64,000 nt of DNA, taken from assembly GCF_000518885.1 (NCBI RefSeq), contig NZ_JAEL01000006.1, forward strand, positions 1-64,000, written 5' to 3'. The notes beneath the pieces are model-generated. The model did not search any database, was not told the DNA's origin, and was given only the letters and a program-made list of their open reading frames with translations. Origin of the DNA: Bacillus sp. J33. GTDB lineage: Bacteria > Bacillota > Bacilli > Bacillales > Cytobacillaceae. Shown piece after piece: positions 1-64,000 of this stretch (positions are counted from its first letter, which is position 1; each line of letters opens with the position of its first letter). The position numbers and the translations under genes are program-made.

Positions 1-172
1 GCATCATAAGGGTTATGAAGGCCAAGAATGAGGTCGGATGCAGAGAAAATGTGCATCATAAGGGTTATGAAGGCCAAGAATGAGGTCGGATGCAGGGAAA
101 ATGTCCATCATTAAGGCTATGAAGGCCAATAATGGGATCAGATACAAGGAGAATGTCCTTCTTCAAGGTTCC
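1..172. repeat. 52-bp tandem repeat array
   Basis: Three consecutive units of 52 bp lie at 1-52, 53-104 and 105-156, followed by a decaying fourth. The first two are almost identical and the third has diverged at about a dozen positions. Each unit carries the core GGTTATGAAGGCCAAGAATG or a variant. Because 52 is not a multiple of three, the array cannot encode a repeated peptide, and stop codons occur in the frames I checked. The array probably continues upstream of the window. Function unknown. Confidence 0.8.
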
Positions 173-223
173 TTTACTGAGTGCTATCAGCGTAATTTGC
201 TAAATGTCCTGTATATTTATTAT

Positions 224-268
224 TAAAAAACGAATGGTAATTAGGTTAGAATCCTATTCGATTTTTTT
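224..268 (+). terminator. possible terminator before the amidohydrolase-like gene
   Basis: An imperfect stem pairs an A-rich left arm containing CGAATGG with a right arm CCTATTCG, followed by a run of seven T. It probably ends the transcript of a gene outside the window. The rest of 270-378 holds no gene and presumably the promoter of the next one. Confidence 0.45.
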
Positions 269-378
269 CTCCCAATATTGAACCTATTAGTATTCCTGCA
301 GCTCTTTTTTCTATTGAACAGTCATATTTTCATAAAAAAAACATAGCTTGTCATAAGACCGTTTTAGAGGGTGGTTTT

Positions 379-1284
379 ATGACTTATATTATTGAGAATG
401 CAAATATTTTAAAGGAAGACAAGCTGAAAAAGGCTTCACTTTTAGTCAGGAACAATGAAATATCATTAATGCAGCCGGAGTTGAAAAGGTTTCAATTTAC
501 CAGAATGGATGCAAATCCATTTATCATGACTTCGGGTTTTGTGGTTTTGGATACAGCTATTCCTGCAGAGAAACCTTTCCATGAATTAAAGGATTATTTT
601 ATTAAGGAATTCCTCCTTAAAGGATGTACGGCTTTCCTTACAGCCGCCGCAGTTAAGCACGAATATTCAATGAAAAGTGATATTAAAGGGCTTAGAGCAC
701 GTTTATTAAGCAGCCCAATCGATTATATTATTGGAGTGAGAATTCCAGTTCGCCTGTTAACTCCCTCTTTTGTAAGAAAATGCAAAAGGGAAAGAGTGCC
801 GGTTATCTTCGTCGAAGTGACTGATGCAGAAGAGCTTGAACATGTTCCCTGGGGATGGGTGCGTGAATCTATGTTTCCTTATAATTGTCCGCTGGCACCT
901 GTTTTTTTAGGCAGGAATGGTAAAGAGAAAAGCAGAATTAAGACAGTGTGGGACAAATGGATGAAAGAACAGAAAATTCCCTCCATGCCAGAAGAAATAA
1001 TGGAGCATGAACCCCTTTCCCGCAGGATTCTTTCCAAAATCGGGATATACCCGATAAAGGGCAATATTCAGCAAGGCGGCGAATTAACCTATAATTTATA
1101 TTTAAAGCCCAGCGAGGGCCTTACCATTGAAGAATCCGGCTTGTTTCATTATCATAGAGATAAACTCGCTGTTACGGTCCAAAAAGGAAGGGTGATCCGT
1201 GCAGGGCAAGAAATTGCTTTTCGGCCGGGATTTGGCGAGCACATTATAATCAATACACCAGCTTACTTTAAAATGGCGGATTAG
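379..1284 (+). CDS. amidohydrolase-like protein without visible metal site
   Basis: A 301-residue protein of unknown function. The N-terminal 60 residues (MTYIIENANIL, then a beta-rich stretch with MTSGFVVLDTAIP) resemble the small composite beta-domain that opens amidohydrolase/dihydroorotase-like enzymes. The HxH pair expected just after it is missing (VLDTAIP instead of a D-x-H-x-H strand). The C-terminus (about 240-301) again looks like the composite domain (VQKGRVIRAG). The middle is shorter than a full TIM barrel. The start follows GAGGGTGG with good spacing. The gene lies 19 bp before ypiA. I infer a non-catalytic or strongly diverged member; the family assignment is tentative. Confidence 0.7.
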   Translation: MTYIIENANILKEDKLKKASLLVRNNEISLMQPELKRFQFTRMDANPFIMTSGFVVLDTAIPAEKPFHELKDYFIKEFLLKGCTAFLTAAAVKHEYSMKSDIKGLRARLLSSPIDYIIGVRIPVRLLTPSFVRKCKRERVPVIFVEVTDAEELEHVPWGWVRESMFPYNCPLAPVFLGRNGKEKSRIKTVWDKWMKEQKIPSMPEEIMEHEPLSRRILSKIGIYPIKGNIQQGGELTYNLYLKPSEGLTIEESGLFHYHRDKLAVTVQKGRVIRAGQEIAFRPGFGEHIIINTPAYFKMAD

Positions 1285-1303
1285 CATTCGAAAGGAATTC
1301 AGT

Positions 1304-2572
1304 ATGGATAAAGTAAATAAAATCATTACTCTTTTAGAAAACGGTCAACATGAAGAAGCAATAGAAAGTTATCAGCAAATTTTGATTAGCGGTTCACATG
1401 AGGAAAGGTTTCTCCTCGCAGAAGAACTCTTTCAGTATGGTTTCCTTGAGGAAGCCAAAGCGCTTTATGAAAGGCTTTTGGAAGCTTATCCCGAAGAGGG
1501 TGAACTGCTTGTATTATTAGCGGAAACGCATATAGATCTGGGGAATGAAGAGGAAGCAATTCTTGTCCTTGAAAGGATCAATGAAAAGGACCCGAGTTAT
1601 CCTCAGTCACTGCTATTGCTAGCGGATCTCTATCAAATGGACGGATTATACGAGGTCAGTGAGCAAAAGCTGCTAAAGGCAAAAGATATACTCCCTGATG
1701 AGGTAATTGTGGATTTTGCCCTGGGTGAGCTTTATGCTGAACAAGGGAAATTTCTTGAAGCCATCCGTGTTTATGAAAAGGTATTAGAAAAAGAGGAAAT
1801 CATTGCAGGCATTAATGTAAACCAAAGGCTTGCGGAAGTCCTTAGTGCAGGAGGAGCTTTTGAAGAGGCCCTTCCATACTATGAAAAAGCACTCGAGGAT
1901 AAACTGGAGATCAATACACTCTTCAGCTATGCTTTCACAGCGCTTCAGGCTGGCTATAACCGGACAGCTATTGAAAAGTTCAGCGAGTTGAAAGAAATCG
2001 ACCCTGAATATCATTCCTTATATCTTTATCTTGCACAGGCCTACGAGAGGGAAGAAGAGGCTGCCAAGGGGCTAGCGGCCGTAAAAGAAGGGATCAAGCA
2101 GGATGAGTTCAATAAAGAGCTATTCTTTTATGGCGGGAAGCTGGCCTTGAAGAGTGGGGATGAAAAAGAGGCTGAAGATATGATCAGGCAGGCAATTGCT
2201 CTTGATCCTGAGTATGTGCAAGCTGCCGTTACTTTAAATAAACTGCTGCTTCAGCAGGAAAGATATGAAGATGTTATTGAAATCGCAAATATGATGAGTG
2301 ATTTAGATGAGGAAGAACCGCAGCTATTATGGGATGCTGCTGTTGCTTATCAAAATAATGAAGAATTTTCAGAGGCATTAAACAAATACCAGCTTGCATA
2401 TACTTTCTTTAAGCAGCAGCCGGATTTTCTTTCTGATTATGGATATTTTTTAATTGAGGAAGGAAAAAGGGAAGAGGCTGCCGAAATTTTTAATACATTA
2501 ATTAAACTTGAACCAGGCAATGAAGAGTACTTGGATGTTCTGCAAAGACTTACAGATGATTTTCTTGCTTAA
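1304..2572 (+). CDS. ypiA: TPR-repeat protein YpiA
   Basis: A 422-residue soluble protein made almost entirely of tetratricopeptide repeats. Alternating helices of about 34 residues recur from residue 5 to the end, with signatures such as EEAKALYERLLEAYPEEGE and EAIRVYEKVLEKEE. It is strongly acidic. There is no signal peptide or membrane segment, so it should be a cytoplasmic protein-protein interaction scaffold. It corresponds in position and architecture to B. subtilis YpiA, which precedes ypiB-ypiF-qcrABC. The ATG follows AAAGGAATTC. The partner is not known; the name rests on synteny and repeats. Confidence 0.9.
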   Translation: MDKVNKIITLLENGQHEEAIESYQQILISGSHEERFLLAEELFQYGFLEEAKALYERLLEAYPEEGELLVLLAETHIDLGNEEEAILVLERINEKDPSYPQSLLLLADLYQMDGLYEVSEQKLLKAKDILPDEVIVDFALGELYAEQGKFLEAIRVYEKVLEKEEIIAGINVNQRLAEVLSAGGAFEEALPYYEKALEDKLEINTLFSYAFTALQAGYNRTAIEKFSELKEIDPEYHSLYLYLAQAYEREEEAAKGLAAVKEGIKQDEFNKELFFYGGKLALKSGDEKEAEDMIRQAIALDPEYVQAAVTLNKLLLQQERYEDVIEIANMMSDLDEEEPQLLWDAAVAYQNNEEFSEALNKYQLAYTFFKQQPDFLSDYGYFLIEEGKREEAAEIFNTLIKLEPGNEEYLDVLQRLTDDFLA

Positions 2573-2628
2573 ATAAGGCGGCATTAGATAGGAAGGGTTC
2601 CTTCCTTGCTGGTAGGGGCAGCCTTATT
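2572..2628. repeat. two-tier hairpin after ypiA
   Basis: An outer inverted repeat (AATAAGGC at 2572-2579 with GCCTTATT at 2621-2628) encloses an inner hairpin GGAAGG-gtt-CCTTCC. No T-run follows, so this is more likely an RNA processing or stability structure than a strong intrinsic terminator. Confidence 0.5.
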
Positions 2629-2678
2629 GAAAAACAGTTAGGCCAAATTAGTTTTATAAGCAGAGGAGGGAATCAAAA

Positions 2679-3224
2679 ATGGCGACCCCTGTATCTGTCA
2701 ACGAGAAGAAAGATTTTATACGCTGGTTTTTAAATCACTATCAGCTAAAAAGAAGAGAATGTGTATGGATTCTTAACTATTTGATGAGTCATGACCAGCT
2801 GATGGAGAAAGTGCATTTTGTGGAGCAGGCACAGTATTGCCCTCGCGGATTGATCATGTCGACCCATTGTGTTGACGAAGTTCCATTCCGTTTTTACAAA
2901 GAGAACGTTATGACCACAGATGCTGAAAAGTCGTTCCATGATATCCGGTTAAACCGTGATGAGGAAATATACATTCAGCTGAATTTCCACGCTTCCAATA
3001 AGGCTCATCAATATGCTGCAGTAATGGAGGAAAACCCATTTATGCCCAAAAGCCTCCAAATCAGTGAAAAGGACCGTCTGATTGCTGAAAGATTCCTGTC
3101 TGAAAGCCTGGAAAAGTTCAGAAGAGAAAAGCTTCTTGAATTAATCGATGAGGCACTTGATAAACAAGATAAAAAAGCGTTTAGCATTTTAACTCAGCAG
3201 CTGAATAAATTGGAAACTACCTAA
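2679..3224 (+). CDS. ypiB: UPF0302 family protein YpiB
   Basis: A 181-residue soluble protein matching the UPF0302/YpiB family in length and character: an N-terminal helical region ([16 protein letters not shown]), a central conserved stretch around [14 protein letters not shown] and a C-terminal helix ending in the IDEALD(K)xD-type IDEAL motif ([15 protein letters not shown]). The IDEAL motif is a short C-terminal segment of about 30 residues seen in several Bacillus proteins. The start follows GAGGAGGG. The molecular function is unknown. The gene sits between ypiA and ypiF as in B. subtilis. Confidence 0.88.
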
Positions 3225-3259
3225 GCCTTGCTTTTTAATAAAGCAGGGCTTTAATTTTT
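3223..3259 (+). terminator. terminator after ypiB
   Basis: Stem AAGCCTTGCTTT / AAAGCAGGGCTT with a short AT loop, followed by TTAATTTTT just past the ypiB stop codon. Confidence 0.7.
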
Positions 3260-3359
3260 GGATTAACAAGTGCGTTTGCAGAAGATTTTTTCTTATTTGT
3301 AGCATCTCAATGAATAATGATATATTTATAAGGTAAATTTCTGTAATGGAGTGAATCAA

Positions 3360-3824
3360 ATGAAGTGGATTTCCCAGGACATTGATATGTTCCTGAAAGA
3401 GAAGCAATATGTGGATACGGTTGTTATGCCGCTCCTTCCAGTCTCATTCGGTGAAGATATAAAACAGTCAGTCGCGATGACTGAATTCATATCTCTTCTC
3501 AGTGTGCAGCTTGAGCGGCAATTTAGAGGGCGCCTAATCATGCTGCCGGGCTATTCTTATTTGAGAACAGTTCCGGAGGACCGGCTTGTCAACTCCATAA
3601 AGGAATGGGAAGAGGAGCTTAAAGCGCAAGGATTTAAGCATATTTTTCACCTCACTTCTGACAGCTTATGGAAAGGGTTGGAAAGCAGTTTGGAGGGAGG
3701 CGTAATTTGGCTGCCATCCCTGCCCCTTGAGCATATGGATGAAAACTATAAAAATTCCATTCTGGAAGATCAGGTGAAGCAGCTTTTAAACTTGTTTGTG
3801 CAAAAGTGGCAAAATGGTGAATAG
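3360..3824 (+). CDS. ypiF: DUF2487 family protein YpiF
   Basis: A 154-residue soluble protein of the YpiF/DUF2487 family, found directly upstream of the qcr operon in Bacillus. It opens with MKWISQDIDMFLKEKQYVDT and shows a mixed alpha/beta pattern without catalytic motifs I can recognise. I chose the ATG at 3360 because GGAGTGA precedes it by five bases; a GTG three codons upstream would overlap that ribosome binding site. Function unknown; the constant position next to the cytochrome bc genes suggests but does not prove a link to their assembly. Confidence 0.82.
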   Translation: MKWISQDIDMFLKEKQYVDTVVMPLLPVSFGEDIKQSVAMTEFISLLSVQLERQFRGRLIMLPGYSYLRTVPEDRLVNSIKEWEEELKAQGFKHIFHLTSDSLWKGLESSLEGGVIWLPSLPLEHMDENYKNSILEDQVKQLLNLFVQKWQNGE

Positions 3825-3845
3825 TTCGAATTTTAAGTCATACTA

Positions 3846-3873
3846 TTGACATCTTTCGCCAAAGGATTATATT
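3846..3873 (+). promoter_or_regulatory. probable sigma-A promoter of qcrABC
   Basis: A perfect -35 TTGACA (3846-3851) and TATATT (3868-3873) are separated by 16 bp, 101 bp before qcrA. The roughly 100-bp leader that follows contains no obvious gene. Confidence 0.6.
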
Positions 3874-3973
3874 GACCTTACATAAAGATTGATATATCAT
3901 TGTTATGTCCTAGTTTTATATTGTGTTGAATTTTGTCCGTTGGACTTAACTTCATAATAGAGGGGGGAAAAGT

Positions 3974-4480
3974 ATGAGCAAAAATCGAGTTTCTAGACGT
4001 CAATTCCTAAACTATACACTTACTGGTGTAGGCGGTTTCATGGCAGCAGGCATGCTTATGCCGATGGTCCGCTTTGCGGTCGATCCGGTTTTGCAGGCAG
4101 CTGGAGAAAGTGATTTTATTCCAACAAAGCAAAAAATGGCTGAAATTACAGAAACACCGACAAGGGTTGATTACACTTATGAGCAGCAGGATGCATGGTA
4201 CACATCCGAAGTTACCGGCACTGCGTGGGTTTATAAGGATGAAAAGGGTGAAATTGTTGCATTGTCTCCAGTTTGTAAGCATTTAGGATGTGTAGTTGAC
4301 TGGAATACTGACAAATCAAACCCTGACCATTTCTATTGCCCTTGCCATGGCGGCCTTTATACAAAGGATGGGACAAACGTTCCAGGTACACCGCCAGTTG
4401 CACCGCTTGATGTATTTCCTTACACAGAAAAAGATGGCTTCTTGTATTTAGGCAAGGCTGAACCGCGAAAGGAGGCGTAA
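3974..4480 (+). CDS. qcrA: menaquinol:cytochrome c reductase Rieske Fe-S subunit
   Basis: A 168-residue Rieske protein carrying the [2Fe-2S] site of the cytochrome bc complex, which accepts an electron from menaquinol at the outer face of the membrane. It has a twin-Arg-like N-terminus (SRRQFLNYTLTG) followed by a hydrophobic anchor of about 20 residues. The two Rieske boxes CKHLGC and CPCHGG each supply one Cys and one His, with the flanking disulfide Cys. GAGGGGGG precedes the ATG. It is first in qcrABC, three bases before qcrB. Length and order match B. subtilis QcrA. Confidence 0.97.
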   Translation: MSKNRVSRRQFLNYTLTGVGGFMAAGMLMPMVRFAVDPVLQAAGESDFIPTKQKMAEITETPTRVDYTYEQQDAWYTSEVTGTAWVYKDEKGEIVALSPVCKHLGCVVDWNTDKSNPDHFYCPCHGGLYTKDGTNVPGTPPVAPLDVFPYTEKDGFLYLGKAEPRKEA

Positions 4481-4483
4481 TAA

Positions 4484-5158
4484 TTGTTAAACAAAATTTA
4501 TGATTGGGTAGATGAGCGTTTAGATATTACGCCGATCTGGCGGGATATCGCTGACCATGAAGTGCCCGAGCATGTAAACCCTGCGCATCACTTCTCTGCG
4601 TTTGTTTACTGTTTTGGCGGTCTGACGTTCTTCGTTACAGTAATTCAAATTTTATCCGGTATGTTCCTGACAATGTATTATGTCCCGGATATTAAAAATG
4701 CATGGGAATCCGTGTATTACCTGCAAAACCATGTTGCATTCGGTCAAATTGTCCGCGGAATGCATCACTGGGGAGCAAGTTTGGTAATCGTAATGATGTT
4801 CTTACATACGTTACGTGTTTTCTTCCAGGGAGCTTACAAGAAGCCCCGTGAATTAAACTGGATTGTCGGAGTGCTTATTTTCTTCGTGATGCTTGCACTT
4901 GGACTAACTGGTTACTTATTGCCTTGGGATATGAAAGCCCTTTTTGCTACAAAAGTAACAATCCAGATCGTAGAGTCAACTCCATTGATTGGGGAGTATC
5001 TGAAAATACTTATTGCCGGACATTCTGATATTGTCGGAGCTCAAACTATTACCCGTTTCTTTGCAATCCATGTATTCTTCCTTCCGGCTGCACTATTCGG
5101 GTTAATGGCTGCCCACTTTATTATGATCCGTAAACAAGGTATTTCTGGACCGTTGTAA
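4484..5158 (+). CDS. qcrB: cytochrome b6 subunit of the bc complex
   Basis: A 224-residue cytochrome b (b6-type, four transmembrane helices). It binds two haem b and forms the quinol sites together with the subunit-IV part of QcrC. Haem-ligand histidines lie in helix B (GMHHWGASLVIVMMFLHTLR) and helix D (FFAIHVFFLPA). The conserved LTGYLLPWD loop is present. The start is TTG at 4484, set by AAGGAGG ten bases upstream. A gap of 114 bp to qcrC contains no gene. Confidence 0.97.
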   Translation: MLNKIYDWVDERLDITPIWRDIADHEVPEHVNPAHHFSAFVYCFGGLTFFVTVIQILSGMFLTMYYVPDIKNAWESVYYLQNHVAFGQIVRGMHHWGASLVIVMMFLHTLRVFFQGAYKKPRELNWIVGVLIFFVMLALGLTGYLLPWDMKALFATKVTIQIVESTPLIGEYLKILIAGHSDIVGAQTITRFFAIHVFFLPAALFGLMAAHFIMIRKQGISGPL

Positions 5159-5272
5159 GATATATGAAAGCGCTGAGCGGGAGTTCAGCGTGTGAACCCT
5201 GCTCGAAAGAACTTAAACGCTTTTTAAACTTAAACACTGCCTAAATATTCAAGAAGGAGGGGAAATCGCCCA

Positions 5273-6040
5273 ATGCATCGTGGTAAAGGTATGAAATTTG
5301 TAGGTGACTCCCGTGTCCCTGCTGAACGCAAACCGAATATCCCGAAAGACTATTCGGAATATCCAGGTAAAACAGAAGCATTCTGGCCAAACTTCTTATT
5401 AAAGGAATGGATGGTAGGAGCTGTTTTCCTTATCGGTTTCCTCAGTTTGACAATAGCGCATGAGCCGCCATTAGAAAAAATTGCAGATCCAAGTGATACA
5501 GCTTATATCCCGCTGCCTGACTGGTACTTCTTGTTCTTGTACCAGCTGTTAAAGTATAGCTATGCATCAGGACCTTATAATGCAATTGGAGCGTTCATCA
5601 TTCCAGGGCTTGCTTTTGGAGCTTTATTGCTTGCTCCGTTTATTGACCGCGGACCTGAACGCCGTCCATCCAAGCGTCCTTTAGCTACTGGATTTATGCT
5701 GTTGGCATTAGCCGGTATTACTTACTTAACGTGGGAGTCTGTTGCACACCATGACTGGGAAGCTGCAGCAGAACAAGGTAAGATTGTTGCCGAAGTAGAA
5801 TTCGATAAAGAATCTGATGGCTATAAGATTTTTGAAGCGAATGGCTGTGTTTCCTGTCATGGGGGAGACCTTCAGGGGGGCGCGGGTTCACCTGCACTTG
5901 TTGACACAGGCTTAACACCTGAAGAAGTTGCTGATATTGCCAAGAACGGTAAGGGTGCAATGCCTGCCGGTATGTTCAAAGGCACTGATGAAGAACTTCA
6001 AAAATTGGCCGAGTTTATCTCCGGCCTTGAAAGTAAATAA
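5273..6040 (+). CDS. qcrC: subunit IV-cytochrome c fusion of the bc complex
   Basis: A 255-residue fusion characteristic of Bacillus. The first 170 residues resemble subunit IV of b6f complexes, with the PDWYFLFLYQLLKY motif and three hydrophobic helices. The C-terminal part, after a helix near 150-165, is a cytochrome c domain with the haem motif CVSCH (GCVSCHGGDLQGG) and a distal Met near GAMPAGMF. The cytochrome domain lies outside the membrane and hands electrons to cytochrome c or an oxidase. AAGAAGGAGGGG precedes the ATG. The C-terminus is typical in length. Confidence 0.97.
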   Translation: MHRGKGMKFVGDSRVPAERKPNIPKDYSEYPGKTEAFWPNFLLKEWMVGAVFLIGFLSLTIAHEPPLEKIADPSDTAYIPLPDWYFLFLYQLLKYSYASGPYNAIGAFIIPGLAFGALLLAPFIDRGPERRPSKRPLATGFMLLALAGITYLTWESVAHHDWEAAAEQGKIVAEVEFDKESDGYKIFEANGCVSCHGGDLQGGAGSPALVDTGLTPEEVADIAKNGKGAMPAGMFKGTDEELQKLAEFISGLESK

Positions 6041-6045
6041 ACCTT

Positions 6046-6079
6046 GAGAAGCTGGCTTCTGCCAGCTTCTTATTTTTTT
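6046..6079 (+). terminator. terminator of qcrABC
   Basis: Stem GAAGCTGGC-ttct-GCCAGCTTC followed by TTATTTTTTT, directly after the qcrC stop codon. Confidence 0.85.
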
Positions 6080-6137
6080 ATAGCTATATTTAAAACTTAT
6101 AATCACCTTTTTATGAATAGTGAGGAAGATATTTAAA

Positions 6138-6296
6138 ATGCATCGAGTTTCCTTCCTGTAGGTTCATTCATTCAGCTGAGCAAATCAAAAAATAGGCGGA
6201 CCCTCGATGCTAAGTATGCCGAAGGAGCGGTCATGCTGCTTCCTATAGTGAGCGTCCCTGAGATAAAATCAGCAGGCAGAGCTTTTTTGTAAAAGG
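6138..6296 (+). other. possible structured leader upstream of ypjA
   Basis: The 311 bp between qcrC and ypjA contain no gene. GCATCGAG near 6139 can pair perfectly with CTCGATGC near 6204, closing a domain of about 70 nt. A second hairpin GAAGGAGC/GCTGCTTC follows at about 6220-6243. The segment ends in GCAGAGCTTTTTTG, a T-run with partial pairing. I do not recognise a known riboswitch core. Confidence 0.3.
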
Positions 6297-6351
6297 CATA
6301 CTATGGTAAAATAATGAAATAATATGATGCTAGAAGAGAAGGGGATAATAG

Positions 6352-6948
6352 ATGAAGTGGATTTATCCTATGTTGGCCAGCAGAGCAGTATTAATGCTGC
6401 TTCTGGTTATCAATACGGCTGGAACGATTTATGGATATATATGGTACAAATGGCAGATTGTTGACACTCCTGCTATATTTCTGCCATTCGTTCCGGATAG
6501 CCCGACTGCCAGTTTGTTTTTTGTGTTTGTTTTGATTGCCTTTTTGATGGGGAAGAATTGGCCGCTTCTTGAAGCTTTGGCTATTGTAACTCTTGTGAAA
6601 TATGGGATTTGGGCTGTTGTAATGAACTTGCTTGTTTTTCAGGTTACCGGAAATCTGGATCCTGCTGCACTTATGCTGATTTTTTCACATGGAGCCATGG
6701 CGGTCCAAGGGGTTTTATATGCTCCTTTTTACCGTTTTAAACTCTGGCATCTTGTATTGACTGCCATTTGGACTCTTCATAATGATGTAATCGATTATGT
6801 CTTTTTCATGCTTCCCCGATATCCAATTTTGAACCTGTATACACCCCAAATTGGCTACTTTACATTTTGGCTGAGTATCTTCTCTTTGGGTGCAGCTTAC
6901 TATCTGGTAATAAGAAAAAACCGGTTCAGTTTAGATTTAACAAAATAG
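6352..6948 (+). CDS. ypjA: DUF1405 membrane protein YpjA
   Basis: A 198-residue polytopic membrane protein with about six hydrophobic segments, for example VLMLLLVINTAGTIYGYIWY and LVLTAIWTLHNDVIDYVFF. Charged positions typical of the YpjA/DUF1405 family are visible (WxLHNDVxDY, FLPFVPDSPTASLF). The function is unknown. It lies upstream of ypjB as in B. subtilis, and the open frame of ypjB extends upstream into it although the real ypjB start lies after its stop. AAGGGGATAATAG precedes the ATG. Confidence 0.88.
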   Translation: MKWIYPMLASRAVLMLLLVINTAGTIYGYIWYKWQIVDTPAIFLPFVPDSPTASLFFVFVLIAFLMGKNWPLLEALAIVTLVKYGIWAVVMNLLVFQVTGNLDPAALMLIFSHGAMAVQGVLYAPFYRFKLWHLVLTAIWTLHNDVIDYVFFMLPRYPILNLYTPQIGYFTFWLSIFSLGAAYYLVIRKNRFSLDLTK

Positions 6949-7058
6949 TCCTCAATTTCTTCATAAAATTAAATATCATAGCTCAAGCAATAATTTCTGG
7001 TCTAACCTTGTCCTCTTTTTCATACATATCTAATAGTAATTTGAGGGGGGACAAGTTA

Positions 7059-7853
7059 ATGAGGCGGAAATTAATCGCAGTCTTAATTTTTCTATTAATG
7101 ATATTGCCTGGACAAGGATTTGCAGATAGGACCTCACATATAGAAAAGCTGGACCAATTATCTGATGAAGCACTGCAAATGGTTAAGCTCCATAGATATG
7201 AAGATGCCAAAAAGCTTCTTGAGTATTTTTCCGAGCAGTTCGTGGCTATTAATGGCAAAGAAAGGCCGTTTACGATGGATGAACTCCGTATCGTTACGGT
7301 ATCTCATAATGATGCTGTTCAAGCTGCAGTAAATACATCAATGAGCCATGATGAACGGCTGAATAATGTAACAAAGTTCAGACTTGTCATGGATGCAATT
7401 TCCTCTAATTATCAGCCTTTATGGACAGAAATGGAAAAACCAATTATGACCGTTTTTGGGAATGTAAAGGAAGCGGCATACAGTGGCAATAATGAAAATT
7501 TTCATTCGAATTTGAATGCCTTTTTGTCATTATACGAGGTTATTTATCCGAGCCTGAAAATAGATGTGGATGCAGAAAGAATTCAAAAATTGAATGCCCG
7601 CATAAATTTTATTGATCATTATCGCCCCCAGGTTCTCACCCAGCAGTCCAGCCAGCAGGAGCTTGAAGCACTGGAAAGCGATCTTCAGACGCTCTTTGAT
7701 GATATGACCGAGGACGAAGCAGATCCTTCTCTTTGGTGGGTAATTATTTCGACCGGAAGCATAATCATCCTTACATTATCCTACGTTGGCTGGAGAAAAT
7801 ATAAGGGAGATAAAGCAAGACAAAAGAATCGTTCCAGAGAGTTAAAAGATTGA
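7059..7853 (+). CDS. ypjB: sporulation protein YpjB
   Basis: A 264-residue protein with an N-terminal signal peptide (MRRKLIAVLIFLLMILPGQGFA) and a C-terminal transmembrane helix (about 230-250, WVIISTGSIIILTLSYVGW) followed by a basic tail. The helical domain between them should therefore face outside the cytoplasm. I chose the ATG at 7059 because GAGGGGGG lies eight bases upstream and the signal peptide begins there; upstream in-frame starts fall inside ypjA. The YpjB family is annotated as sporulation-related, with no known biochemical activity. Confidence 0.87.
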   Translation: MRRKLIAVLIFLLMILPGQGFADRTSHIEKLDQLSDEALQMVKLHRYEDAKKLLEYFSEQFVAINGKERPFTMDELRIVTVSHNDAVQAAVNTSMSHDERLNNVTKFRLVMDAISSNYQPLWTEMEKPIMTVFGNVKEAAYSGNNENFHSNLNAFLSLYEVIYPSLKIDVDAERIQKLNARINFIDHYRPQVLTQQSSQQELEALESDLQTLFDDMTEDEADPSLWWVIISTGSIIILTLSYVGWRKYKGDKARQKNRSRELKD

Positions 7854-8035
7854 CATTGATGTGCTGCCCAAAATATAATGATTTACATCTTTAACAGCCT
7901 CAGCAGCAATTTTTAACCGCTGGGCATGTTTTAATCATAAGGAACAAGGGAAATGTAAAGAAAGACTTCCGCAGTTCGAATAGGGTATGTTTTGTGCTGA
8001 AGCAGAACATCACGATAAGCATAGGAGGTAAAAGA

Positions 8036-8716
8036 ATGGGAGGATATCTCATTTATTTTGCGATTATAATCATTGTGCCGATTTGGGCGCAAATGAAAGT
8101 AAAGGGTGCATATAGCAAGTATTCTAAAGTTCCTTCCTCAACCCAAATGAGAGGTGCTGAGGTAGCAAGAAAGATTTTGGATGCAAACGGACTTTATCAG
8201 GTAGGTGTTGAAGAAACCCGCGGTCATTTGACGGATCACTATGACCCAAGGTCAAAGACGGTTAGGCTATCAGCCACAAATTATCATGGGCATTCTGTGG
8301 CTGCAGCTGCAATTGCTGCCCACGAAGTTGGCCATGCAATTCAGGACCATCAGGATTATGCTTTCCTGCGCTTTCGCCATGCATTGGTCCCGGTTGCGAA
8401 TCTTGGTTCTAACTTTTCCTGGATTTTGATTATGATCGGATTTTTTGCCGGTATGAGCGGAATGGTATTATTGGGGATTATTTTTATGGCAGCAGCCGTA
8501 GTTTTTCAGGTCATTACACTGCCTGTTGAATATAATGCCTCTAATCGGGCTATGGATCAGGTAGTATCCTTAGGCATTATCAGAAATGATGAGGAAAGGG
8601 AAACGAAAAAGGTATTGAACGCAGCTGCATTGACATATGTAGCGGCTGCAGCGGTTGCTGTTCTTGAATTGCTTCGTTTAATACTGATTTACACGGGCAT
8701 GACAAGGTCCGAGTAA
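8036..8716 (+). CDS. YugP-type membrane zinc metallopeptidase
   Basis: A 226-residue membrane peptidase of the YugP/neutral zinc metallopeptidase 2 family. It has an N-terminal helix (GGYLIYFAIIIIVPIWAQ), the zinc motif HEVGH at residues 96-100 followed by AIQDH, two central hydrophobic helices (about 122-165) and a C-terminal helix. Family landmarks RGHLTDHYDPR and LPVEYNASNRA are present. The start at 8036 is supported by AGGAGG; an upstream in-frame GTG lacks one. Substrate unknown. It sits where B. subtilis has no such gene between ypjB and ypjC, so it is a local addition. Confidence 0.9.
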   Translation: MGGYLIYFAIIIIVPIWAQMKVKGAYSKYSKVPSSTQMRGAEVARKILDANGLYQVGVEETRGHLTDHYDPRSKTVRLSATNYHGHSVAAAAIAAHEVGHAIQDHQDYAFLRFRHALVPVANLGSNFSWILIMIGFFAGMSGMVLLGIIFMAAAVVFQVITLPVEYNASNRAMDQVVSLGIIRNDEERETKKVLNAAALTYVAAAAVAVLELLRLILIYTGMTRSE

Positions 8717-8737
8717 AAAGCTGGCTTTTTGTTTCAT

Positions 8738-8775
8738 AAAAAAGAGATGGCCTCCCTAAGGTCATCTCTTATTAT
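8738..8775. terminator. bidirectional terminator
   Basis: Stem AAGAGATGGCCT / AGGTCATCTCTT flanked by A-run and T-rich sequence, between convergent yugP-like gene and ypjC. Confidence 0.75.
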
Positions 8776-8829
8776 TTATTGGTCCAGAACCAGCAAAGCA
8801 AGTTTACTATTTTTTATGGTTAAAAAGTT

Positions 8830-9702
8830 TTAATGCTCAACCGGCTTTTTGTTTTCGTCCAATGTAAATCCTTCTCCAAGCACATCATGAACTGCTGTAA
8901 CAGAAACAAACGCATGGGGATCTACCGAGATTATGACATTTTTTAGCCGGACGATTTCATTTCTTCCGACAACACAATATAAAACCTCCCGCTCTTTTTT
9001 GGTAAAAGAGCCATGGCCTTTTAAAACAGTTACACCTCTGTCCATTTCCTTCATGATTTTTTCAGCAATTGCATCATTTTGTTCAGATATAATCATAGCT
9101 CCTCTTGCAGCATAAGCACCCTCTTGCATAAAATCAATCACTTTGGCGCCAACAAAAACAGCGACAAGGGTATACATGGCTTCACGGTAGTCCAGATAAG
9201 TTATTAAGGACAGGGCAATTACGAAAAAGTCAAAAATAAACATTGTTTTACCCATGCTTACGCCTGCGTATTTATGGGTAAGCCTGGCGATAATATCAAC
9301 CCCGCCCGTCGTTCCTCCATACCGGAAAATGGTGCCCAGGCCAATTCCAATAAATACACCAGCAAATAAAGCAGCAAGAGTCAGATCTTCATTTAAAGGC
9401 ATTTCAATTTGGTATCGCTGAAAAATCCACAAGAAAATCGATACACTGACAGTTCCGATAATGGTGTAGAAAAATACATTCCTTCCCAGAAGCTTCCAGC
9501 CTATAAAAAAGAGGGGTATATTTAATAATAGATTTGTATAGGAAGGATCCCATTTGAAAAGAAAGTAGAGCAGCAATGTGATTCCGGTGAATCCGCCTTC
9601 AGCTAGATTATTTTGCATATTAAAATGAACAAGTCCAAATGAAAAGATGGCTGCTCCAAGCAAAATGAAAAAGATATTTTTAAATTTTAATCCAAAAAGC
9701 AT
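8830..9702 (-). CDS. ypjC: YitT/DUF2179 membrane protein YpjC
   Basis: A 290-residue protein of the YitT (UPF0750) family, matching the usual length. The N-terminal 200 residues carry five or six transmembrane helices with the family signature GGFTGITLLLYFLF and RYGGTTGGVDIIARL. The C-terminal 80 residues form the cytoplasmic DUF2179 domain (TVLKGHGSFTKKEREVLYCVV). Its function is unproven, probably transport-related. It is transcribed opposite to its neighbours. The ATG is preceded by GGAGGGAT on the minus strand. Confidence 0.9.
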   Translation of the reverse strand: MLFGLKFKNIFFILLGAAIFSFGLVHFNMQNNLAEGGFTGITLLLYFLFKWDPSYTNLLLNIPLFFIGWKLLGRNVFFYTIIGTVSVSIFLWIFQRYQIEMPLNEDLTLAALFAGVFIGIGLGTIFRYGGTTGGVDIIARLTHKYAGVSMGKTMFIFDFFVIALSLITYLDYREAMYTLVAVFVGAKVIDFMQEGAYAARGAMIISEQNDAIAEKIMKEMDRGVTVLKGHGSFTKKEREVLYCVVGRNEIVRLKNVIISVDPHAFVSVTAVHDVLGEGFTLDENKKPVEH

Positions 9703-9810
9703 AATATCCCTCCACTACCTAATTATCTCATATTCAAAGCGTATCTAATTATATAAGATACAGGTAATAAGAGCAATAACATCAGGGGTAAGACATCGGA
9801 GCATACATGA

Positions 9811-9859
9811 TCAGCCCTATTACAAATATTTTAAATAAAAATATTTGTAATAGGGCTGA
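9811..9859. repeat. perfect 22-bp inverted repeat
   Basis: Two perfectly complementary 22-base arms (9811-9832 and 9838-9859) surround a five-base AT loop. The base of the stem is GC-rich (TCAGCCC/GGGCTGA) and the top is AT-rich. There is no T-run after it on either strand. It lies in the 220-bp region between divergent ypjC and ypjD, where a terminator is not expected. Confidence 0.9.
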
Positions 9860-9922
9860 GCTTTAGCTAACATGAAAAGTGGAAATCTCCGTGTGAAACC
9901 GTAAAAAGCTGAGGTGAAATAA

Positions 9923-10255
9923 ATGCCAGACAACAAAACAATGAAAGAAATGCAAACAGAAGTAGATACATACATAAGCCAGTTTAAAGAAGGGTATTTC
10001 AGTCCATTGGCAATGCTTGCAAGGATGACTGAAGAACTTGGGGAGCTTTCAAGAGAGGTGAACCATTATTACGGTGAAAAACCAAAAAAGTCCACTGAGG
10101 AAGAAAAGGCTATCGAAGAAGAGCTTGGTGATATGTTATTTGTTTTAATATGCTTCGCAAATTCATTAAATATTGATTTGCAGGATGCACATGACCGGGT
10201 TATGAAAAAATTTAATACGCGTGATAAAGACAGATGGACAAGAATTGAAGATTAA
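9923..10255 (+). CDS. ypjD: MazG-family nucleotide pyrophosphohydrolase YpjD
   Basis: A 110-residue all-helical protein of the MazG superfamily, which hydrolyses (d)NTPs to monophosphate and pyrophosphate using Mg2+. The metal-binding signature is visible as [15 protein letters not shown] and, about 25 residues later, [16 protein letters not shown], giving the E-x2-E...E-x2-D pattern. The ATG follows GAGGTGA. It heads the ypjD-dapB-mgsA-bsh operon; dapB begins 13 bp after its stop. The in vivo substrate is not known. Confidence 0.92.
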
Positions 10256-10268
10256 GGAGAGAAATGAA

Positions 10269-11072
10269 ATGGATAAAGTCAAAATTGCCATAGCCGGACC
10301 TCGCGGAAGGATGGGAAGAGAAGCTGTTCAGCTTATTAAAAAAACTGAAAACTATGATTTGGCTGCTGTAATTGACCGCAAGAATGGAGGAGGGTTCCTC
10401 AGCGATTTTGACGGCTTTTCAGAATTTGCCCAAATTCCGGTCTATACGGATTTGTCAGTCTGCTTTCAGGAGATGAAGCCAGATGTCCTAATTGATCTGA
10501 CCACCCCGGAAGTCGGGATGGAGCATACCAAAACAGCTCTTGAACACGGTGTTAGGCCGGTTGTTGGAACAACAGGATTTACAATGGAAAACCTCCAGGA
10601 GCTTGAGGAACTTTGCCATGAAAAAGGGCTTGGCTGCATTATTGCCCCTAACTTTGCTCTTGGTGCTGTTTTAATGATGAAATTTTCACAAATGGCAGGC
10701 AGATACTTTAAAGATGTAGAAATTATAGAATTGCACCATGATCAAAAATTGGACGCGCCTTCTGGTACTGCAGTTAAAACAGCAGAAATGATTGCGGATG
10801 TCAGAGAGAATAAGGAGCAGGGGCACCCTAATGAAAAAGAATCGATTACTGGTGCCAGAGGTGCCAATTTTGACGGGATGCATATTCACTCCGTTCGATT
10901 GCCTGGCCTGATAGCCCATCAGCAGGTTATGTTTGGATCTGAAGGGCAAACATTAACGATTCGCCATGACTCCTATAACCGTGCTTCTTTTATGTCTGGA
11001 GTGAAACTGGCAGTGGACACAGTTCTAAAGATAGATACTCTTGTTTATGGACTGGAAAATATAATGGAATAG
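10269..11072 (+). CDS. dapB: 4-hydroxy-tetrahydrodipicolinate reductase
   Basis: A 267-residue enzyme that reduces hydroxy-tetrahydrodipicolinate to tetrahydrodipicolinate with NAD(P)H, in the lysine/meso-diaminopimelate pathway that also feeds cell wall and spore dipicolinate. The nucleotide-binding loop GPRGRMGRE is at the N-terminus. The catalytic and substrate region [15 protein letters not shown] contains the His-His and Lys. The start at 10269 follows AAGGAGAG; the open frame extends 48 bases into ypjD without a good start there. Confidence 0.97.
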
Positions 11073-11087
11073 AAAGGGGGTGCAAAC

Positions 11088-11513
11088 ATGAATATTGCTT
11101 TAATTGCTCATGATAAGAAAAAGGATGATATTGTACGTTTTGCCATTGCCTATAAATCCATCTTATCCGGGCATAACCTATATGCAACCGGTACGACCGG
11201 TTCACGCATTATAAAGGAAACAGGTCTGGAAATCCACCGTTTCCAGTCAGGCCCCCTGGGCGGTGATCAGGAGATCGGGGCACTAATTGCCAATAATAAA
11301 ATGGATGTAGTATTTTTCTTTAGAGATCCGCTTACAGTCCAGCCTCATGAGCCTGATGTATCCGCACTTGTCCGCCTCTGTGACGTATATGCTGTTCCGT
11401 TGGCAACAAATATGGGTACTGCTGAAATCATCATTAAAGGACTGGAACGTGGCGATTTATCCTGGAGGAAAATTGTAAGAGGAGAAAAAGGTGACACGAA
11501 TGAACTTCGATAA
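11088..11513 (+). CDS. mgsA: methylglyoxal synthase
   Basis: A 141-residue enzyme converting dihydroxyacetone phosphate to methylglyoxal and phosphate. The phosphate-binding and catalytic residues can be seen in [29 protein letters not shown] (catalytic Asp) and FFRDPL. The length equals the family norm. AAGGGGGTG precedes the ATG. Its last 23 bases overlap bshB1. The product is toxic and is detoxified through bacillithiol, whose synthesis genes follow immediately. Confidence 0.97.
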
Positions 11514-12216
11514 CCTGGACATTTTGGCATTTGGCGCCCATGCGGATGATGTTGAAATCGGCATGGGCGGAACGATTGCCAAATATGCATCCAACGGAAA
11601 AAAAATTGGGATATGCGACCTTACCAGGGCTGAACTATCATCAAATGGAACGGTCGAAACACGAAAAGAAGAAGCCCTTAAAGCAGCGGAGATATTGGGA
11701 GTAACCAGTAGAGAGACCCTTAATTTACCTGACAGGGGCTTATATTATAATCAGGAATACATAGCAAAAATCGCAGGTGTAATTCGTAAATACAGGCCAT
11801 CTCTTGTTTTTGCGCCATATTTGGAGGACAGGCACCCTGACCATGGCCACTGTGCCCGTCTGGTTGAAGAGGCAATCTTTTCTGCAGGAATTAAAAAATT
11901 TGAAACCGAAGGCGGTTATGCGCCCCATAAGGTGAAAAGCTTGCACTTTTACATGATTAATGGTTTCCATAAACCAGACTTCCTGATCGATATCTCATCT
12001 TTTATGGACAAAAAAATAGCCAGCCTGGAGGCCTATGAAAGTCAATTTGTAAGAAGTCCTGATTCTTATGAAACTCCTCTGGTCAATGGTTATATAGAAA
12101 CCGTCCAGTCAAGGGAAACCCTTTTTGGGAAACAGGCAGGGGTTCAATATGCAGAGGGATTTAAAGCAAATAGGCCGCTACTCTTGGATCGGGATTTATT
12201 TGGTGAAGACATATGA
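11491..12216 (+). CDS. bshB1: N-acetylglucosaminyl-malate deacetylase (bacillithiol)
   Basis: A 241-residue LmbE/PIG-L zinc deacetylase that removes acetate from GlcNAc-malate in bacillithiol synthesis. The zinc motif AHADDVEIG (where most members have AHPDD) is near residue 17, with the second site [12 protein letters not shown] around residue 113. The GTG at 11491 is supported by AAGAGGAG six bases upstream; the ATG at 11500 is an alternative. It overlaps mgsA by 23 bases and bshA by four, so all are co-translated. Confidence 0.95.
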
Positions 12217-13355
12217 AAAAGCTTAAGATCGGAATCACCTGCTATCCGACAGTAGGAGGCTCAGGTGTTGTTGCAACTGAATTAGGCAAAATGCTGGCTG
12301 AAAAAGGGCATGAGATTCACTTTATTTCATCAAGCCTGCCATTTCGTTTAAAAAGAATGTATCATAATATTTTTTACCATCAGGTGGATGTAAACCAATA
12401 CTCGGTATTTCAATATGCTCCATATGATATCGCACTTGCAAGCAAAATGGCAGAAGTAATAAAAAGGGAGGAACTTGACATAATACATGTCCATTATGCA
12501 ATTCCTCACGCTGTATGTGCCATATTGGCGAAACAGATGAGCGGGAAGGACATTAAAATTGTGACCACTCTTCATGGAACGGATATTACTGTACTTGGTT
12601 ATGATCCCTCACTTACTGACGCCATCCGTTTCGGCATCGAGAAATCTGACGGAGTTACTGCAGTATCCAATGCCCTAATCTCGCAAACCTATGACTTAAT
12701 AAAACCTGATAAGACGATAAAAACGGTTTATAACTTTATAGATGAAAGGGTGTATCAGAAATCTGATTCTGTTTATCTTAAGGATGAGTACGGCATCGCT
12801 CCTGAAGAGAAGGTTATTATCCATGTCTCAAATTTCCGCAGTGTAAAAAGAGTGCCAGATGTCGTAAAAGCTTTTGCCAAAATAGCAGAAGAAGTTCCCG
12901 CAAAACTGCTTCTCGTCGGCGATGGTCCTGAAATGACTGTCATATGCAAACTTGTAAATGATATGAATCTTAAAGGCAAAGTCCTGTTCCTTGGCAAACA
13001 GGATAATGTGGAGGAGCTTTATAGCATCAGTGATCTTATGTTATTGCTCTCTGAAAAAGAAAGTTTTGGACTTGTTGCTTTGGAAGCAATGGCTTGCGGA
13101 GTTCCTTGTATCGGCACCAATGTTGGAGGTATCCCAGAAGTTATTGCCGATGGGAAAACAGGCTATATTTGCGGCCTTGGGGCTATTAACGAAATATCCG
13201 AAAAAGCAATTTCTCTTCTAAAAGATGCAGACCTTCATGGCAAGTTTTCTTCACAGTCTGTTTCACTTGCAAAAGCAGTTTTTAGTGCAGATCAAATAGT
13301 ATCCCAATATGAAGAGTTCTATTATGAGCTTTTAGAGAATGGTGACCAGGCATGA
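12213..13355 (+). CDS. bshA: bacillithiol glycosyltransferase BshA
   Basis: A 380-residue GT4-family, GT-B fold glycosyltransferase that joins N-acetylglucosamine from UDP-GlcNAc to L-malate, the first step of bacillithiol synthesis. The N-terminal acceptor domain starts [20 protein letters not shown]. The C-terminal nucleotide-sugar site is [19 protein letters not shown], with the E-x7-E motif. The start overlaps the bshB1 stop (ATGA) and its own stop overlaps cca (ATGA), indicating translational coupling. Confidence 0.96.
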
Positions 13356-14551
13356 ACGAATCGTTTTTAAAAGCTGTTCCTGTATTAGAAAGGATTGAGG
13401 AAGCAGGGTATGAGGCTTATTTTGTAGGGGGGTCTGTCAGGGATTTTCTGCTTGGGAAAGAGATTGCCGATGTTGATATTGCCGCCTCTGCAACTCCTGA
13501 GGAATTGAAATCTATCTTTAATAAGACTCTTGATGTTGGTATCGAGCATGGAACGGTTATCGTTCTTTTTAATGGCATACCCTATGAAGTTACAACTTTT
13601 AGGACAGAGGCTGAGTATCTTGATTTTAGAAGGCCATCTGAAGTTCAATTTATCAGGTCTTTGGAAGAAGATTTGAAAAGAAGAGATTTCACCATGAACG
13701 CCATTGCAATGGATAAAAGTGGGCGGTTAATTGATCCTTTTAATGGGAAAAAAGATATCGGGAAAAAAGTCATTCGGACTGTTGGCAAGCCAGAAGAAAG
13801 ATTTTCCGAAGATGCTCTTAGAATGATGAGGGCTGTACGTTTTTTCAGCCAGCTCTCGTTTGATATTGATAGAACCACTTTCGAGGCGCTTTCATCAATG
13901 GCTTATCTCCTGGAAAAAATTGCAGTTGAGAGAAAACTGGCAGAATTCGAAAAACTGCTGGCTGGAAAGAACCGCATGATGGCTCTAAAAATAATAAGTG
14001 AAACCGGGTTATACAAATATCTTCCGCAAATGTCAGTTTTCAAAAGGCAGCTATGCAGTTCGGCAGATTATAATGCATGTGGACTGACAGTTGAAGAAAT
14101 GTGGGGCTTCCTTGTTTACCTCTTTGGTATGGACCTGCCAAAAGCAGAGTTTTTTCTGAAAAACTGGAAAATGCCTGTAAAGAAAACAAGAAAGATATTA
14201 TCGTTCCTGCATTGGATTCAGTACAGATCAGATAGCGAATGGGATGCATTTTCTCTTTATCATGCAGGGAAAGAATCTTCCCTAAGCGCTGAACGGATAC
14301 ACAATGTGCTTGAGAATTCCGAAATAACGAGAAATACAGATAAGGTACTCAATCTTTATCATACCCTGCCAATAAAACAAAGAAGCGAACTTCAGCTTAC
14401 TGGGAATGATCTGATGAACTGGTTCGACAAATCTCCTGGTCCATGGATCAAAACGGAACTGGAAAAAGCGGAAAGTGCCGTGTTAAAGGGCGTTTTGAAA
14501 AATAGCAATGAATCCATAAGGGAGTGGCTCATGAAGTGCAATCAGAAATAA
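13352..14551 (+). CDS. cca: CCA-adding tRNA nucleotidyltransferase
   Basis: A 399-residue class II nucleotidyltransferase that builds or repairs the 3' CCA end of tRNAs. The catalytic head carries [10 protein letters not shown] and DVDIA (the two metal-binding Asp) within the first 45 residues. The RRDFTMNA motif and the nucleotide-selecting stretch [12 protein letters not shown] follow. The C-terminal half is the helical body and tail. The size is normal for the Bacillus enzyme. It overlaps bshA and birA at its two ends. Confidence 0.96.
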
Positions 14552-15519
14552 GGAAAAAAATGATTGATGCTTTTACAAATAGTAAAGAGGAATATCTATC
14601 AGGACAGCACTTAGCAGACTTGATTGGGTGTTCAAGAACGGCAGTATGGAAGCATATAGAAGAGCTGAGAAAGGAAGGCTTCGAGCTGAAAGCTGTACGA
14701 AGAAAAGGCTATCGGATCACCAAAACACCTGAAAAGGTGACTGCGGATGAAATCAGGCTGGGGTTAAAAACAGAAACCCTTGGGCGCCATATTCACCATG
14801 AAGAAAGTGTCGACTCCACCCAGAAAATTGCACATCGGCTGGCCTATGAAGGCGCACCGGAAGGAACAATTGTAATTGCGGAGGAACAGCTTTCAGGCAG
14901 GGGGAGAATGGATCGCAGATGGCATTCGCCAAAATCCACAGGGGTTTGGATGAGTGTTATTTTGAGGCCGAATATTCCTCCTCCAAAGGCCCCCCAGCTT
15001 ACACTGATTTCAGCTGTGGCTGTGGTACAGGCAATCGAAGAGCTAACTGGTTTGACCCCGCAAATTAAATGGCCAAATGATATCTTAATGAACGGCAAGA
15101 AGGTAACAGGGATCCTAACTGAACTTCAGGCGGATGCAGACCGGATCATTTCAATCATAATTGGAATTGGCATCAATGTGAACCAGCAGCTTGACGATTA
15201 TCCGGAGGACATAAAAAATATCGCTACATCTTTATCAATTGAAAAAGGGGAAAAGCTCTCAAGAGCTGAATTGATAAAAATCCTTCTTGGAAAATTGGAG
15301 ACCCTATATAAACTTTATCTGGATAAAGGATTCTATCCAATTAAACTTTTATGGGAAAGCTATGCTGTCAGCATCGGCAAGAGCCTTACAGCCAGGACTA
15401 TTACGGGCAGCATCTATGGAAAGGCCCTTGGAATTACGGACGATGGCGTTTTGATGATTGAAGATAGCGGCGGAAAATTGCATTATGTCTACTCTGCAGA
15501 TATTGAGCTCGATTCCTGA
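14536..15519 (+). CDS. birA: bifunctional biotin ligase/biotin repressor BirA
   Basis: A class II biotin protein ligase of about 327 residues. The N-terminal winged helix (GQHLADLIGCSRTAVWKHIE, RRKGYRI) binds operator DNA. The central domain makes biotinyl-AMP and transfers biotin to carboxylases (SVDSTQ, GRGRMDRRWHSP, KWPNDI, GIGINV), and a small C-terminal SH3-like domain follows. The start is uncertain: GTG at 14536 is 11 bases after AAGGGAG, while a GTG at 14524 lies inside that site. The gene overlaps the end of cca. No biotin operon is visible here, so its targets are elsewhere. Confidence 0.94.
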   Translation: MQSEIRKKMIDAFTNSKEEYLSGQHLADLIGCSRTAVWKHIEELRKEGFELKAVRRKGYRITKTPEKVTADEIRLGLKTETLGRHIHHEESVDSTQKIAHRLAYEGAPEGTIVIAEEQLSGRGRMDRRWHSPKSTGVWMSVILRPNIPPPKAPQLTLISAVAVVQAIEELTGLTPQIKWPNDILMNGKKVTGILTELQADADRIISIIIGIGINVNQQLDDYPEDIKNIATSLSIEKGEKLSRAELIKILLGKLETLYKLYLDKGFYPIKLLWESYAVSIGKSLTARTITGSIYGKALGITDDGVLMIEDSGGKLHYVYSADIELDS

Positions 15520-15692
15520 AAGACCGCCAGAAATTTAATATAGCCAATGCTTTCTATTTTTTGTTATACTTTTTATGGGCAGTATCCGCTGAAGAACTGC
15601 ACCTGCTTTTAATAAATCTAATCAAATAGATATCTGCCTAGATCCATAAATGGACCGGGACAGAGGGATGAACTACTATAATGAGCTATTGC

Positions 15693-15724
15693 AAAATCCT
15701 TCTGCCTTCAGAAGGATTTTTTTG
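15693..15724 (+). terminator. terminator between birA and panB
   Basis: Stem AAATCCTTCTG-cctt-CAGAAGGATTT followed by seven T. It lies 170 bp past birA and 80 bp before panB. It could end the birA transcript or act as an attenuator in a panB leader starting near a TATACT box at 15565. Confidence 0.7.
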
Positions 15725-15802
15725 TGGCTGCAGGCCAATCCTGTATTTTTAATACTCATTGGTGAAGTTTTATTTCCTCTTCCTGAACAAGGAGGACGAA
15801 AG

Positions 15803-16639
15803 ATGAAGCAAACAACTGATTTTCTGAAGATGAAAGAATATGATGAAAAAATTGTGATGCTCACAGCTTATGATTATCCTGCTGCCAAACAGGCGGAAAA
15901 AGCAATGGTGGATATGATTCTTGTTGGGGATTCTCTTGGTATGGTGGTGTTAGGCTACGATTCAACCATACCTGTCACAATGGAAGATATGATCCATCAT
16001 GGAAAAGCTGTCAAAAGAGGGGCAGAAAATACATTTATTGTAATAGATATGCCTTTTATGAGCTATCATTTATCCATAAAAGATACGCTTTTGAATGGAG
16101 CAAGGCTAGTTCAGGAAACTGGAGCGCATGCTGTTAAGCTTGAAGGCGGAGATGAAGTTGCAGAGCATATTAAGGCTTTAACCAAGGCTGGGATACCCGT
16201 AATCGCCCATCTTGGCTTAACCCCGCAATCTGTTGGAGTCTTAGGCGGATATAAGGTACAGGGGAAAAATGCTGAAGCTGCCAAAAAGTTAATTGAAGAT
16301 GCAAAGGAATGTGAAAAAGCTGGGGCATTTGCTGTTGTCTTGGAGTGCGTTCCTAAACAGCTGGCAAAACGGATCACACAGGAATTAACGATTCCTACTA
16401 TTGGGATAGGTGCCGGCAGAGATACGGATGGGCAGGTTCTTGTTTATCATGATGTATTGGGGTATGGAGTAGATAGAGTACCTAAATTTGCAAAACAATA
16501 TCAAAGCTTAAACACAGTAATTCAGGAAAGCCTGGCTGCTTATTCTGCTGAAGTAAAGAACGGATCCTTCCCTGATGATGCCCATTCTTTCACAATGAAA
16601 GAGGAAGAGCTGCTTAGCTTATATGGAGGCAAAATATGA
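15803..16639 (+). CDS. panB: ketopantoate hydroxymethyltransferase
   Basis: A 278-residue enzyme that transfers a hydroxymethyl group from methylene-tetrahydrofolate to 2-oxoisovalerate, the first committed step of pantothenate synthesis. Family residues are [32 protein letters not shown] (Mg2+ Asp), VKLEGG and IGIGAG. The ATG at 15803 follows AAGGAGG; the same frame is open for 51 codons upstream, through the terminator hairpin at 15693-15724. Its stop overlaps panC (ATGA). Confidence 0.97.
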
Positions 16640-17484
16640 GAACGATTACAACAGTAAGGGAAATGCAGCAAATAGCAGCACAGCTTTTACGGGAAGGGAA
16701 AACAATTGGTTTTGTTCCTACAATGGGTTATTTGCATGAGGGCCATCTTTCTTTGTTAAAAGCCGCCAGAAAAGAAAATGATGTGACAGTGCTAAGCATT
16801 TTTGTCAACCCGCTTCAATTTGGCCCTAAGGAAGATCTTGCGACATATCCAAGAGATTTTGAACGTGATAGCCAGCTGGCTGAGCAGGAAGGAAATGATT
16901 TTATTTTTTATCCCTCAGCAGAAGAAATGTATCCTGATTCTCCTTCGGTAACCGCAAAAGTACATGACCGCACAGATGTTTTATGCGGCAGGTCACGTCC
17001 AGGACACTTTGATGGGGTAGCCACAGTCCTTACGAAGCTTTTTAATATTGTACAGCCGAATAAAGTTTACTTTGGAATGAAGGATGCACAGCAGGTGGCA
17101 GTGGTTGAAGGTCTGGTAAGAGATTTTAATATTCCTGCAGAAATAGTGCCTGTTGAAACAGTCAGGGAACAGGATGGCCTAGCCAAGAGCTCCAGAAACG
17201 TTAATCTGCTTCCTGCAGAACGCGAACAGGCTGCTGCACTCCATCAAAGCCTAAAAATCGCAGAATCAGCGATCGCTGAGGGTGAAAAAGATTCCCAAAA
17301 GGTTATTGCTAAAATAAGGGAGCATATTGAGAATAATACAAGCGGTGCTATTGATTATATAGAAATTCTCTCTTATCCGGATTTAAAAGGAGTCAATGTA
17401 TTGCAGGGGAAAGTGATTATTGCTATTGCAGTCAAATTTACTAAAGCCCGGCTAATAGACAACGCTATCATTACGATAAATTAA
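16636..17484 (+). CDS. panC: pantoate-beta-alanine ligase
   Basis: A 282-residue ATP-dependent ligase that joins pantoate and beta-alanine to give pantothenate through a pantoyl-adenylate. Class I nucleotidyltransferase motifs are present: [16 protein letters not shown] (the HxGH-type site), [24 protein letters not shown] and the KSSRN loop, corresponding to KMSKS-like residues. It is translationally coupled to panB and followed 23 bp later by panD. Confidence 0.97.
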
Positions 17485-17507
17485 GAAAAGCTAAAGGGGG
17501 AAGCAGC

Positions 17508-17891
17508 ATGTTTCGCACCATGATGAATGGCAAAATCCATCGTGCAACTGTAACGGAAGCAAATTTGAATTATGTAGGAAGCATAACGATCGATACCGAT
17601 ATTATTGAGGCAGTAGGTATGGCACCAAACGAAAAGGTCCAAATCGTCAATAATAATAATGGAGCACGCTTTGAAACATATATCATCCCTGGGGCAAGAG
17701 GAAGCGGTGTTATCTGTGTGAATGGCGCGGCAGCCCGCCTTGTTCAAGAAGGGGACATTGTGATTATCATTTCTTATGCACTTGTACCGGATGAGAAGGT
17801 GCCTTACCATGAACCAAAGGTCGCCATTATGGACAGCAGCAATCGAATTGCCGAAATGATCCATGCGGAGCCAGAAAGCACAGTTTTATAA
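17508..17891 (+). CDS. panD: aspartate 1-decarboxylase proenzyme
   Basis: A 127-residue pyruvoyl enzyme making beta-alanine from aspartate for PanC. The self-cleavage site is Gly24-Ser25 in YVGSITID; the new N-terminal Ser becomes the pyruvoyl group. Lys9 and the conserved NGAAARLV segment are in place. AAAGGGGGAAGC precedes the ATG. The full pathway segment panBCD is thus complete and ordered as in B. subtilis. Confidence 0.97.
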
Positions 17892-17904
17892 CAGGATTTA
17901 TTAA

Positions 17905-18055
17905 ACTGCTTTGTTAAAGGTGATTCTTTATTGGGCAATTTGCTGAAGGGTGCGGCAGGTCGAAGAGTACTTGACATTGGCAGCAAGGTTGCCCTGCCTG
18001 AGAGTGCTTGAGTGCCTGGAGAGAAAATCAAAATAAAAATTTAACAGAGTATCTA
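17905..18055. repeat. degenerate dispersed intergenic element
   Basis: A gene-free stretch with imperfect terminal inverted repeats (CTTTGTTAAA at the left, ATTTAACAGAG at the right). An inner motif GAGTGCCTGGAG-gAAAATCA resembles the common Bacillales intergenic repeat ending in TGGAGCGGAAATCAAC. It looks like an eroded copy, related to those near 47560, 56910 and 62140. Confidence 0.4.
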
Positions 18056-18075
18056 AGGAAGTGCTGGCCGGTCAG

Positions 18076-18132
18076 AAAAAGTACCCTATAGAGTAGACAT
18101 ATTAAAAAAGTCTGCCTATAGGGTACTTTTTT
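18076..18132 (+). terminator. strong terminator after panBCD
   Basis: A 16-base left arm (18076-18091) pairs with CTATAGGGTACTTTTTT (18116-18132) around a 24-base loop that itself contains weak pairing (AGTAGACA/TGTC-like). The flanking A- and T-runs make it potentially bidirectional. Confidence 0.85.
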
Positions 18133-18267
18133 GTATAAGTTGCAATCCTTGGGTGAATAAGGGCATGTTCCATGTGGAAGAAAAATAATAAGAAGAATGC
18201 TATTTGTCTTTTTCTTTTTCCGTTTTTGTGATACCGTTTGAATGACTGAATTGTAGAGGTGTATGCC

Positions 18268-21072
18268 ATGGGTAATAAATATGTCGTTGTTGATTTAGAA
18301 ACAACCGGAAACGCGCCTAAAAAGGGCGATAAAATTATACAATTTGCAGCTGTGGTGATCGAAAACGGAAAAATCACAGAAGAATATTCATCATTCGTAA
18401 ACCCTGAACAGGCAATTCCTCCTTTTATTGAAGAATTGACAGGGTTGTCAGATGACATGGTTGAGGATGCCCCTCTCTTTGCTGAAATTGCCCCGAAGGT
18501 ACTCACTTTGCTGGAGGGAGCGTTTTTTGTAGCACACAACGTTCTGTTTGATCTGTCTTTTTTGCAGGAAGAATTGGTAGAATCTGGTTATAACGGGTTT
18601 TACGGGCCTGTGTTAGATACTGTGGAAATGAGCCGTATTCTTTTTCCAACTGCAGATAGCTTTAAGTTATCAGATCTTGCAATCCGAGAAGGGCTAAAAC
18701 ATGAGCGCCCTCATCAGGCAGACAGTGATGCGTATGTGACTGCAGAGCTTCTCCTAATACTGTTGAAAAAGATTGAAAGCCTTCCGCTAAAAACGCTCGA
18801 ACAGCTGCATAAGCTTTCTGGCGGCTTAAAAAGCGATTTAGATATTTTATTTGATGAATTCATTTTAATAAAAGAAAGCAGGATTGAGTATTTACCTGAC
18901 TTTCTTGAAATTCATAGGGGAATTGCTCTGAAGAAAGTCGAAATGCCAAAAGAGCATAGTGGACCTGACAGCATCGGTTTTCCTTTTACTGCAGAGGAAA
19001 AGCAGGAGATGTTTATAAAAGCTTTTCCCTCATATGAAGTTAGGCAGGGCCAGTTTAAGATGATGGATTCAATATATGAAGCTTTCAAGGGTAGCAAGCA
19101 TGCCTTAATTGAGGCGGGAACGGGTGTCGGAAAATCATTGGCATACCTGGTTCCATCAGCAATATATGGAAACGAGTCCGGCAAAACTGTCATTATTAGT
19201 ACATATACGACGCAGCTGCAGGAACAGCTCCTGACAAAAGATGTGCCCCTTTTACAAAGAATGCTGCCTTTCCCTGTAAAGGCAGTAGTGCTGAAGGGAA
19301 GAAGCCACTATATCAGTCTGGCAAAGTTTGTCCAAACACTAAAGGATGATGAAGAAGATAATTATGATACAATCCTTAGCAAAATGCAGATTCTTGTATG
19401 GCTGTTGGAGACGGACACAGGTGATATTGATGAATTAAACCTGTCGAGCGGCGGGATGTTTTACTGGAGCAAGATAAAGAATGACGAAACTGCTTTTTTG
19501 CAAGACCGCTCATGGATACCTAGAGATTTTTATCTGAGAGCAAGGAAGGAAGCACAAACTGCAGATATTATTATAACCAACCATTCTTTGCTTCTAACCG
19601 ATTTGGTGGCACCAAGCGCGATATTGCCTGAATTCAGCCATGTGGTTATAGATGAGGGGCACCATTTTGTTAAAGCATCAGGGAAACATTTTGGCCAAAA
19701 GCTTGACTATTTAACCGTCCGTTTGCTGCTTGGCCAAATTGGGCTATTTGAACAGAAACAGCTTTTTTACAAGCTTGAAAAACTAGTGGAAGAAAAAGCA
19801 GGAAGCCCTGATCATTCCATCCACTCTTTTGAAATAAATCAGCTGATAGCTGATCTTCTGCATGAAATGGATGAATTATTTAAGATTATAGGAATTTATG
19901 CAAAGAAGTATTCTAAAGCAAAGAAGGGCATCAATCGATTAACTGTTCGCTTTTTAAATGGTGCTGATGACAAAGAGTCAAAAGCGGTAATAGCCAGTGC
20001 GGAACGCTTTGGATTTTTGCTGAAAGATTTGATGGCAGCAATAGATGGCCGCATAAGGATTGCTGCCTTGATTAAGGAAGCTTTAACACTGGAGGAAAAA
20101 GCACTTATGGAGGATGTTGCCTCCGTATTTGATGATTTGAATGATTTAAATGAGAGCTTAAAATCTATTTTTAAAACCCCAGCCCCTCATTCTGTTGTCT
20201 GGATTGAGATGGATACTCGTTCTGCACAGAATAGCACTACTGTTTATGCTCAGCCAGTAACAGTATCAGAATACCTAAAGGAGCTATTCTTCAGCAAAAA
20301 GGACAGTGCCGTGATTACTTCGGCTACTTTGTCCGTAAAAGATTCCTTTCAATTTATCCTTAATGAGCTGGGCCTTGAGGAGCAGCAATGCATCCTTGAA
20401 CAAATTCCATCGCCTTTTAATTATGAAGAACAGGTAAAGCTCCTGATCCCTTCTGATCTGCCTGAAGTAAATGCGGTTCCGCTTGAGGAATACGTTGCCT
20501 CCATTTCGGAACACATTATTTCGGTTGCTGAGGCAACAAAAGGGAGGATGCTGATCCTTTTTACTTCATATGAGATGCTGAGGAAAACGTATGAACTTAT
20601 AAAGGAATCAGGGTTCCTGGAGGACTATGCAGTAATTGCACAGGGAGTGACCAGCGGCAGCCGTTCAAGGCTTACGAGAAATTTTCAGCGGTTTGATAAG
20701 GCAATCCTATTGGGAACAAGCAGCTTTTGGGAAGGGGTGGATATCCCGGGGGAAGACCTTTCTTGCCTTGTAATTGTGAGACTTCCATTCACACCGCCGG
20801 ACGAACCTTTGGCACAGGCAAAAAATGAGCAAATCAAAAATGAAGGAAAAAACCCATTTTCCGCAAACTCGCTGCCTGAGGCGGTAATCCGTTTTAAACA
20901 GGGTGTCGGAAGGTTAATACGAACCAGTTCAGATAGGGGAATTATCCTGGTTTTTGACCGGAGGATCGTAACAACGAAATATGGAAAGGCTTTTCTGGAT
21001 TCTATCCCTCCTGTTCCAGTGCAAAAAAGCAATATTGATGAAATTGTTGAATTAATTTATACTTGGCTATAA
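18268..21072 (+). CDS. dinG: DinG-family protein, exonuclease-helicase fusion
   Basis: A 934-residue protein combining an N-terminal DnaQ-like DEDDh exonuclease (VVVDLETTG, VAHNVLFDLSFL, HQADSDAYVT) with an XPD-like superfamily 2 helicase core. The helicase has Walker A EAGTGVGKS near residue 285, Walker B box VIDEGHH and C-terminal motif VGRLIRTSSDRG. Unlike E. coli DinG, the region between motifs Ia and II has no four-cysteine Fe-S cluster. From memory, the B. subtilis DinG is reported as a 3'-5' exonuclease rather than a helicase, consistent with this. The start at 18268 follows AGAGGTG. It should act in DNA repair or processing. Confidence 0.94.
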   Translation: MGNKYVVVDLETTGNAPKKGDKIIQFAAVVIENGKITEEYSSFVNPEQAIPPFIEELTGLSDDMVEDAPLFAEIAPKVLTLLEGAFFVAHNVLFDLSFLQEELVESGYNGFYGPVLDTVEMSRILFPTADSFKLSDLAIREGLKHERPHQADSDAYVTAELLLILLKKIESLPLKTLEQLHKLSGGLKSDLDILFDEFILIKESRIEYLPDFLEIHRGIALKKVEMPKEHSGPDSIGFPFTAEEKQEMFIKAFPSYEVRQGQFKMMDSIYEAFKGSKHALIEAGTGVGKSLAYLVPSAIYGNESGKTVIISTYTTQLQEQLLTKDVPLLQRMLPFPVKAVVLKGRSHYISLAKFVQTLKDDEEDNYDTILSKMQILVWLLETDTGDIDELNLSSGGMFYWSKIKNDETAFLQDRSWIPRDFYLRARKEAQTADIIITNHSLLLTDLVAPSAILPEFSHVVIDEGHHFVKASGKHFGQKLDYLTVRLLLGQIGLFEQKQLFYKLEKLVEEKAGSPDHSIHSFEINQLIADLLHEMDELFKIIGIYAKKYSKAKKGINRLTVRFLNGADDKESKAVIASAERFGFLLKDLMAAIDGRIRIAALIKEALTLEEKALMEDVASVFDDLNDLNESLKSIFKTPAPHSVVWIEMDTRSAQNSTTVYAQPVTVSEYLKELFFSKKDSAVITSATLSVKDSFQFILNELGLEEQQCILEQIPSPFNYEEQVKLLIPSDLPEVNAVPLEEYVASISEHIISVAEATKGRMLILFTSYEMLRKTYELIKESGFLEDYAVIAQGVTSGSRSRLTRNFQRFDKAILLGTSSFWEGVDIPGEDLSCLVIVRLPFTPPDEPLAQAKNEQIKNEGKNPFSANSLPEAVIRFKQGVGRLIRTSSDRGIILVFDRRIVTTKYGKAFLDSIPPVPVQKSNIDEIVELIYTWL

Positions 21073-21310
21073 TGTTCTCATTGCGGCTCTCAGTAAGCAT
21101 GGGAATGCGTTGCCCAGGGATCATGCGGACTGCACTACTGCACTTTTGCCTCCTTTTTTCGGTGAGAGAAGGGCCCTTGAAAAGCAGGATAAATTCGTCT
21201 AAATAACACATTATATATTTGTTGGGAATTTATTTATGCCAGGTGGAACTAACATTGTGGAAGGGGCTTATCCATTCCGCTTTTGTTCATAGGGTAGGAG
21301 GAATAAATAG

Positions 21311-22162
21311 ATGAAAGTGTTGTTCGCCTTTATGCTAATGTTCACGAACTGGTACTACATACCGAAAGACTCTCCTGCAGTTCCGGTAAAGGTTGAAAGC
21401 ATCGATTTGAAACTAAAAAGCGATGAGCTCGCTATGACTTTTTTTTCTCTTTCCAGTGGTGAAGCTTCCTTGATTCACCATGGAAATGACCAAAATATAC
21501 TGATTAATACTGGCGGACAGGGGACAGAACCTGAATTAAAAAAGCTTCTAAAACTGTATGGGGCAAATGAAATATCGACAATTATTTTAACGGATGAGGA
21601 ATTGTATAACGAAACAAGCCTTGTATGGCTGATAGAAGAGTACGGCGTTAAGCAGGTAATAGCAGGGGAAACGTTAGCTTCTCAACTAAAGCATGGAAAC
21701 ACTGATTTAAGTGATATCAATATTCATATTTGGAGTATGGATACGAAGCAGCAGCTGTTGCCAGGCTTGCAAACGGAAGTTCTATATAATGGGAATGATT
21801 CAGGGGACGGAATGGATGTATCTTTTACATTTGCAAGACATAGGGTCTTTTTTATGAATTCAACCAGTGAGAAAGCAAAAGAGGTGTTTTTGAAGAAGGA
21901 TCTTTCCAATGTCAATATCCTGAAACTTCCGGCGTTTGGAAGGGAAAAATCAATTTCTGAAGATATGATAAAACATATGGATCCCCAAATTGCAATCTTA
22001 TTTCATAAGTCTTCCGTAAAACCTGACTCGGATTTGTTCGGACTGTTAAATGATGCGTGGGTCGATGTATATTATACAAGGAAGCATGGAACTGTCACCA
22101 TTAAATTCACGGATATTAACTACGAAGTCATTACGATATTCCAGGAAGATGTATACAAATAA
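21311..22162 (+). CDS. ComEC-like MBL-fold protein lacking metal ligands
   Basis: A 283-residue protein with a short N-terminal hydrophobic segment (VLFAFMLMFTNWYYI), probably a signal or anchor. The rest follows the metallo-beta-lactamase domain at the end of ComEC: FFSLSSGEASLIHHG, NILINTGG, then LKLYGANEISTIILTDEE where a catalytic member would have S/T-H-x-H-x-D-H. All these histidines are missing, so metal catalysis is unlikely. AGGAGG precedes the ATG. Located between dinG and ypmA. The biological role cannot be stated. Confidence 0.75.
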   Translation: MKVLFAFMLMFTNWYYIPKDSPAVPVKVESIDLKLKSDELAMTFFSLSSGEASLIHHGNDQNILINTGGQGTEPELKKLLKLYGANEISTIILTDEELYNETSLVWLIEEYGVKQVIAGETLASQLKHGNTDLSDINIHIWSMDTKQQLLPGLQTEVLYNGNDSGDGMDVSFTFARHRVFFMNSTSEKAKEVFLKKDLSNVNILKLPAFGREKSISEDMIKHMDPQIAILFHKSSVKPDSDLFGLLNDAWVDVYYTRKHGTVTIKFTDINYEVITIFQEDVYK

Positions 22163-22184
22163 AGGCTGTTTCCTAACCTTCACT

Positions 22185-22206
22185 ATATTTTCCTATAGGA
22201 AAATAT
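22185..22206. repeat. perfect 22-bp palindrome
   Basis: An uninterrupted palindrome centred on CCTATAGG with AT-rich flanks, 22 bases after the MBL-like gene. With no loop and a short T-run after it (ATTTTG), it may be a weak terminator or a protein binding site. A second short hairpin GCTGCGC/GCGCAGC follows at 22253-22271. Confidence 0.7.
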
Positions 22207-22432
22207 TTTGTGAGAAGACATTTGCCTCGTTGAAATTTGTCTGATTGAAAAAGCTGCGCACATGGCGCAGCAAGACGTGATGGACTAGAAGAAAATTTGT
22301 GGTTGATTATTACAAGGAAACAAATTATGCTGTTATACTGTTATTGAGTGTATTTCTTTGTAAGTTTATTTTAACCTAAAGGGTTAGGTATATAAGTTAC
22401 AAATATTGTAGAGGCTGAGGAGGAATTCCAGA

Positions 22433-22603
22433 ATGGAAAGCAAAATAGAGGTTTTATCAACAGTCAAGATCCAGCAAAGCCCGGATTTGTATAAAATTGT
22501 TGATGTACTAAATAGAACCTTAAAGGAAAAAGATCTTATGTTCGGTTTGGCACTTGATCAGGAAGACCAAAATAAAGCGATTTTTACTATCTATCGTACA
22601 TAA
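22433..22603 (+). CDS. ypmA: DUF4264 small protein YpmA
   Basis: A 56-residue protein (MESKIEVLSTVKIQQSPDLY ... IFTIYRT) matching the small YpmA family. It has no membrane segment; the predicted fold is a compact beta-alpha-beta. The start is set by GAGGAGGAATTCC nine bases upstream. It stands between the dinG region and ypmB as in B. subtilis, with only 15 bp to ypmB, so the two are co-transcribed. Function unknown. Confidence 0.85.
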   Translation: MESKIEVLSTVKIQQSPDLYKIVDVLNRTLKEKDLMFGLALDQEDQNKAIFTIYRT

Positions 22604-22618
22604 AAGAGTGATTAAGAA

Positions 22619-23092
22619 ATGAAAAAAGCACTAATAGCTATCATAACTTTGCTTGTCATTTGCATTGGTACAGGGATTCTGATTTATTTCAACAGCATGA
22701 AGCCGGTAAAAGCGGCCGAAGCAAAAGCTGTAGAGCTTGCAAAAAAGGAAACAGATCTTGTTGCTGTTCAAGACTTCCATTTATACCATGGGACAGAAAC
22801 CTACTATGTTGTCGAGGGCAAGGATGCTGACAAAGCAGACATTTATGTGTGGGTTCCAGAGAAAAAAGGGAAAATAGTTACGCGAAAAAAATCTGATGGA
22901 ATTTCAAGCGAAGAAGCAATAAACAGACTTAAGCAAGAGAAGAATCCTGCAGAAATTATGTCAGTACGCCTGGGAATGGAGAAAAATATCCCATTATGGG
23001 AAATTCATTATCGTTCTAAAGGCGATTTAATAAATTATTATTATATAGATTTTAAAACAGGAGAATGGCTAAAAAAAATTGAAAACCTGTAA
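22619..23092 (+). CDS. ypmB: membrane-anchored PepSY-like protein YpmB
   Basis: A 157-residue protein with one N-terminal transmembrane anchor (ALIAIITLLVICIGTGILIYF). The extracytoplasmic part appears to hold two PepSY-like (DUF5590) units: EAKAVELAKKETDLVAV...YYVVEGKDAD and EEAINRLKQEKNPAEI...EIHYRSKGDLINYYY, each ending in the Y-x-(V/I)-E/D strand typical of PepSY. Such domains often inhibit or bind peptidases at the cell surface. The ribosome binding site (AGAGTGATTAAG) is weak, suggesting coupling to ypmA. Confidence 0.85.
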   Translation: MKKALIAIITLLVICIGTGILIYFNSMKPVKAAEAKAVELAKKETDLVAVQDFHLYHGTETYYVVEGKDADKADIYVWVPEKKGKIVTRKKSDGISSEEAINRLKQEKNPAEIMSVRLGMEKNIPLWEIHYRSKGDLINYYYIDFKTGEWLKKIENL

Positions 23093-23140
23093 GTTTTAGG
23101 CCGTTAGCATGGGCCGCAGGAGAAAATGGGAGGAAGAACA

Positions 23141-24331
23141 ATGGAGATTCAACTGGCACAAAGAGTTAAAGCATTAACACCATCAACAACTCTGGCAATT
23201 ACTGCTAAAGCAAAGGAACTAAAATCCCAGGGACATGATGTCATTGGATTGGGAGCGGGAGAACCTGATTTTAATACCCCTCAGCATATCATTGATGCTG
23301 CAGTCCAATCCATGAATGAAGGCCATACAAAATATACCCCTTCCGCGGGGCTTCCTGCATTAAAAAAGGAAATTGCAGCCAAGTTCAAAAAAGATCAGGG
23401 CATTGATTATGACCCATCTGAAATTATTGTTACTAATGGAGCAAAGCATGGCTTATATACTCTCTTCCAAGTTTTACTTAATGAAGGGGACGAAGTGATC
23501 ATTCCGATTCCATACTGGGTCAGTTACCCTGAGCAGGTTAAACTGGCAGGGGGAGTTCCGGTTTATGCAGAGGGAAAAGAAGAAAATGAATATAAAATTA
23601 CACCAGAACAGCTGGCTGAGAGCATAACAGACAAAACAAAAGCAGTTATAATCAACTCACCCAGCAATCCAACAGGAATGCTTTATTCCGCAGATGAATT
23701 AAAGGCATTGGGAGAAGTTTGCCTTAAGCATAATGTCTTAATTATCTCAGATGAAATATATGAAAAACTGGTTTACGCGGGCCATAAACATACTTCCATT
23801 GCTGAGCTTTCAACTGAACTGAAAGAGCAAACCATTATCATCAATGGAGTTTCCAAGTCACATTCCATGACTGGATGGAGGATTGGCTATGCCGCAGGAA
23901 ATAAAGAAATCATAAAAGCAATGACTAATCTAGCCAGCCACAGCACATCCAACCCGACTACAACTGCACAATACGGTTCCATCGCAGCCTATGCCGGACC
24001 GCAGGATATGCTGCATGAAATGCGAGAAGCCTTTGAGCACCGCTTAAATACAATTTATGATAAATTAATCAAGATTCCTGGGGTTACTTGCATCAAACCT
24101 CAAGGGGCATTTTATCTGTTCCCTAATGTTCAAAGGGCTGCCGAGATGACAGGCTTTGAGAATGTTGATGACTTTGCAGGGGCATTGCTGGAAGAAGCAA
24201 TGGTTGCAGTAATTCCTGGTTCCGGTTTCGGTTCTCCGCAAAACATCCGTTTATCATATGCAACTTCTCTTGATTTACTGGAAAAGGCTGTTGAGCGCAT
24301 ACACGGATTTGTTGAAAAAAATATGAAGTAA
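23141..24331 (+). CDS. aspB: aspartate aminotransferase (class I)
   Basis: A 396-residue PLP enzyme of the class I aminotransferase I-gamma group, interconverting aspartate/2-oxoglutarate and oxaloacetate/glutamate. Landmarks are GLGAGEPDFNTPQHI at the N-terminus, NSPSNPTG, SDEIYEKL (PLP-binding Asp/Tyr) and SKSHSMTGWRIGY with the Schiff-base Lys; a C-terminal Arg in IRLSYATS binds the carboxylate. I chose the ATG at 23141 after GGGAGGAAG; an ATG at 23126 would precede that site. Upstream of asnS, matching the aspartate-to-asparagine metabolic link. Confidence 0.96.
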   Translation: MEIQLAQRVKALTPSTTLAITAKAKELKSQGHDVIGLGAGEPDFNTPQHIIDAAVQSMNEGHTKYTPSAGLPALKKEIAAKFKKDQGIDYDPSEIIVTNGAKHGLYTLFQVLLNEGDEVIIPIPYWVSYPEQVKLAGGVPVYAEGKEENEYKITPEQLAESITDKTKAVIINSPSNPTGMLYSADELKALGEVCLKHNVLIISDEIYEKLVYAGHKHTSIAELSTELKEQTIIINGVSKSHSMTGWRIGYAAGNKEIIKAMTNLASHSTSNPTTTAQYGSIAAYAGPQDMLHEMREAFEHRLNTIYDKLIKIPGVTCIKPQGAFYLFPNVQRAAEMTGFENVDDFAGALLEEAMVAVIPGSGFGSPQNIRLSYATSLDLLEKAVERIHGFVEKNMK

Positions 24332-24342
24332 AAGCACTTAAG

Positions 24343-24379
24343 ACAGGAGAGCCGGATGATATCCGGCCTTCTTCTGTGT
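24343..24379 (+). terminator. possible hairpin terminator after aspB
   Basis: Stem ACAGgAGaGCCGGAT / ATCCGGCctTCttCTGT with two internal mismatches. Only a poor T-run follows, so termination is uncertain. Confidence 0.45.
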
Positions 24380-24507
24380 TATCTGAATAAAAGGCTAAAT
24401 TGCCGGTGCTATAACTTTCTATATGATTGCTTGTCAATGGGCTGGAAGGTATAATAAATAGCGATACATAAGTAGTAATTGCTTAGATTTTTTGGAGGGA
24501 ACATAAA

Positions 24508-25803
24508 TTGACAAAAACCACTATTTCTCAAGTTTATAAATTTGTTGACCAGGAAGTTACAATCGGAGCTTGGATTGCCAATAAGCGTTCCAGCGGAAAA
24601 ATTGCTTTTTTGCAGCTCCGTGATGGGTCAGGCTTTATTCAGGGTGTAGTAGTAAAAGCAGAAGTCCCCGAAGAAGTATTCCAGGGTGCAAAATCGGTTA
24701 CCCAGGAATCTTCCGTATATGTGACGGGCAGGGTGCAAAAAGACGAACGTTCACCATTCGGCTATGAATTGCTGGTAACTGGTTTGGAGGTTATTCATCA
24801 GGCAGTTGATTATCCAATTACACCAAAAGAGCATGGAACAGAGTTCTTAATGGATAACCGCCATTTATGGCTTCGCTCCCGCCGCCAGCATGCGGTCATG
24901 AAAATTAGAAATGAAATTATCCGCGCAACTTATGAATTCTTCAATGAGCAAGGGTTCTCAAAGGTAGACCCCCCAATTTTGACAGGAAGTGCTCCAGAAG
25001 GAACTTCAGAGCTTTTTGCGACAAAATATTTTGAAGAAGATGCCTATTTATCTCAAAGCGGACAGCTTTATATGGAAGCTGCTGCAATGGCGCTTGGAAA
25101 AGTATTTTCATTCGGACCAACTTTCCGTGCTGAGAAATCAAAAACGCGCCGTCATTTGATCGAATTTTGGATGATTGAGCCTGAAATGGCTTTCTATGAG
25201 TTCGAAGATAACCTTAAAGTTCAGGAAGAGTACGTTGCCCATATTGTTCAGTCCGTATTAAAGAATTGTACGATTGAACTTAAAACACTTGGACGGGATA
25301 CAGAGAAGCTTGAAAAAATCACAGCTCCATTCCCACGCATCACTTATGATGAGGCTATTAAATTCCTTCAGGATAAAGGCTTTGATGATATCCAGTGGGG
25401 AGATGACTTTGGGGCACCACATGAGACGGCCATTGCGGAAAGCTATGACAAGCCTGTCTTTATTACGCACTATCCAACTTCCTTGAAGCCATTCTATATG
25501 CAGCCTGATCCAACTAGAGAAGATGTTGTATTATGTGCAGACTTGATTGCTCCTGAAGGGTATGGAGAAATTATTGGGGGATCTGAGCGTATTCATGATT
25601 ATGACCTCCTCAAGCAGCGCCTTGATGAACATAATTTAGATATGGATGCATATAAATGGTATCTTGAACTGCGCCAGTACGGGTCAGTGCCGCATTCTGG
25701 ATTCGGCCTTGGACTTGAAAGAACGGTTGCCTGGATTAGCGGAGTTGAGCATGTTCGTGAAACAATTCCGTTCCCTCGCTTACTTAATCGTTTATATCCA
25801 TAA
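24508..25803 (+). CDS. asnS: asparaginyl-tRNA synthetase
   Basis: A 431-residue class IIb aminoacyl-tRNA synthetase charging tRNA-Asn. The N-terminal OB-fold anticodon domain ([20 protein letters not shown]) is followed by the catalytic domain with [12 protein letters not shown], motif 2 [16 protein letters not shown] and motif 3 [12 protein letters not shown]. The start is TTG at 24508, supported by TTGGAGGGAAC. No T-box leader (AGGGTGGNACC core) is present in the 176 bp upstream, so regulation is probably by another route. Confidence 0.97.
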
Positions 25804-25840
25804 TAAATTGCCTATTACGGGAAAATGAATATTGGCTAAA

Positions 25841-25872
25841 GCAAAAAAATCCGCCTCCAGCGGATTTTTTGC
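25841..25872 (+). terminator. terminator of asnS
   Basis: Stem AAAAAATCCGC-ctcca-GCGGATTTTTT with A- and T-runs, 37 bp after the stop codon. Confidence 0.9.
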
Positions 25873-26020
25873 TTCTTAACCCTATCGAAGGAACATTCAG
25901 AAGTTTGTTAAACAGGTGATTGTTCTTAGCCAGTCAAGGTAAAACTTCATGGAAAACTTACCGGTTATTCTCCTCACTTTAGCCAGGTTGTTCATGATAT
26001 ACTGAAAAGGAGGTGTCCGT

Positions 26021-26731
26021 ATGTCCAAAAACAGTTTATTAAAATGGATTCAGGAAGGGAATATTTCCATCCCTGGAGTATTGTTAACACAGTACAAAGA
26101 AATGAATTTGAATGAGCATGAACTCGTTTTAATACTTCATGTCATTTCTTATATAGAACATGGGAATGAATTTCCCACCCCTGTCGAATTATCTTCCCGC
26201 ATGACTATTTCAGTAGCCGAATGTACGGAAATGCTAAGAAAGTTAATACAAAAAGGCTATATTGAAATAAAGGACAGCTATTCAGCTGATGGAATCCGCT
26301 ATGAGAGGTATCATCTAGATCCGCTATGGGAGAAGCTAATTGACCAATTTCTTTTGAACGGCAAGAAAGAAGAGGCTGTTAAGCTGCAGCAGGAGGAAAC
26401 CGATCTATACACTTGCTTTGAGAGGGAGTTCGGCAGACCGCTTTCTCCGTTTGAATGCGAAACACTTGCCCTTTGGATGGATGATGACCATCATGATCCT
26501 CATATAATTAAAGCTGCATTAAGAGAGTCTGTCCTGTCAGGTAAACTAAACTTCAGATATATTGACAGAATTTTATTTGAATGGAAAAAGAATGGCATTA
26601 AGACGATTGAACAGGCAAAAAGCTATGGGAAAAAATTCAGGCAAAACCAGTCTCAGCAGAAAGCTAAGAAGGAAGATATGCCTTCGCAGACAACAAAGTC
26701 TGTTCCTTTTTACAATTGGCTTGAACAGTGA
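26021..26731 (+). CDS. dnaD: primosomal protein DnaD
   Basis: A 236-residue replication initiation/restart protein that helps DnaA and PriA load the helicase with DnaB and DnaI. The N-terminal winged-helix domain (about 20-100, LSSRMTISVAECTEMLRKLI) mediates oligomerisation. The C-terminal DnaB/DnaD (DDBH2) domain around 130-200 contains FGRPLSPFECETLALW and the YIDRILFEWKKNGI motif, followed by a basic tail that binds DNA. AAAAGGAGGTG precedes the ATG. Adjacent to nth as in B. subtilis. Confidence 0.96.
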   Translation: MSKNSLLKWIQEGNISIPGVLLTQYKEMNLNEHELVLILHVISYIEHGNEFPTPVELSSRMTISVAECTEMLRKLIQKGYIEIKDSYSADGIRYERYHLDPLWEKLIDQFLLNGKKEEAVKLQQEETDLYTCFEREFGRPLSPFECETLALWMDDDHHDPHIIKAALRESVLSGKLNFRYIDRILFEWKKNGIKTIEQAKSYGKKFRQNQSQQKAKKEDMPSQTTKSVPFYNWLEQ

Positions 26732-26781
26732 GCAGATTATAAGCTGCTGAAAAAATAGATAAACAGTAAGTGGTGATTTCT

Positions 26782-27438
26782 TTGTTAAATAAAACACAAA
26801 TTCGATATTGCCTTGATACAATGGGAGAGATGTTCCCGGAGGCCCACTGTGAACTAATTCATTCCAACCCGTTTGAACTTGTTATAGCAGTAGCCCTATC
26901 TGCGCAATGTACCGATGCACTGGTAAATAAGGTGACAAGAAAGCTGTTTCAAAAGTATAAAACACCACAGGACTATCTTGATGTCCCGCTGGAAGAGCTG
27001 CAGGAAGATATACGTTCAATCGGGCTATATCGAAACAAAGCAAAAAACATTCAAAAGCTCTGCCGTATGCTTCTTGAAGAATATGAAGGAATAGTCCCCC
27101 GCGATAGGGATGAATTAACAAAGCTTCCGGGTGTAGGGAGAAAAACAGCCAATGTAGTTGTTTCTGTAGCTTACGATGTTCCGGCGATTGCGGTGGATAC
27201 ACATGTAGAACGAGTAAGCAAAAGGCTGGGTTTCTGCCGCTGGAAGGATTCTGTGCTGGAAGTAGAGAAAACATTAATGAAGAAAGTCCCAATGGATGAA
27301 TGGTCCGTAACCCATCATCGAATGATCTTCTTTGGCAGGTATCATTGCAAGGCACAAAATCCTCAATGTGAAATTTGCCCTCTGCTTGATCTATGCAGGG
27401 AAGGAAAGAAACGGATGAAGGGGCAAATGACAAAATGA
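26782..27438 (+). CDS. nth: endonuclease III
   Basis: A 218-residue base-excision DNA glycosylase/AP lyase removing oxidised pyrimidines. It shows the helix-hairpin-helix LPGVGRKTANVV with the catalytic Lys, the catalytic Asp in VDTHVERVSKRLG and a C-terminal [4Fe-4S] motif with spacing C-x6-C-x2-C-x5-C (CKAQNPQCEICPLLDLC). I favour the TTG at 26782 because the protein then begins MLNKTQIRYCLD, like the family, after GGTGAT; GTG codons at 26770 and 26773 are alternatives. It overlaps ypoC by four bases. Confidence 0.96.
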   Translation: MLNKTQIRYCLDTMGEMFPEAHCELIHSNPFELVIAVALSAQCTDALVNKVTRKLFQKYKTPQDYLDVPLEELQEDIRSIGLYRNKAKNIQKLCRMLLEEYEGIVPRDRDELTKLPGVGRKTANVVVSVAYDVPAIAVDTHVERVSKRLGFCRWKDSVLEVEKTLMKKVPMDEWSVTHHRMIFFGRYHCKAQNPQCEICPLLDLCREGKKRMKGQMTK

Positions 27439-27962
27439 AGGGACAGCTAGACATTCCTGTTCCAACTAGGATTTGCCATCCTTTATTCTACAAGCCCCAA
27501 GACACGATTAAAGTAAGTCAAGAAATGATTCAGTCTTTTCAGCTTTACCCAGCATTTCTTTTTGAAGCAGCTTTTTTTTCAGGAATACAGGCATTAAGGC
27601 CTTGGGAGAATAAGCAAGAATTCATACCGCTTTTGCTTGAGGAATGGAAAGAACAGAAAATCCTCCTTGACAAGCACTTCTCAAATAGAAATCAAAAAGC
27701 TGCAGAACTGCCGTTGAAAACAGCATTAAGCTTATTCCTGCAGCTGCTTTTTTGGACAAATGGCAAACCAGCAGATTTGGAGTCTGAGATTCAGGATTTG
27801 CCAATTAAGCCAGTAAATTTACTGGAAAGACTGGATTTTATTTTTAAACGGCCAGTTTCTTATCATGCGTACATTCAGTTATCTGAACTAATGGCTGAAA
27901 TGGAAAAGCAATATATAAAGCAGCAAACGTTAGAAAAAATAAAGAAAAAGGCGCCTCAGTAG
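27435..27962 (+). CDS. ypoC: YpoC family protein
   Basis: A 175-residue, largely helical soluble protein of the YpoC family. It shows a conserved entry around FHP/CHPLFYKP and a middle segment LRPWENKQEFIPLLLEEW. No catalytic motif is recognisable. The ATG overlaps the nth stop (ATGA), so translation is coupled to nth and dnaD. The function is unknown; the constant dnaD-nth-ypoC arrangement suggests a link to DNA metabolism. Confidence 0.82.
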   Translation: MKGQLDIPVPTRICHPLFYKPQDTIKVSQEMIQSFQLYPAFLFEAAFFSGIQALRPWENKQEFIPLLLEEWKEQKILLDKHFSNRNQKAAELPLKTALSLFLQLLFWTNGKPADLESEIQDLPIKPVNLLERLDFIFKRPVSYHAYIQLSELMAEMEKQYIKQQTLEKIKKKAPQ

Positions 27963-27974
27963 GTGCCTTTTTGT
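27943..27974 (+). terminator. terminator of dnaD-nth-ypoC
   Basis: Stem AAAAAGGCgCCT-cagt-AGGtGCCTTTTT overlaps the last ypoC codons and its stop. Confidence 0.85.
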
Positions 27975-28180
27975 TTGGGGAGGTTTGGTCAGCTGGTTGG
28001 AAATAAAATAAAGTGACCGCGCACGAAGCAACGAAAGCTGCCCAGAAGCACGAAAACAAAGAAAGTCCGCACACAACCGAAAACCTGCTGAGCAGGAAAC
28101 AAAGTGCCTACAACGGACCCAATGGAGACTTTGATAAAATGGGAGCTAGGGAAAACCATCAATAATCCTATTTATCACGA

Positions 28181-28223
28181 AATGAAAAGAGCTGACATAG
28201 GAATATGCCAGCTCTTTTTCATT
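28181..28223 (-). terminator. terminator of recU-ponA
   Basis: Stem AAAAGAGCTGaCATA / TATGcCAGCTCTTTT just past the ponA stop; the A-run on the plus strand becomes the T-run for ponA. The 200 bp between this and ypoC contain no gene I can support. Confidence 0.85.
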
Positions 28224-28229
28224 GCCTAT

Positions 28230-30950
28230 TTAATTGTTAGTCCCTGTTCCAGAGCCGCTGCCTCCAGTGTTGCCTCCAGTGTTGCCTCCAGTGTTGCCTC
28301 CGGTATTGCCTCCAGTATTGCCTCCGGTATTGCCTCCGGTATTGCCTCCAGTATTGCCTCCGGTTCCAGAGTCAGTTCCGCCTTCTCCAGTTCCAGTTCC
28401 TTCGTCGCCACCTTCACCATCACCATCACCGGGACCTTCACCTTGGCCATCATCGTTTCCGCCATCACCTGCAGATCCGCCGTCGTTAGGGTTCCCGTCC
28501 TGGTTTCCGGATTCGCCATTCTGACCTTCTTGGCCATCCTGGCCCTCTTCAGCGTTTTCCTCTTGTTCGTCTCCTTCAGTAGCATCTTCTTCGTTGATGC
28601 TTGGATCTGGGATATCGACTTTAACAGAAGCAGGATCACTTTGCTGGTCACCTCGAATGGCTGTTACTTTAAAGGTGTACACAGCTCCAGGCTGTGGATT
28701 TGCAATTTTTAAGCCTTTTTCAGAAGTAACACTCAGCTGCTGGTCTGCACCTTCATTAACTGATACAGTAACCTCAAATTGCGTGCCTTCCGCATCTGCC
28801 GGATAATCCCAGGTCAGTGTAATTTCGTTTGTCCCCTGGTCATAATTTGCACCCAGGCTAGAAGGGGAATCAAGTTTATCAAATTTCTCGGATACCTGTG
28901 TTGGGGCATGACCCTTCACAGCATATTCATAAATAATTTGGTCCTTTGGCGTGTATTTGCTTGCTTTTTTGGCAGGGTTGCTGCCTTTTTCTATTGCCAC
29001 CTGTTCCACTGTTTTAGGAACGGTAAAGTCTGCTGTTTCTTTTCCTTCTGATACGTATGCCATTAAATTGCTGAACAGCTTCTGGGCAATTTTTTGGTCA
29101 GCGCCAGCGTTAATATAGTTCTTTCTGTCTTGGTATCCCGTCCAAATGGCCGCTGTATAGTTAGTCGTATATCCTGCGAACCAGGCATCTGGCACAGCAC
29201 CCTGTGGAACGCCAAATTTTTGCTTGTCTTCATCTGAATAATTCGTTGTACCTGTTTTTCCAGCTACAGGGAGGCCAGGAACATCGGCTAACTGGCCTGT
29301 TCCATATGAAGACTTTACAACACTCTTCAGCATGTCGCTAATCATGAATGCTGTGTAATCCTTCATAACAACTTCAGATTCAGGTTTTAAATCAAGCTTT
29401 GTACCATCACGCATTTCAATTTGCTTCACAGCATGAGGCTCAGTGTAAAAGCCGTTATTTCCAAAAGCGCTGTAAGCTCCAGCCACTTGCATGGAGGAAA
29501 CCTCATAAGCTCCTATAGAATAAGACTCATACATTTCATCCATTGGAATGCCCAATTTCTTTGTGAATTCCAAAGCTTTATCCGTACCAACTTCCTGAAG
29601 GGTTTTCAGGGCAGGGATATTCCTTGAACGTGCGAGGGCTTCACGCATGGACATAGGGCCCATATGTTTGCCGTCCCAGTTATTGATTTTTGTACCGCCT
29701 GAGTACGTATGCGGTTCATCCACAAGCGTATGGTAGGTACCCCATTTTAGGTATTCAATTGCTGGTCCATAATCGACAATTGGTTTAAAAGTTGAACCTG
29801 CATGTCTCTTTTGGTCCACAGCGAAGTTAAATCCGCGTTTGACCTCTTGGTTGCGTCCTCCGCCGATCGCCCTGATTTCACCTGTCTTTGTATCAAGCAG
29901 GGTGATGCCGGCCTGGAACTCTTCATCTGGATACTCAACTACTTCATTTGTATTTAATATCCTTTCCACATGCTCCTGGGCATTCGGGTCCAATGTTGTA
30001 TATATTTTTAATCCATCGGAATATGGATTAAGATCAGGGTATTTCTTTTCAACTTCATCTAACACAACATCAATGAAAGAATCGTATTTTGAATCGTTTG
30101 TTTCTCTCTTTTCTTCTGCTACAAGTGAAGATTCAACAGGCACCTTTTGAGCTGCTTCCATTTCTTCCTTTGTAATAAAACCATGCTGATTCATAAGCGA
30201 AAGGACAATATTTCTCCGTTTTTCTGCTTTATCAGGATGTTTGAATGGATTATAGTTGTTCGGGCTTTGCGGCATCCCTGCTAAAAGGGCAGCTTCATGG
30301 AGCTCCAATTCATCCAATTCTTTATCAAAGAAGATTTTCGATGCCGTTAGAACACCATGCCCCTCAGACATGTATATCTTATTTACATACATTTCGAAGA
30401 TTTCCTGCTTTGTATACTTGCGCTCCAGCTGGAAGGCTAACCAGGCTTCCTGTGCTTTCCTGCTTAACGTTTTTTCATTATTTAAAAAGGAATTCTTGAC
30501 GACCTGCTGGGTGATCGTACTGGCTCCCTCAGACCCAAAACCGCGGGTTACGTTTGCAATTACTGCTCCGCCCAAGCGGATTAAGTCCATTCCATTATGC
30601 TTGTAAAAACGGACATCCTCGGTTGCTAAAAAAGCATCTTCCACAAGCTTTGGTATATCTTCATATGATACATAGTCACGGTTTTCCGAGCCTACATCAG
30701 TTATGAAATTGTTTTCCATGTCGTAAATTTGCGAAGAAATCGGATCTTTTAACAGCTTTTCATCAAGCTTTGGAGCATCCTTAACCATGAATGCAAAAGC
30801 GCCAGCACCTAAAAGCATTCCGGCAATTCCAAGGGCAATCAGTATAAGAAAAATGCGTTTAAAAGTACCGGTAGCCTTTTTCTTTCCCTTATTTTTAGGT
30901 TTGGATTGCTGTTTGCGGCGCTCCTCTCTTGATTGGTATTTTTCTGCCAT
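28230..30950 (-). CDS. ponA: class A penicillin-binding protein 1 (PonA)
   Basis: A 906-residue bifunctional peptidoglycan synthase. It has a basic N-terminal cytoplasmic tail, one membrane anchor (RIFLILIALGIAGMLLGAGA), a GT51 glycosyltransferase domain (ATEDVRFYKHNGMD, STITQQVVKN) and a transpeptidase with active-site GSTFKPI, SRN and KTGTT. A fibronectin type III domain is followed by a very acidic Gly/Glu tail and about eight GGNT repeats. I chose MAEKYQSR (30950) because AAAGGATG precedes it at better spacing than the upstream ATG codons. Co-transcribed with recU, 42 bp upstream. Confidence 0.96.
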   Translation of the reverse strand: MAEKYQSREERRKQQSKPKNKGKKKATGTFKRIFLILIALGIAGMLLGAGAFAFMVKDAPKLDEKLLKDPISSQIYDMENNFITDVGSENRDYVSYEDIPKLVEDAFLATEDVRFYKHNGMDLIRLGGAVIANVTRGFGSEGASTITQQVVKNSFLNNEKTLSRKAQEAWLAFQLERKYTKQEIFEMYVNKIYMSEGHGVLTASKIFFDKELDELELHEAALLAGMPQSPNNYNPFKHPDKAEKRRNIVLSLMNQHGFITKEEMEAAQKVPVESSLVAEEKRETNDSKYDSFIDVVLDEVEKKYPDLNPYSDGLKIYTTLDPNAQEHVERILNTNEVVEYPDEEFQAGITLLDTKTGEIRAIGGGRNQEVKRGFNFAVDQKRHAGSTFKPIVDYGPAIEYLKWGTYHTLVDEPHTYSGGTKINNWDGKHMGPMSMREALARSRNIPALKTLQEVGTDKALEFTKKLGIPMDEMYESYSIGAYEVSSMQVAGAYSAFGNNGFYTEPHAVKQIEMRDGTKLDLKPESEVVMKDYTAFMISDMLKSVVKSSYGTGQLADVPGLPVAGKTGTTNYSDEDKQKFGVPQGAVPDAWFAGYTTNYTAAIWTGYQDRKNYINAGADQKIAQKLFSNLMAYVSEGKETADFTVPKTVEQVAIEKGSNPAKKASKYTPKDQIIYEYAVKGHAPTQVSEKFDKLDSPSSLGANYDQGTNEITLTWDYPADAEGTQFEVTVSVNEGADQQLSVTSEKGLKIANPQPGAVYTFKVTAIRGDQQSDPASVKVDIPDPSINEEDATEGDEQEENAEEGQDGQEGQNGESGNQDGNPNDGGSAGDGGNDDGQGEGPGDGDGEGGDEGTGTGEGGTDSGTGGNTGGNTGGNTGGNTGGNTGGNTGGNTGGNTGGSGSGTGTNN
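28261..28364 (-). repeat. 12-bp coding repeat at the 3' end of ponA
   Basis: Eight to nine copies of a 12-bp unit (CCTCCAGTGTTG or CCTCCGGTATTG on the plus strand) encode Gly-Gly-Asn-Thr repeats. The unit length keeps the frame, and alternation of two near-identical variants points to expansion by slippage. Confidence 0.9.
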
Positions 30951-30992
30951 ATATATGTTCATCCTTTCTGACAATGAAGACTGAAATAAATA

Positions 30993-31604
30993 TTATTTAA
31001 GGTTATAAAGATAATCTATTATCTTAATATAGTCAATTCTGGGCTGAAATCCAAGCGGAATGTAATGCCCATTTGCAGCTATTTCATCTTTGGTAATTGA
31101 CTTTCTTCCGCCATCCTTCATTCTTTTCCAGTAGGAGAGGAGATAATGTGCCTCCAGGAGAAACACTTCTTCAGTTGCAGAAAAACGAAGAAGGACAAAG
31201 CAAATCCCTTTCTGGGCCAAAACGGTCTCCATATGCTTAACTTGGTGTTCGTGAAAGTTTTTTAATGGAAAAGAGGTGGTATTTTGTGTTTCCTTTGCTT
31301 CAAAATCAATATATCTTCCATTATAGACCCCATTATAATCTGTAGTTGATGCTTGTTTAAAATATGCCTCCTTGATCACCGCTGCACTTCTCTTGGGATA
31401 ATCCACCTGAACAATTTGGACTGGTGTAGGCTTTTTATGAATGGAAGCTATGCCGTGTTCCAGATAGAATTCATTTGTTTCATTTATATCTTCCTCCAGA
31501 GTCATTCCGCGATTGCTATATGACCATTGCTTATCTGCTTTTATTTTTTTTGTCTTTTTTTCGGCAGGGACATATCTCCTGCCATTCGGATAATGAAAAT
31601 TCAT
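30993..31604 (-). CDS. recU: Holliday junction resolvase RecU
   Basis: A 203-residue structure-specific endonuclease that cleaves Holliday junctions and modulates RecA. It shows the N-terminal [11 protein letters not shown], the stalk region [18 protein letters not shown] and the nuclease core [20 protein letters not shown] with the metal-binding Asp, Glu and Lys, then [10 protein letters not shown] chose the ATG at 31604, preceded by GGGGTGA; the open frame extends 16 codons further upstream. It lies upstream of ponA in the same operon as in B. subtilis. Confidence 0.96.
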
Positions 31605-31720
31605 GCAGTCACCCCGTTTTAAGCTACACCTTATCATAACAAAAGACAGCAAACTTTGGTTGAATAAAAAGTTCTATTTGGCAAACGCTAATACATATTC
31701 ATTTTCTGAGGTGAAATGCT

Positions 31721-32704
31721 ATGTTTCTTCCTGGAAAATCTGCCCTTATCGAAAACGAACAAATATTAATAGAACATATTAATAAAATGACAGCTAAAAA
31801 GAATTTGGATAACATCTCCAGGACGGATGCATACTTTTATTTTTATAATGAACACCCTGAGATACAATGGGCCTTTTTAGCCTCGATGGTATCGCGGAAT
31901 GCCGGCTGGAACATGTGCGATCTTGAAGGGAACTGTTTTCCAAAGGTGATTGGGAAGAGAGTGAGAGATCTGCTCTATTTCACTTATGAAAGAGCCAATT
32001 GGCTAATCTTTCAGGACGCATATCCTCAATTGCTTCTCTATCATTATTCGACGAAAATGAATAAGCCAATGTTTCATTTATTAAAGAAATTTCATATTTC
32101 TTCATTCATGGAGCGGGAGTGGCTGCATTTTTGGAGAGATGGAAATAAGAAGAGGCTAATGATCTCACTGATAATTAATGAACAAAATGTTATCCAAGAG
32201 CCTGTGATCGAACATCCTGTTTATAAAAATAAAGTTTTCCATACTATGCTCTTTGCTTTTCAGGATTATTTTCATTTTAGCTCTGTCATTTTTCCTACAT
32301 GCAAAGGCAAATTGTACGGTGCTAGTGTGAATGGCTTTAGGTCAGTATCTAAAAGGATTGATCTGGGTAAAAGGCTCGCTGAAATCTTATTTGATCCCCG
32401 TTTTTATACAGCCGTTTATGAATTTGCGTCCAACACAACCCATACAGGGTCAAGGCACGATTATGAAAAGTATTTTAAGAGGAAGAGACCAAGAACGACT
32501 CCTTTCCTACGTTGTACATACCCAATAATCAATCATCACATTCATGAAATTAATGATTGGTCTGCCAAAAATAGAATTAAGAAAAAATGGAGGAAAGAAA
32601 CAGTTAGCCAAAAGCATCCCATTCATATTACGGAATGGTATCTCCATAAACAAAAGCAGCTGGAAAGGGCAGCCTGGCTAGGGAACCTCCTTCATTCCAA
32701 TTAA
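31721..32704 (+). CDS. yppC: DUF2515 family protein YppC
   Basis: A 327-residue protein corresponding to YppC (DUF2515) in length and position, divergent from recU-ponA. Conserved-looking stretches are NISRTDAYFYFYNEHPEIQW, AFLASMVSRNAGWNMCDLEG and TGSRHDYEKYF. It has no signal peptide or clear membrane helix and is rich in aromatic residues. GAGGTGAAATGCT precedes the ATG. Function unknown. Confidence 0.85.
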   Translation: MFLPGKSALIENEQILIEHINKMTAKKNLDNISRTDAYFYFYNEHPEIQWAFLASMVSRNAGWNMCDLEGNCFPKVIGKRVRDLLYFTYERANWLIFQDAYPQLLLYHYSTKMNKPMFHLLKKFHISSFMEREWLHFWRDGNKKRLMISLIINEQNVIQEPVIEHPVYKNKVFHTMLFAFQDYFHFSSVIFPTCKGKLYGASVNGFRSVSKRIDLGKRLAEILFDPRFYTAVYEFASNTTHTGSRHDYEKYFKRKRPRTTPFLRCTYPIINHHIHEINDWSAKNRIKKKWRKETVSQKHPIHITEWYLHKQKQLERAAWLGNLLHSN

Positions 32705-32732
32705 AAAAGCAAGGATTTTTCCTTGCTTTTTG
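32703..32732. terminator. bidirectional terminator between yppC and sspM
   Basis: Stem AAAAAGCAAGG-attttt-CCTTGCTTTTT between convergent genes. Confidence 0.9.
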
Positions 32733-32742
32733 AGTTTGGTTC

Positions 32743-32850
32743 TTATGTTGAAGGCCGGTCAGGCCCTTCAAGTTTTTTATTTCCATAGCCGGTCTTTGTT
32801 TCTTCGAGTTTTTTAGGCTGTACCTTATTTTGTTTTTCTTTTTTTGTCAT
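32743..32850 (-). CDS. sspM: small acid-soluble spore protein M
   Basis: A 35-residue peptide (MTKKEKQNKVQPKKLEETKT ... KKLEGPDRPST) that matches my memory of B. subtilis SspM, which ends KKLGGPNRPST. Minor SASPs are made in the forespore and packed in the spore core. GGAGGTG lies nine bases before the ATG. Upstream on the same strand, a TGAAAA-N17-CTATATA arrangement could be a sigma-G type promoter (weak). Position next to yppC agrees with B. subtilis. Confidence 0.85.
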   Translation of the reverse strand: MTKKEKQNKVQPKKLEETKTGYGNKKLEGPDRPST

Positions 32851-33092
32851 CCCTTAACACCTCCGGTATATAGTTTGTTCAATGGCTTCCTTTTCATTCC
32901 TTGGCAGGTGTCGAAACAAATACTTTTCATGCAAATTAGAACTTTCTTTGGCGAATCCCTTCTAGTTTTGTCAGGCATGAAGGAAAGGCCAAGTCTAAAG
33001 AGAAATAAGTATGCACAGAAAAAATTACAGCAGCATACGTAATAATTTGGCTGGGGAACAAGGCGATCAGAAAAAAATGAGGAGGTTTTTAC

Positions 33093-33374
33093 ATGGAGGA
33101 TAAAATCGTGGAAAAAAAAGAACTGCTGGCAATGCTGACAGAAATTAATGATCAGCTTGAAGAGCTTGAAAACGTCCTGGAATCGAATTTGTCGGCCCTT
33201 CGTCAAAATTGGTATGATGAACAGACAGATAAAATAACAGCCTGTGGAAATAAACTTGAAGCGATTGAAAATGAGTTAGCTGCCTTCTCAGAAACAAAAT
33301 CTGAAGCAGCGCGAAATGGAGCTGCTAATTCAACGAAAAGCATGCAGCTTGAACTTGGGTTTTCAGTGAAATAA
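33093..33374 (+). CDS. small coiled-coil protein, unknown
   Basis: A 93-residue acidic protein. Residues 5-45 and 50-75 form heptad-like helices (ELLAMLTEINDQLEELENVL), predicted to make a helical hairpin or coiled-coil dimer. The tail SMQLELGFSVK is less helical. AATGAGGAGG precedes the ATG, so it is very probably translated. It may be the positional equivalent of B. subtilis yppD, but I cannot confirm homology. The gap 32851-33092 before it contains no supported gene. Confidence 0.7.
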   Translation: MEDKIVEKKELLAMLTEINDQLEELENVLESNLSALRQNWYDEQTDKITACGNKLEAIENELAAFSETKSEAARNGAANSTKSMQLELGFSVK

Positions 33375-33438
33375 AATAGCATTAACTTTCAGTAGCTAAT
33401 AAATAGGTAGCTACTTTTATTTTGGAGCTGATAAAGCA

Positions 33439-33816
33439 ATGGTCAATGAAAAAGTACTTCTGCAATTAACTGAAGGGTTATTGAATTATGTGCAAATCTC
33501 TGATGAGCGATACAAACAGGTAAAGGAATCAGGGGAAAAGGGGGATTTCTATAACGAAGTAAAGCCTTTTGCAGATGAAGTTAAAGCGATTAATGATAAA
33601 TGGAGAGGCCAGGCTGCGGAGTGGGTTAAAATGCATAGACCCAGAAATCTTTATCCCCAGCAAATTGACTCTGCTTCAGAGCATATCGAAATGGTTTCCA
33701 TTCAGGCATTCTTCCCGGAAACAAGCAAAAGCAGATTCATAAACTATGTGAATTCTGCCATTTATGTTTTAAAACAATTGACTGCTTTATTGTCAGAAGA
33801 AAAGAGGGGAACCTAA
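33439..33816 (+). CDS. yppE: DUF1798 family protein YppE
   Basis: A 125-residue all-helical protein of the YppE/DUF1798 family, close to the known length of about 123. Landmarks are LLNYVQISDERYKQVKESGE, DKWRGQAAEWVKMHRPRNLY and the C-terminal YVNSAIYVLKQL. The fold is probably a four-helix bundle. Function unknown. The start follows TTGGAGCTGATAAAGCA. It ends in a terminator shared with the convergent yppF. Confidence 0.87.
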   Translation: MVNEKVLLQLTEGLLNYVQISDERYKQVKESGEKGDFYNEVKPFADEVKAINDKWRGQAAEWVKMHRPRNLYPQQIDSASEHIEMVSIQAFFPETSKSRFINYVNSAIYVLKQLTALLSEEKRGT

Positions 33817-33838
33817 TCGGTTCTCCTCTTTTCGTTTT
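33800..33838. terminator. bidirectional terminator between yppE and yppF
   Basis: Stem AAAAGAGGGGAACC-taat-CGGTTCTCCTCTTTT, overlapping the yppE stop codon. Confidence 0.85.
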
Positions 33839-33841
33839 TTC

Positions 33842-34057
33842 TTATACATTAATGGAATCATGGAGGGAGCTATCTTTATAGCTTTCCGGAACAGCTGCTC
33901 CTTGAGCTTCAAGCTCACGAACAAGATTGCGGTAATCTGTACTGGAAATTTCATTATGGATATAGGCCTTTTTGGCAAAATCCAAAAGCTCATTTACACA
34001 TTCAGGTGTGTAATCCCGTAATTGCTGAAACTTCTTTTTTAGTTCGTGAACATTCAT
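33842..34057 (-). CDS. yppF: YppF-like protein
   Basis: A 71-residue soluble helical protein (MNVHELKKKFQQLRDYTPEC ... FAKKAYIHNEISSTDYRNLV) matching the YppF-like family by the helix-turn-helix-sized core and the IHNEISxxDYRxLVRELE segment. GAGGAGGAAATATCA precedes the ATG. Convergent with yppE. Function unknown. Confidence 0.83.
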   Translation of the reverse strand: MNVHELKKKFQQLRDYTPECVNELLDFAKKAYIHNEISSTDYRNLVRELEAQGAAVPESYKDSSLHDSINV

Positions 34058-34223
34058 TGATATTTCCTCCTCTTAAAGATAGATGTGCGGAAAATTCGCT
34101 TCCCCGCAAAACCATGGCATGCATTAAGGGACAAGAGATAGTCTGTTTTTTTAATCCTAACATGAAAATTAATTTTTCGTCGTTTTTAAAAAAATCAAAC
34201 TTCCGACATGGTTAGACAAAAAC

Positions 34224-34237
34224 GGTAAGCGCTTCCA
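34224..34237. promoter_or_regulatory. cre-like catabolite control site
   Basis: GGTAAGCGCTTCCA fits the CcpA operator pattern TGNAANCGNTNNCA with one mismatch and the palindromic AAGCGCTT core. It lies 166 bp upstream of yppF and 177 bp before yppG, in a 343-bp gene-free region. Confidence 0.4.
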
Positions 34238-34285
34238 ATAATGTTTTTCCGTTATTCTGCAGCACCTCAAATTTAATGGTCCTTC

Positions 34286-34313
34286 ACACTCTGGGCACGG
34301 ATTACATATATTG
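34286..34313 (+). promoter_or_regulatory. sigma-K-like promoter of yppG
   Basis: AC at 34286-34287, a 17-bp spacer and CATATATTG at 34305-34313 fit the mother-cell sigma-K pattern AC-N17-CATANNNTA with one mismatch. This would place transcription about 80 bp before yppG. Confidence 0.45.
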
Positions 34314-34400
34314 TATTGATGAAGAAAAGTTAGGCAATTACCTATATCATAACAAGTATAAACATTACATTTATTTCAGTCATAAGGAGGATGTTTGCCC

Positions 34401-34982
34401 ATGTTTGGCCGCAAAAAAAATAGAGCCAGCCATTTCCATCCATATGGCCATTGGAATCAGATCCCTCCCGGTGTTCCATATTCCATGGAGATGAATGGCC
34501 AACATTATATGAGGCAACAGCCAATGCAAGAATATCAAGGGTTGCAGGGACAGTGGAACCCATATTATATGCCTTACGGCATGAATTTTCAGCAGCCATT
34601 CCCTGGACAATACCCAGTCCAAGGTTCCCAGCATGATTATAGTCCCAGCCCTTATCCCATGAATGGATATGAATCCAATTACTACCCTGCTCAAGCTTCT
34701 AAAAATCAGAGCATCTTTCAAAATCCCTTAGAACCCGAAGAATACTATGGTAATAATACAAAACAGCAGCAGATTCCTCCATACCCGTATGTGAACCCCT
34801 ACCCTAAACAGTCTTTCATTCCAAAGCAGCCATCTGGAGTCCAGTCTATCATGAATTCATTTAAAGCACAGGATGGCTCACTGGATCTCAACAAAATGGT
34901 GGATACTGCCGGCCAAATGATGAATGCCGTAACACAGGTTTCGTCCATGGTTAAGGGGCTGGGAGGCGTATTTAAAGCATAG
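34401..34982 (+). CDS. yppG: YppG-like Pro/Tyr/Gln-rich protein
   Basis: A 193-residue low-complexity protein rich in Tyr, Pro, Gln, Met and Asn (PYYMPYGMNFQQPFPGQYP). It has a conserved C-terminal segment VQSIMNSFKAQDGSLDLNKM followed by a hydrophobic helix region (MMNAVTQVSSMVKGLGG), as in YppG-like proteins. The composition resembles spore coat proteins, and a sigma-K-like promoter lies upstream, so I infer a sporulation role. The ATG at 34401 follows AAGGAGG; a TTG at 34395 is too close to it. Confidence 0.8.
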   Translation: MFGRKKNRASHFHPYGHWNQIPPGVPYSMEMNGQHYMRQQPMQEYQGLQGQWNPYYMPYGMNFQQPFPGQYPVQGSQHDYSPSPYPMNGYESNYYPAQASKNQSIFQNPLEPEEYYGNNTKQQQIPPYPYVNPYPKQSFIPKQPSGVQSIMNSFKAQDGSLDLNKMVDTAGQMMNAVTQVSSMVKGLGGVFKA

Positions 34983-34988
34983 TTTTAC

Positions 34989-35013
34989 AAGGGCCGAAAA
35001 AGGCCTTTTTTTA
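34989..35013 (+). terminator. terminator after yppG
   Basis: Short stem AAGGGCC-gaaa-AAGGCCTT followed by TTTTT, just after the stop codon. Confidence 0.65.
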
Positions 35014-35143
35014 TTGGATTGAAAAATCAGACTTGAAAAAAGATTGGATGTATTTAAAAATAGAATAGCCGGTCTATATTTTCTCGGTAAAAAGTAATAA
35101 TCAAAAATGCAGGAAAATTTATCTATATTCTGCCATTTATTCG

Positions 35144-35172
35144 TTGACAAAATTCAGATAAAAGTGAAAAAT
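35144..35172 (+). promoter_or_regulatory. candidate promoter of the permease-peptidase operon
   Basis: A perfect TTGACA (35144-35149) is followed after 17 bp by AAAAAT, a weak -10 (four of six). The palindrome that follows would lie at the start of the transcript. Confidence 0.4.
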
Positions 35173-35177
35173 AGAAA

Positions 35178-35194
35178 AATGACTAAAAGTCATT
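35178..35194. promoter_or_regulatory. operator-like palindrome AATGACT-aaa-AGTCATT
   Basis: A perfect 7-bp inverted repeat with a three-base spacer directly between the TTGACA promoter and the ribosome binding site (GAGGGGGG) of the permease gene. Its location fits a repressor operator. No regulator gene is adjacent, so the ligand is unknown. Confidence 0.45.
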
Positions 35195-35211
35195 AAGAGG
35201 GGGGATCAAGA

Positions 35212-36075
35212 ATGGTCCGCGCTGTACAGCAGATATTGTTCATATTTATTTTGATCATGATTCTTGCGGCATTGCCAAAGATTGTTTCGGTAGATGCTGC
35301 AGAAGGAGGCTTGAACTGGAATCTGGCCAGCCTGCCTCATATTTATGGAAACTTTATTTCCGAAGTAAGCCGGGGCAGCCTTGGACATTATCAGCTCGGC
35401 AGCCAAACTAGGCCGATAGCCGAGGATATAGGCGATAATTTCTATACAAGCTTAAAAATTGTGTTAATGGGCGTAAATGCAGCTATACTTATAAGCCTCC
35501 TATTTGGTGTGTTTATCAGCAGGTTCCGGCTTACAAAAATCTTTGGGATGATATTAAATGCATTAGCAGTCATTCCTGATTTTATCATTATCATTATATC
35601 TATGATTCTTGCAGTCAAAATCTATAAAGCGACAGGGATCAGAATAATATCGCTTCGTCCGGATGGCGGAGCGCTCAATACATGGTTTCCGACCATGCTT
35701 GTTGCAATTGCCCCTACGTTATATTTGTTTAAACTTGTATCGGTAAAATACTACCAAACAAGCGGGGAAGATTATATTAAGACGGCTGTTGCGAAAGGGA
35801 TGGGACTGAATTATATAAATTTCCAGCATGTATTTAAAAATCTGGAGCCATTTATAAAAGCTGAGCTGGTAAAAGTTATTTCGCTGGCAATCGGAAATCT
35901 TTTTATAATTGAATACATAATGAATGTCTCCGGAATAACCAAGTTTGTATTCCAAAGCCATGAAGTACAGCCTATTGCTATTGGGCTGTTTGCTATGCTT
36001 TTCATTTCCCTTATTGTCTATTTATCAATTAGGCTAATATTCTATCTGTTTAAACGGGGTTTTCTATATGAATAG
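35212..36075 (+). CDS. Dpp/Opp-type ABC transporter permease (DppB-like)
   Basis: A 287-residue inner-membrane permease with about six hydrophobic helices. The cytoplasmic EAA coupling loop is recognisable as EDYIKTAVAKGMGLNYINFQ followed by HVFKN, close to the DppB consensus (YIRTARAKGL...KHALRN). A large N-terminal extracytoplasmic loop (about 30-75) is typical of DppB. It should pair with the DppC-like half of the next gene, which it overlaps by eight bases. No ATPase or substrate-binding protein gene is adjacent, so those must come from elsewhere. GAGGGGGG precedes the ATG. Confidence 0.88.
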   Translation: MVRAVQQILFIFILIMILAALPKIVSVDAAEGGLNWNLASLPHIYGNFISEVSRGSLGHYQLGSQTRPIAEDIGDNFYTSLKIVLMGVNAAILISLLFGVFISRFRLTKIFGMILNALAVIPDFIIIIISMILAVKIYKATGIRIISLRPDGGALNTWFPTMLVAIAPTLYLFKLVSVKYYQTSGEDYIKTAVAKGMGLNYINFQHVFKNLEPFIKAELVKVISLAIGNLFIIEYIMNVSGITKFVFQSHEVQPIAIGLFAMLFISLIVYLSIRLIFYLFKRGFLYE

Positions 36076-38470
36076 GATCCTAAAGATCAATTACTCATTG
36101 TACATTGGGATTTTCATGGTTTTCGTGCTGCTTTTTTTCTGTTTATTTGGTCCAATGCTGGCACCGCATTCATTAACCTCCACACTTGAAACACAATATA
36201 CAAATGGAAAAGTGCTGGCACCGCCGCTGGAACCATTTGATTCGGATTCATACCCTTTAGGCACTGACAAATGGGGCTATGATTTAATGTCAATGATTCT
36301 GAATGGCATTAGGTATACGGTTTTTATCGCGATCGCTGTCACTGTTATTAAAATGTTTTTTGGGACTATAGCAGGACTATATATCGGCACTTGGAAGAGA
36401 ACGCCAGGCTGGATGGTTGCATTCGAAAATGCATGGAGCTATGTCCCGCTGTTTTTGATCCTGTATTTTTTTCTATCGCCCATTAGCTTCAACAGTTCTC
36501 TGGAAACAGGCACTCTCATTGGATACTTTGTTGTAATAGCTTCAGTCATTAGCATTCCCAGCATTGTTTCTTCTGTAAGGCTTAAAACAGCTGAAATATA
36601 TCAATCTGTATATATTGATGCTTCAAAGGCACTTGGTGCAAGGAGACATCGCCTTATATGGAAGCATATCTTCCCTCAGCTGAAGGAAACTTTTCTGGTC
36701 ATGTTTATTCTTGAGATTGTATATGTAATAGCTATTATGGGGCAGCTTGCGCTTATGAATATTTTTTTGGGCGGCACCATAATGAGGTACGACCCGATTA
36801 TTTATCTTTCTGCAACAAAGGAGGTGGCAGGGCTTGTTGGCCAGGCAAGAGGCAATATATACGGCAATACCCATATACTGATTGTTCCGTTGATAGTCCT
36901 TTTATTTACCACAGCATCCTTTAGCCTGCTTGCCAATGGGCTGAAAAATCGCTTTCATTCCAATTATCAGCGTACACCATGGATTAAGACCGGGCATGAG
37001 CCCAAGGTGCAGCCAGCAAGGAAAATTTTGGGGGAGAATAGAAGGTTTTGGTCCTTTTCCGGACCAAAAATCGCTTTCTTTGCTCTAATAATCGCTTTTG
37101 CAGCTGCCGGAATTTATGTAACAATTACGGATGACGCTGATGTTGGTGTTCAAAGCGGCAGCCAGGCTGAATATAGTATTAATCTTGAAATGGATGGGAA
37201 TGGCATCTTTTCAGCTGTTGCCGATATTCAAATAAAGAATAAATCTGCTGAGGAATGGGATGAACTGGTATTTTATTTTATTCCTAATGTCTTTAAAGAA
37301 GGGCATGGAATCGAGTCAGTTAAAGGATTCTCTGATACCGAAATTAAACAAGTGATTTTGAATGGTCATAAAGCGGAGTTTATATTGGATTATGATACAT
37401 TAACAATCCCGGTAAGCCCTGAAATGTCAGATAAAACAAAGCACAAGGTTACTATTGAATATAGCTTTACAGTGCCTGAGAAGGGAAGCCGCTTCTCCAA
37501 GGTAGGGACGAATTACTATCTAGCACAGTGGTACCCTATGGCAGCGGTCTATCAAGGCGGAAAGTGGAACAAAGAACCTTATATGGATGGAATGGAGACC
37601 TTCCACACAGGATTCTCCGACTATAAGATTTCGTATCATCTTCCTGAAGGATATTCACTTATTTCTACAGCCGAAAAGGATCCTGGCAATAATGAAGGCA
37701 CCTTAAAAGCTAAGAAAGTCAGGGATTTTTTCATTGCAGTCGTAAAAGGGATGGAAGTTCATGAAACGGAAGCCAGGGAAGGTGTGAATATTAGGCTGTT
37801 CACGAAGGCCGATCATGACAAAGCCCCGGCTGACTCCCTTGAACTCGCCAGAAAGGCACTGTCATTCTATCAGGAGAATATTGGTGAATATCCTCATAAG
37901 CAGCTTGATATTGTCCTTGATGAGGGCCAATTTATGGAATATCCAGGAATCGTAACCATTAATCCATATATTGAGGATAAGCGATTTTATGAAATCTCCA
38001 TCGTACATGAAATAGCACACCAATATTTTTATGGAGTGGTGGCCAATGATCCTTATAATCATGCATGGGTTGATGAAGGGATGACGGAGTTTGCGACTTC
38101 CATGTACTTTTATGCAGGTGAAAATCAGACTGAATCTCAAGCTTTTGGAATCTCCCGTTACCGTATGGAAGCAATTGAGGAAAAAGGCTTTGGAAAGCAG
38201 TATTCCAATGTACCGCTTGATGAGGTTAAACATTCCGGTTATATATATGGGCAGCCAGCCCTGGAAATCCATAAGATGATCCAGGATAAATATAGGCAAA
38301 AAGGGGATACACCAAAAGAAGTGGCAATGCAGTATTTATCCGATTATTTTCTGAATTTCCGTTATAAAGAGGTAGACACGGAGGAGTTTATAAAATTCAC
38401 AAAAGATTATTTCAGTGTTCCAACAGGCTACTTCAATAGGTGGCTGGATACTTCTAATGATAACAGCTAA
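36068..38470 (+). CDS. DppC-like ABC permease fused to M1 metallopeptidase
   Basis: An 800-residue fusion. Residues 1-300 form a DppC-type permease: N-terminal helix (12-30), the LGTDKWGYDLMSMILNG motif at 64-80 (DppC usually LGTDxxGRDxLSRLLxG), and an EAA loop YIDASKALGARRHRLIWKH at 182-200. A further transmembrane helix at about 333-352 should carry the chain outside. Residues 365-790 resemble an M1 aminopeptidase: beta domain, a GxMEN-like FMEYPG at 622-627 and the gluzincin zinc site HEIAH (647-651) with Glu670 in WVDEGMTEFA, exactly the HExxH-x18-E spacing. All catalytic residues are intact. The reading frame is continuous. Confidence 0.9.
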   Translation: MNRILKINYSLYIGIFMVFVLLFFCLFGPMLAPHSLTSTLETQYTNGKVLAPPLEPFDSDSYPLGTDKWGYDLMSMILNGIRYTVFIAIAVTVIKMFFGTIAGLYIGTWKRTPGWMVAFENAWSYVPLFLILYFFLSPISFNSSLETGTLIGYFVVIASVISIPSIVSSVRLKTAEIYQSVYIDASKALGARRHRLIWKHIFPQLKETFLVMFILEIVYVIAIMGQLALMNIFLGGTIMRYDPIIYLSATKEVAGLVGQARGNIYGNTHILIVPLIVLLFTTASFSLLANGLKNRFHSNYQRTPWIKTGHEPKVQPARKILGENRRFWSFSGPKIAFFALIIAFAAAGIYVTITDDADVGVQSGSQAEYSINLEMDGNGIFSAVADIQIKNKSAEEWDELVFYFIPNVFKEGHGIESVKGFSDTEIKQVILNGHKAEFILDYDTLTIPVSPEMSDKTKHKVTIEYSFTVPEKGSRFSKVGTNYYLAQWYPMAAVYQGGKWNKEPYMDGMETFHTGFSDYKISYHLPEGYSLISTAEKDPGNNEGTLKAKKVRDFFIAVVKGMEVHETEAREGVNIRLFTKADHDKAPADSLELARKALSFYQENIGEYPHKQLDIVLDEGQFMEYPGIVTINPYIEDKRFYEISIVHEIAHQYFYGVVANDPYNHAWVDEGMTEFATSMYFYAGENQTESQAFGISRYRMEAIEEKGFGKQYSNVPLDEVKHSGYIYGQPALEIHKMIQDKYRQKGDTPKEVAMQYLSDYFLNFRYKEVDTEEFIKFTKDYFSVPTGYFNRWLDTSNDNS

Positions 38471-38500
38471 AAAAGGGCTATAACACTTAATCTTTATCAC

Positions 38501-38537
38501 ACAAAAACAAGCAGGATTTTATTCTGCTTGTTTTTGT
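38501..38537. terminator. bidirectional terminator after the fusion gene
   Basis: Stem ACAAAAACAAGCAG / CTGCTTGTTTTTGT with a nine-base loop, between the permease operon and the convergent hsp20 gene. Confidence 0.9.
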
Positions 38538-38600
38538 ATGCCCGGACAATGGATATAGGTTGAATAAAATATGATTTTTGATTTAATGAAGCGGCCAGAT

Positions 38601-39077
38601 TCAGCTTTCATCAATAAGTATTCTTTTTCCCTGCTGTTTTGGTACAGTGATCTGCAGCAATCCATTTTGGTATACAGCTTTTACTTTCTTCTCATTAACG
38701 GGCTGTGGGAGAGGAATTGTCCTGCTGGATTGCTGCAGGCTTTGCTGTCTTCTGACAACTTTCCTGTTCTCGTCCTCTTCCGTTAATATCTCGGATGATT
38801 TTACGGAGATTGTAATATAATTGTCCAGGATATCAATTTGTATTTGTTCTTTGTTTATTCCCGGGAGCTCTGCTGTAATAATGTGTTCTTTATCTGTTTC
38901 TGTTACATCTACATGGAAAGAAGAAGCAAATGGGAAGGGGTTTCTAAAAAAATCATCCACTGTCTGAAGAAATCCTTTAACCGGCTTTTCATGAAAAAGC
39001 TGATTCATGGATTTCATTAAATCTCCAAACGGCTCGTTCCGATCCTTATTTTTATCTCTCTTTTTTGGATCCTCCAT
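38601..39077 (-). CDS. Hsp20/alpha-crystallin small heat-shock protein
   Basis: A 158-residue ATP-independent chaperone that holds unfolding proteins. The alpha-crystallin domain spans about 50-145: FHVDVTETDKEHIITAELPG, then a conserved NGLLQITVPK end motif (the A-x-x-x-n-G-v-L/L-x-I/V signature) and a short C-terminal I-x-I (RILID). The variable N-terminus contains PFGDLMKSMNQLF. I favour the second ATG (39077), since GAGGGG directly abuts the first one. It is separated from the crp gene by its own 100-bp region. Confidence 0.9.
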   Translation of the reverse strand: MEDPKKRDKNKDRNEPFGDLMKSMNQLFHEKPVKGFLQTVDDFFRNPFPFASSFHVDVTETDKEHIITAELPGINKEQIQIDILDNYITISVKSSEILTEEDENRKVVRRQQSLQQSSRTIPLPQPVNEKKVKAVYQNGLLQITVPKQQGKRILIDES

Positions 39078-39167
39078 AGCATGCATCCCCTCTCATACAG
39101 GATTATTCATCCTATCGTATGCAGGCAAATGGGGGAGTGTTCCTGTATAAAGCAGGCTGGAGAGAAC

Positions 39168-39193
39168 AAAAAAACCGCTTGAAAGCGGTTTTA
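39168..39193 (-). terminator. terminator of the crp-like gene
   Basis: Stem AAAACCGCTT / AAGCGGTTTT overlapping the stop codon; on the minus strand a run of seven T follows. Confidence 0.85.
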
Positions 39194-39883
39194 AAAGATC
39201 TCTTCAAGAAGTTGATCCGGTTTAATGATTAAATGGCCATCCTTGTCAGTTTCAATTAATTTCTCTTTTTTCATCCTGGTTAAAGTCCTGCTTACAGTTT
39301 CCCTTGTAGTCCCAATCATATTGGCAAGGTCCTTATTAGTAAAATCGCCAATGAGGATAAAGGCGCCATTTCCGTCCGCTTTTCCATGCATTCTGGCCAA
39401 GCGAACCAAAAGTTTGATTATTTGCTCATAAGTGTTGTTTAGGATTTGGGCCTCTAATCTTTCTTGCAGATCAACTATTTTTTCCCCAAGGACTTTAAAA
39501 ACCTTGATGCATAATTCTGGGTTTTCAATGAGGACTTTTTCAAAATGAGCAATCGGAACAACGACAAGCTTGGCGTTTTCAAGAACCTCTGAAAAGGCAG
39601 GATATCCGCCTTTCCGGAAGAAACCTACGTGAGGGAACATTTCTCCTTTTGTTAAAATGGCCACAATTTGCTCTTTTCCGTTTATATCACTTTTATAAAT
39701 CTTTATTCTGCCACTATAAATAAAATAAACATTTTCTAATGGATCGTCCTGCAAAAAGACGTGGCTTCCTTTTTTCCATTCTCTAGAAATCGATATATCT
39801 ACAACTTTATCCAATTCTTCATCGCTGAGTTCCTTAAATAAAGAGAATTGAGAAAGAACGTGTTTGATTTCAGCAGCTTTCAT
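39191..39883 (-). CDS. Crp/Fnr family regulator, paralogue A
   Basis: A 230-residue transcription regulator with an N-terminal cyclic-nucleotide-binding beta-barrel (FLQDDPLENVYFIYSGRIKI), a long dimerisation helix and a C-terminal winged helix. The recognition helix is MIGTTRETVSRTLTRMKKE, with R-E-x3-R as in Crp. It lacks the cysteine cluster of oxygen-sensing Fnr; only one Cys (PELCIKV) is present. The start at 39883 follows GAGGTGG; an ATG four codons upstream has no such site. It is closely similar to the gene at 52156-52845. Confidence 0.92.
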   Translation of the reverse strand: MKAAEIKHVLSQFSLFKELSDEELDKVVDISISREWKKGSHVFLQDDPLENVYFIYSGRIKIYKSDINGKEQIVAILTKGEMFPHVGFFRKGGYPAFSEVLENAKLVVVPIAHFEKVLIENPELCIKVFKVLGEKIVDLQERLEAQILNNTYEQIIKLLVRLARMHGKADGNGAFILIGDFTNKDLANMIGTTRETVSRTLTRMKKEKLIETDKDGHLIIKPDQLLEEIF

Positions 39884-40028
39884 AATCCACCTCATGCTTC
39901 ATGACCTATTAAGCCTATTGTAACAAAAATCTTAAAGAAGTTTTATATTCAATTACCTTAATATCTTACCTCAGTTTATTCGATTGGCAGAAAAAGTTAA
40001 TGAAATTTACGAGTTTCTTCTGTTAGAA

Positions 40029-40042
40029 CGAACGTTTATTCG
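40029..40042 (+). promoter_or_regulatory. LexA (SOS) box candidate before mrfAB
   Basis: CGAACGTTTATTCG matches the Bacillus LexA consensus CGAAC-N4-GTTCG with one mismatch. It lies 30 bp upstream of the mrfA start, next to a TAAAAT -10-like sequence, where it could block transcription. Confidence 0.5.
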
Positions 40043-40071
40043 CTAAAATAGGAATATGAGGTGAAAGTATA

Positions 40072-42372
40072 ATGAAAGTACGCAAAAACCTGCCTGAAAT
40101 AATGAAAGAACTTATTTCTGAACCACAGTACAAAGATAATATAATTCATTGGCATACAATAGAGGAAAAAGAAGCGAAAACATCGGAGCTTCCCGATGAC
40201 ATACATCCATCCTTAAAGAGGGCACTATTAAAAAGAGGGATTACCAGGCTTTATACTCACCAAAAATCCTCTTATAAAACAGCCATGAAGGGGCAAAGCC
40301 TAGTAGCGGTTACACCGACTGCCTCCGGGAAAACGCTGTGCTATAACCTACCTGTTCTGCAGACGATTGTGAACGATCCGAATGCCCGTGCTCTTTATAT
40401 GTTTCCTACTAAAGCACTGGCGCAGGATCAGAAAAGTGAAATCAATGAAATGATTCAGGAATCTGGTTTGAGTATAAATAGCTATACATATGATGGGGAT
40501 ACACCCGCCAGCATCCGGCAAAAGGTACGGAAGGCCGGCCATGTGGTGATTACGAATCCGGATATGCTTCACTCAGCTATATTGCCTCATCACACAAAGT
40601 GGGTTTCTTTGTTTGAGAATTTAAAATATGTTGTGATAGATGAACTTCATATTTATAGAGGGGTATTTGGAAGCCATGTGGCAAATGTAATTCGCCGTCT
40701 CAGGCGGATTTGCCGTTTCTATGGAAGTGATCCCATTTTCATCTGCACATCTGCGACAATTGCAAATCCTCTTGAGCTTGCAGAAAAGCTTACAGAAAAG
40801 CCGGTTAAGCTTATCGATAATAATGGAGCGCCAAGCGGTAAAAAACATTTTGTTTTTTACAACCCTCCTATAGTCAATAAGCCATTGAATATCAGGAGGA
40901 GTGCCACTCTGGAAGTGAGAAAGCTGGCGGGTGAACTCTTAAAAAATAGGATACAGACCATCGTGTTTGCAAGAAGCCGGGTTAGGGTTGAAATCCTGCT
41001 TTCTTATTTGCAGGAGCTAGTCAAGCATAAGCTTGGCCCTAAAGCGATTCGGGGATACAGAGGAGGCTATCTGCCAACCGAAAGGCGTGACATTGAAAAA
41101 GGGCTTAGGTCGGGGGATATATATGGAGTTGTCAGCACCAATGCATTGGAATTGGGTGTGGATATAGGGCAGCTTCAGGTATGTGTCATGACCGGATATC
41201 CAGGTACGATTGCTAGTTCATGGCAGCAGGCAGGGCGTGCAGGAAGAAGGCATGGCGAATCGCTCGTTATTATGGTCGCCAGCTCAAGCCCGCTGGATCA
41301 ATACGTCATTCAAAATCCTGATTACTTTTTTAATAAGAGCCCTGAAACTGCCCGCATTAACCCTGACAACCTCATTATTTTGGTGGATCATATCAAGTGT
41401 GCAGCATATGAACTTCCTTTCAATATTGGAGAGTGTTTTGGTTCATTTGAAACGGAGGAAGTTCTTGAATATCTGGCAGAGGAAAGAGTACTCCATCAAA
41501 ATGGAGATAAATTCTACTGGATGAATGACTCTTTTCCAGCCCATAACATTAGTCTCCGTTCAGCTTCCCAGGAGAATGTGGTTATAATCGATCAATCTGA
41601 TGTGGCAAACGTAAAGGTTATTGGCGAAATGGACCGATTTTCTGCCATGACCCTTCTGCATGAAGAAGCAATCTATCTGCATCAGGGAACCCAATATCAG
41701 GTAGAAATGCTGGACTGGGAGGAGAAAAAGGCTTATGTCCGAGAGGTGGATGTTGATTATTTCACAGATGCCAACCTGGCAGTGGAACTGAAGGTGCTTG
41801 AGCAGGACAAATCCAGGTTCACCGCCCTTGGCGAGGTAGGCTTTGGAGATGTAAGTGTAGTAGCGATGGCAACAATTTTTAAAAAAATTAAGTTTGAAAC
41901 TCACGAAAATATTGGATCAGGGCCTATAACACTGCCTGAGGAGGAACTTCATACGAGCTCAACCTGGCTGTCCCTTAAGGAAGAATCATTAAAGTTTAAG
42001 CAGGATCGGCTGGAACAGGGCCTGATTGGAACAGCTCATGCCCTAAAGCATATTGTTCCCCTGTTTGTTATGTGTGATCCGCAGGACGTTCATGTAGTGC
42101 CGCAAGTAAAGGCGTCTCATAATGAAAAGCCGACAATCTTTTTCTATGACAGGTATCCGGGCGGTGTGGGCCTAAGCGAGAAGATATTTGGAGGAATTGA
42201 ACATATCATGCATGAAACCATGGAAATGGTGAGCAGGTGCACTTGTGAACATGGGTGCCCTTCCTGCATAGGAACAGACACATCATCAGAGACAGCAAAA
42301 AGAGACGTCCTAAAAATTCTTTCTTCCTTCAAATACGATGAAATGGGCGAGGGTGAGTCCATTGTCCATTAA
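40072..42372 (+). CDS. mrfA: DNA repair helicase MrfA (YprA)
   Basis: A 766-residue DEAD/DEAH-box superfamily 2 helicase. It shows Walker A TPTASGKT (81-88), DELH box (190-193), SAT (TSATIANP), the C-terminal motif QAGRAGRR and the C-terminal DUF1998/MZB domain with the four-cysteine zinc site CTCEHGCPSC. MrfA with MrfB repairs mitomycin C crosslinks in B. subtilis independently of UvrABC. The length is close to the family norm (about 750). It overlaps mrfB by 11 bases. Confidence 0.95.
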   Translation: MKVRKNLPEIMKELISEPQYKDNIIHWHTIEEKEAKTSELPDDIHPSLKRALLKRGITRLYTHQKSSYKTAMKGQSLVAVTPTASGKTLCYNLPVLQTIVNDPNARALYMFPTKALAQDQKSEINEMIQESGLSINSYTYDGDTPASIRQKVRKAGHVVITNPDMLHSAILPHHTKWVSLFENLKYVVIDELHIYRGVFGSHVANVIRRLRRICRFYGSDPIFICTSATIANPLELAEKLTEKPVKLIDNNGAPSGKKHFVFYNPPIVNKPLNIRRSATLEVRKLAGELLKNRIQTIVFARSRVRVEILLSYLQELVKHKLGPKAIRGYRGGYLPTERRDIEKGLRSGDIYGVVSTNALELGVDIGQLQVCVMTGYPGTIASSWQQAGRAGRRHGESLVIMVASSSPLDQYVIQNPDYFFNKSPETARINPDNLIILVDHIKCAAYELPFNIGECFGSFETEEVLEYLAEERVLHQNGDKFYWMNDSFPAHNISLRSASQENVVIIDQSDVANVKVIGEMDRFSAMTLLHEEAIYLHQGTQYQVEMLDWEEKKAYVREVDVDYFTDANLAVELKVLEQDKSRFTALGEVGFGDVSVVAMATIFKKIKFETHENIGSGPITLPEEELHTSSTWLSLKEESLKFKQDRLEQGLIGTAHALKHIVPLFVMCDPQDVHVVPQVKASHNEKPTIFFYDRYPGGVGLSEKIFGGIEHIMHETMEMVSRCTCEHGCPSCIGTDTSSETAKRDVLKILSSFKYDEMGEGESIVH

Positions 42373-43624
42373 AAATAAGCTAAATAGGCTAAAAAATCAC
42401 CTTGGCACCGGCAATAGCAACAGCAATCAGTCAGCCCCTGTGATAAGACGGGAGAAAGTCATAGATGTTCCATATAAAGAGGTATGGGAAGAATCAGGTG
42501 TTATTCCATATTATTTTGACGATTCCTACTGTCTTGTGAGGGAAAAGGAATATAGCCTTGATCAAATGCATGGCATTTATTCGTTTGGGGAATTTGCGTC
42601 AGCAGTGGAAGCATGGAATTCCTCCAGCATTAAGCATCCCCTGTCTGCTGCCGGACATGATCCGGAAAATATCTTTTTCTTTGATACAGAGACAACAGGG
42701 TTGGGCGGGGGAGCAGGCAATTCTATTTTTCTCCTCGGACAAGCCAGTCTTCAAGGAAACAAAATTAAATTAAAGCAGCATATCCTCCCGCATCCCGGTG
42801 CCGAGATTCCCTTGTATAAGAGCTTTCTTGAAAGCATCGATTATTCAACGATGGTGACCTATAACGGCAAGGCTTTCGACTGGCCGCAGGTAAAAACCAG
42901 GCATACACTGATCAGGGAGCATGTACCGAAGCTCCCTCCATTTGGGCATTTTGATTTATACCATGCAGCAAGGCGGATGTGGAAGCACAGGCTGGAAAGG
43001 ATAAAGCTGACTGCAGTTGAAAAAGATGTTTTAGGTATAGAGAGACAAGATGATATACCTGGATTTCTCGCACCCATGATCTATTTTGATTTTGTCGAAA
43101 GGAAAAATCCAGAAGGCATGCTTGGAATCATAAAGCATAATGAAATTGATATTTTATCTTTGATCAGTTTATATACACATCTATCTTTTCAAATTTTGCG
43201 GCTTGATGAAAAGCAGTCTCCAAGGGAAATATTTGAAGTGGGCAGGTGGCTTTCTTCATTGGGTGAATCATCTGAAGCCAAAACAGCTTTTAGTAAAATT
43301 TCAGACAGCGAAACCCCTGAAGCCTTGGAAGCCAGGTTTGCCTTGGCATTTGAGCATAAGAAACATAAAAACTGGCAAGAAGCTGCCTGCCTATGGAAGG
43401 ATACATCAGAAAGAGGCAGCCTAAAATCCCGGCTAATCTCTTGCATTGAATTGGCAAAGGTATATGAGCACCGTTTGAAAGATCTCAATCAGGCAATTAT
43501 ATATGCAGAAAAAGCAATGGAGCTTTTTAAAGAAATTTCCGGAAACACATTGGAAAAAATAAGCATTAAAGAAGAGGAGCTAAAAAAACGCCTGGAACGC
43601 TTGCGCAAAAAATGGAATCAATAA
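42362..43624 (+). CDS. mrfB: DEDDh exonuclease MrfB (YprB)
   Basis: A 420-residue protein with an RNase H-like DEDDh exonuclease domain at about 100-260: FFDTETTGLGGG (Exo I), TYNGKAFDWPQVKTR (Exo II) and IIKHNEIDILSLI (Exo III, His and Asp). A C-terminal helical TPR-like region follows (about 300-410, AIIYAEKAMELFKEISG). It partners MrfA in crosslink repair. The start is TTG at 42362, preceded by GAGGGTGAG, giving MSIKNKLNRLKNHLG as in YprB; the frame is open a little further upstream inside mrfA. Confidence 0.94.
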   Translation: MSIKNKLNRLKNHLGTGNSNSNQSAPVIRREKVIDVPYKEVWEESGVIPYYFDDSYCLVREKEYSLDQMHGIYSFGEFASAVEAWNSSSIKHPLSAAGHDPENIFFFDTETTGLGGGAGNSIFLLGQASLQGNKIKLKQHILPHPGAEIPLYKSFLESIDYSTMVTYNGKAFDWPQVKTRHTLIREHVPKLPPFGHFDLYHAARRMWKHRLERIKLTAVEKDVLGIERQDDIPGFLAPMIYFDFVERKNPEGMLGIIKHNEIDILSLISLYTHLSFQILRLDEKQSPREIFEVGRWLSSLGESSEAKTAFSKISDSETPEALEARFALAFEHKKHKNWQEAACLWKDTSERGSLKSRLISCIELAKVYEHRLKDLNQAIIYAEKAMELFKEISGNTLEKISIKEEELKKRLERLRKKWNQ

Positions 43625-43763
43625 CAATAAGGCTTTGTAACAAAACTTTAATATTTCAGACAAAAAAATCCACTATTTCCTAGTTGTCTGTACCTCTTGT
43701 AAGCGGTAAAATAGGTAGCTGTGTGGTACTTTTTTAGGAATATTTTATAGTGAGGCTGGTAAT

Positions 43764-43859
43764 ATGTACAAAGCAATTTTAGTGTTATTTTTCCTTGTAA
43801 TTTTCACTACAGCATTCGTTTTCTCCAATTTAAAAGACAGTTTTTACAGTATGCTCTAA
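43764..43859 (+). CDS. 31-residue single-helix membrane peptide
   Basis: The peptide MYKAILVLFFLVIFTTAFVF...LKDSFYSML is one hydrophobic helix with a short polar tail. GTGAGGCTGG lies eight bases before the ATG, a moderate ribosome binding site. It stands alone between mrfB and cotD. It could be a small sporulation or stress membrane protein; homology was not recognised. Confidence 0.5.
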   Translation: MYKAILVLFFLVIFTTAFVFSNLKDSFYSML

Positions 43860-43903
43860 ACAAAAACCTACCAAAATAAGCGAAATTAGGTATTTTCATT
43901 AGT

Positions 43904-43931
43904 ACAAGAATCCCCTTTCCAACATAGGTTG
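43904..43931 (+). promoter_or_regulatory. sigma-K-like promoter of cotD
   Basis: AC (43904-43905), 17-bp spacer and CATAGGTTG (43923-43931) fit AC-N17-CATANNNTA with one mismatch. Known cotD genes are late mother-cell genes, so this agrees. A 10-bp inverted repeat (ATCCCCTTTC/GAAAGGGGAT) flanks the region, its right arm containing the cotD ribosome binding site. Confidence 0.55.
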
Positions 43932-43966
43932 TTAATGTAAATACAATTTAGAAAGGGGATCTTTAC

Positions 43967-44344
43967 ATGCATTGCAGACCAAGGCCATCGCAGGTAATGC
44001 CTGCTGTTGTTCATCCAACAAAGTGCTGTGTGACTCATTCGTTCCAGAACGTTGTGGTTCCGCACATTCATCCTACTCATCATACACATGTAAACCACAC
44101 TAATTATGAGAATCAGCATTCCTACCCTCATACTCAATCAGTTGTGAATGAGGTGACAACCTCTAATGTAAATGTAGGACCAAGACCTGGCGTAGCAGGA
44201 GCATATAGCCCGGGAATGGGACCTGGATATGGAGATCCTGGAATGGGAATGGGGCCTGGATATGGTGCTCCAGGACCGGGTGTAGCAGGAGCATATAGCC
44301 CAGGAATGGGACCTAAGCAAGGGCCAAGTTTCTCAGGAAGATAA
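43967..44344 (+). CDS. cotD: spore coat protein CotD
   Basis: A 125-residue inner coat protein of the CotD family. The N-terminal 65 residues are the conserved part, rich in His and Pro (CCVTHSFQNVVVPHIHPTHH). The C-terminal part is a Gly/Pro/Met repeat (PGVAGAYSPGMGP occurs twice, with PGYG and PGMGMGP variants between), which varies between species. AGAAAGGGGATC precedes the ATG. It lies after mrfAB as in B. subtilis. Confidence 0.92.
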   Translation: MHCRPRPSQVMPAVVHPTKCCVTHSFQNVVVPHIHPTHHTHVNHTNYENQHSYPHTQSVVNEVTTSNVNVGPRPGVAGAYSPGMGPGYGDPGMGMGPGYGAPGPGVAGAYSPGMGPKQGPSFSGR

Positions 44345-44346
44345 AG

Positions 44347-44376
44347 ACAAGGGCAATATGCCCTTGTTTTTATTTG
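44347..44376 (+). terminator. terminator of cotD
   Basis: Stem ACAAGGGCA-ata-TGCCCTTGT followed by TTTTA. Confidence 0.9.
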
Positions 44377-44521
44377 CAGGCATTTTTTATTTATTGGAAA
44401 AATGAAGACGTTGGACGCATAATATAAAACAAAGAAACTTATATAAAAAATCATCAATAAGATATAACAATCTTACTAAGCTGGCATTGATCGCCAGGTA
44501 TGCGTTAAGGAGAAATGCATC

Positions 44522-45091
44522 TTGTCAAAAGTAGCAGTGGTTTCAGGGTATAAACCATTTGAGGTAGGGATTTTCAAGAACGATGACCCTGCTGTAGGAT
44601 ATATAAAAAGCGGAATAAAGAAAAGCCTGCTTTCCCTGCTGGATGACGGGCTGGAATGGGTAATTATCAGCGGCCAGCTCGGAACAGAATTATGGGCTGC
44701 TGAAGTTGTTTTTGATTTGCAGCTTGAAGGCTATTCCGATTTGCAGCTTGCAGTCATTACTCCATTTTTGGACCAGGAGGCCTCATGGAAGGATGCCAAT
44801 AGAGAATGGTATGAATCCGTATTGGCCCAAGCTGATTTTGTCGGCTCAGTCACGCGAAAACCCTATGAAAATCCTCAGCAGTTCAGGCTTAAAAATCATT
44901 TTTTCATTAACAAAAGTGATGTGCTCCTTCTTTTTTATGATTCGGAAAAAGAGGGCAGCCCCAAATATTTATATGACACCGCAAAAAAATATCAGGAAGA
45001 AAATGAGTATGAAATTAGACTAATTACCTTTTATGATTTACAATTGATTGTAGAAGAAGAACAGTTATCACAAAGAGACATGTTTGAATAA
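44522..45091 (+). CDS. ypsA: SLOG/DUF1273 family protein YpsA
   Basis: A 189-residue protein of the YpsA family within the SLOG (DprA/LOG-like Rossmann) superfamily. Visible features are [13 protein letters not shown] at the N-terminus, the glycine-containing [17 protein letters not shown], which probably binds a nucleotide-like ligand, and [20 protein letters not shown] near the end. The start is TTG after AAGGAGAAATGCATC. It precedes gpsB, and B. subtilis YpsA has been linked to cell division together with GpsB; the ligand is unknown. Confidence 0.93.
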
Positions 45092-45167
45092 TGTAAGATA
45101 AATTGACAAATGTACATATTTTTGAAAAAATAACAATGATGATTGGCGATATACCGAGGTGAGTGTA

Positions 45168-45467
45168 ATGCTATCCGATAAAATTAAATTAACGGCAAAA
45201 GACATTTTGGAAAAAGAGTTTAAAACAGCAATGCGCGGCTATAAACCTGAAGATGTAGATAAATTCTTAGATTTGATTATTAAAGACTATGAAGCATTTC
45301 ATCAAGAAATTGAAGATCTTCAGCAGGAAAATATGAGATTGAAGAAGCAAGTTGAGGAAGCTTCACGCCGGCCGGCTGCTCAAACTGCCGGTACTACGAA
45401 TTTTGATATTTTAAAGAGATTATCCAATCTGGAAAAGCACGTATTTGGCAGTAAATTGTATGATTGA
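45168..45467 (+). CDS. gpsB: cell division adaptor GpsB
   Basis: A 99-residue DivIVA-like coiled-coil protein that couples division to peptidoglycan synthesis by binding PBP1 (PonA, also in this window) and shuttling it between septum and side wall. The N-terminal DivIVA domain is clear: [20 protein letters not shown] and [17 protein letters not shown], then a coiled coil and the C-terminal trimerisation end [17 protein letters not shown]. The ATG at 45168 follows GAGGTGA; B. subtilis GpsB is 98 residues. Confidence 0.96.
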
Positions 45468-45499
45468 CATGAATTATTATCTTTTCCAATTTAAAACCA

Positions 45500-45528
45500 T
45501 TGCTATTCCAACAGAGATTTCATATAAT
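45500..45528 (+). promoter_or_regulatory. promoter of rnpB
   Basis: TTGCTA (45500-45505), 17-bp spacer and a perfect TATAAT (45523-45528), about 10 bp before the 5' end of the RNase P RNA. Confidence 0.65.
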
Positions 45529-45539
45529 AATCCTTGTGA

Positions 45540-45950
45540 TCATTATTAGCGTTCGGGTAATCGCTGCAATATATTTCATATTGTAGAGGAAAGTCCATGC
45601 TCGCACAGGCTGAGATGCCTGTAGTGTTCGTGCCTAGCGAATTCATAAGCTAGGGCAGTCTGGGCATATGCTCAGCTGACGGCAGGGAAAATGCCTAAGT
45701 CCTCTTGGATATGGCATGAATACCTTGAAAGTGCCACAGTGACGTAGCCTTTTCAGAAATGAAAAGGGTGGAACGAGGTAAACCCCGCGAGCGAGAAACC
45801 CAAATGATGGTAGGGGCACTTTCCCTGAGGAAATGAACAACGGGAAGGACAGGCAAACGCCTGTAGATAGATGATTACCACCTGAGTACGAGACAACAGT
45901 CGCTTGCAGTACTACGGTACAAAACATGGCTTACAGAACGTTATTAATGA
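45540..45950 (+). ncRNA. rnpB: RNase P RNA, Bacillus type (B)
   Basis: The catalytic RNA that removes 5' leaders from pre-tRNAs. The conserved cores are present in order: GTTCGGGTAATCGCTGC, AGAGGAAAGTCCATGCTCGC, TGCCTAGCG...TAAGCTAGGGCAG, TTGAAAGTGCCACAGTGACG, GGTAAACCCC, GCGAGAAACCCAAAT, GGACAG...GTAGATAGATGATT and ACAAAACATGGCTTACAGAAC. P1 is formed by 45540-45554 with 45936-45950. Size about 410 nt, as in B. subtilis. Confidence 0.97.
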
Positions 45951-45973
45951 GACAGTATGAGTGTTATATATTC

Positions 45974-46002
45974 AAGCTCTCCTTTTGCAGGAGAGCTTTT
46001 TT
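45974..46002 (+). terminator. terminator of rnpB
   Basis: Stem AAGCTCTCC-ttttgc-GGAGAGCTT followed by TTTTA, 24 bases after the RNA 3' end. Confidence 0.88.
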
Positions 46003-46406
46003 ATTTTCGGCATACAGATTTTGCAGAAATGATGCCTGGGCGGTTTTCATTTTTAGTATATGATTGCGTTTCGAACTGTGATTATGTAACCAAGCAAGGC
46101 GCAAATGCGCTGATTTTGCAGCAGATTGCATATATCCCAGCTATGATTGCGCTGCCGTGAGCTGGCTGTGGGAAGGAAGCAGCTGAATGTGCCGATCATG
46201 TACAGGATTGGCCGAAGCAGGGAAAATTTGGCCCCAAAGCCGGTAATTGCATCGTTTCAGGAATGTGTTCATGCTCGTACTAATCTAAATGGCTGTCTTC
46301 GTTGCGGTCATGCCCATAAACATATATACTTTATGTGATAATCACATATGCTAATTCCTAAAGAGTGTACATATTTGATAGAACTAATTTTAGTAAGGGT
46401 GAAAGT
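46003..46406. other. intergenic stretch with orphan open frames
   Basis: About 400 bp between rnpB and ypsC hold no gene I can identify. Two overlapping frames of 60-70 codons (45957-46160 and 46147-46338) have gene-like codon composition. The second contains CLRCGHAH, but neither has a good ribosome binding site. Their end-to-start overlap in different frames could mean a decayed gene with a frameshift. Confidence 0.3.
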
Positions 46407-47546
46407 ATGGCAAAATACGATTTGATTGCAACGACTGCAATGGGTCTAGAGGCTCTGGCAGCTAAAGAAGTACGGGAGCTTGGGTATGAATGTGAAGTGG
46501 AAAATGGGAGAATTACCTTTAAAGGTGATGAAGCTGCTATTGTTCGCTCTAATTTATGGCTAAGAACAGCAGACAGAATCCGTATAAAAGTAGGCGAATT
46601 TAAGGCAACAAGCTTTGACGAGCTTTTTGAGAAAACAAAAGCTCTGCCTTGGGAAAAGTACATGCCTGAAAACGCTGAATTTCCCGTTTCGGGTAAATCT
46701 GTCAAATCAAAACTGTTTTCCGTTTCTGATTGCCAGGCTATTGTTAAGAAAGCAATTGTAGAAAGAATGAGAACAAAATATAAAAAAACGGGCTGGCTGG
46801 AAGAGAATGGGCCTTTATTTAAAATTGAAGTTTCCCTTCATAAGGACATTGCGCTTTTGACGATTGATGCCAGCGGAAGCGGTCTGCACAAACGTGGATA
46901 TCGTGCCGGGCAGGGGGAAGCTCCTTTGAAGGAAACGCTTGCAGCAGCGCTGGTGATGCTGACAAATTGGACTCCGGACAAGCCTTTTGTAGATCCCTTT
47001 TGCGGATCTGGAACAATTCCAATTGAAGCTGCTTTGATTGGCCAAAATATTGCGCCTGGATTTAATCGCGAGTTCATTTCAGAAGCATGGCATTGGATTC
47101 CTGAAAAAGTCTGGGAGGATGCCAGAAATGAAGCTGAAGATCTGGCTAATTATGATCAGCCTCTTGATATTACCGGGGCTGATATTGATCATAGAATGGT
47201 GAAAATATCCGAAGAGAATGCTTTTGAGGCTGGCTTGGGAGATCTCATTCATTTTAAACAGATGCAAGTAAGAGACTTCACGACTGAAAAGGAGTATGGA
47301 GTGATTGTGGGAAATCCTCCTTATGGTGAAAGGCTTGGAGAAAAGGCTGCAGTACAAAAAATGTATGCTGAAATGGGAAAAGCCTTTGCGCCTCTTGATA
47401 CATGGTCGATCTATATCCTGACCTCTGACGAGGAATTTGAGACTCATTTTGGTAAAAAGGCGACAAAAAAACGCAAGCTCTTTAACGGTTTTATTCGTAC
47501 TGATTATTATCAGTACTGGGGAAAAAGGCCGCCAAGAAATAAATAA
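46407..47546 (+). CDS. ypsC: THUMP-domain RNA N-methyltransferase YpsC
   Basis: A 379-residue S-adenosylmethionine-dependent methyltransferase related to RlmL, which methylates guanine of 23S rRNA. An N-terminal ferredoxin-like/THUMP RNA-binding part (about 1-160) is followed by the methyltransferase domain with PFVDPFCGSGTIPIEAALI (SAM binding) and the catalytic NPPYGERLG. AAGGGTGAAAGT precedes the ATG at 46407. Position after rnpB matches B. subtilis. The exact target nucleotide is not certain. Confidence 0.93.
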   Translation: MAKYDLIATTAMGLEALAAKEVRELGYECEVENGRITFKGDEAAIVRSNLWLRTADRIRIKVGEFKATSFDELFEKTKALPWEKYMPENAEFPVSGKSVKSKLFSVSDCQAIVKKAIVERMRTKYKKTGWLEENGPLFKIEVSLHKDIALLTIDASGSGLHKRGYRAGQGEAPLKETLAAALVMLTNWTPDKPFVDPFCGSGTIPIEAALIGQNIAPGFNREFISEAWHWIPEKVWEDARNEAEDLANYDQPLDITGADIDHRMVKISEENAFEAGLGDLIHFKQMQVRDFTTEKEYGVIVGNPPYGERLGEKAAVQKMYAEMGKAFAPLDTWSIYILTSDEEFETHFGKKATKKRKLFNGFIRTDYYQYWGKRPPRNK

Positions 47547-47554
47547 GCTTTTTG

Positions 47555-47690
47555 TTTTCGTAAAGTTTGTTGCTTTTTAGGCTGCTAACTAAGCTTAACT
47601 AATTGAGTTGACTGAAGCTGAAAGCAACGGGCGTAATTTAAAAGTAAAGCGACAATTTTAAGAAAAGAGCCTAGTGTAAAGACTATAAGC
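47555..47690. repeat. degenerate intergenic element (copy near ypsC)
   Basis: The segment TTTTCGTAAAGTTTGTTGCT, a GAGTTGACTGAAGCTGAAAG motif and the right end AAGTAAAGCGACAATTTTAA recur in diverged form at 62140-62320. There is no open frame. It probably belongs to an eroded dispersed intergenic repeat family. Confidence 0.4.
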
Positions 47691-47749
47691 ATAAAACCTC
47701 CTGATTCTGAATATAATATATTTATCTGAATCTGTCAGGAGGGATGGCA

Positions 47750-47917
47750 ATGAAGCATTCTAATATCGATTTTCATAAAATTTCTCAGGCGCTGAATGGA
47801 ACACTTGAAGCAATTCAAGGGGACGGTGATTCTTCGGCTGAGGCTCTAGAAAGCCTTAGAAATGCACAGAACGAACTTCAGCAGGCATTGTCATTTTCTA
47901 TGTCGCGCGCCAACTAA
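47750..47917 (+). CDS. small helical protein, unknown
   Basis: A 55-residue acidic protein (MKHSNIDFHKISQALNGTLE ... ALSFSMSRAN) consisting of two amphipathic helices, probably a helical hairpin. A near-perfect ribosome binding site (CAGGAGGGATGGCA) precedes the ATG and a strong terminator follows six bases after the stop, so this is a genuine monocistronic gene. No membrane segment, no known motif. Confidence 0.75.
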   Translation: MKHSNIDFHKISQALNGTLEAIQGDGDSSAEALESLRNAQNELQQALSFSMSRAN

Positions 47918-47922
47918 ACATT

Positions 47923-47960
47923 AAAAAAGCAGGGGCTGCTAAAGCACCCTGCTTTTTTGT
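47923..47960 (+). terminator. terminator of the 55-residue gene
   Basis: Stem AAAAAGCAGGG / CCTGCTTTTTT with a GCTGCTAAAGCA inner loop. Confidence 0.88.
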
Positions 47961-48139
47961 TGGAAACAGGATACTGCCTCCATTAGGATTAATCTTGACA
48001 GTTGCCATATTTAAGATAAAATTGTATGATGTTCATTTGATTATAAAAAGTCAAAAGTTGAAATAATGATAAAACTGCAATAGCGTCGTCTGGTATTGGT
48101 ATTAAAGGCGCTTTAATTTTTTATTTACGGAGGGGTATC

Positions 48140-50074
48140 ATGTCTAACCGAATGCCTTTTGCCGTGTCCAAGAGCGAATCTTTTTACGAGAAGTTAAGCG
48201 AGTGGATCGGGGATGTGTTTTACGATTTATTGCCTGAAGCAGGTTTTGAAATACGGGATGAGCAAATATTTATGGCTTTTCAGCTGGAAAAAGCTTTTAA
48301 AGATAAGAAGGTTATTTTTGCAGAGGCTGGAGTCGGGACTGGAAAGACAATTGTGTATCTTTTATACGCGATTAGCTATGCAAGGTACATAAACAAGCCT
48401 GCTATTATCGCATGCGCGGATGAAACATTAATTGAGCAGCTTGTGAAAAAGGAAGGCGATATTGCAAAATTAGAAAAAGCTTTGGGTCTGAATATCGATG
48501 TAAGGCTGGCAAAATCACGTGATCAATATCTTTGCTTAAATAAGCTGGACAAGCTAGTGGCAAATGATGTTCATGATCATTATAACCGTATTTTTGATGA
48601 GCTCCCGGATTTTGTTCAAACAGGCTCTTCCATGCAAAAATTTGAAAGGTACGGGGACAGGAAAGATTACCCTGAACTGCCCGATGAACATTGGGCGAAT
48701 GTTGCATGGGATTCAATTCAGGATTGCTTCACTTGTGAAAAACGCCACCGCTGCGGGCAAACGCTCCACCGGGAATATTACAGGAATGCGAAGGATTTAA
48801 TTATTTGTTCACACGATTTTTATATGGAACATATTTGGACGAAGGAATCAAGGAAACGGGAAGGGCAGCTGCCGCTTCTTCCTGAAAGCTCTTGTGTTGT
48901 TTTCGATGAAGGACACTTGCTCGAATATGCCTCCCAGAAGGCATTAACTTACCGTTTCACTGAACAGATCCTTGAGTCTCTCTTAACAAGGCTGATGGCT
49001 AATGATGTGCGGGAGAAAACTTTGAATATAATTGAAGATGCAATTTACCAAAATGAGCATTTCTTCTTAACACTGGGAATGTCAGCATCTTCAGAAACTG
49101 GATCAGACAAGAAATCCATTGAAAAAACAGCTGATGTTCTAAAGGAAGGTAAAAAACTGCAGGAATTAATTAGCAGCCTGGAGGAAGAATTGGTATTTGA
49201 AAGTGAGATGTATGTTATTAATGATTATGATTTAAAAATTGTCGAGGAATACCTTGAGCAAATCTCATATTCACTTTCATTGTTCCTTAAAGATTTAAAG
49301 GGCATTACCTGGTTCGAAGAGAATGATGGCGAGAGAACCTTGGTCATTATGCCTAGAATGGTCGAAGATATTATGAGGGAAGAGGTATTTTCACAGAAAA
49401 AGCCTTTTGTTTTCTCTTCGGCAACATTATCTGAGAATAAATCCTTTGACTATATGGCAAATAGCCTTGGGATTGATGATTACTTATCCTTTACAGTTGA
49501 ATCGCCGTTTGAATATGAAGAAAACATGTCAATCAGCATGCCAGCCTTTGCAAAGGATGATAAGGCAGCAAAAATGGAATATACGCTTGAACAAATCAGG
49601 CATTCTGAAGGAAGGGCGCTCGTATTGTTTACCAATCGTGCGGATTTGGCTGAATTTAAAGCTTTTGCTGAAGGAAAAATGGATGTTCATTTCTTATATG
49701 AAGGAGATTCGGAGATCAGCACATTGGTCTCAAGTTTCCAAAATGACGAGCATTCTGTGCTTTGCTCGGTCAATTTATGGGAAGGCTTGGACATTCCGGG
49801 AAGGTCGCTGGAGAATGTGATTATTTATGATCTTCCATTCCCTCCGCATGATCCAGTGTTTACTGCTAAGCGGGAAGGTACCCCAGATCCATTCAGGGAG
49901 GTTGACCTTCCTTACATGATCTTGCGTTTAAGGCAGGGAATTGGAAGATTAATCCGGACACATCAGGATAAAGGTTCTATACACATTTTAATTAACAAAA
50001 ATGAAAATCCTGAAGTGCTTGAGAAAATGAAAAGTGTCTTGCCGACAAAGCCGTCCTTAAGCAAACAGAATTAA
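48140..50074 (+). CDS. ypvA: XPD/DinG-like Fe-S DNA helicase YpvA
   Basis: A 644-residue superfamily 2 helicase, close in length to B. subtilis YpvA. It has Walker A EAGVGTGKT (62-70), a Fe-S cluster region with four Cys (QYLC near residue 135, then CFTCEKRHRC around 196-205), a DEGH box (VVFDEGHLLEY) and the C-terminal helicase motifs NLWEGLDIPG and RQGIGRLIRT. The four cysteines distinguish it from the DinG protein at 18268. AGGGG precedes the ATG. It is expected to be a 5'-3' DNA helicase in repair. Confidence 0.93.
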   Translation: MSNRMPFAVSKSESFYEKLSEWIGDVFYDLLPEAGFEIRDEQIFMAFQLEKAFKDKKVIFAEAGVGTGKTIVYLLYAISYARYINKPAIIACADETLIEQLVKKEGDIAKLEKALGLNIDVRLAKSRDQYLCLNKLDKLVANDVHDHYNRIFDELPDFVQTGSSMQKFERYGDRKDYPELPDEHWANVAWDSIQDCFTCEKRHRCGQTLHREYYRNAKDLIICSHDFYMEHIWTKESRKREGQLPLLPESSCVVFDEGHLLEYASQKALTYRFTEQILESLLTRLMANDVREKTLNIIEDAIYQNEHFFLTLGMSASSETGSDKKSIEKTADVLKEGKKLQELISSLEEELVFESEMYVINDYDLKIVEEYLEQISYSLSLFLKDLKGITWFEENDGERTLVIMPRMVEDIMREEVFSQKKPFVFSSATLSENKSFDYMANSLGIDDYLSFTVESPFEYEENMSISMPAFAKDDKAAKMEYTLEQIRHSEGRALVLFTNRADLAEFKAFAEGKMDVHFLYEGDSEISTLVSSFQNDEHSVLCSVNLWEGLDIPGRSLENVIIYDLPFPPHDPVFTAKREGTPDPFREVDLPYMILRLRQGIGRLIRTHQDKGSIHILINKNENPEVLEKMKSVLPTKPSLSKQN

Positions 50075-50078
50075 TATG

Positions 50079-50117
50079 AAAAGAAAGTGCCCGGTAAATT
50101 CCTGGGCACTTCTTTTT
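50079..50117. terminator. bidirectional terminator after ypvA
   Basis: Stem AAGAAAGTGCCCGG / CCtGGGCACTTCTTTTT; its right arm touches the stop codon of the convergent MIP18-family gene. Confidence 0.88.
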
Positions 50118-50415
50118 ATCCTCTTAAAACCCTATTTCCTTCAGGTGTTATATTTTCAGGTGTCCAGGCAGGTTCCCAGACAAGATTAACTTCCACATCA
50201 GAAAATTCCTCCAAATCTTCGATACAATATTTTACGCCGCTGACAATGCTGTCATGTAGCGGACAGCCCGGCGTGGTCAAGGTCATTGTAATGATCACTT
50301 TGCCTTCTTCGGGAAAATCAACATCATAAATGAGCCCTAAATCAACCACGTTTATATTAAGTTCTGGATCCATTACTCTTTTTAAATTGGTTAGCACATA
50401 TTTTTTAAAGTTCAT
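50116..50415 (-). CDS. MIP18/DUF59 metal-sulfur cluster family protein
   Basis: A 99-residue protein of the MIP18 (DUF59, SufT/PaaD-like) family, whose members help assemble Fe-S clusters. Conserved DPELNINVVDLGLIYDV, the reactive Cys in TTPGCPLHDSI and VWEPAWTPENI are seen. The ATG at 50415 is fixed by AGGAGGC. It is last in the operon crp-DUF2249-DUF2249-membrane protein, 11 bp after the membrane gene, next to norB. I infer maturation of a metal centre in this NO-related module. Confidence 0.9.
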   Translation of the reverse strand: MNFKKYVLTNLKRVMDPELNINVVDLGLIYDVDFPEEGKVIITMTLTTPGCPLHDSIVSGVKYCIEDLEEFSDVEVNLVWEPAWTPENITPEGNRVLRG

Positions 50416-50426
50416 GGTTTTGCCTC

Positions 50427-51677
50427 CTATTTTGTAAAAACTGAAATAATGAAATAGCTGAAAGCTAAACAAGCGCCCAACACCATCATCTGTCCAGTGA
50501 GGAATAAGCCATTGTCACCTATTGCAATAGAAGCCGTTGCGCCTAAAATGCCAAAAATAAGAATGAAAAGGACCGGTACTGAGGCTTTATCATCCATCAT
50601 GTCTTTTAGTGAAGGCACGCTCCGTTTGCCGATTGCTTTGCTGTATTTCCAAGTCCACCAAAGGAAAGGGACTATTTTAAATAGATAGCTTAAAATGCTT
50701 AAGGCAATCCACAGCATCAAGTAGGCAAAAAGCAAGTAGCCGGCTGTGTTTTCAAAACTGCCTAACAGTGAGCTTGCGAATGCGGCAAAGTGGATAATTA
50801 ACCCTCCAGGAATAGCAAGCAGAGCAAACTTGAAGGAGTAATCAAGTTTCTTCTTTACCCTTTTCTTTAAAATTTGCAGGATATGCCAGGCAAAGATAGT
50901 GAAACCGCCTGCTAAGATGAGTAATGCACAAGTAAGAATCCAGTCCTTTTCAGTAAAAAAGGCTGCTAATGCCAGTAATAATCCGCCTCCATAAATAGCA
51001 AAAACATATTTGGCCATCTTCATGCTGTATCCATGAGACAAAGAAAACATCGGTACCATTTTATAGGAAAATCCAAAGATCAGCAGTGTAAACCAGCCCG
51101 CTGTTCCCAGCATTACGTGGCTTTTAAAGATTGCTTGATAGTGATCAGAAGCGAAGCTAGTCTTCAAGCTGATAACCATCAGGATCCCCATTAGAATCAC
51201 AGCGAATAAACAAGCCAGTGCTGTTCCGACAAAAAGAGTCAGTATATTAGGCTTTGCTTGCTTTTTTAAAGTCAGAAGCATCTGCAGCAGAAACATTAAG
51301 ATGCCTGCTAAAGTAATGATTCCTGGCAGCAGGGCATCCTGAGGGCTGTAATATAAGACATGGGCAAAATACAGGATGCCAAAAGCCGTGACGCAAAATT
51401 GAATGAACCCGAATCTTTCATTCCAAATGGGTGTTAAAAAGGCCACTGGAACAAGCTGATACATGGCTCCCATTGCTGCCATCAAAGCCCAGCCCAAAAT
51501 AAAAAGATGGGCAGCTGACCAAATTCCAGGAACCCGAAATTGGCTATTTATTATAAACTCTCCCTGAAAAAGAACTAATGTTAAGGATCCTATTAAACTG
51601 AATATGCTGAACAATATAAATGAAAATGGGAGTTTAATATTCGTTTCATTCTTTGTATTTGGAAGCAATGGGATCAC
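50427..51677 (-). CDS. heme-copper-oxidase-like short membrane protein
   Basis: A 416-residue protein with about 12 transmembrane helices. Helices containing AAHLFILGWALMAAMGAMYQ (His57) and KSHVMLGTAGWFTLLIFGFS (His187) resemble haem-binding helices of subunit I of heme-copper oxidases or NnrS-like haem proteins. Further His lie at 106 and 215. It is shorter than an oxidase subunit and lacks the HP-x-VY and HH copper motifs, so it is probably a haem protein without oxidase chemistry. It lies five bases after a DUF2249 gene, divergent from norB. Function inferred only from context: NO or nitrite response. Confidence 0.75.
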   Translation of the reverse strand: MIPLLPNTKNETNIKLPFSFILFSIFSLIGSLTLVLFQGEFIINSQFRVPGIWSAAHLFILGWALMAAMGAMYQLVPVAFLTPIWNERFGFIQFCVTAFGILYFAHVLYYSPQDALLPGIITLAGILMFLLQMLLTLKKQAKPNILTLFVGTALACLFAVILMGILMVISLKTSFASDHYQAIFKSHVMLGTAGWFTLLIFGFSYKMVPMFSLSHGYSMKMAKYVFAIYGGGLLLALAAFFTEKDWILTCALLILAGGFTIFAWHILQILKKRVKKKLDYSFKFALLAIPGGLIIHFAAFASSLLGSFENTAGYLLFAYLMLWIALSILSYLFKIVPFLWWTWKYSKAIGKRSVPSLKDMMDDKASVPVLFILIFGILGATASIAIGDNGLFLTGQMMVLGACLAFSYFIISVFTK

Positions 51678-51681
51678 CTGC

Positions 51682-51888
51682 TTATTTCTTGATTTCTATT
51701 AAAAAACTTCCATCATTTCGCTCGGTAGTTTTATGCCTATAGCCCAATTCGTCCAGCTGCTCATAAAGAAACATGGGACGTCTATCGTTGATTATGGACA
51801 GTGTTTCACCCTTTGATAGGCCTTCAAGGGCTTCCAGGGTCCTCATCATTGGCTGGGGCGGTTCAAGTCCTCTGTTGTCCAGGTTCAT
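51682..51888 (-). CDS. DUF2249 protein, TusA-like (copy 2)
   Basis: A 68-residue protein with MNLDNRGLEPPQPMMRTLEA at the N-terminus, the DUF2249 form of the TusA signature (D-x-x-G-L-x-P-P-x-P replacing the Cys-Pro). It continues GLSKGETLSIINDRRPMFLY and a C-terminal strand. The catalytic sulfur-carrier Cys of TusA is absent. The start at 51888 follows AGAGGTG and overlaps the stop of copy 1 by four bases. DUF2249 genes often accompany denitrification and NO reductase genes; the activity is unknown. Confidence 0.88.
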   Translation of the reverse strand: MNLDNRGLEPPQPMMRTLEALEGLSKGETLSIINDRRPMFLYEQLDELGYRHKTTERNDGSFLIEIKK

Positions 51889-52127
51889 TTTGCTGCACCT
51901 CTTTTGGTAAAAGTAACTTTCCAATGCTTTTTGTCAATTTCTTCAGCTTTGTGTTCAAATCCCTTTGCCTTTAATACGCCAAAAAGAGGAACTGGCTTAA
52001 ATGGGGCATGCAGGATAAAAACATCATTAGCATCGAGGCCTGCAATGGCAGACATTATTTTCTGGAATGGTTCAAGCTTATTTTTTAGATCCTCCCGCAC
52101 ATCAATCTCAACGATTTTTTTCTCCAT
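51885..52127 (-). CDS. DUF2249 protein (copy 1)
   Basis: An 80-residue DUF2249 protein: KIVEIDVREDLKNKLEPFQK, then GLDANDVFILHAPFKPVPLF (the paired strand with Pro-x-Pro) and a C-terminal beta strand WKVTFTKRG. It shares the fold but little sequence with copy 2, so the pair may form a heterodimer. The ATG follows GGGAGAGAAAAG. First gene after the Crp/Fnr regulator, 28 bp downstream, and translationally coupled to copy 2. Confidence 0.88.
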   Translation of the reverse strand: MEKKIVEIDVREDLKNKLEPFQKIMSAIAGLDANDVFILHAPFKPVPLFGVLKAKGFEHKAEEIDKKHWKVTFTKRGAAK

Positions 52128-52155
52128 CTTTTCTCTCTCCCTTTTAAAAGATATT

Positions 52156-52845
52156 TTAAATAACCTGGTCTTTCAGCTGCCGGCGGTCAATGATGAAATG
52201 ACCGGAATCATCAGTTTCCAGATAGCCCTTTTTCTTTAAATGGTTTATGGTTCTGCTGACAGTTTCCCGCGAAGTCCCAATCATATTTGCAAGCTCTCTG
52301 TTTGTAAAATGAGTAGTGATTTTATAGCCTTCAGCGTTTTTTACACCATTTGTTTTGCAGAGCCTTAAAAGAAGCATAATAATTTTTTCATGTGTATTAT
52401 GGAGAATTTGCTCCTCAAGCCGGTTCTGCAGATCAATTATTTTTTCGCCAAGGACTTTAAAGAGCTTTATGCAAAGTTCTGGGTAAGAGATTAGAATTTG
52501 TTCAAAAAGGCCAATTGGAATAGCAATAAGCTGGGCCTCTTCCATGATTTCTGCATGTGCCGGGTATTGGCCTTTCCTGAAAAAGCCTGCGTGGGGGAAC
52601 ATCTCTCCGGCTTCCAGTACAGAAACGATTTGTTCTCTTCCTGAAAAATCAGTTTTATAAATTTTCACTTTCCCGGAATGTATGAAAAACACCTTATCAA
52701 GGGGATCCCCTTGCATAAACACATACATTTTTTGTTTATAAAAACGCGTCTGTGATATTTCGATGATTGGCGCCAGTTCTTCCTTATCAAGTTCTTTAAA
52801 TAAAGGAACACTGCCTATCCTCTTTTCAATCTCCTCTTTTTTCAA
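52156..52845 (-). CDS. Crp/Fnr family regulator, paralogue B
   Basis: A 229-residue Crp/Fnr protein closely resembling the one at 39191. Both contain the stretch GEMFPH(V/A)GFFRKG and recognition helices that differ at few positions (MIGTSRETVSRTINHLKKK). It lacks an Fe-S Cys cluster. I favour the TTG at 52845, with AAGGTGA five bases upstream; a GTG three codons earlier is an alternative. It heads an operon divergent from norB, so I infer that it senses NO or redox state and controls norB and its own operon. Confidence 0.92.
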   Translation of the reverse strand: MKKEEIEKRIGSVPLFKELDKEELAPIIEISQTRFYKQKMYVFMQGDPLDKVFFIHSGKVKIYKTDFSGREQIVSVLEAGEMFPHAGFFRKGQYPAHAEIMEEAQLIAIPIGLFEQILISYPELCIKLFKVLGEKIIDLQNRLEEQILHNTHEKIIMLLLRLCKTNGVKNAEGYKITTHFTNRELANMIGTSRETVSRTINHLKKKGYLETDDSGHFIIDRRQLKDQVI

Positions 52846-52904
52846 ATAGATCACCTTCCAGTATGAATATTCGGCTAGTTGCTCTCAGTTTAACAGCTGA
52901 ATTT

Positions 52905-52916
52905 ACTTAATTAAGT
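52905..52916. promoter_or_regulatory. palindrome ACTTAATTAAGT upstream of the Crp/Fnr operon
   Basis: A perfect 12-bp palindrome located 60 bp upstream of paralogue B, in the position of a promoter/operator for the minus-strand operon. Confidence 0.4.
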
Positions 52917-52960
52917 GACCTGCATCATATAGGAGGGAATTTTTGATTCTCATTCTCACA

Positions 52961-52976
52961 TGTGTGAAAAATCACA
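52961..52976. promoter_or_regulatory. Crp/Fnr-type site in the crp-norB intergenic region
   Basis: TGTGTGAAAAATCACA fits TGTGA-N6-TCACA with one mismatch. It overlaps a second palindrome TCACATGTGTGA (52956-52967), and a weaker site CATGA-N6-TCACA follows at 52984-52999. It lies 85 bp before norB. Confidence 0.55.
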
Positions 52977-53060
52977 GCCTGTTCATGAGGTTTCTCACAA
53001 AAACACAAAAAAAAGAATAATAAAATCAAAGTGTACTCAAACAGAAAGGAAGCGAATGCT

Positions 53061-55427
53061 ATGGAAGTCAATCGCGGAACACCTATTAATAAAGTGGTGA
53101 AAAGAAATAAAAATGCACTATTAAAATCGATTCTTATTTTCACCATAATTGCTAGCTTTACAGTTCTTCTGGTAGGAGGCTACTGGATCTTTAAAGAGCA
53201 GGCACCAAGGCCGCTTGAGATTACAAATGAAAAAGGGGAGGTTATTCTTACAAAAGAAACGATTATGGGTGGCCAGGCAGTTTTCCAAAAGTACGGTTTG
53301 ATGGATTACGGTACTGTCCTTGGCCATGGTTCCTATATGGGGCCTGACTATACAGCTGAGGCTTTAACGGTTTACACAAAAGGAATGCAGGACTTCAGGG
53401 CAGAAGAAAAGTATGGAAAGCCATACGATGAGATTTCCGGTGAAGAGCAAACCGTTATCAGGGATCATGTTAAAAAGGAAATGCGGGAAAATAGATATAA
53501 CCCTGATTCAGATACTATGGTGCTGACAGACGCACAGGTTTATGGATATGAACAGGTTGGAGCGTTTTACCGGAAAGTCTTTACAGAGGGTGACGGCTGG
53601 GGACTAAAAGCAGGATTAATTAAAGAAGAACATATGCCGGATAAGGAAAGAGCTTATGTTGCTTCAGGAGATCAAATTCAGCAAATAGCGGATTTCTTCT
53701 TCTGGACAGCATGGCTTTCAAGTACCGAGCGTATTCATGATGATATAACTTATACAAATAACTGGCCATACTACGAGGATGCTGGAAATCAAATGTCATT
53801 CTCTGCTATTTGGTGGAGCGGAGCAAGTGTTACTGTATTAATCCTGTTTGTGGGGATCATATTGTTTGTCTTTTACCGCTATCATTTGGGAATGGAAGAG
53901 GCATATAAAGAAGGAAACTTCCCTCGCATTGATTTGGCGAGTCTGCCAGTAACATCTTCTCAATTAAAGTCGGGTAAATATTTCTTAATTGTGACTGTTC
54001 TTTTCTTTGTTCAGGCAATGTTTGGCGCTTTGCTTGCCCACTATTATGTGGAGCCTGACAGCTTCTTTGGCATCAAGTGGATACATGATATCATGCCATT
54101 CAATATAGCCAAGGGCTATCATCTTCAGCTTGCAATCTTTTGGATTGCAACAGCATGGCTCGGCATGGGAATCTTTGTTGCGCCATTAGTAGGCGGTCAT
54201 GAACCGAAGAAGCAAGGTATGCTTGTTGATATCCTTTTCTGGGCTTTAGTTGTACTGGTTGGGGGAAGTATGATAGGCCAGTGGCTTGGAGCAAATGGCT
54301 ATTTAGGCAACAAATGGTTCCTGCTTGGACACCAGGGATGGGAGTATTTAGAGCTCGGCCGTCTGTGGCAGGGAATTCTGGCTGCGGGAATGTTGATCTG
54401 GCTGTTCATTGTGTATCGCGGAATTAAGAGTGGATTAAAGCGCGAAAATGACAAAGGGGGCTTGATTCACCTATTATTTTATTCAGCAATCGCGGTTCCC
54501 TTTTTCTATCTGTTCGCATTCTTAATGAACCCGGATACTAGCTTTACCTTTGCGGATTACTGGCGCTGGTGGATCATTCATTTATGGGTTGAAGGTATTT
54601 TTGAAGTGTTCGCCGTTGTCGTAATCGGATTCCTGCTGGTGCAAATGAAGCTTGTAACCAAGAGCTCCACTGTTAAAGCTTTGTATTTCCAGTTAATTCT
54701 GCTGCTTGGAAGCGGTGTTATCGGCATCGGACACCATTACTATTATAATGGTTCTTCTGAGATTTGGATCGGCTTGGGAGCAGTATTTTCAGCACTTGAA
54801 GTTATTCCTTTAACCCTATTGATTCTGGAAGCATATGACCAATATAAAATGATGAGAGACGGCGGTGTAGACTTTCCTTATAAAGCTACCTTCTGGTTCT
54901 TGATTTCTGTGGCCATATGGAATCTGGTTGGAGCAGGGGTTTTAGGATTCCTGATTAACCTGCCAGCTGTCAGCTTCCTGGAACATGGTCAATTCTTAAC
55001 TCCTGCACATGGCCATGGTGCCATGATGGGCGTATACGGAATGTTTGCCATCGCTGTATTGCTATATAGCTTAAGAAACATTGTTAAACCCGAAAAATGG
55101 AACGACAAATGGCTAAAATTCAGCTGCGTTATGCTGAATGTGGGTCTCGCAGGAATGGTTTTTGCGTCCCTGCTTCCAGTAGGATTCCTGCAAATGAAAG
55201 AAGCGTATGTCAACGGATATGCTGCATCCCGTTCAGCAGACTTCTTAAAGCAGGATATTATCCAATCTTTATTAACGTTAAGATCTGTTCCTGATACCAT
55301 CTTCCTTGTTGGTGTTGTGGCACTTGTTCTTTTCTCCATAAAAGCTATGTTCAACCTGCGTAAAGTAACTCATAAGGAAATTGAACTGCTTCCTGTTAGA
55401 GACCTTAGCACGGATGATGAAGAATAA
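53061..55427 (+). CDS. norB: quinol-dependent nitric oxide reductase (qNOR)
   Basis: A 788-residue single-subunit NO reductase that reduces 2 NO to N2O with electrons from menaquinol. After an N-terminal helix comes a roughly 200-residue extracytoplasmic cytochrome c-like domain without haem motif, typical of qNOR, then 12 helices. Ligands are visible in KGYHLQLAIFWIATAWLGMG, IIHLWVEGIFEVFAVV (FeB His plus the NOR-specific Glu), GIGHHYYY and HGHGAMMGVYGM. I chose the ATG at 53061 with AAAGGA upstream. Likely role is NO detoxification or partial denitrification. Confidence 0.95.
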   Translation: MEVNRGTPINKVVKRNKNALLKSILIFTIIASFTVLLVGGYWIFKEQAPRPLEITNEKGEVILTKETIMGGQAVFQKYGLMDYGTVLGHGSYMGPDYTAEALTVYTKGMQDFRAEEKYGKPYDEISGEEQTVIRDHVKKEMRENRYNPDSDTMVLTDAQVYGYEQVGAFYRKVFTEGDGWGLKAGLIKEEHMPDKERAYVASGDQIQQIADFFFWTAWLSSTERIHDDITYTNNWPYYEDAGNQMSFSAIWWSGASVTVLILFVGIILFVFYRYHLGMEEAYKEGNFPRIDLASLPVTSSQLKSGKYFLIVTVLFFVQAMFGALLAHYYVEPDSFFGIKWIHDIMPFNIAKGYHLQLAIFWIATAWLGMGIFVAPLVGGHEPKKQGMLVDILFWALVVLVGGSMIGQWLGANGYLGNKWFLLGHQGWEYLELGRLWQGILAAGMLIWLFIVYRGIKSGLKRENDKGGLIHLLFYSAIAVPFFYLFAFLMNPDTSFTFADYWRWWIIHLWVEGIFEVFAVVVIGFLLVQMKLVTKSSTVKALYFQLILLLGSGVIGIGHHYYYNGSSEIWIGLGAVFSALEVIPLTLLILEAYDQYKMMRDGGVDFPYKATFWFLISVAIWNLVGAGVLGFLINLPAVSFLEHGQFLTPAHGHGAMMGVYGMFAIAVLLYSLRNIVKPEKWNDKWLKFSCVMLNVGLAGMVFASLLPVGFLQMKEAYVNGYAASRSADFLKQDIIQSLLTLRSVPDTIFLVGVVALVLFSIKAMFNLRKVTHKEIELLPVRDLSTDDEE

Positions 55428-55436
55428 AGCATAAAG

Positions 55437-55469
55437 AAAAATCCGCAGGTTATTCTGCGGATTTTTCCC
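55437..55469. terminator. bidirectional terminator embedded in the zinc-ribbon gene
   Basis: Stem AAAAATCCGCAG-gttatt-CTGCGGATTTTT after norB. Its loop contains the stop codon of the convergent 46-residue gene, whose last codons form one arm. Confidence 0.88.
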
Positions 55470-55590
55470 GTTCTTCTGCACACTCAAAACACATTGTCTC
55501 ATTCTTTTCGTTATATATTCCGTTAAAAAATCCCTCCAGGCAGTACAGCTCTTTGCCGCAAACACAGCAGCTGCCCACTAATTCTTTCAT
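55450..55590 (-). CDS. 46-residue zinc-ribbon peptide
   Basis: The peptide MKELVGSCCVCGKELYCLEG...NETMCFECAEEREKSAE carries two C-x2-C knuckles (CCVC and CFEC) about 25 residues apart, a classic zinc ribbon. AGGAGTGA lies before the ATG. It begins six bases after the MFS transporter stop, so it is the last gene of that transcript. Function unknown; it may bind zinc or another protein. Confidence 0.8.
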   Translation of the reverse strand: MKELVGSCCVCGKELYCLEGFFNGIYNEKNETMCFECAEEREKSAE

Positions 55591-55596
55591 TTCTAT

Positions 55597-56754
55597 TCAC
55601 TCCTGGCTCTTTAAATATGAAGTGCTAATTTTACTAAGGTAAGCATACAAGGAAAAAACGGTAAAGAATAGGACCGCTGCAGCTATTACAAAACCGAACT
55701 GAAAAGTGGCACCCAATAAACCTAACAGGGTGGAGCCTGCTACAACACCCAATGAAAAGAATGCATAAAAAAGGCCGAATGCCTTTCCCCTGGTTTTTTC
55801 GGTTGTATGGTTTGCAATAAGCGCATTGATTGAGGGGAATAGCAGTGCAAACCCTGAGCCATATAAGACCATGCAAAAAAACATAAACGGGAGAGAAGCA
55901 GCTGAACTTAAAAGAATGAGGGCAATGCCTAAAACCGCCATACCTGCCATCATTGTGTACTGGTGTTTATATTTGTCAAAGATTTTATTGATTGGCAAAA
56001 GAAAAATAAGAATAGCAGTAAGACCAAAGGTGCTTAGCAAAATTCCGCTGAATATCGAATTGAATTGGAGATGGTCGACCTGTAAAGGGAGCAGATAGGC
56101 AAGCGCTCCCTGTGCAAACATTAAGGAAAAAGCTCCTGCATAGCTAACAGTTAGCATTGGCTTCTTTATTAATGGCATTAGTCTTTCAGAATGGGCGTCT
56201 ATCCGCTTTTCTTCCAATCTTCTTGATGGCAAAAACACATAAGCAAATGCTGCACTGCTGATCATGGCTGCAGCGATAATTAAAAATACCCAATCTACAC
56301 TGTATTTTGCAGCAATGACGGCACCAAATGCGGGTCCCATTATAGCTGAACTTCCTACGGCAGCACCAGATAAAGCCATTGATTTTCCTTGTTTATTCGC
56401 TTTTCCACGGTTGGCTATAACTGTGAATGCAGCTGGAACAAGAAAGCCTCCAAACAAGCCGTGAAAAAACCTCACGAAAATTAATTGCATTGGTGACTCA
56501 ACAAGCGTGTACAGGATCAATACGCTTCCGGTTATTGCAAGGCCTGAAATGAGGACCTGCTTTGCGCCCCCTTTATCAATCCAAAAACCTGCTAAAATAT
56601 TGCCAAACATATTGGAAAATGAATACATACCAACAATTAATCCTATAAAAGCAGGTGAAGGATCAATGGATTTTGCAAAGGGGCTCATAATGGGGAGCTG
56701 TGAAAATGTATCTATAAATGCCACTATTACGATAAAAAAAATAAAATATCTCAT
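55597..56754 (-). CDS. MFS transporter
   Basis: A 385-residue major facilitator superfamily protein with 12 predicted helices. The loop 2-3 signature is GNILAGFWIDKGGAKQVL, and the helix 5 region GAAVGSSAIMGPAFGAVIAA resembles motif C of drug/H+ antiporters. I favour the ATG at 56754, where the first helix RYFIFFIVIVAFIDTF begins; a GTG nine codons upstream is also possible. Substrate unknown. Next to norB but in the opposite direction. Confidence 0.88.
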   Translation of the reverse strand: MRYFIFFIVIVAFIDTFSQLPIMSPFAKSIDPSPAFIGLIVGMYSFSNMFGNILAGFWIDKGGAKQVLISGLAITGSVLILYTLVESPMQLIFVRFFHGLFGGFLVPAAFTVIANRGKANKQGKSMALSGAAVGSSAIMGPAFGAVIAAKYSVDWVFLIIAAAMISSAAFAYVFLPSRRLEEKRIDAHSERLMPLIKKPMLTVSYAGAFSLMFAQGALAYLLPLQVDHLQFNSIFSGILLSTFGLTAILIFLLPINKIFDKYKHQYTMMAGMAVLGIALILLSSAASLPFMFFCMVLYGSGFALLFPSINALIANHTTEKTRGKAFGLFYAFFSLGVVAGSTLLGLLGATFQFGFVIAAAVLFFTVFSLYAYLSKISTSYLKSQE

Positions 56755-56904
56755 TCTAACTCTCTTCCTGCAATTATTCACTTTATATCATTATAACTCT
56801 TTCAGCTGCAGGTTAAAAAGAAAAAGCGGTAAATATCATTTGGCAACTGTGATGCGGTTCGCTAATCCATTAGTCCTGCTCCAATAAAATAAAGATGTAA
56901 AAAC

Positions 56905-56960
56905 ATAGGCTGTTTCTTGAGCGCCTGGAGCGGCAATCACAGGCAAGCTTTACATTGAGA
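56905..56960. repeat. fragment of dispersed intergenic element
   Basis: GAGCGCCTGGAGCGGCAATC in a 290-bp gene-free gap between the MFS gene and ypwA matches the right end of the Bacillales intergenic repeat as I remember it. Only this end is recognisable. Confidence 0.35.
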
Positions 56961-57044
56961 TAGAAAGAATTACTAAATGGAGACTGCCTTTTCAGAAAAA
57001 TATGATAAAATAGTTTTTGAATTTGAATAAGAGGGGGAAGAATT

Positions 57045-58556
57045 GTGACTGAAGCACTAAAAGAGACCGAACTTCAATTTCTGGATTATGTAAAAAAAAT
57101 GACTGCATATAATGAAGCATTATCTTTAATGTTTTGGGATCTTCGTACAGGAGCGCCGAAAAAAGGTGTAGAACAGCGATCTGAAGTGATCGGAATGATT
57201 TCCTCGGAAGTGTTCAGAATGTCAACGTCCGAAGAAATGGCGGCATACATAGCAAAGCTTTCTGGCCAGGGGGGTCTATCAGATGTAACTTTGAAGACTC
57301 TGGAAGAGTGCAAAAAAGATTACGACCGCAACAAAAAAATTCCGGCAGAAGAATACAGAGAATATGTCATACTCCAGTCCAAAGCTGAAAGCGTATGGGA
57401 AGAAGCAAAATCCAACTCGGATTTTGAGATGTTCCGTCCCTATCTGGAGAAGCTTGTAGACATGAACAAGCGCTTTCTTGGATATTGGGGGTATGAAGGA
57501 AACAAATATAATACACTATTGGACATGTATGAGCCCGGTGTTACCGTTGAAACGCTTGACCAGGTTTTCGGCCAATTGCGTGAAAATATCGTACCGCTTG
57601 TGCAGCGAATTTCGGAATCAAAAAACAAGCCGGAAACAAGCTTTTTATTTGATCATTTTGCAAAGGATAAGCAGCGCAGTTTCAGCCTTGAAATCCTTGA
57701 ACAAATGGGGTATGACTTTAAATCAGGACGACTTGATGAAACTGTCCATCCTTTCGCTATTGGGTTAAATCCAGGTGATGTCCGTGTAACCACAAAATAT
57801 GATGAAGGGGATTTCCGTACAGCTGTATTTGGTACTATCCATGAAGGGGGCCACGCCTTATATGAACAAAATATATCGTCTGACTTAGTTGGCACCCCTT
57901 TATGTACAGGAACTTCGATGGGAATACATGAATCCCAGTCTTTATTTTACGAAAACTTTGTTGGGCGCCACTATTCATTTTGGAAAAAGAATTATCAGCT
58001 TCTTAAAAAGTATGCAAGCGGCCAATTCGATCATGTCCCTTTAGATGATTTCTATCGTGCAATCAATGAATCAAAACCATCATTAATTCGTATTGAAGCA
58101 GATGAATTAACCTACCCGCTTCATATCATTATCCGCTATGAAATCGAAAAAGGTTTATTTAATGATGAAATTGAAGTCAAAGACCTTCCAAGGATCTGGA
58201 ATGAAAAGTATGAGCAATATTTGGGTGTGAAGCCTGAAAATGATGCTGAGGGTGTACTTCAGGATGTCCATTGGGCTGGAGGAAGCTTCGGCTATTTCCC
58301 TTCGTATGCTTTAGGATACATGTATGCTGCGCAGTTGAAAAACAGGATGTTACAAGACCTGCCTAATTATGATAGACTGCTGGAAGAAGGAAACCTGCTG
58401 CCAATTAAAGAATGGTTAACAAAAAATGTCCATCAGTACGGCAAAATGAAAAAGCCGCTTGAAATTTTAAAGGATGTAACAGGTGAAGGCTTAAATGCTC
58501 AGTATCTCGTCAATTACCTTAATGAGAAATATGGTGAAGTATACCATTTAAGCTAA
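57045..58556 (+). CDS. ypwA: M32 carboxypeptidase Taq family (YpwA)
   Basis: A 503-residue cytoplasmic metallocarboxypeptidase of family M32, which removes C-terminal residues from peptides. The zinc site HEGGHALYEQN near residue 268 and the third ligand region MGIHESQSLFYENFVGR are intact; the family motifs ALSLMFWDLRTGAP and IRIEADELTYPLHIIIRYEIE are conserved. The length matches B. subtilis YpwA (about 500). The start is GTG after GAGGGGGAAG. Confidence 0.96.
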   Translation: MTEALKETELQFLDYVKKMTAYNEALSLMFWDLRTGAPKKGVEQRSEVIGMISSEVFRMSTSEEMAAYIAKLSGQGGLSDVTLKTLEECKKDYDRNKKIPAEEYREYVILQSKAESVWEEAKSNSDFEMFRPYLEKLVDMNKRFLGYWGYEGNKYNTLLDMYEPGVTVETLDQVFGQLRENIVPLVQRISESKNKPETSFLFDHFAKDKQRSFSLEILEQMGYDFKSGRLDETVHPFAIGLNPGDVRVTTKYDEGDFRTAVFGTIHEGGHALYEQNISSDLVGTPLCTGTSMGIHESQSLFYENFVGRHYSFWKKNYQLLKKYASGQFDHVPLDDFYRAINESKPSLIRIEADELTYPLHIIIRYEIEKGLFNDEIEVKDLPRIWNEKYEQYLGVKPENDAEGVLQDVHWAGGSFGYFPSYALGYMYAAQLKNRMLQDLPNYDRLLEEGNLLPIKEWLTKNVHQYGKMKKPLEILKDVTGEGLNAQYLVNYLNEKYGEVYHLS

Positions 58557-58591
58557 AAACGGATAACTGCTGTGTTTTCAAAATTTAAAGT

Positions 58592-58616
58592 AAGAGGGTG
58601 GCTTAGGCCATCCTCT
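58592..58616 (+). terminator. possible hairpin after ypwA
   Basis: AAGAGGgTGGC-ttag-GCCAtCCTCTT, with no T-run; may be weak. The next gene starts 21 bp later. Confidence 0.4.
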
Positions 58617-58636
58617 TCATTCATGGGAGAAAAGAG

Positions 58637-59557
58637 ATGAAAAGGATTTTGCCGTATTTAATGATTGCCTTTGGAGCAAGCCTCTGGGGAGTTATTGCTA
58701 TTTTCGTTAAAGGATTGGGGCAGCTTGGATTCACGGCAATGCAAATTGTCGCAATAAGAGTGATTTTTGCTGCCTTTTTTCTGGTATTGATAGGATTATT
58801 GCGTTATAGAAAACGCATGAAGCTCCATTCTCCACTGGATATCAGGCTTTTTGCCGGTACAGGTATTTTAAGCATTGTATTTTTTAATTACTGTTATTTT
58901 ACAGCGATTAATCAGATCAATATTTCGATGGCGGTCATCCTGCTTTACACAGCTCCTGCTTTTGTCACAGTTCTGTCTTTCCTTTTTTTAAAGGAGAAGA
59001 TTGATATAAAAAAAGTGGCTGCAGTTGCAGGAACAATTGCGGGATGCGTTTTAATTGCAGGCCTTTCTGCGGGAGACAGCCATATAACCTTCATGGGAAT
59101 ATTAACCGGTTTAGGATCTGGACTTGGCTATGCACTCTATACGATTTTCGGAAAATTTGCATTGCGGAAATACCATCCATTTACAATCACCCTATATACA
59201 TTTCTTGTTGCAGCAGCCTCTCTTATTCCGGTTACTCGTTTATGGACAAAAGCTGAACAATTATTAACTCCAGAAGTTTTGCTGCTTAGTATAGGTTTGG
59301 GCTTTGTCCCAACTGTATTGGCATACTTTGTCTATACTTGGGGCCTTGAACAGACGGAGGGAAGCAAGGCAGCTGTAATCGCCACAGTAGAGCCGGTTGT
59401 GGCGATGCTTTTAGGTGTTACTTTATATGGAGATCAATTAGGTGCCATTCAAATTACTGGTGCAGTGCTAATACTGAGCTCAGTTGTTATCGTAAATCTT
59501 CCGTCTAAGAGAAAAAATATTCCATGTGCATCTGAATCACAAAAAATAGGGCATTAA
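58637..59557 (+). CDS. DMT/EamA family transporter
   Basis: A 306-residue inner-membrane transporter with 10 helices in two EamA repeats. The first repeat is about 5-140 (FGASLWGVIAIFVKGLGQLG, helix 4 YTAPAFVTVLSFLFLKEKID) and the second about 150-290 (GLGSGLGYALYTIFGKFALR, EPVVAMLLGVTLYGDQ). Members export amino acids or metabolites; the substrate here cannot be told. GGGAGAAAAGAG precedes the ATG. Confidence 0.92.
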   Translation: MKRILPYLMIAFGASLWGVIAIFVKGLGQLGFTAMQIVAIRVIFAAFFLVLIGLLRYRKRMKLHSPLDIRLFAGTGILSIVFFNYCYFTAINQINISMAVILLYTAPAFVTVLSFLFLKEKIDIKKVAAVAGTIAGCVLIAGLSAGDSHITFMGILTGLGSGLGYALYTIFGKFALRKYHPFTITLYTFLVAAASLIPVTRLWTKAEQLLTPEVLLLSIGLGFVPTVLAYFVYTWGLEQTEGSKAAVIATVEPVVAMLLGVTLYGDQLGAIQITGAVLILSSVVIVNLPSKRKNIPCASESQKIGH

Positions 59558-59591
59558 AAAATCTCCAATCCATTTGGATCGGAGATTTTTT
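59555..59591. terminator. bidirectional terminator between EamA and ba3 oxidase genes
   Basis: Stem AAAAAATCTCC...GGAGATTTTTT with a nested AATCC/GGATc pair in the loop, between convergent genes. Confidence 0.9.
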
Positions 59592-59598
59592 CAGTTTT

Positions 59599-61254
59599 TT
59601 ACCAAAGCTTATATCCTTTAGCCCCAGGAGGAGCATTTTGGATTAAATCAATAAATGGTATAGTGTATGCAAAAAGAATTAGAACAAATGTAATACCAAG
59701 CCAAAGCTTCCAATTTTCAAATACCATTGGGGCTTTTTCAGCTTCATCTGCTGCTTCACCGACAGGGAATTCCTGCTCCCCCTTAGGGGCGAAGAATGCT
59801 AGATTGATAAAAATGTATAGCATCAGTATAATGCCAAGGAACAGGATAGATCCGCCGATTGCCTGAGCCACCTGGTATGGAATCCATTCTAAAGCCTGTG
59901 ATGCTCCGCCATACTCAGAGTAGGAAGACCGGCGCGGGGCCCCAAGCAATCCTGCAGCATGCATAGCTCCAGACATGAAAGTCATGCCGATTGCCCAGAT
60001 TACAGCCTGGATAATGCCTAATTTATTCATAGCTTTCGTTAATTTTCTGCCGGTCAAATGGGGAATTAGCCAATAGGAAACCCCAAAGAAAGTAAGGACA
60101 ACAGATGTTGCAACAGTTAAATGGAAATGGCCTGTCACCCAAATCGTATTATGGACAACCTGGTTCATTTGATGGGAAGCATTTACAATACCGCCCGCGC
60201 CAGCAGGGATAAATGCAACCATTCCGATAAACGGAACAACAAACCGGGCATCTCCCCAAGGCAGCTTCTTTAACCAGCCGAATAATCCGGTTGCGCCTTT
60301 TGAGCGACCAAAGCTTTCAAACGTTGCGAATAGTGAAAAGGCAGTCATTAGAGACGGAATAACAACCAGGAATGTTAAGATAACTTGTAAAAACTTCCAT
60401 GCCGGATCAATTCCGGGTTCCATTAATTGATGGTGGAAACCGACTGGAATGGAGAAAAGCAGGAATAAAATAAAGGACATGCGTGCCAATGAATCTGAGA
60501 AAATCTTTCCGCCAATGACTTTCGGGATAATAGCATACCAGGCCATGTAGGCAGGCAGCAGCCAGAAATATACAAGCGGATGTCCGAAATACCAGAACAA
60601 AGTACGGCTGACACCGATATTAACCGTCTCAACCAAACCTAATGACCAAGGCAGCAGTTGGAACAGAACAGTTGAAGCAACACCGATTGTTGCCACGATC
60701 CACATCATCGTATTAACAAGCGACATGAATGTTAGGAGCGGGCTGGGCTGACCTGGATTGTTTCTTCTCCATTCAGCGTACTTCATGATAATGGCTGCCC
60801 CATCAACCCAGCTGCCGACAATTACCAATGTTAAACCAATGTAATATAATGCATGTGCCTGAAGCGGGGCATAAAAGGTATAAAGGACAGTTGCTTCATT
60901 TAATAGGATCATCACTGCGGCAAGAACAGTTCCTGCTGTCATTAGCCAAAAGCCGATCCAGCCGGTAATACGCTGTTTGCGTGTGAATGTTCCTGAAGTT
61001 TTGCTTGTTGCGGCAAGCTGGAATCCCATAATAAAGAAAGTAGTAAGTACGAGTCCTAATACAACTCCATGGACAGTCAGAATTTGATAATAGCCAATTC
61101 CAGCAGGAAGTTCGAATTTTCCAGAGCGAACGAGAGTCTGGAGCAAACCTGCCAATCCGCCTATTGCCAATGCAGTAAAAGCAACATAAAAATGAGCCAT
61201 TGCTAATCTGCCGTCACGGCGGTCCACCTTAAGGCCAGCTGTAGGATTAAACAT
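59599..61254 (-). CDS. cbaA: ba3-type cytochrome c oxidase subunit I
   Basis: A 551-residue B-family heme-copper oxidase subunit I with about 13 helices, reducing O2 and pumping protons. The motifs are GHPLVYFWLLPAY (CuB His and cross-linked Tyr), GFHHQLMEPG (CuB His pair) and GHFHLTVATSV (haem ligands); helix II haem ligand is in ILTVHGVVLGLVLTTFF. The A-family D-channel residues are absent, as in ba3 enzymes. Stop of subunit II and this start overlap by one base. Confidence 0.95.
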   Translation of the reverse strand: MFNPTAGLKVDRRDGRLAMAHFYVAFTALAIGGLAGLLQTLVRSGKFELPAGIGYYQILTVHGVVLGLVLTTFFIMGFQLAATSKTSGTFTRKQRITGWIGFWLMTAGTVLAAVMILLNEATVLYTFYAPLQAHALYYIGLTLVIVGSWVDGAAIIMKYAEWRRNNPGQPSPLLTFMSLVNTMMWIVATIGVASTVLFQLLPWSLGLVETVNIGVSRTLFWYFGHPLVYFWLLPAYMAWYAIIPKVIGGKIFSDSLARMSFILFLLFSIPVGFHHQLMEPGIDPAWKFLQVILTFLVVIPSLMTAFSLFATFESFGRSKGATGLFGWLKKLPWGDARFVVPFIGMVAFIPAGAGGIVNASHQMNQVVHNTIWVTGHFHLTVATSVVLTFFGVSYWLIPHLTGRKLTKAMNKLGIIQAVIWAIGMTFMSGAMHAAGLLGAPRRSSYSEYGGASQALEWIPYQVAQAIGGSILFLGIILMLYIFINLAFFAPKGEQEFPVGEAADEAEKAPMVFENWKLWLGITFVLILFAYTIPFIDLIQNAPPGAKGYKLW

Positions 61255-61730
61255 TATTTCACCACCTCAATTTTAGACGACATCATGTGGTGTCCAACAC
61301 CGCAATATTCATTACAAACAATTAAATATTCACCAGTTTTATCAAATGTGGTGATGTGTTCACTGATATATCCAGGCTCTAGCATCATATTGATATTGGA
61401 GCCTGCTACTTCAAATCCATGGACAACATCTTTTGTCGTAGCCATTATTTTTACTTTTGCTCCATAAGGCACCTCCACGGAAGCAGGGCTATAAGAGAAA
61501 GCGGAAGCAACAAAGACTAATTCATAATCCCATTCCTTACCCTCGACTTTTTTCAATCCCGGCTCATTGAATGGAGGCATTGTATCGACTTTTTCAGGGT
61601 CAATTGTTGCTAAACAGCTTGGCGGCTGGTTTCCAAGATAAAATGCGCTGACACCCAGTACTGTTAAAAAGACCAAAAGCGATCCAATTCCAAAGATGAG
61701 CCAGGCTTTTTCAAACTTATGCATGTGCAT
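61254..61730 (-). CDS. cbaB: ba3-type cytochrome c oxidase subunit II (CuA)
   Basis: A 158-residue subunit II with one N-terminal membrane helix (AWLIFGIGSLLVFLTVLGVSAFY) and an extracytoplasmic cupredoxin domain. The binuclear CuA ligands are HGFEVAG (His) and CNEYCGVGHHMM (two Cys, Glu, His, Met). It takes electrons from cytochrome c. Shorter than A-family subunit II, as expected for ba3. GGGGGAAAAAGCC precedes the ATG. Confidence 0.95.
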   Translation of the reverse strand: MHMHKFEKAWLIFGIGSLLVFLTVLGVSAFYLGNQPPSCLATIDPEKVDTMPPFNEPGLKKVEGKEWDYELVFVASAFSYSPASVEVPYGAKVKIMATTKDVVHGFEVAGSNINMMLEPGYISEHITTFDKTGEYLIVCNEYCGVGHHMMSSKIEVVK

Positions 61731-61753
61731 GGCTTTTTCCCCCTTTCTATCTT

Positions 61754-61903
61754 TTAAAAGCGGCTAACAAATAAGAAGTAAACGCCTACCCATGTAATGA
61801 TCAGGAAAAATCCCAATAAGAAAACGGAAGCTAGCGTTCCCTTTAAGGAAGAGCTATCCTCTATTTCAGTCTTCGTCTTTCGGCTGAGTTCCGTTTTCGC
61901 CAT
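61754..61903 (-). CDS. cytochrome c oxidase subunit 2A
   Basis: A 49-residue one-helix membrane peptide: MAKTELSRKTKTEIEDSSSL followed by GTLASVFLLGFFLIITWVGV and a short end. Subunit IIa of ba3 oxidases is a single helix that replaces a helix of subunit II, and the gene's position first in the operon, 23 bp before subunit II, fits. GGGAGTGAAAG precedes the ATG. Confidence 0.88.
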   Translation of the reverse strand: MAKTELSRKTKTEIEDSSSLKGTLASVFLLGFFLIITWVGVYFLFVSRF

Positions 61904-62054
61904 TTTCTTTCACTCCCTTCGAATATAGGAAAAAGTAAATGATTACATTTTCATAATACAAAACATTTTTGAAGATTCTAGAGGATTTCCGTGAGTTCAC
62001 AAAGTGTTCATTCGTTACTTAATAACTATGGTAATAGTGAAAAATTGATATTAT

Positions 62055-62070
62055 AGTGATATATGTCACA
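62055..62070. promoter_or_regulatory. Crp/Fnr-type site upstream of the ba3 operon
   Basis: AGTGATATATGTCACA fits TGTGA-N6-TCACA with one mismatch. It is about 150 bp before the subunit 2A start. GTGAGTTCAC at 61991-62000 and TGTGA-N8-TCACG near 62098-62115 are further partly symmetric sites. Confidence 0.5.
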
Positions 62071-62139
62071 AAAACCGGCAGGGAAATGTGAAGAAAATGT
62101 GAAGATAGATTCACGCCTTCTGGATTCAGCTAATTTATT

Positions 62140-62325
62140 AAACGCAGTTTTCGTAAAATTTGCTGCTTTTTTAGTTAACCACCTGAGTTGATGGCAGCGG
62201 AGGGCAATTAGCCTCGAAAATGCAACGCATTTCCTTCTTACGGCGTTTATTAAAGGAACAATTGCAGACTTTATAAGTAAAACAACAATTTATGATAAAA
62301 GCCTTGTTAAAGTAACGATAGAACA
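62140..62325. repeat. degenerate intergenic element (copy near xpt)
   Basis: A gene-free segment sharing TTTTCGTAAAATTTGCTGCT, GAGTTGATGGCAGCGGAGGG and AAGTAAAACAACAATTTATG with the copy at 47555-47690; ends AAAAGCCTTGTTAAAG. The 543-bp interval 61904-62446 otherwise holds promoters only. Confidence 0.4.
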
Positions 62326-62398
62326 ATGGGAAAATAATAAAAAATCGAACAATTTAAAGGTATATTTTATTTTGGTTCGTCTTTTGCTCTATTTTATG

Positions 62399-62426
62399 TT
62401 GAAGTAATCATAAATGATGTTATAAT
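62399..62426 (+). promoter_or_regulatory. promoter of xpt-pbuX
   Basis: TTGAAG (62399-62404), 16-bp spacer and a perfect TATAAT (62421-62426), 21 bp before the riboswitch aptamer. Confidence 0.65.
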
Positions 62427-62446
62427 GTTAATAACTTAATAACATT

Positions 62447-62517
62447 CACTCATATAATCGCAGGAATATGGCCTGCAAGTTTCTACCGGGTTACCGTAAA
62501 TGACCCGACTATGAGTG
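62447..62517 (+). promoter_or_regulatory. guanine-sensing purine riboswitch
   Basis: The three-way-junction aptamer is clear: P1 CACTCATA / TATGAGTG, junction TATAATC and TTTCTACC, P2 GCAGGAATATGGCCTGC and P3 CCGGG...CCCG. The specificity base before TATGAGTG is C (GACTATG), the guanine/hypoxanthine type as in B. subtilis xpt. Ligand binding should favour termination and repress xpt-pbuX. Confidence 0.95.
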
Positions 62518-62569
62518 AGCAATGTACAGGGCGGTAATTCCATCCTTTAATTGCCTGAAAGCTTTTATA

Positions 62570-62635
62570 AAAGCCTGCAGGCCATTGCTTCACTCATTTT
62601 ATGTTGTGAATGCATGGCCTTCAGGCTTTTTATAT
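62570..62635 (+). terminator. regulated terminator of the xpt riboswitch
   Basis: Stem AAGCCTGcAGGCCATTGC / GCATGGCCTtCAGGCTTTTTA. Within the loop, TTCACTCAT (62588-62596) can instead pair with ATGAGTGAG (62511-62519) from P1, giving the mutually exclusive antiterminator. Confidence 0.88.
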
Positions 62636-62641
62636 TTTTGA

Positions 62642-64000
<1,359 letters not shown>

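Follow-up and report, generated by a model that had tools for sequence, protein, structure and literature searches.

What does a permease of the peptide-importing type do with a peptidase at its C-terminus? The question is raised by a gene in the 64,000-nucleotide stretch of Bacillus sp. J33 DNA that we analysed (the window), which joins a DppC-type permease, a seventh transmembrane helix and an M1 metallopeptidase in one protein of 800 aa (36068..38470, forward strand, as are all window features given below), as judged from the frame, Pfam, the relatives and an AlphaFold model. The preliminary description had read the gene as a single open frame of 800 codons, and its coordinates and frame proved right. 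The DppC-type transmembrane domain, with six helices, occupies residues 1–300 (36068..36967) and contains a BPD_transp_1 match (residues 97–295; Pfam, E 1.8e-9; 38.0 bits against a cut-off of 26.4), while OppC_N stays slightly under its cut-off (22.2 against 23.9 bits) and a Pfam scan at E up to 1 gave no ABC-2 family. A basic, flexible linker, predicted to be cytoplasmic from its charge (residues 301–331, 36968..37060, pLDDT ~54), leads to helix 7 at residues 332–357 (37061..37138), which bears out the extra helix expected at about 333–352. Residues 361–796 (37148..38455) form the two-domain M1 metallopeptidase, with Peptidase_M1 at residues 591–729 (Pfam, E 3.9e-7; 30.3 bits against 27.7). 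A single confident AlphaFold model (mean pLDDT 88.6, pTM 0.82) has the DppC fold in the permease part and the M1 fold in the C-terminal part.

The first possibility to consider is that the fusion is a frameshift or an assembly artefact, the finding set beforehand as its refutation. This was rejected: the fusion occurs in 51 distinct versions that share their overlap with the dppB-like gene and are under purifying selection, and it is a genuine single gene. A match was found in 86 of the 193 genomes of the host's family (E up to 1e-30), and a full-length alignment in 50 of the 193, with 51 copies; the copy of genome G056 is broken by a stop. Within the host's own genus the fusion is full length in 32 of 36 genomes, and the other four hold two copies lacking the M1 domain, one split copy and one remnant. 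In one locus of this genus (L100:5640-8902) permease and M1 stand in separate frames, either as a pseudogene or through an assembly error. By the Nei-Gojobori method, applied to 15 chosen pairs, dN/dS was below 0.3 in both halves wherever it was computable: 0.04–0.19 in the permease half (14 computable pairs, one saturated) and 0.085–0.28 in the M1 half (15 pairs, one of them saturated). Outside the host's family, among 397 genomes of the order (E up to 1e-40) and 398 of the phylum (E up to 1e-25), both samples drawn evenly, the full domain order was seen in genome G226 alone; each genome contributed two scored candidates, and uncommon or divergent fusions may thus have escaped. Among 72,556 plasmid records no place covered 80% of the query.

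The block had been described as interrupting the B. subtilis order of genes between yppG and mrfAB; it does not have the look of a recent interruption. Homologues of yppG and hsp20 lie within 4 kb on the two sides of 45 of the 51 fusions, the G+C content of the block (0.37–0.43) is similar to that of its neighbours, and a recent foreign insertion was discarded on both grounds. The fusion of L089 is flanked by hsp20 and mrfA homologues without yppG, those of L055, L061, L093 and L102 lie at other places, and that of L118 is on a short contig. A two-component system, guessed from gene lengths as partner of the outlying copies, was also rejected: in L055 Pfam identified TrkH together with a response regulator, in L159 a histidine kinase, so no common partner was found. 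Of the local signals, a strong hairpin with a T-rich arm is a probable terminator of the block (38501..38537; z-score −4.8 for a 93-nt stretch). The terminator-like hairpin 3΄ of the upstream yppG-like gene (34989..35008) is one of 2 such sites in the region against 3.1 ± 2.0 in shuffles, hence weak alone, and the promoter-like TTGACA-17-AAAAAT (10/12) upstream of the dppB-like gene (35144..35172) belongs to a class with 12 sites against 13.4 ± 3.7 in shuffles, not above chance.

The catalytic site is preserved in most members. The zinc site HExxH-x18-E runs from His647 to Glu670 (38006..38077), and the alignment places His647, Glu648, His651 and Glu670 where they had first been assigned. The exopeptidase motif had been called GxMEN-like, which needs amending, as the motif is FMEYPG (Met623-Glu624-Tyr625, 37934..37942) and keeps the Met-Glu of GAMEN with Tyr instead of Asn. 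Together with Tyr727 (38246..38248), which we take to be the M1 catalytic tyrosine, all these residues (Met623, Glu624, Tyr625, His647, Glu648, His651, Glu670, Tyr727) are present and invariant in 43 of the 51 fusions. Another, L010, has a stop near residue 712 with the zinc site intact. The seven degenerate fusions, all of which miss Tyr727, are those of L089–L092 in the host's genus and of L055, L061 and L118 in other genera of the family; in L055 the zinc site is kept and His replaces the Met of the MEY motif. In three pairs of degenerate members compared, the dN/dS of the M1 region was 0.11, 0.22 (with dS near saturation) and 0.28.

On which side of the membrane would the enzyme work? The C-terminus of the DppC fold is cytoplasmic. 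Across the 51 proteins Lys+Arg average 8.0 and Asp+Glu 1.4 between helices 6 and 7, against 4.8 and 5.5 in the stretch that follows helix 7, and Lys+Arg are more numerous before than after helix 7 in 49 of them. From this charge pattern and the cytoplasmic end of DppC, the M1 domain is very probably extracytoplasmic, in agreement with the role first given to the seventh helix. In the model, helix 7 and the first M1 strand are seven residues apart, and therefore the enzyme should be near the membrane; because the linker of ~31 residues is flexible, helix 7 may pack at more than one place around the permease, and the M1 domain need not sit over the mouth of the channel, where it had first been put. 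A lipobox was found by pattern in 13 of 24 stand-alone M1 relatives of up to 545 aa.

The partner of the fusion is encoded directly upstream. As the preliminary description stated, a dppB-like gene (287 aa, 35212..36075) overlaps the fusion gene by 8 bp; a homologue precedes all 51 fusions, with the 8-bp overlap in 50 and 5 bp in one. Its product contains BPD_transp_1 above the cut-off (Pfam, E 5.9e-9). The coupling (EAA) loops of the two subunits are intact, that of the DppC part as first noted. In the DppB-like subunit (residues 186–219, 35767..35868), T191, K195, G196 and N210 are invariant in all 71 aligned partners of fusions and of M1-less relatives, and in the DppC part (residues 181–213, 36608..36706), L189, G190, A191, R195, W198, P203, Q204, K206 and E207 are identical in the 51 fusions. 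In conservation the latter loop equals the transmembrane domain taken as a whole (mean majority share 0.81 versus 0.80). No NCBIfam equivalog cut-off for Opp, Dpp, Nik or Gsi permeases was reached by the fusion (best 67.3 versus 350, Opp4C), nor by its partner (44.1 versus 350, Opp2B).

A permease of this class needs a motor, and the ATPases of Dpp/Opp importers are OppD/F-like. The absence of an ATPase and of a binding protein nearby, claimed at the outset, stands for the window as far as motifs tell: a search of its frames of at least 90 aa gave no Walker A with ABC signature and no lipobox. The genome has 10 oligo_HPY ATPases elsewhere, and 8 SBP_bac_5 binding proteins. The claim does not extend to every relative: in five genomes of a single genus, g18 (L096, L097/L219, L102/L220, L106 and L107), an opp operon lies ahead of the orthologous pair, its genes having the sizes and the order expected of SBP-B-C-D-F. 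The gap between oppF and the pair is 124–264 bp in four of these genomes and ~1.4 kb in the sole one retaining the M1 domain. Pfam confirmed the B, C, D and F genes on L102 and the SBP gene on L107; OppD and OppF of L102, the one genome in which this was measured, are 88% identical to those of the host on contig C120. The five opp-linked pairs form one clade (100/100), which means one event, later kept. The idea that the pair borrows its ATPases is thus plausible, and from these sequences we infer with moderate confidence that borrowed OppDF powers it. Borrelia (PMC5736914) and MsmX of B. subtilis (PMC12632257) are precedents for a shared motor. An ATPase candidate beside the copy L160 of family f42 was dismissed, as Pfam assigned the genes there to rhodanese/AAA_18 and AIR synthase-related proteins. 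The OppDF link makes the sharing of peptide-transport motors in Bacilli a testable question.

The history of the protein bears on what the peptidase contributes. A tree was made from residues 1–335 with 74 rows (L065, L100 and L010 excluded) and five paralogues as outgroup; several of its inner branches are weak and the tool gave a long-branch warning. Permeases without helix 7 form its base, followed by a clade of four rows with helix 7 and no M1 domain (Pontibacillus and its family f37, and one f10 genome), and every fusion in the tree falls within a single 59-row clade (100/99), whose members all belong to the host's family. This suggests that the permease pair is older than its M1 domain; on the simplest reading helix 7 arose before the M1 domain or together with it, and possibly an older M1 domain was lost in the Pontibacillus clade instead. 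Within the 59 rows the M1 domain is absent from 9 and degenerate in 7 while the permease persists, both degenerate groups adjoin an M1-less member (99/95 and 99/97), and in C. gottheilii (L060) ~45 residues remain beyond helix 7, the start of which resembles M1 linker sequence. We infer with good confidence that the M1 domain was gained once, and then decayed or was lost repeatedly. Since the permease stays where M1 is gone, trimming is not required for all functions of the pair; the permease would have its own job and trimming would be optional, as for a nutritional accessory, which suggests that the peptidase is an accessory to the permease pair.

We propose, with as much credence as doubt, that the pair is an OppDF-powered importer of the Dpp/Opp type with a tethered exopeptidase that trims peptides at its entrance. 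The DppB-like and DppC-like subunits would form the import channel, and helix 7 would anchor the M1 aminopeptidase with its two domains to the outer side of the membrane, where it may shorten arriving peptides from their N-terminus. The same complex would import the trimmed products, with energy from ATPases encoded elsewhere, most likely OppD and OppF of the opp operon on contig C120; the coupling of trimming to uptake is plausible. Against this reading, no binding protein comes with the pair, the permease persists in the fusion clade where the M1 domain is lost or degenerate, and just one of the five opp-linked pairs, which trace to a single event, keeps the M1 domain. The first of these points also feeds the main rival, in our opinion rather unlikely, by which the M1 domain serves chiefly as a receptor that captures peptides at the entrance in place of the binding protein and hands them to the channel, cleavage being secondary. 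The seven fusions that keep the M1 region despite lost catalytic residues, with the dN/dS given above for three pairs of them, speak for a receptor, as does the precedent of OpuA, with a binding domain on a permease via an extra helix. However, 43 of 51 fusions keep every catalytic residue, beyond what binding alone demands, and the position of both degenerate groups beside an M1-less relative resembles decay and not a new job. A peptidase-gated importer, with the M1 domain in the role of the binding protein and the capture or cleavage of a peptide N-terminus at the entrance as the step that would deliver substrate to a DppBC channel powered by the shared OppDF, is a speculation to which we likewise give a low probability.

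Opp systems of Gram-positives import signalling peptides, and the M1 domain might mature or destroy a specific extracellular signal or inhibitor peptide that the permease imports or senses, a role close to the second option of the preliminary description. We consider this quite improbable, as the fusions have no constant extra partner beyond the yppG and hsp20 homologues that flank 45 of 51 (short genes for peptide precursors fall outside this check). It is very doubtful that the permease pair is dead for transport and a mere membrane scaffold for a peptidase digesting at the surface: the window has no ATPase by motif and M1 proteins of the same kind stand alone in several families of the order, but the coupling loop is no less conserved than the rest of the transmembrane domain, with invariant motif positions, the permease outlives the M1 domain in 9 rows of the fusion clade, and purifying selection acts on it in all 14 computable pairs. 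The least credible reading, in our view highly unlikely, is that another ATPase energises the pair, or that the pair exports. The opp linkage is a single clade, the second-copy locus L093 has genes for an ABC-2 permease and an ABC ATPase in its vicinity, and FtsX-M1 proteins of the same order adjoin an ABC ATPase gene; yet both the fold and the loops match the Dpp/Opp importers, whose ATPases are OppD/F-like. The tethered trimming enzyme on an importer, our preferred reading, would join digestion and uptake in one complex, and the intact, inactivated and peptidase-free natural versions of the same permease make the contribution of the enzyme directly testable.

Is this fusion alone of its kind? 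G226, which belongs to a different family of the order, encodes a DppC-M1 protein (1195 aa, L164:5697-9284; with its DppB partner, L164:4741-9284) that has a helix at 357–375 and an M1 domain with HExxH-x18-E. The pair has an MrfA-type helicase gene on one side and, on the other, a homologue of the gene found next after mrfA in Cytobacillus. This fusion is apparently independent, since its permease has its closest relatives in two orphan permeases from the same genome (35–37%, the next at 33%) and its M1 domain matches stand-alone enzymes better (up to 42%) than it does the window's fusion (36%), its exact place in the M1 tree being weakly supported. Five further loci (L163:3289-8561, L165:3838-9074, L235:3146-8036, L236:5977-10820 and L237:3246-8077) encode FtsX-type permeases of 1380–1527 aa with a C-terminal M1 domain and an adjacent ABC ATPase gene; Pfam confirmed FtsX and M1 on three of them (L163, L235, L236) and the ATPase on two (L163, L235). 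Thus another DppC and FtsX-type permeases apparently took related M1 domains independently, and in Bacilli there seem to have been three such captures, by different ABC permeases. If this is true, substrate trimming at the transporter would be a general strategy.

Several related arrangements were seen on the way. Several genomes of Cytobacillus and one of Bacillus infantis have a second DppBC-like pair on the opposite strand just before mrfA (L041:11867-13683, L043:12028-13911, L054:11081-12915), which is not at that place in the window. Further paralogous DppBC-like pairs (30–37% identity; L079:6928-8725, L083:6366-8178, L125:6849-8623) have no adjacent ATPase by motif, and that of L083 has a phosphoglucomutase gene upstream. 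One genome (L086:6726-10327) encodes two M1-like proteins in tandem (562 and 629 aa), in which HExxH was not found by pattern.

Both halves of the fusion belong to known families, and fusions of permeases with receptors are known. Among the matches listed from the open-licence literature, as far as titles and the starts of abstracts go, none described a Dpp/Opp-type permease that carries a peptidase. With E. coli DppBCDF and the Gram-positive Opp systems the pair shares the permease class of type I peptide importers, and it differs from them in the added helix and peptidase, in a unit without ATPase or binding protein, and in scores far under all NCBIfam Opp/Dpp/Nik equivalog cut-offs. OpuA-type proteins have an extracytoplasmic binding domain fused through an extra helix to a type I ABC permease, and OpuA permeases occur in the VIA list (these lists deal with one domain each). 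The window's fusion likewise joins an outer domain to such a permease via an extra helix; unlike in OpuA, this domain is an M1 peptidase and not a substrate-binding domain, and the ATPase is not in the unit. The enzyme itself resembles the Deinococcus radiodurans M1, likewise of two domains (6a8z/6ifg), and the N-terminal pair of domains in tricorn factor F3 (1z1w), all with an N-terminal beta domain, a catalytic domain, HExxH-x18-E and the exopeptidase Glu, whereas the M1 of the fusion is tethered to an ABC permease and has MEY for MEN. Like the M1 of the fusion, the Deinococcus enzyme has no further C-terminal domain (PMC10000809). An M1 domain on an ABC permease is also common to the FtsX-M1 proteins. 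Fusions of ABC-2 permeases with M1 aminopeptidases exist in other bacteria; the permeases of both these types have other folds than that of the window, and the FtsX ones adjoin an ATPase gene. The DppC-M1 protein of G226 shares the DppB partner, the DppC part, the helix and the M1 domain with the fusion of the window, and differs in its nearest relatives and in a tail of 315 extra residues, for which the collected set holds no relatives.
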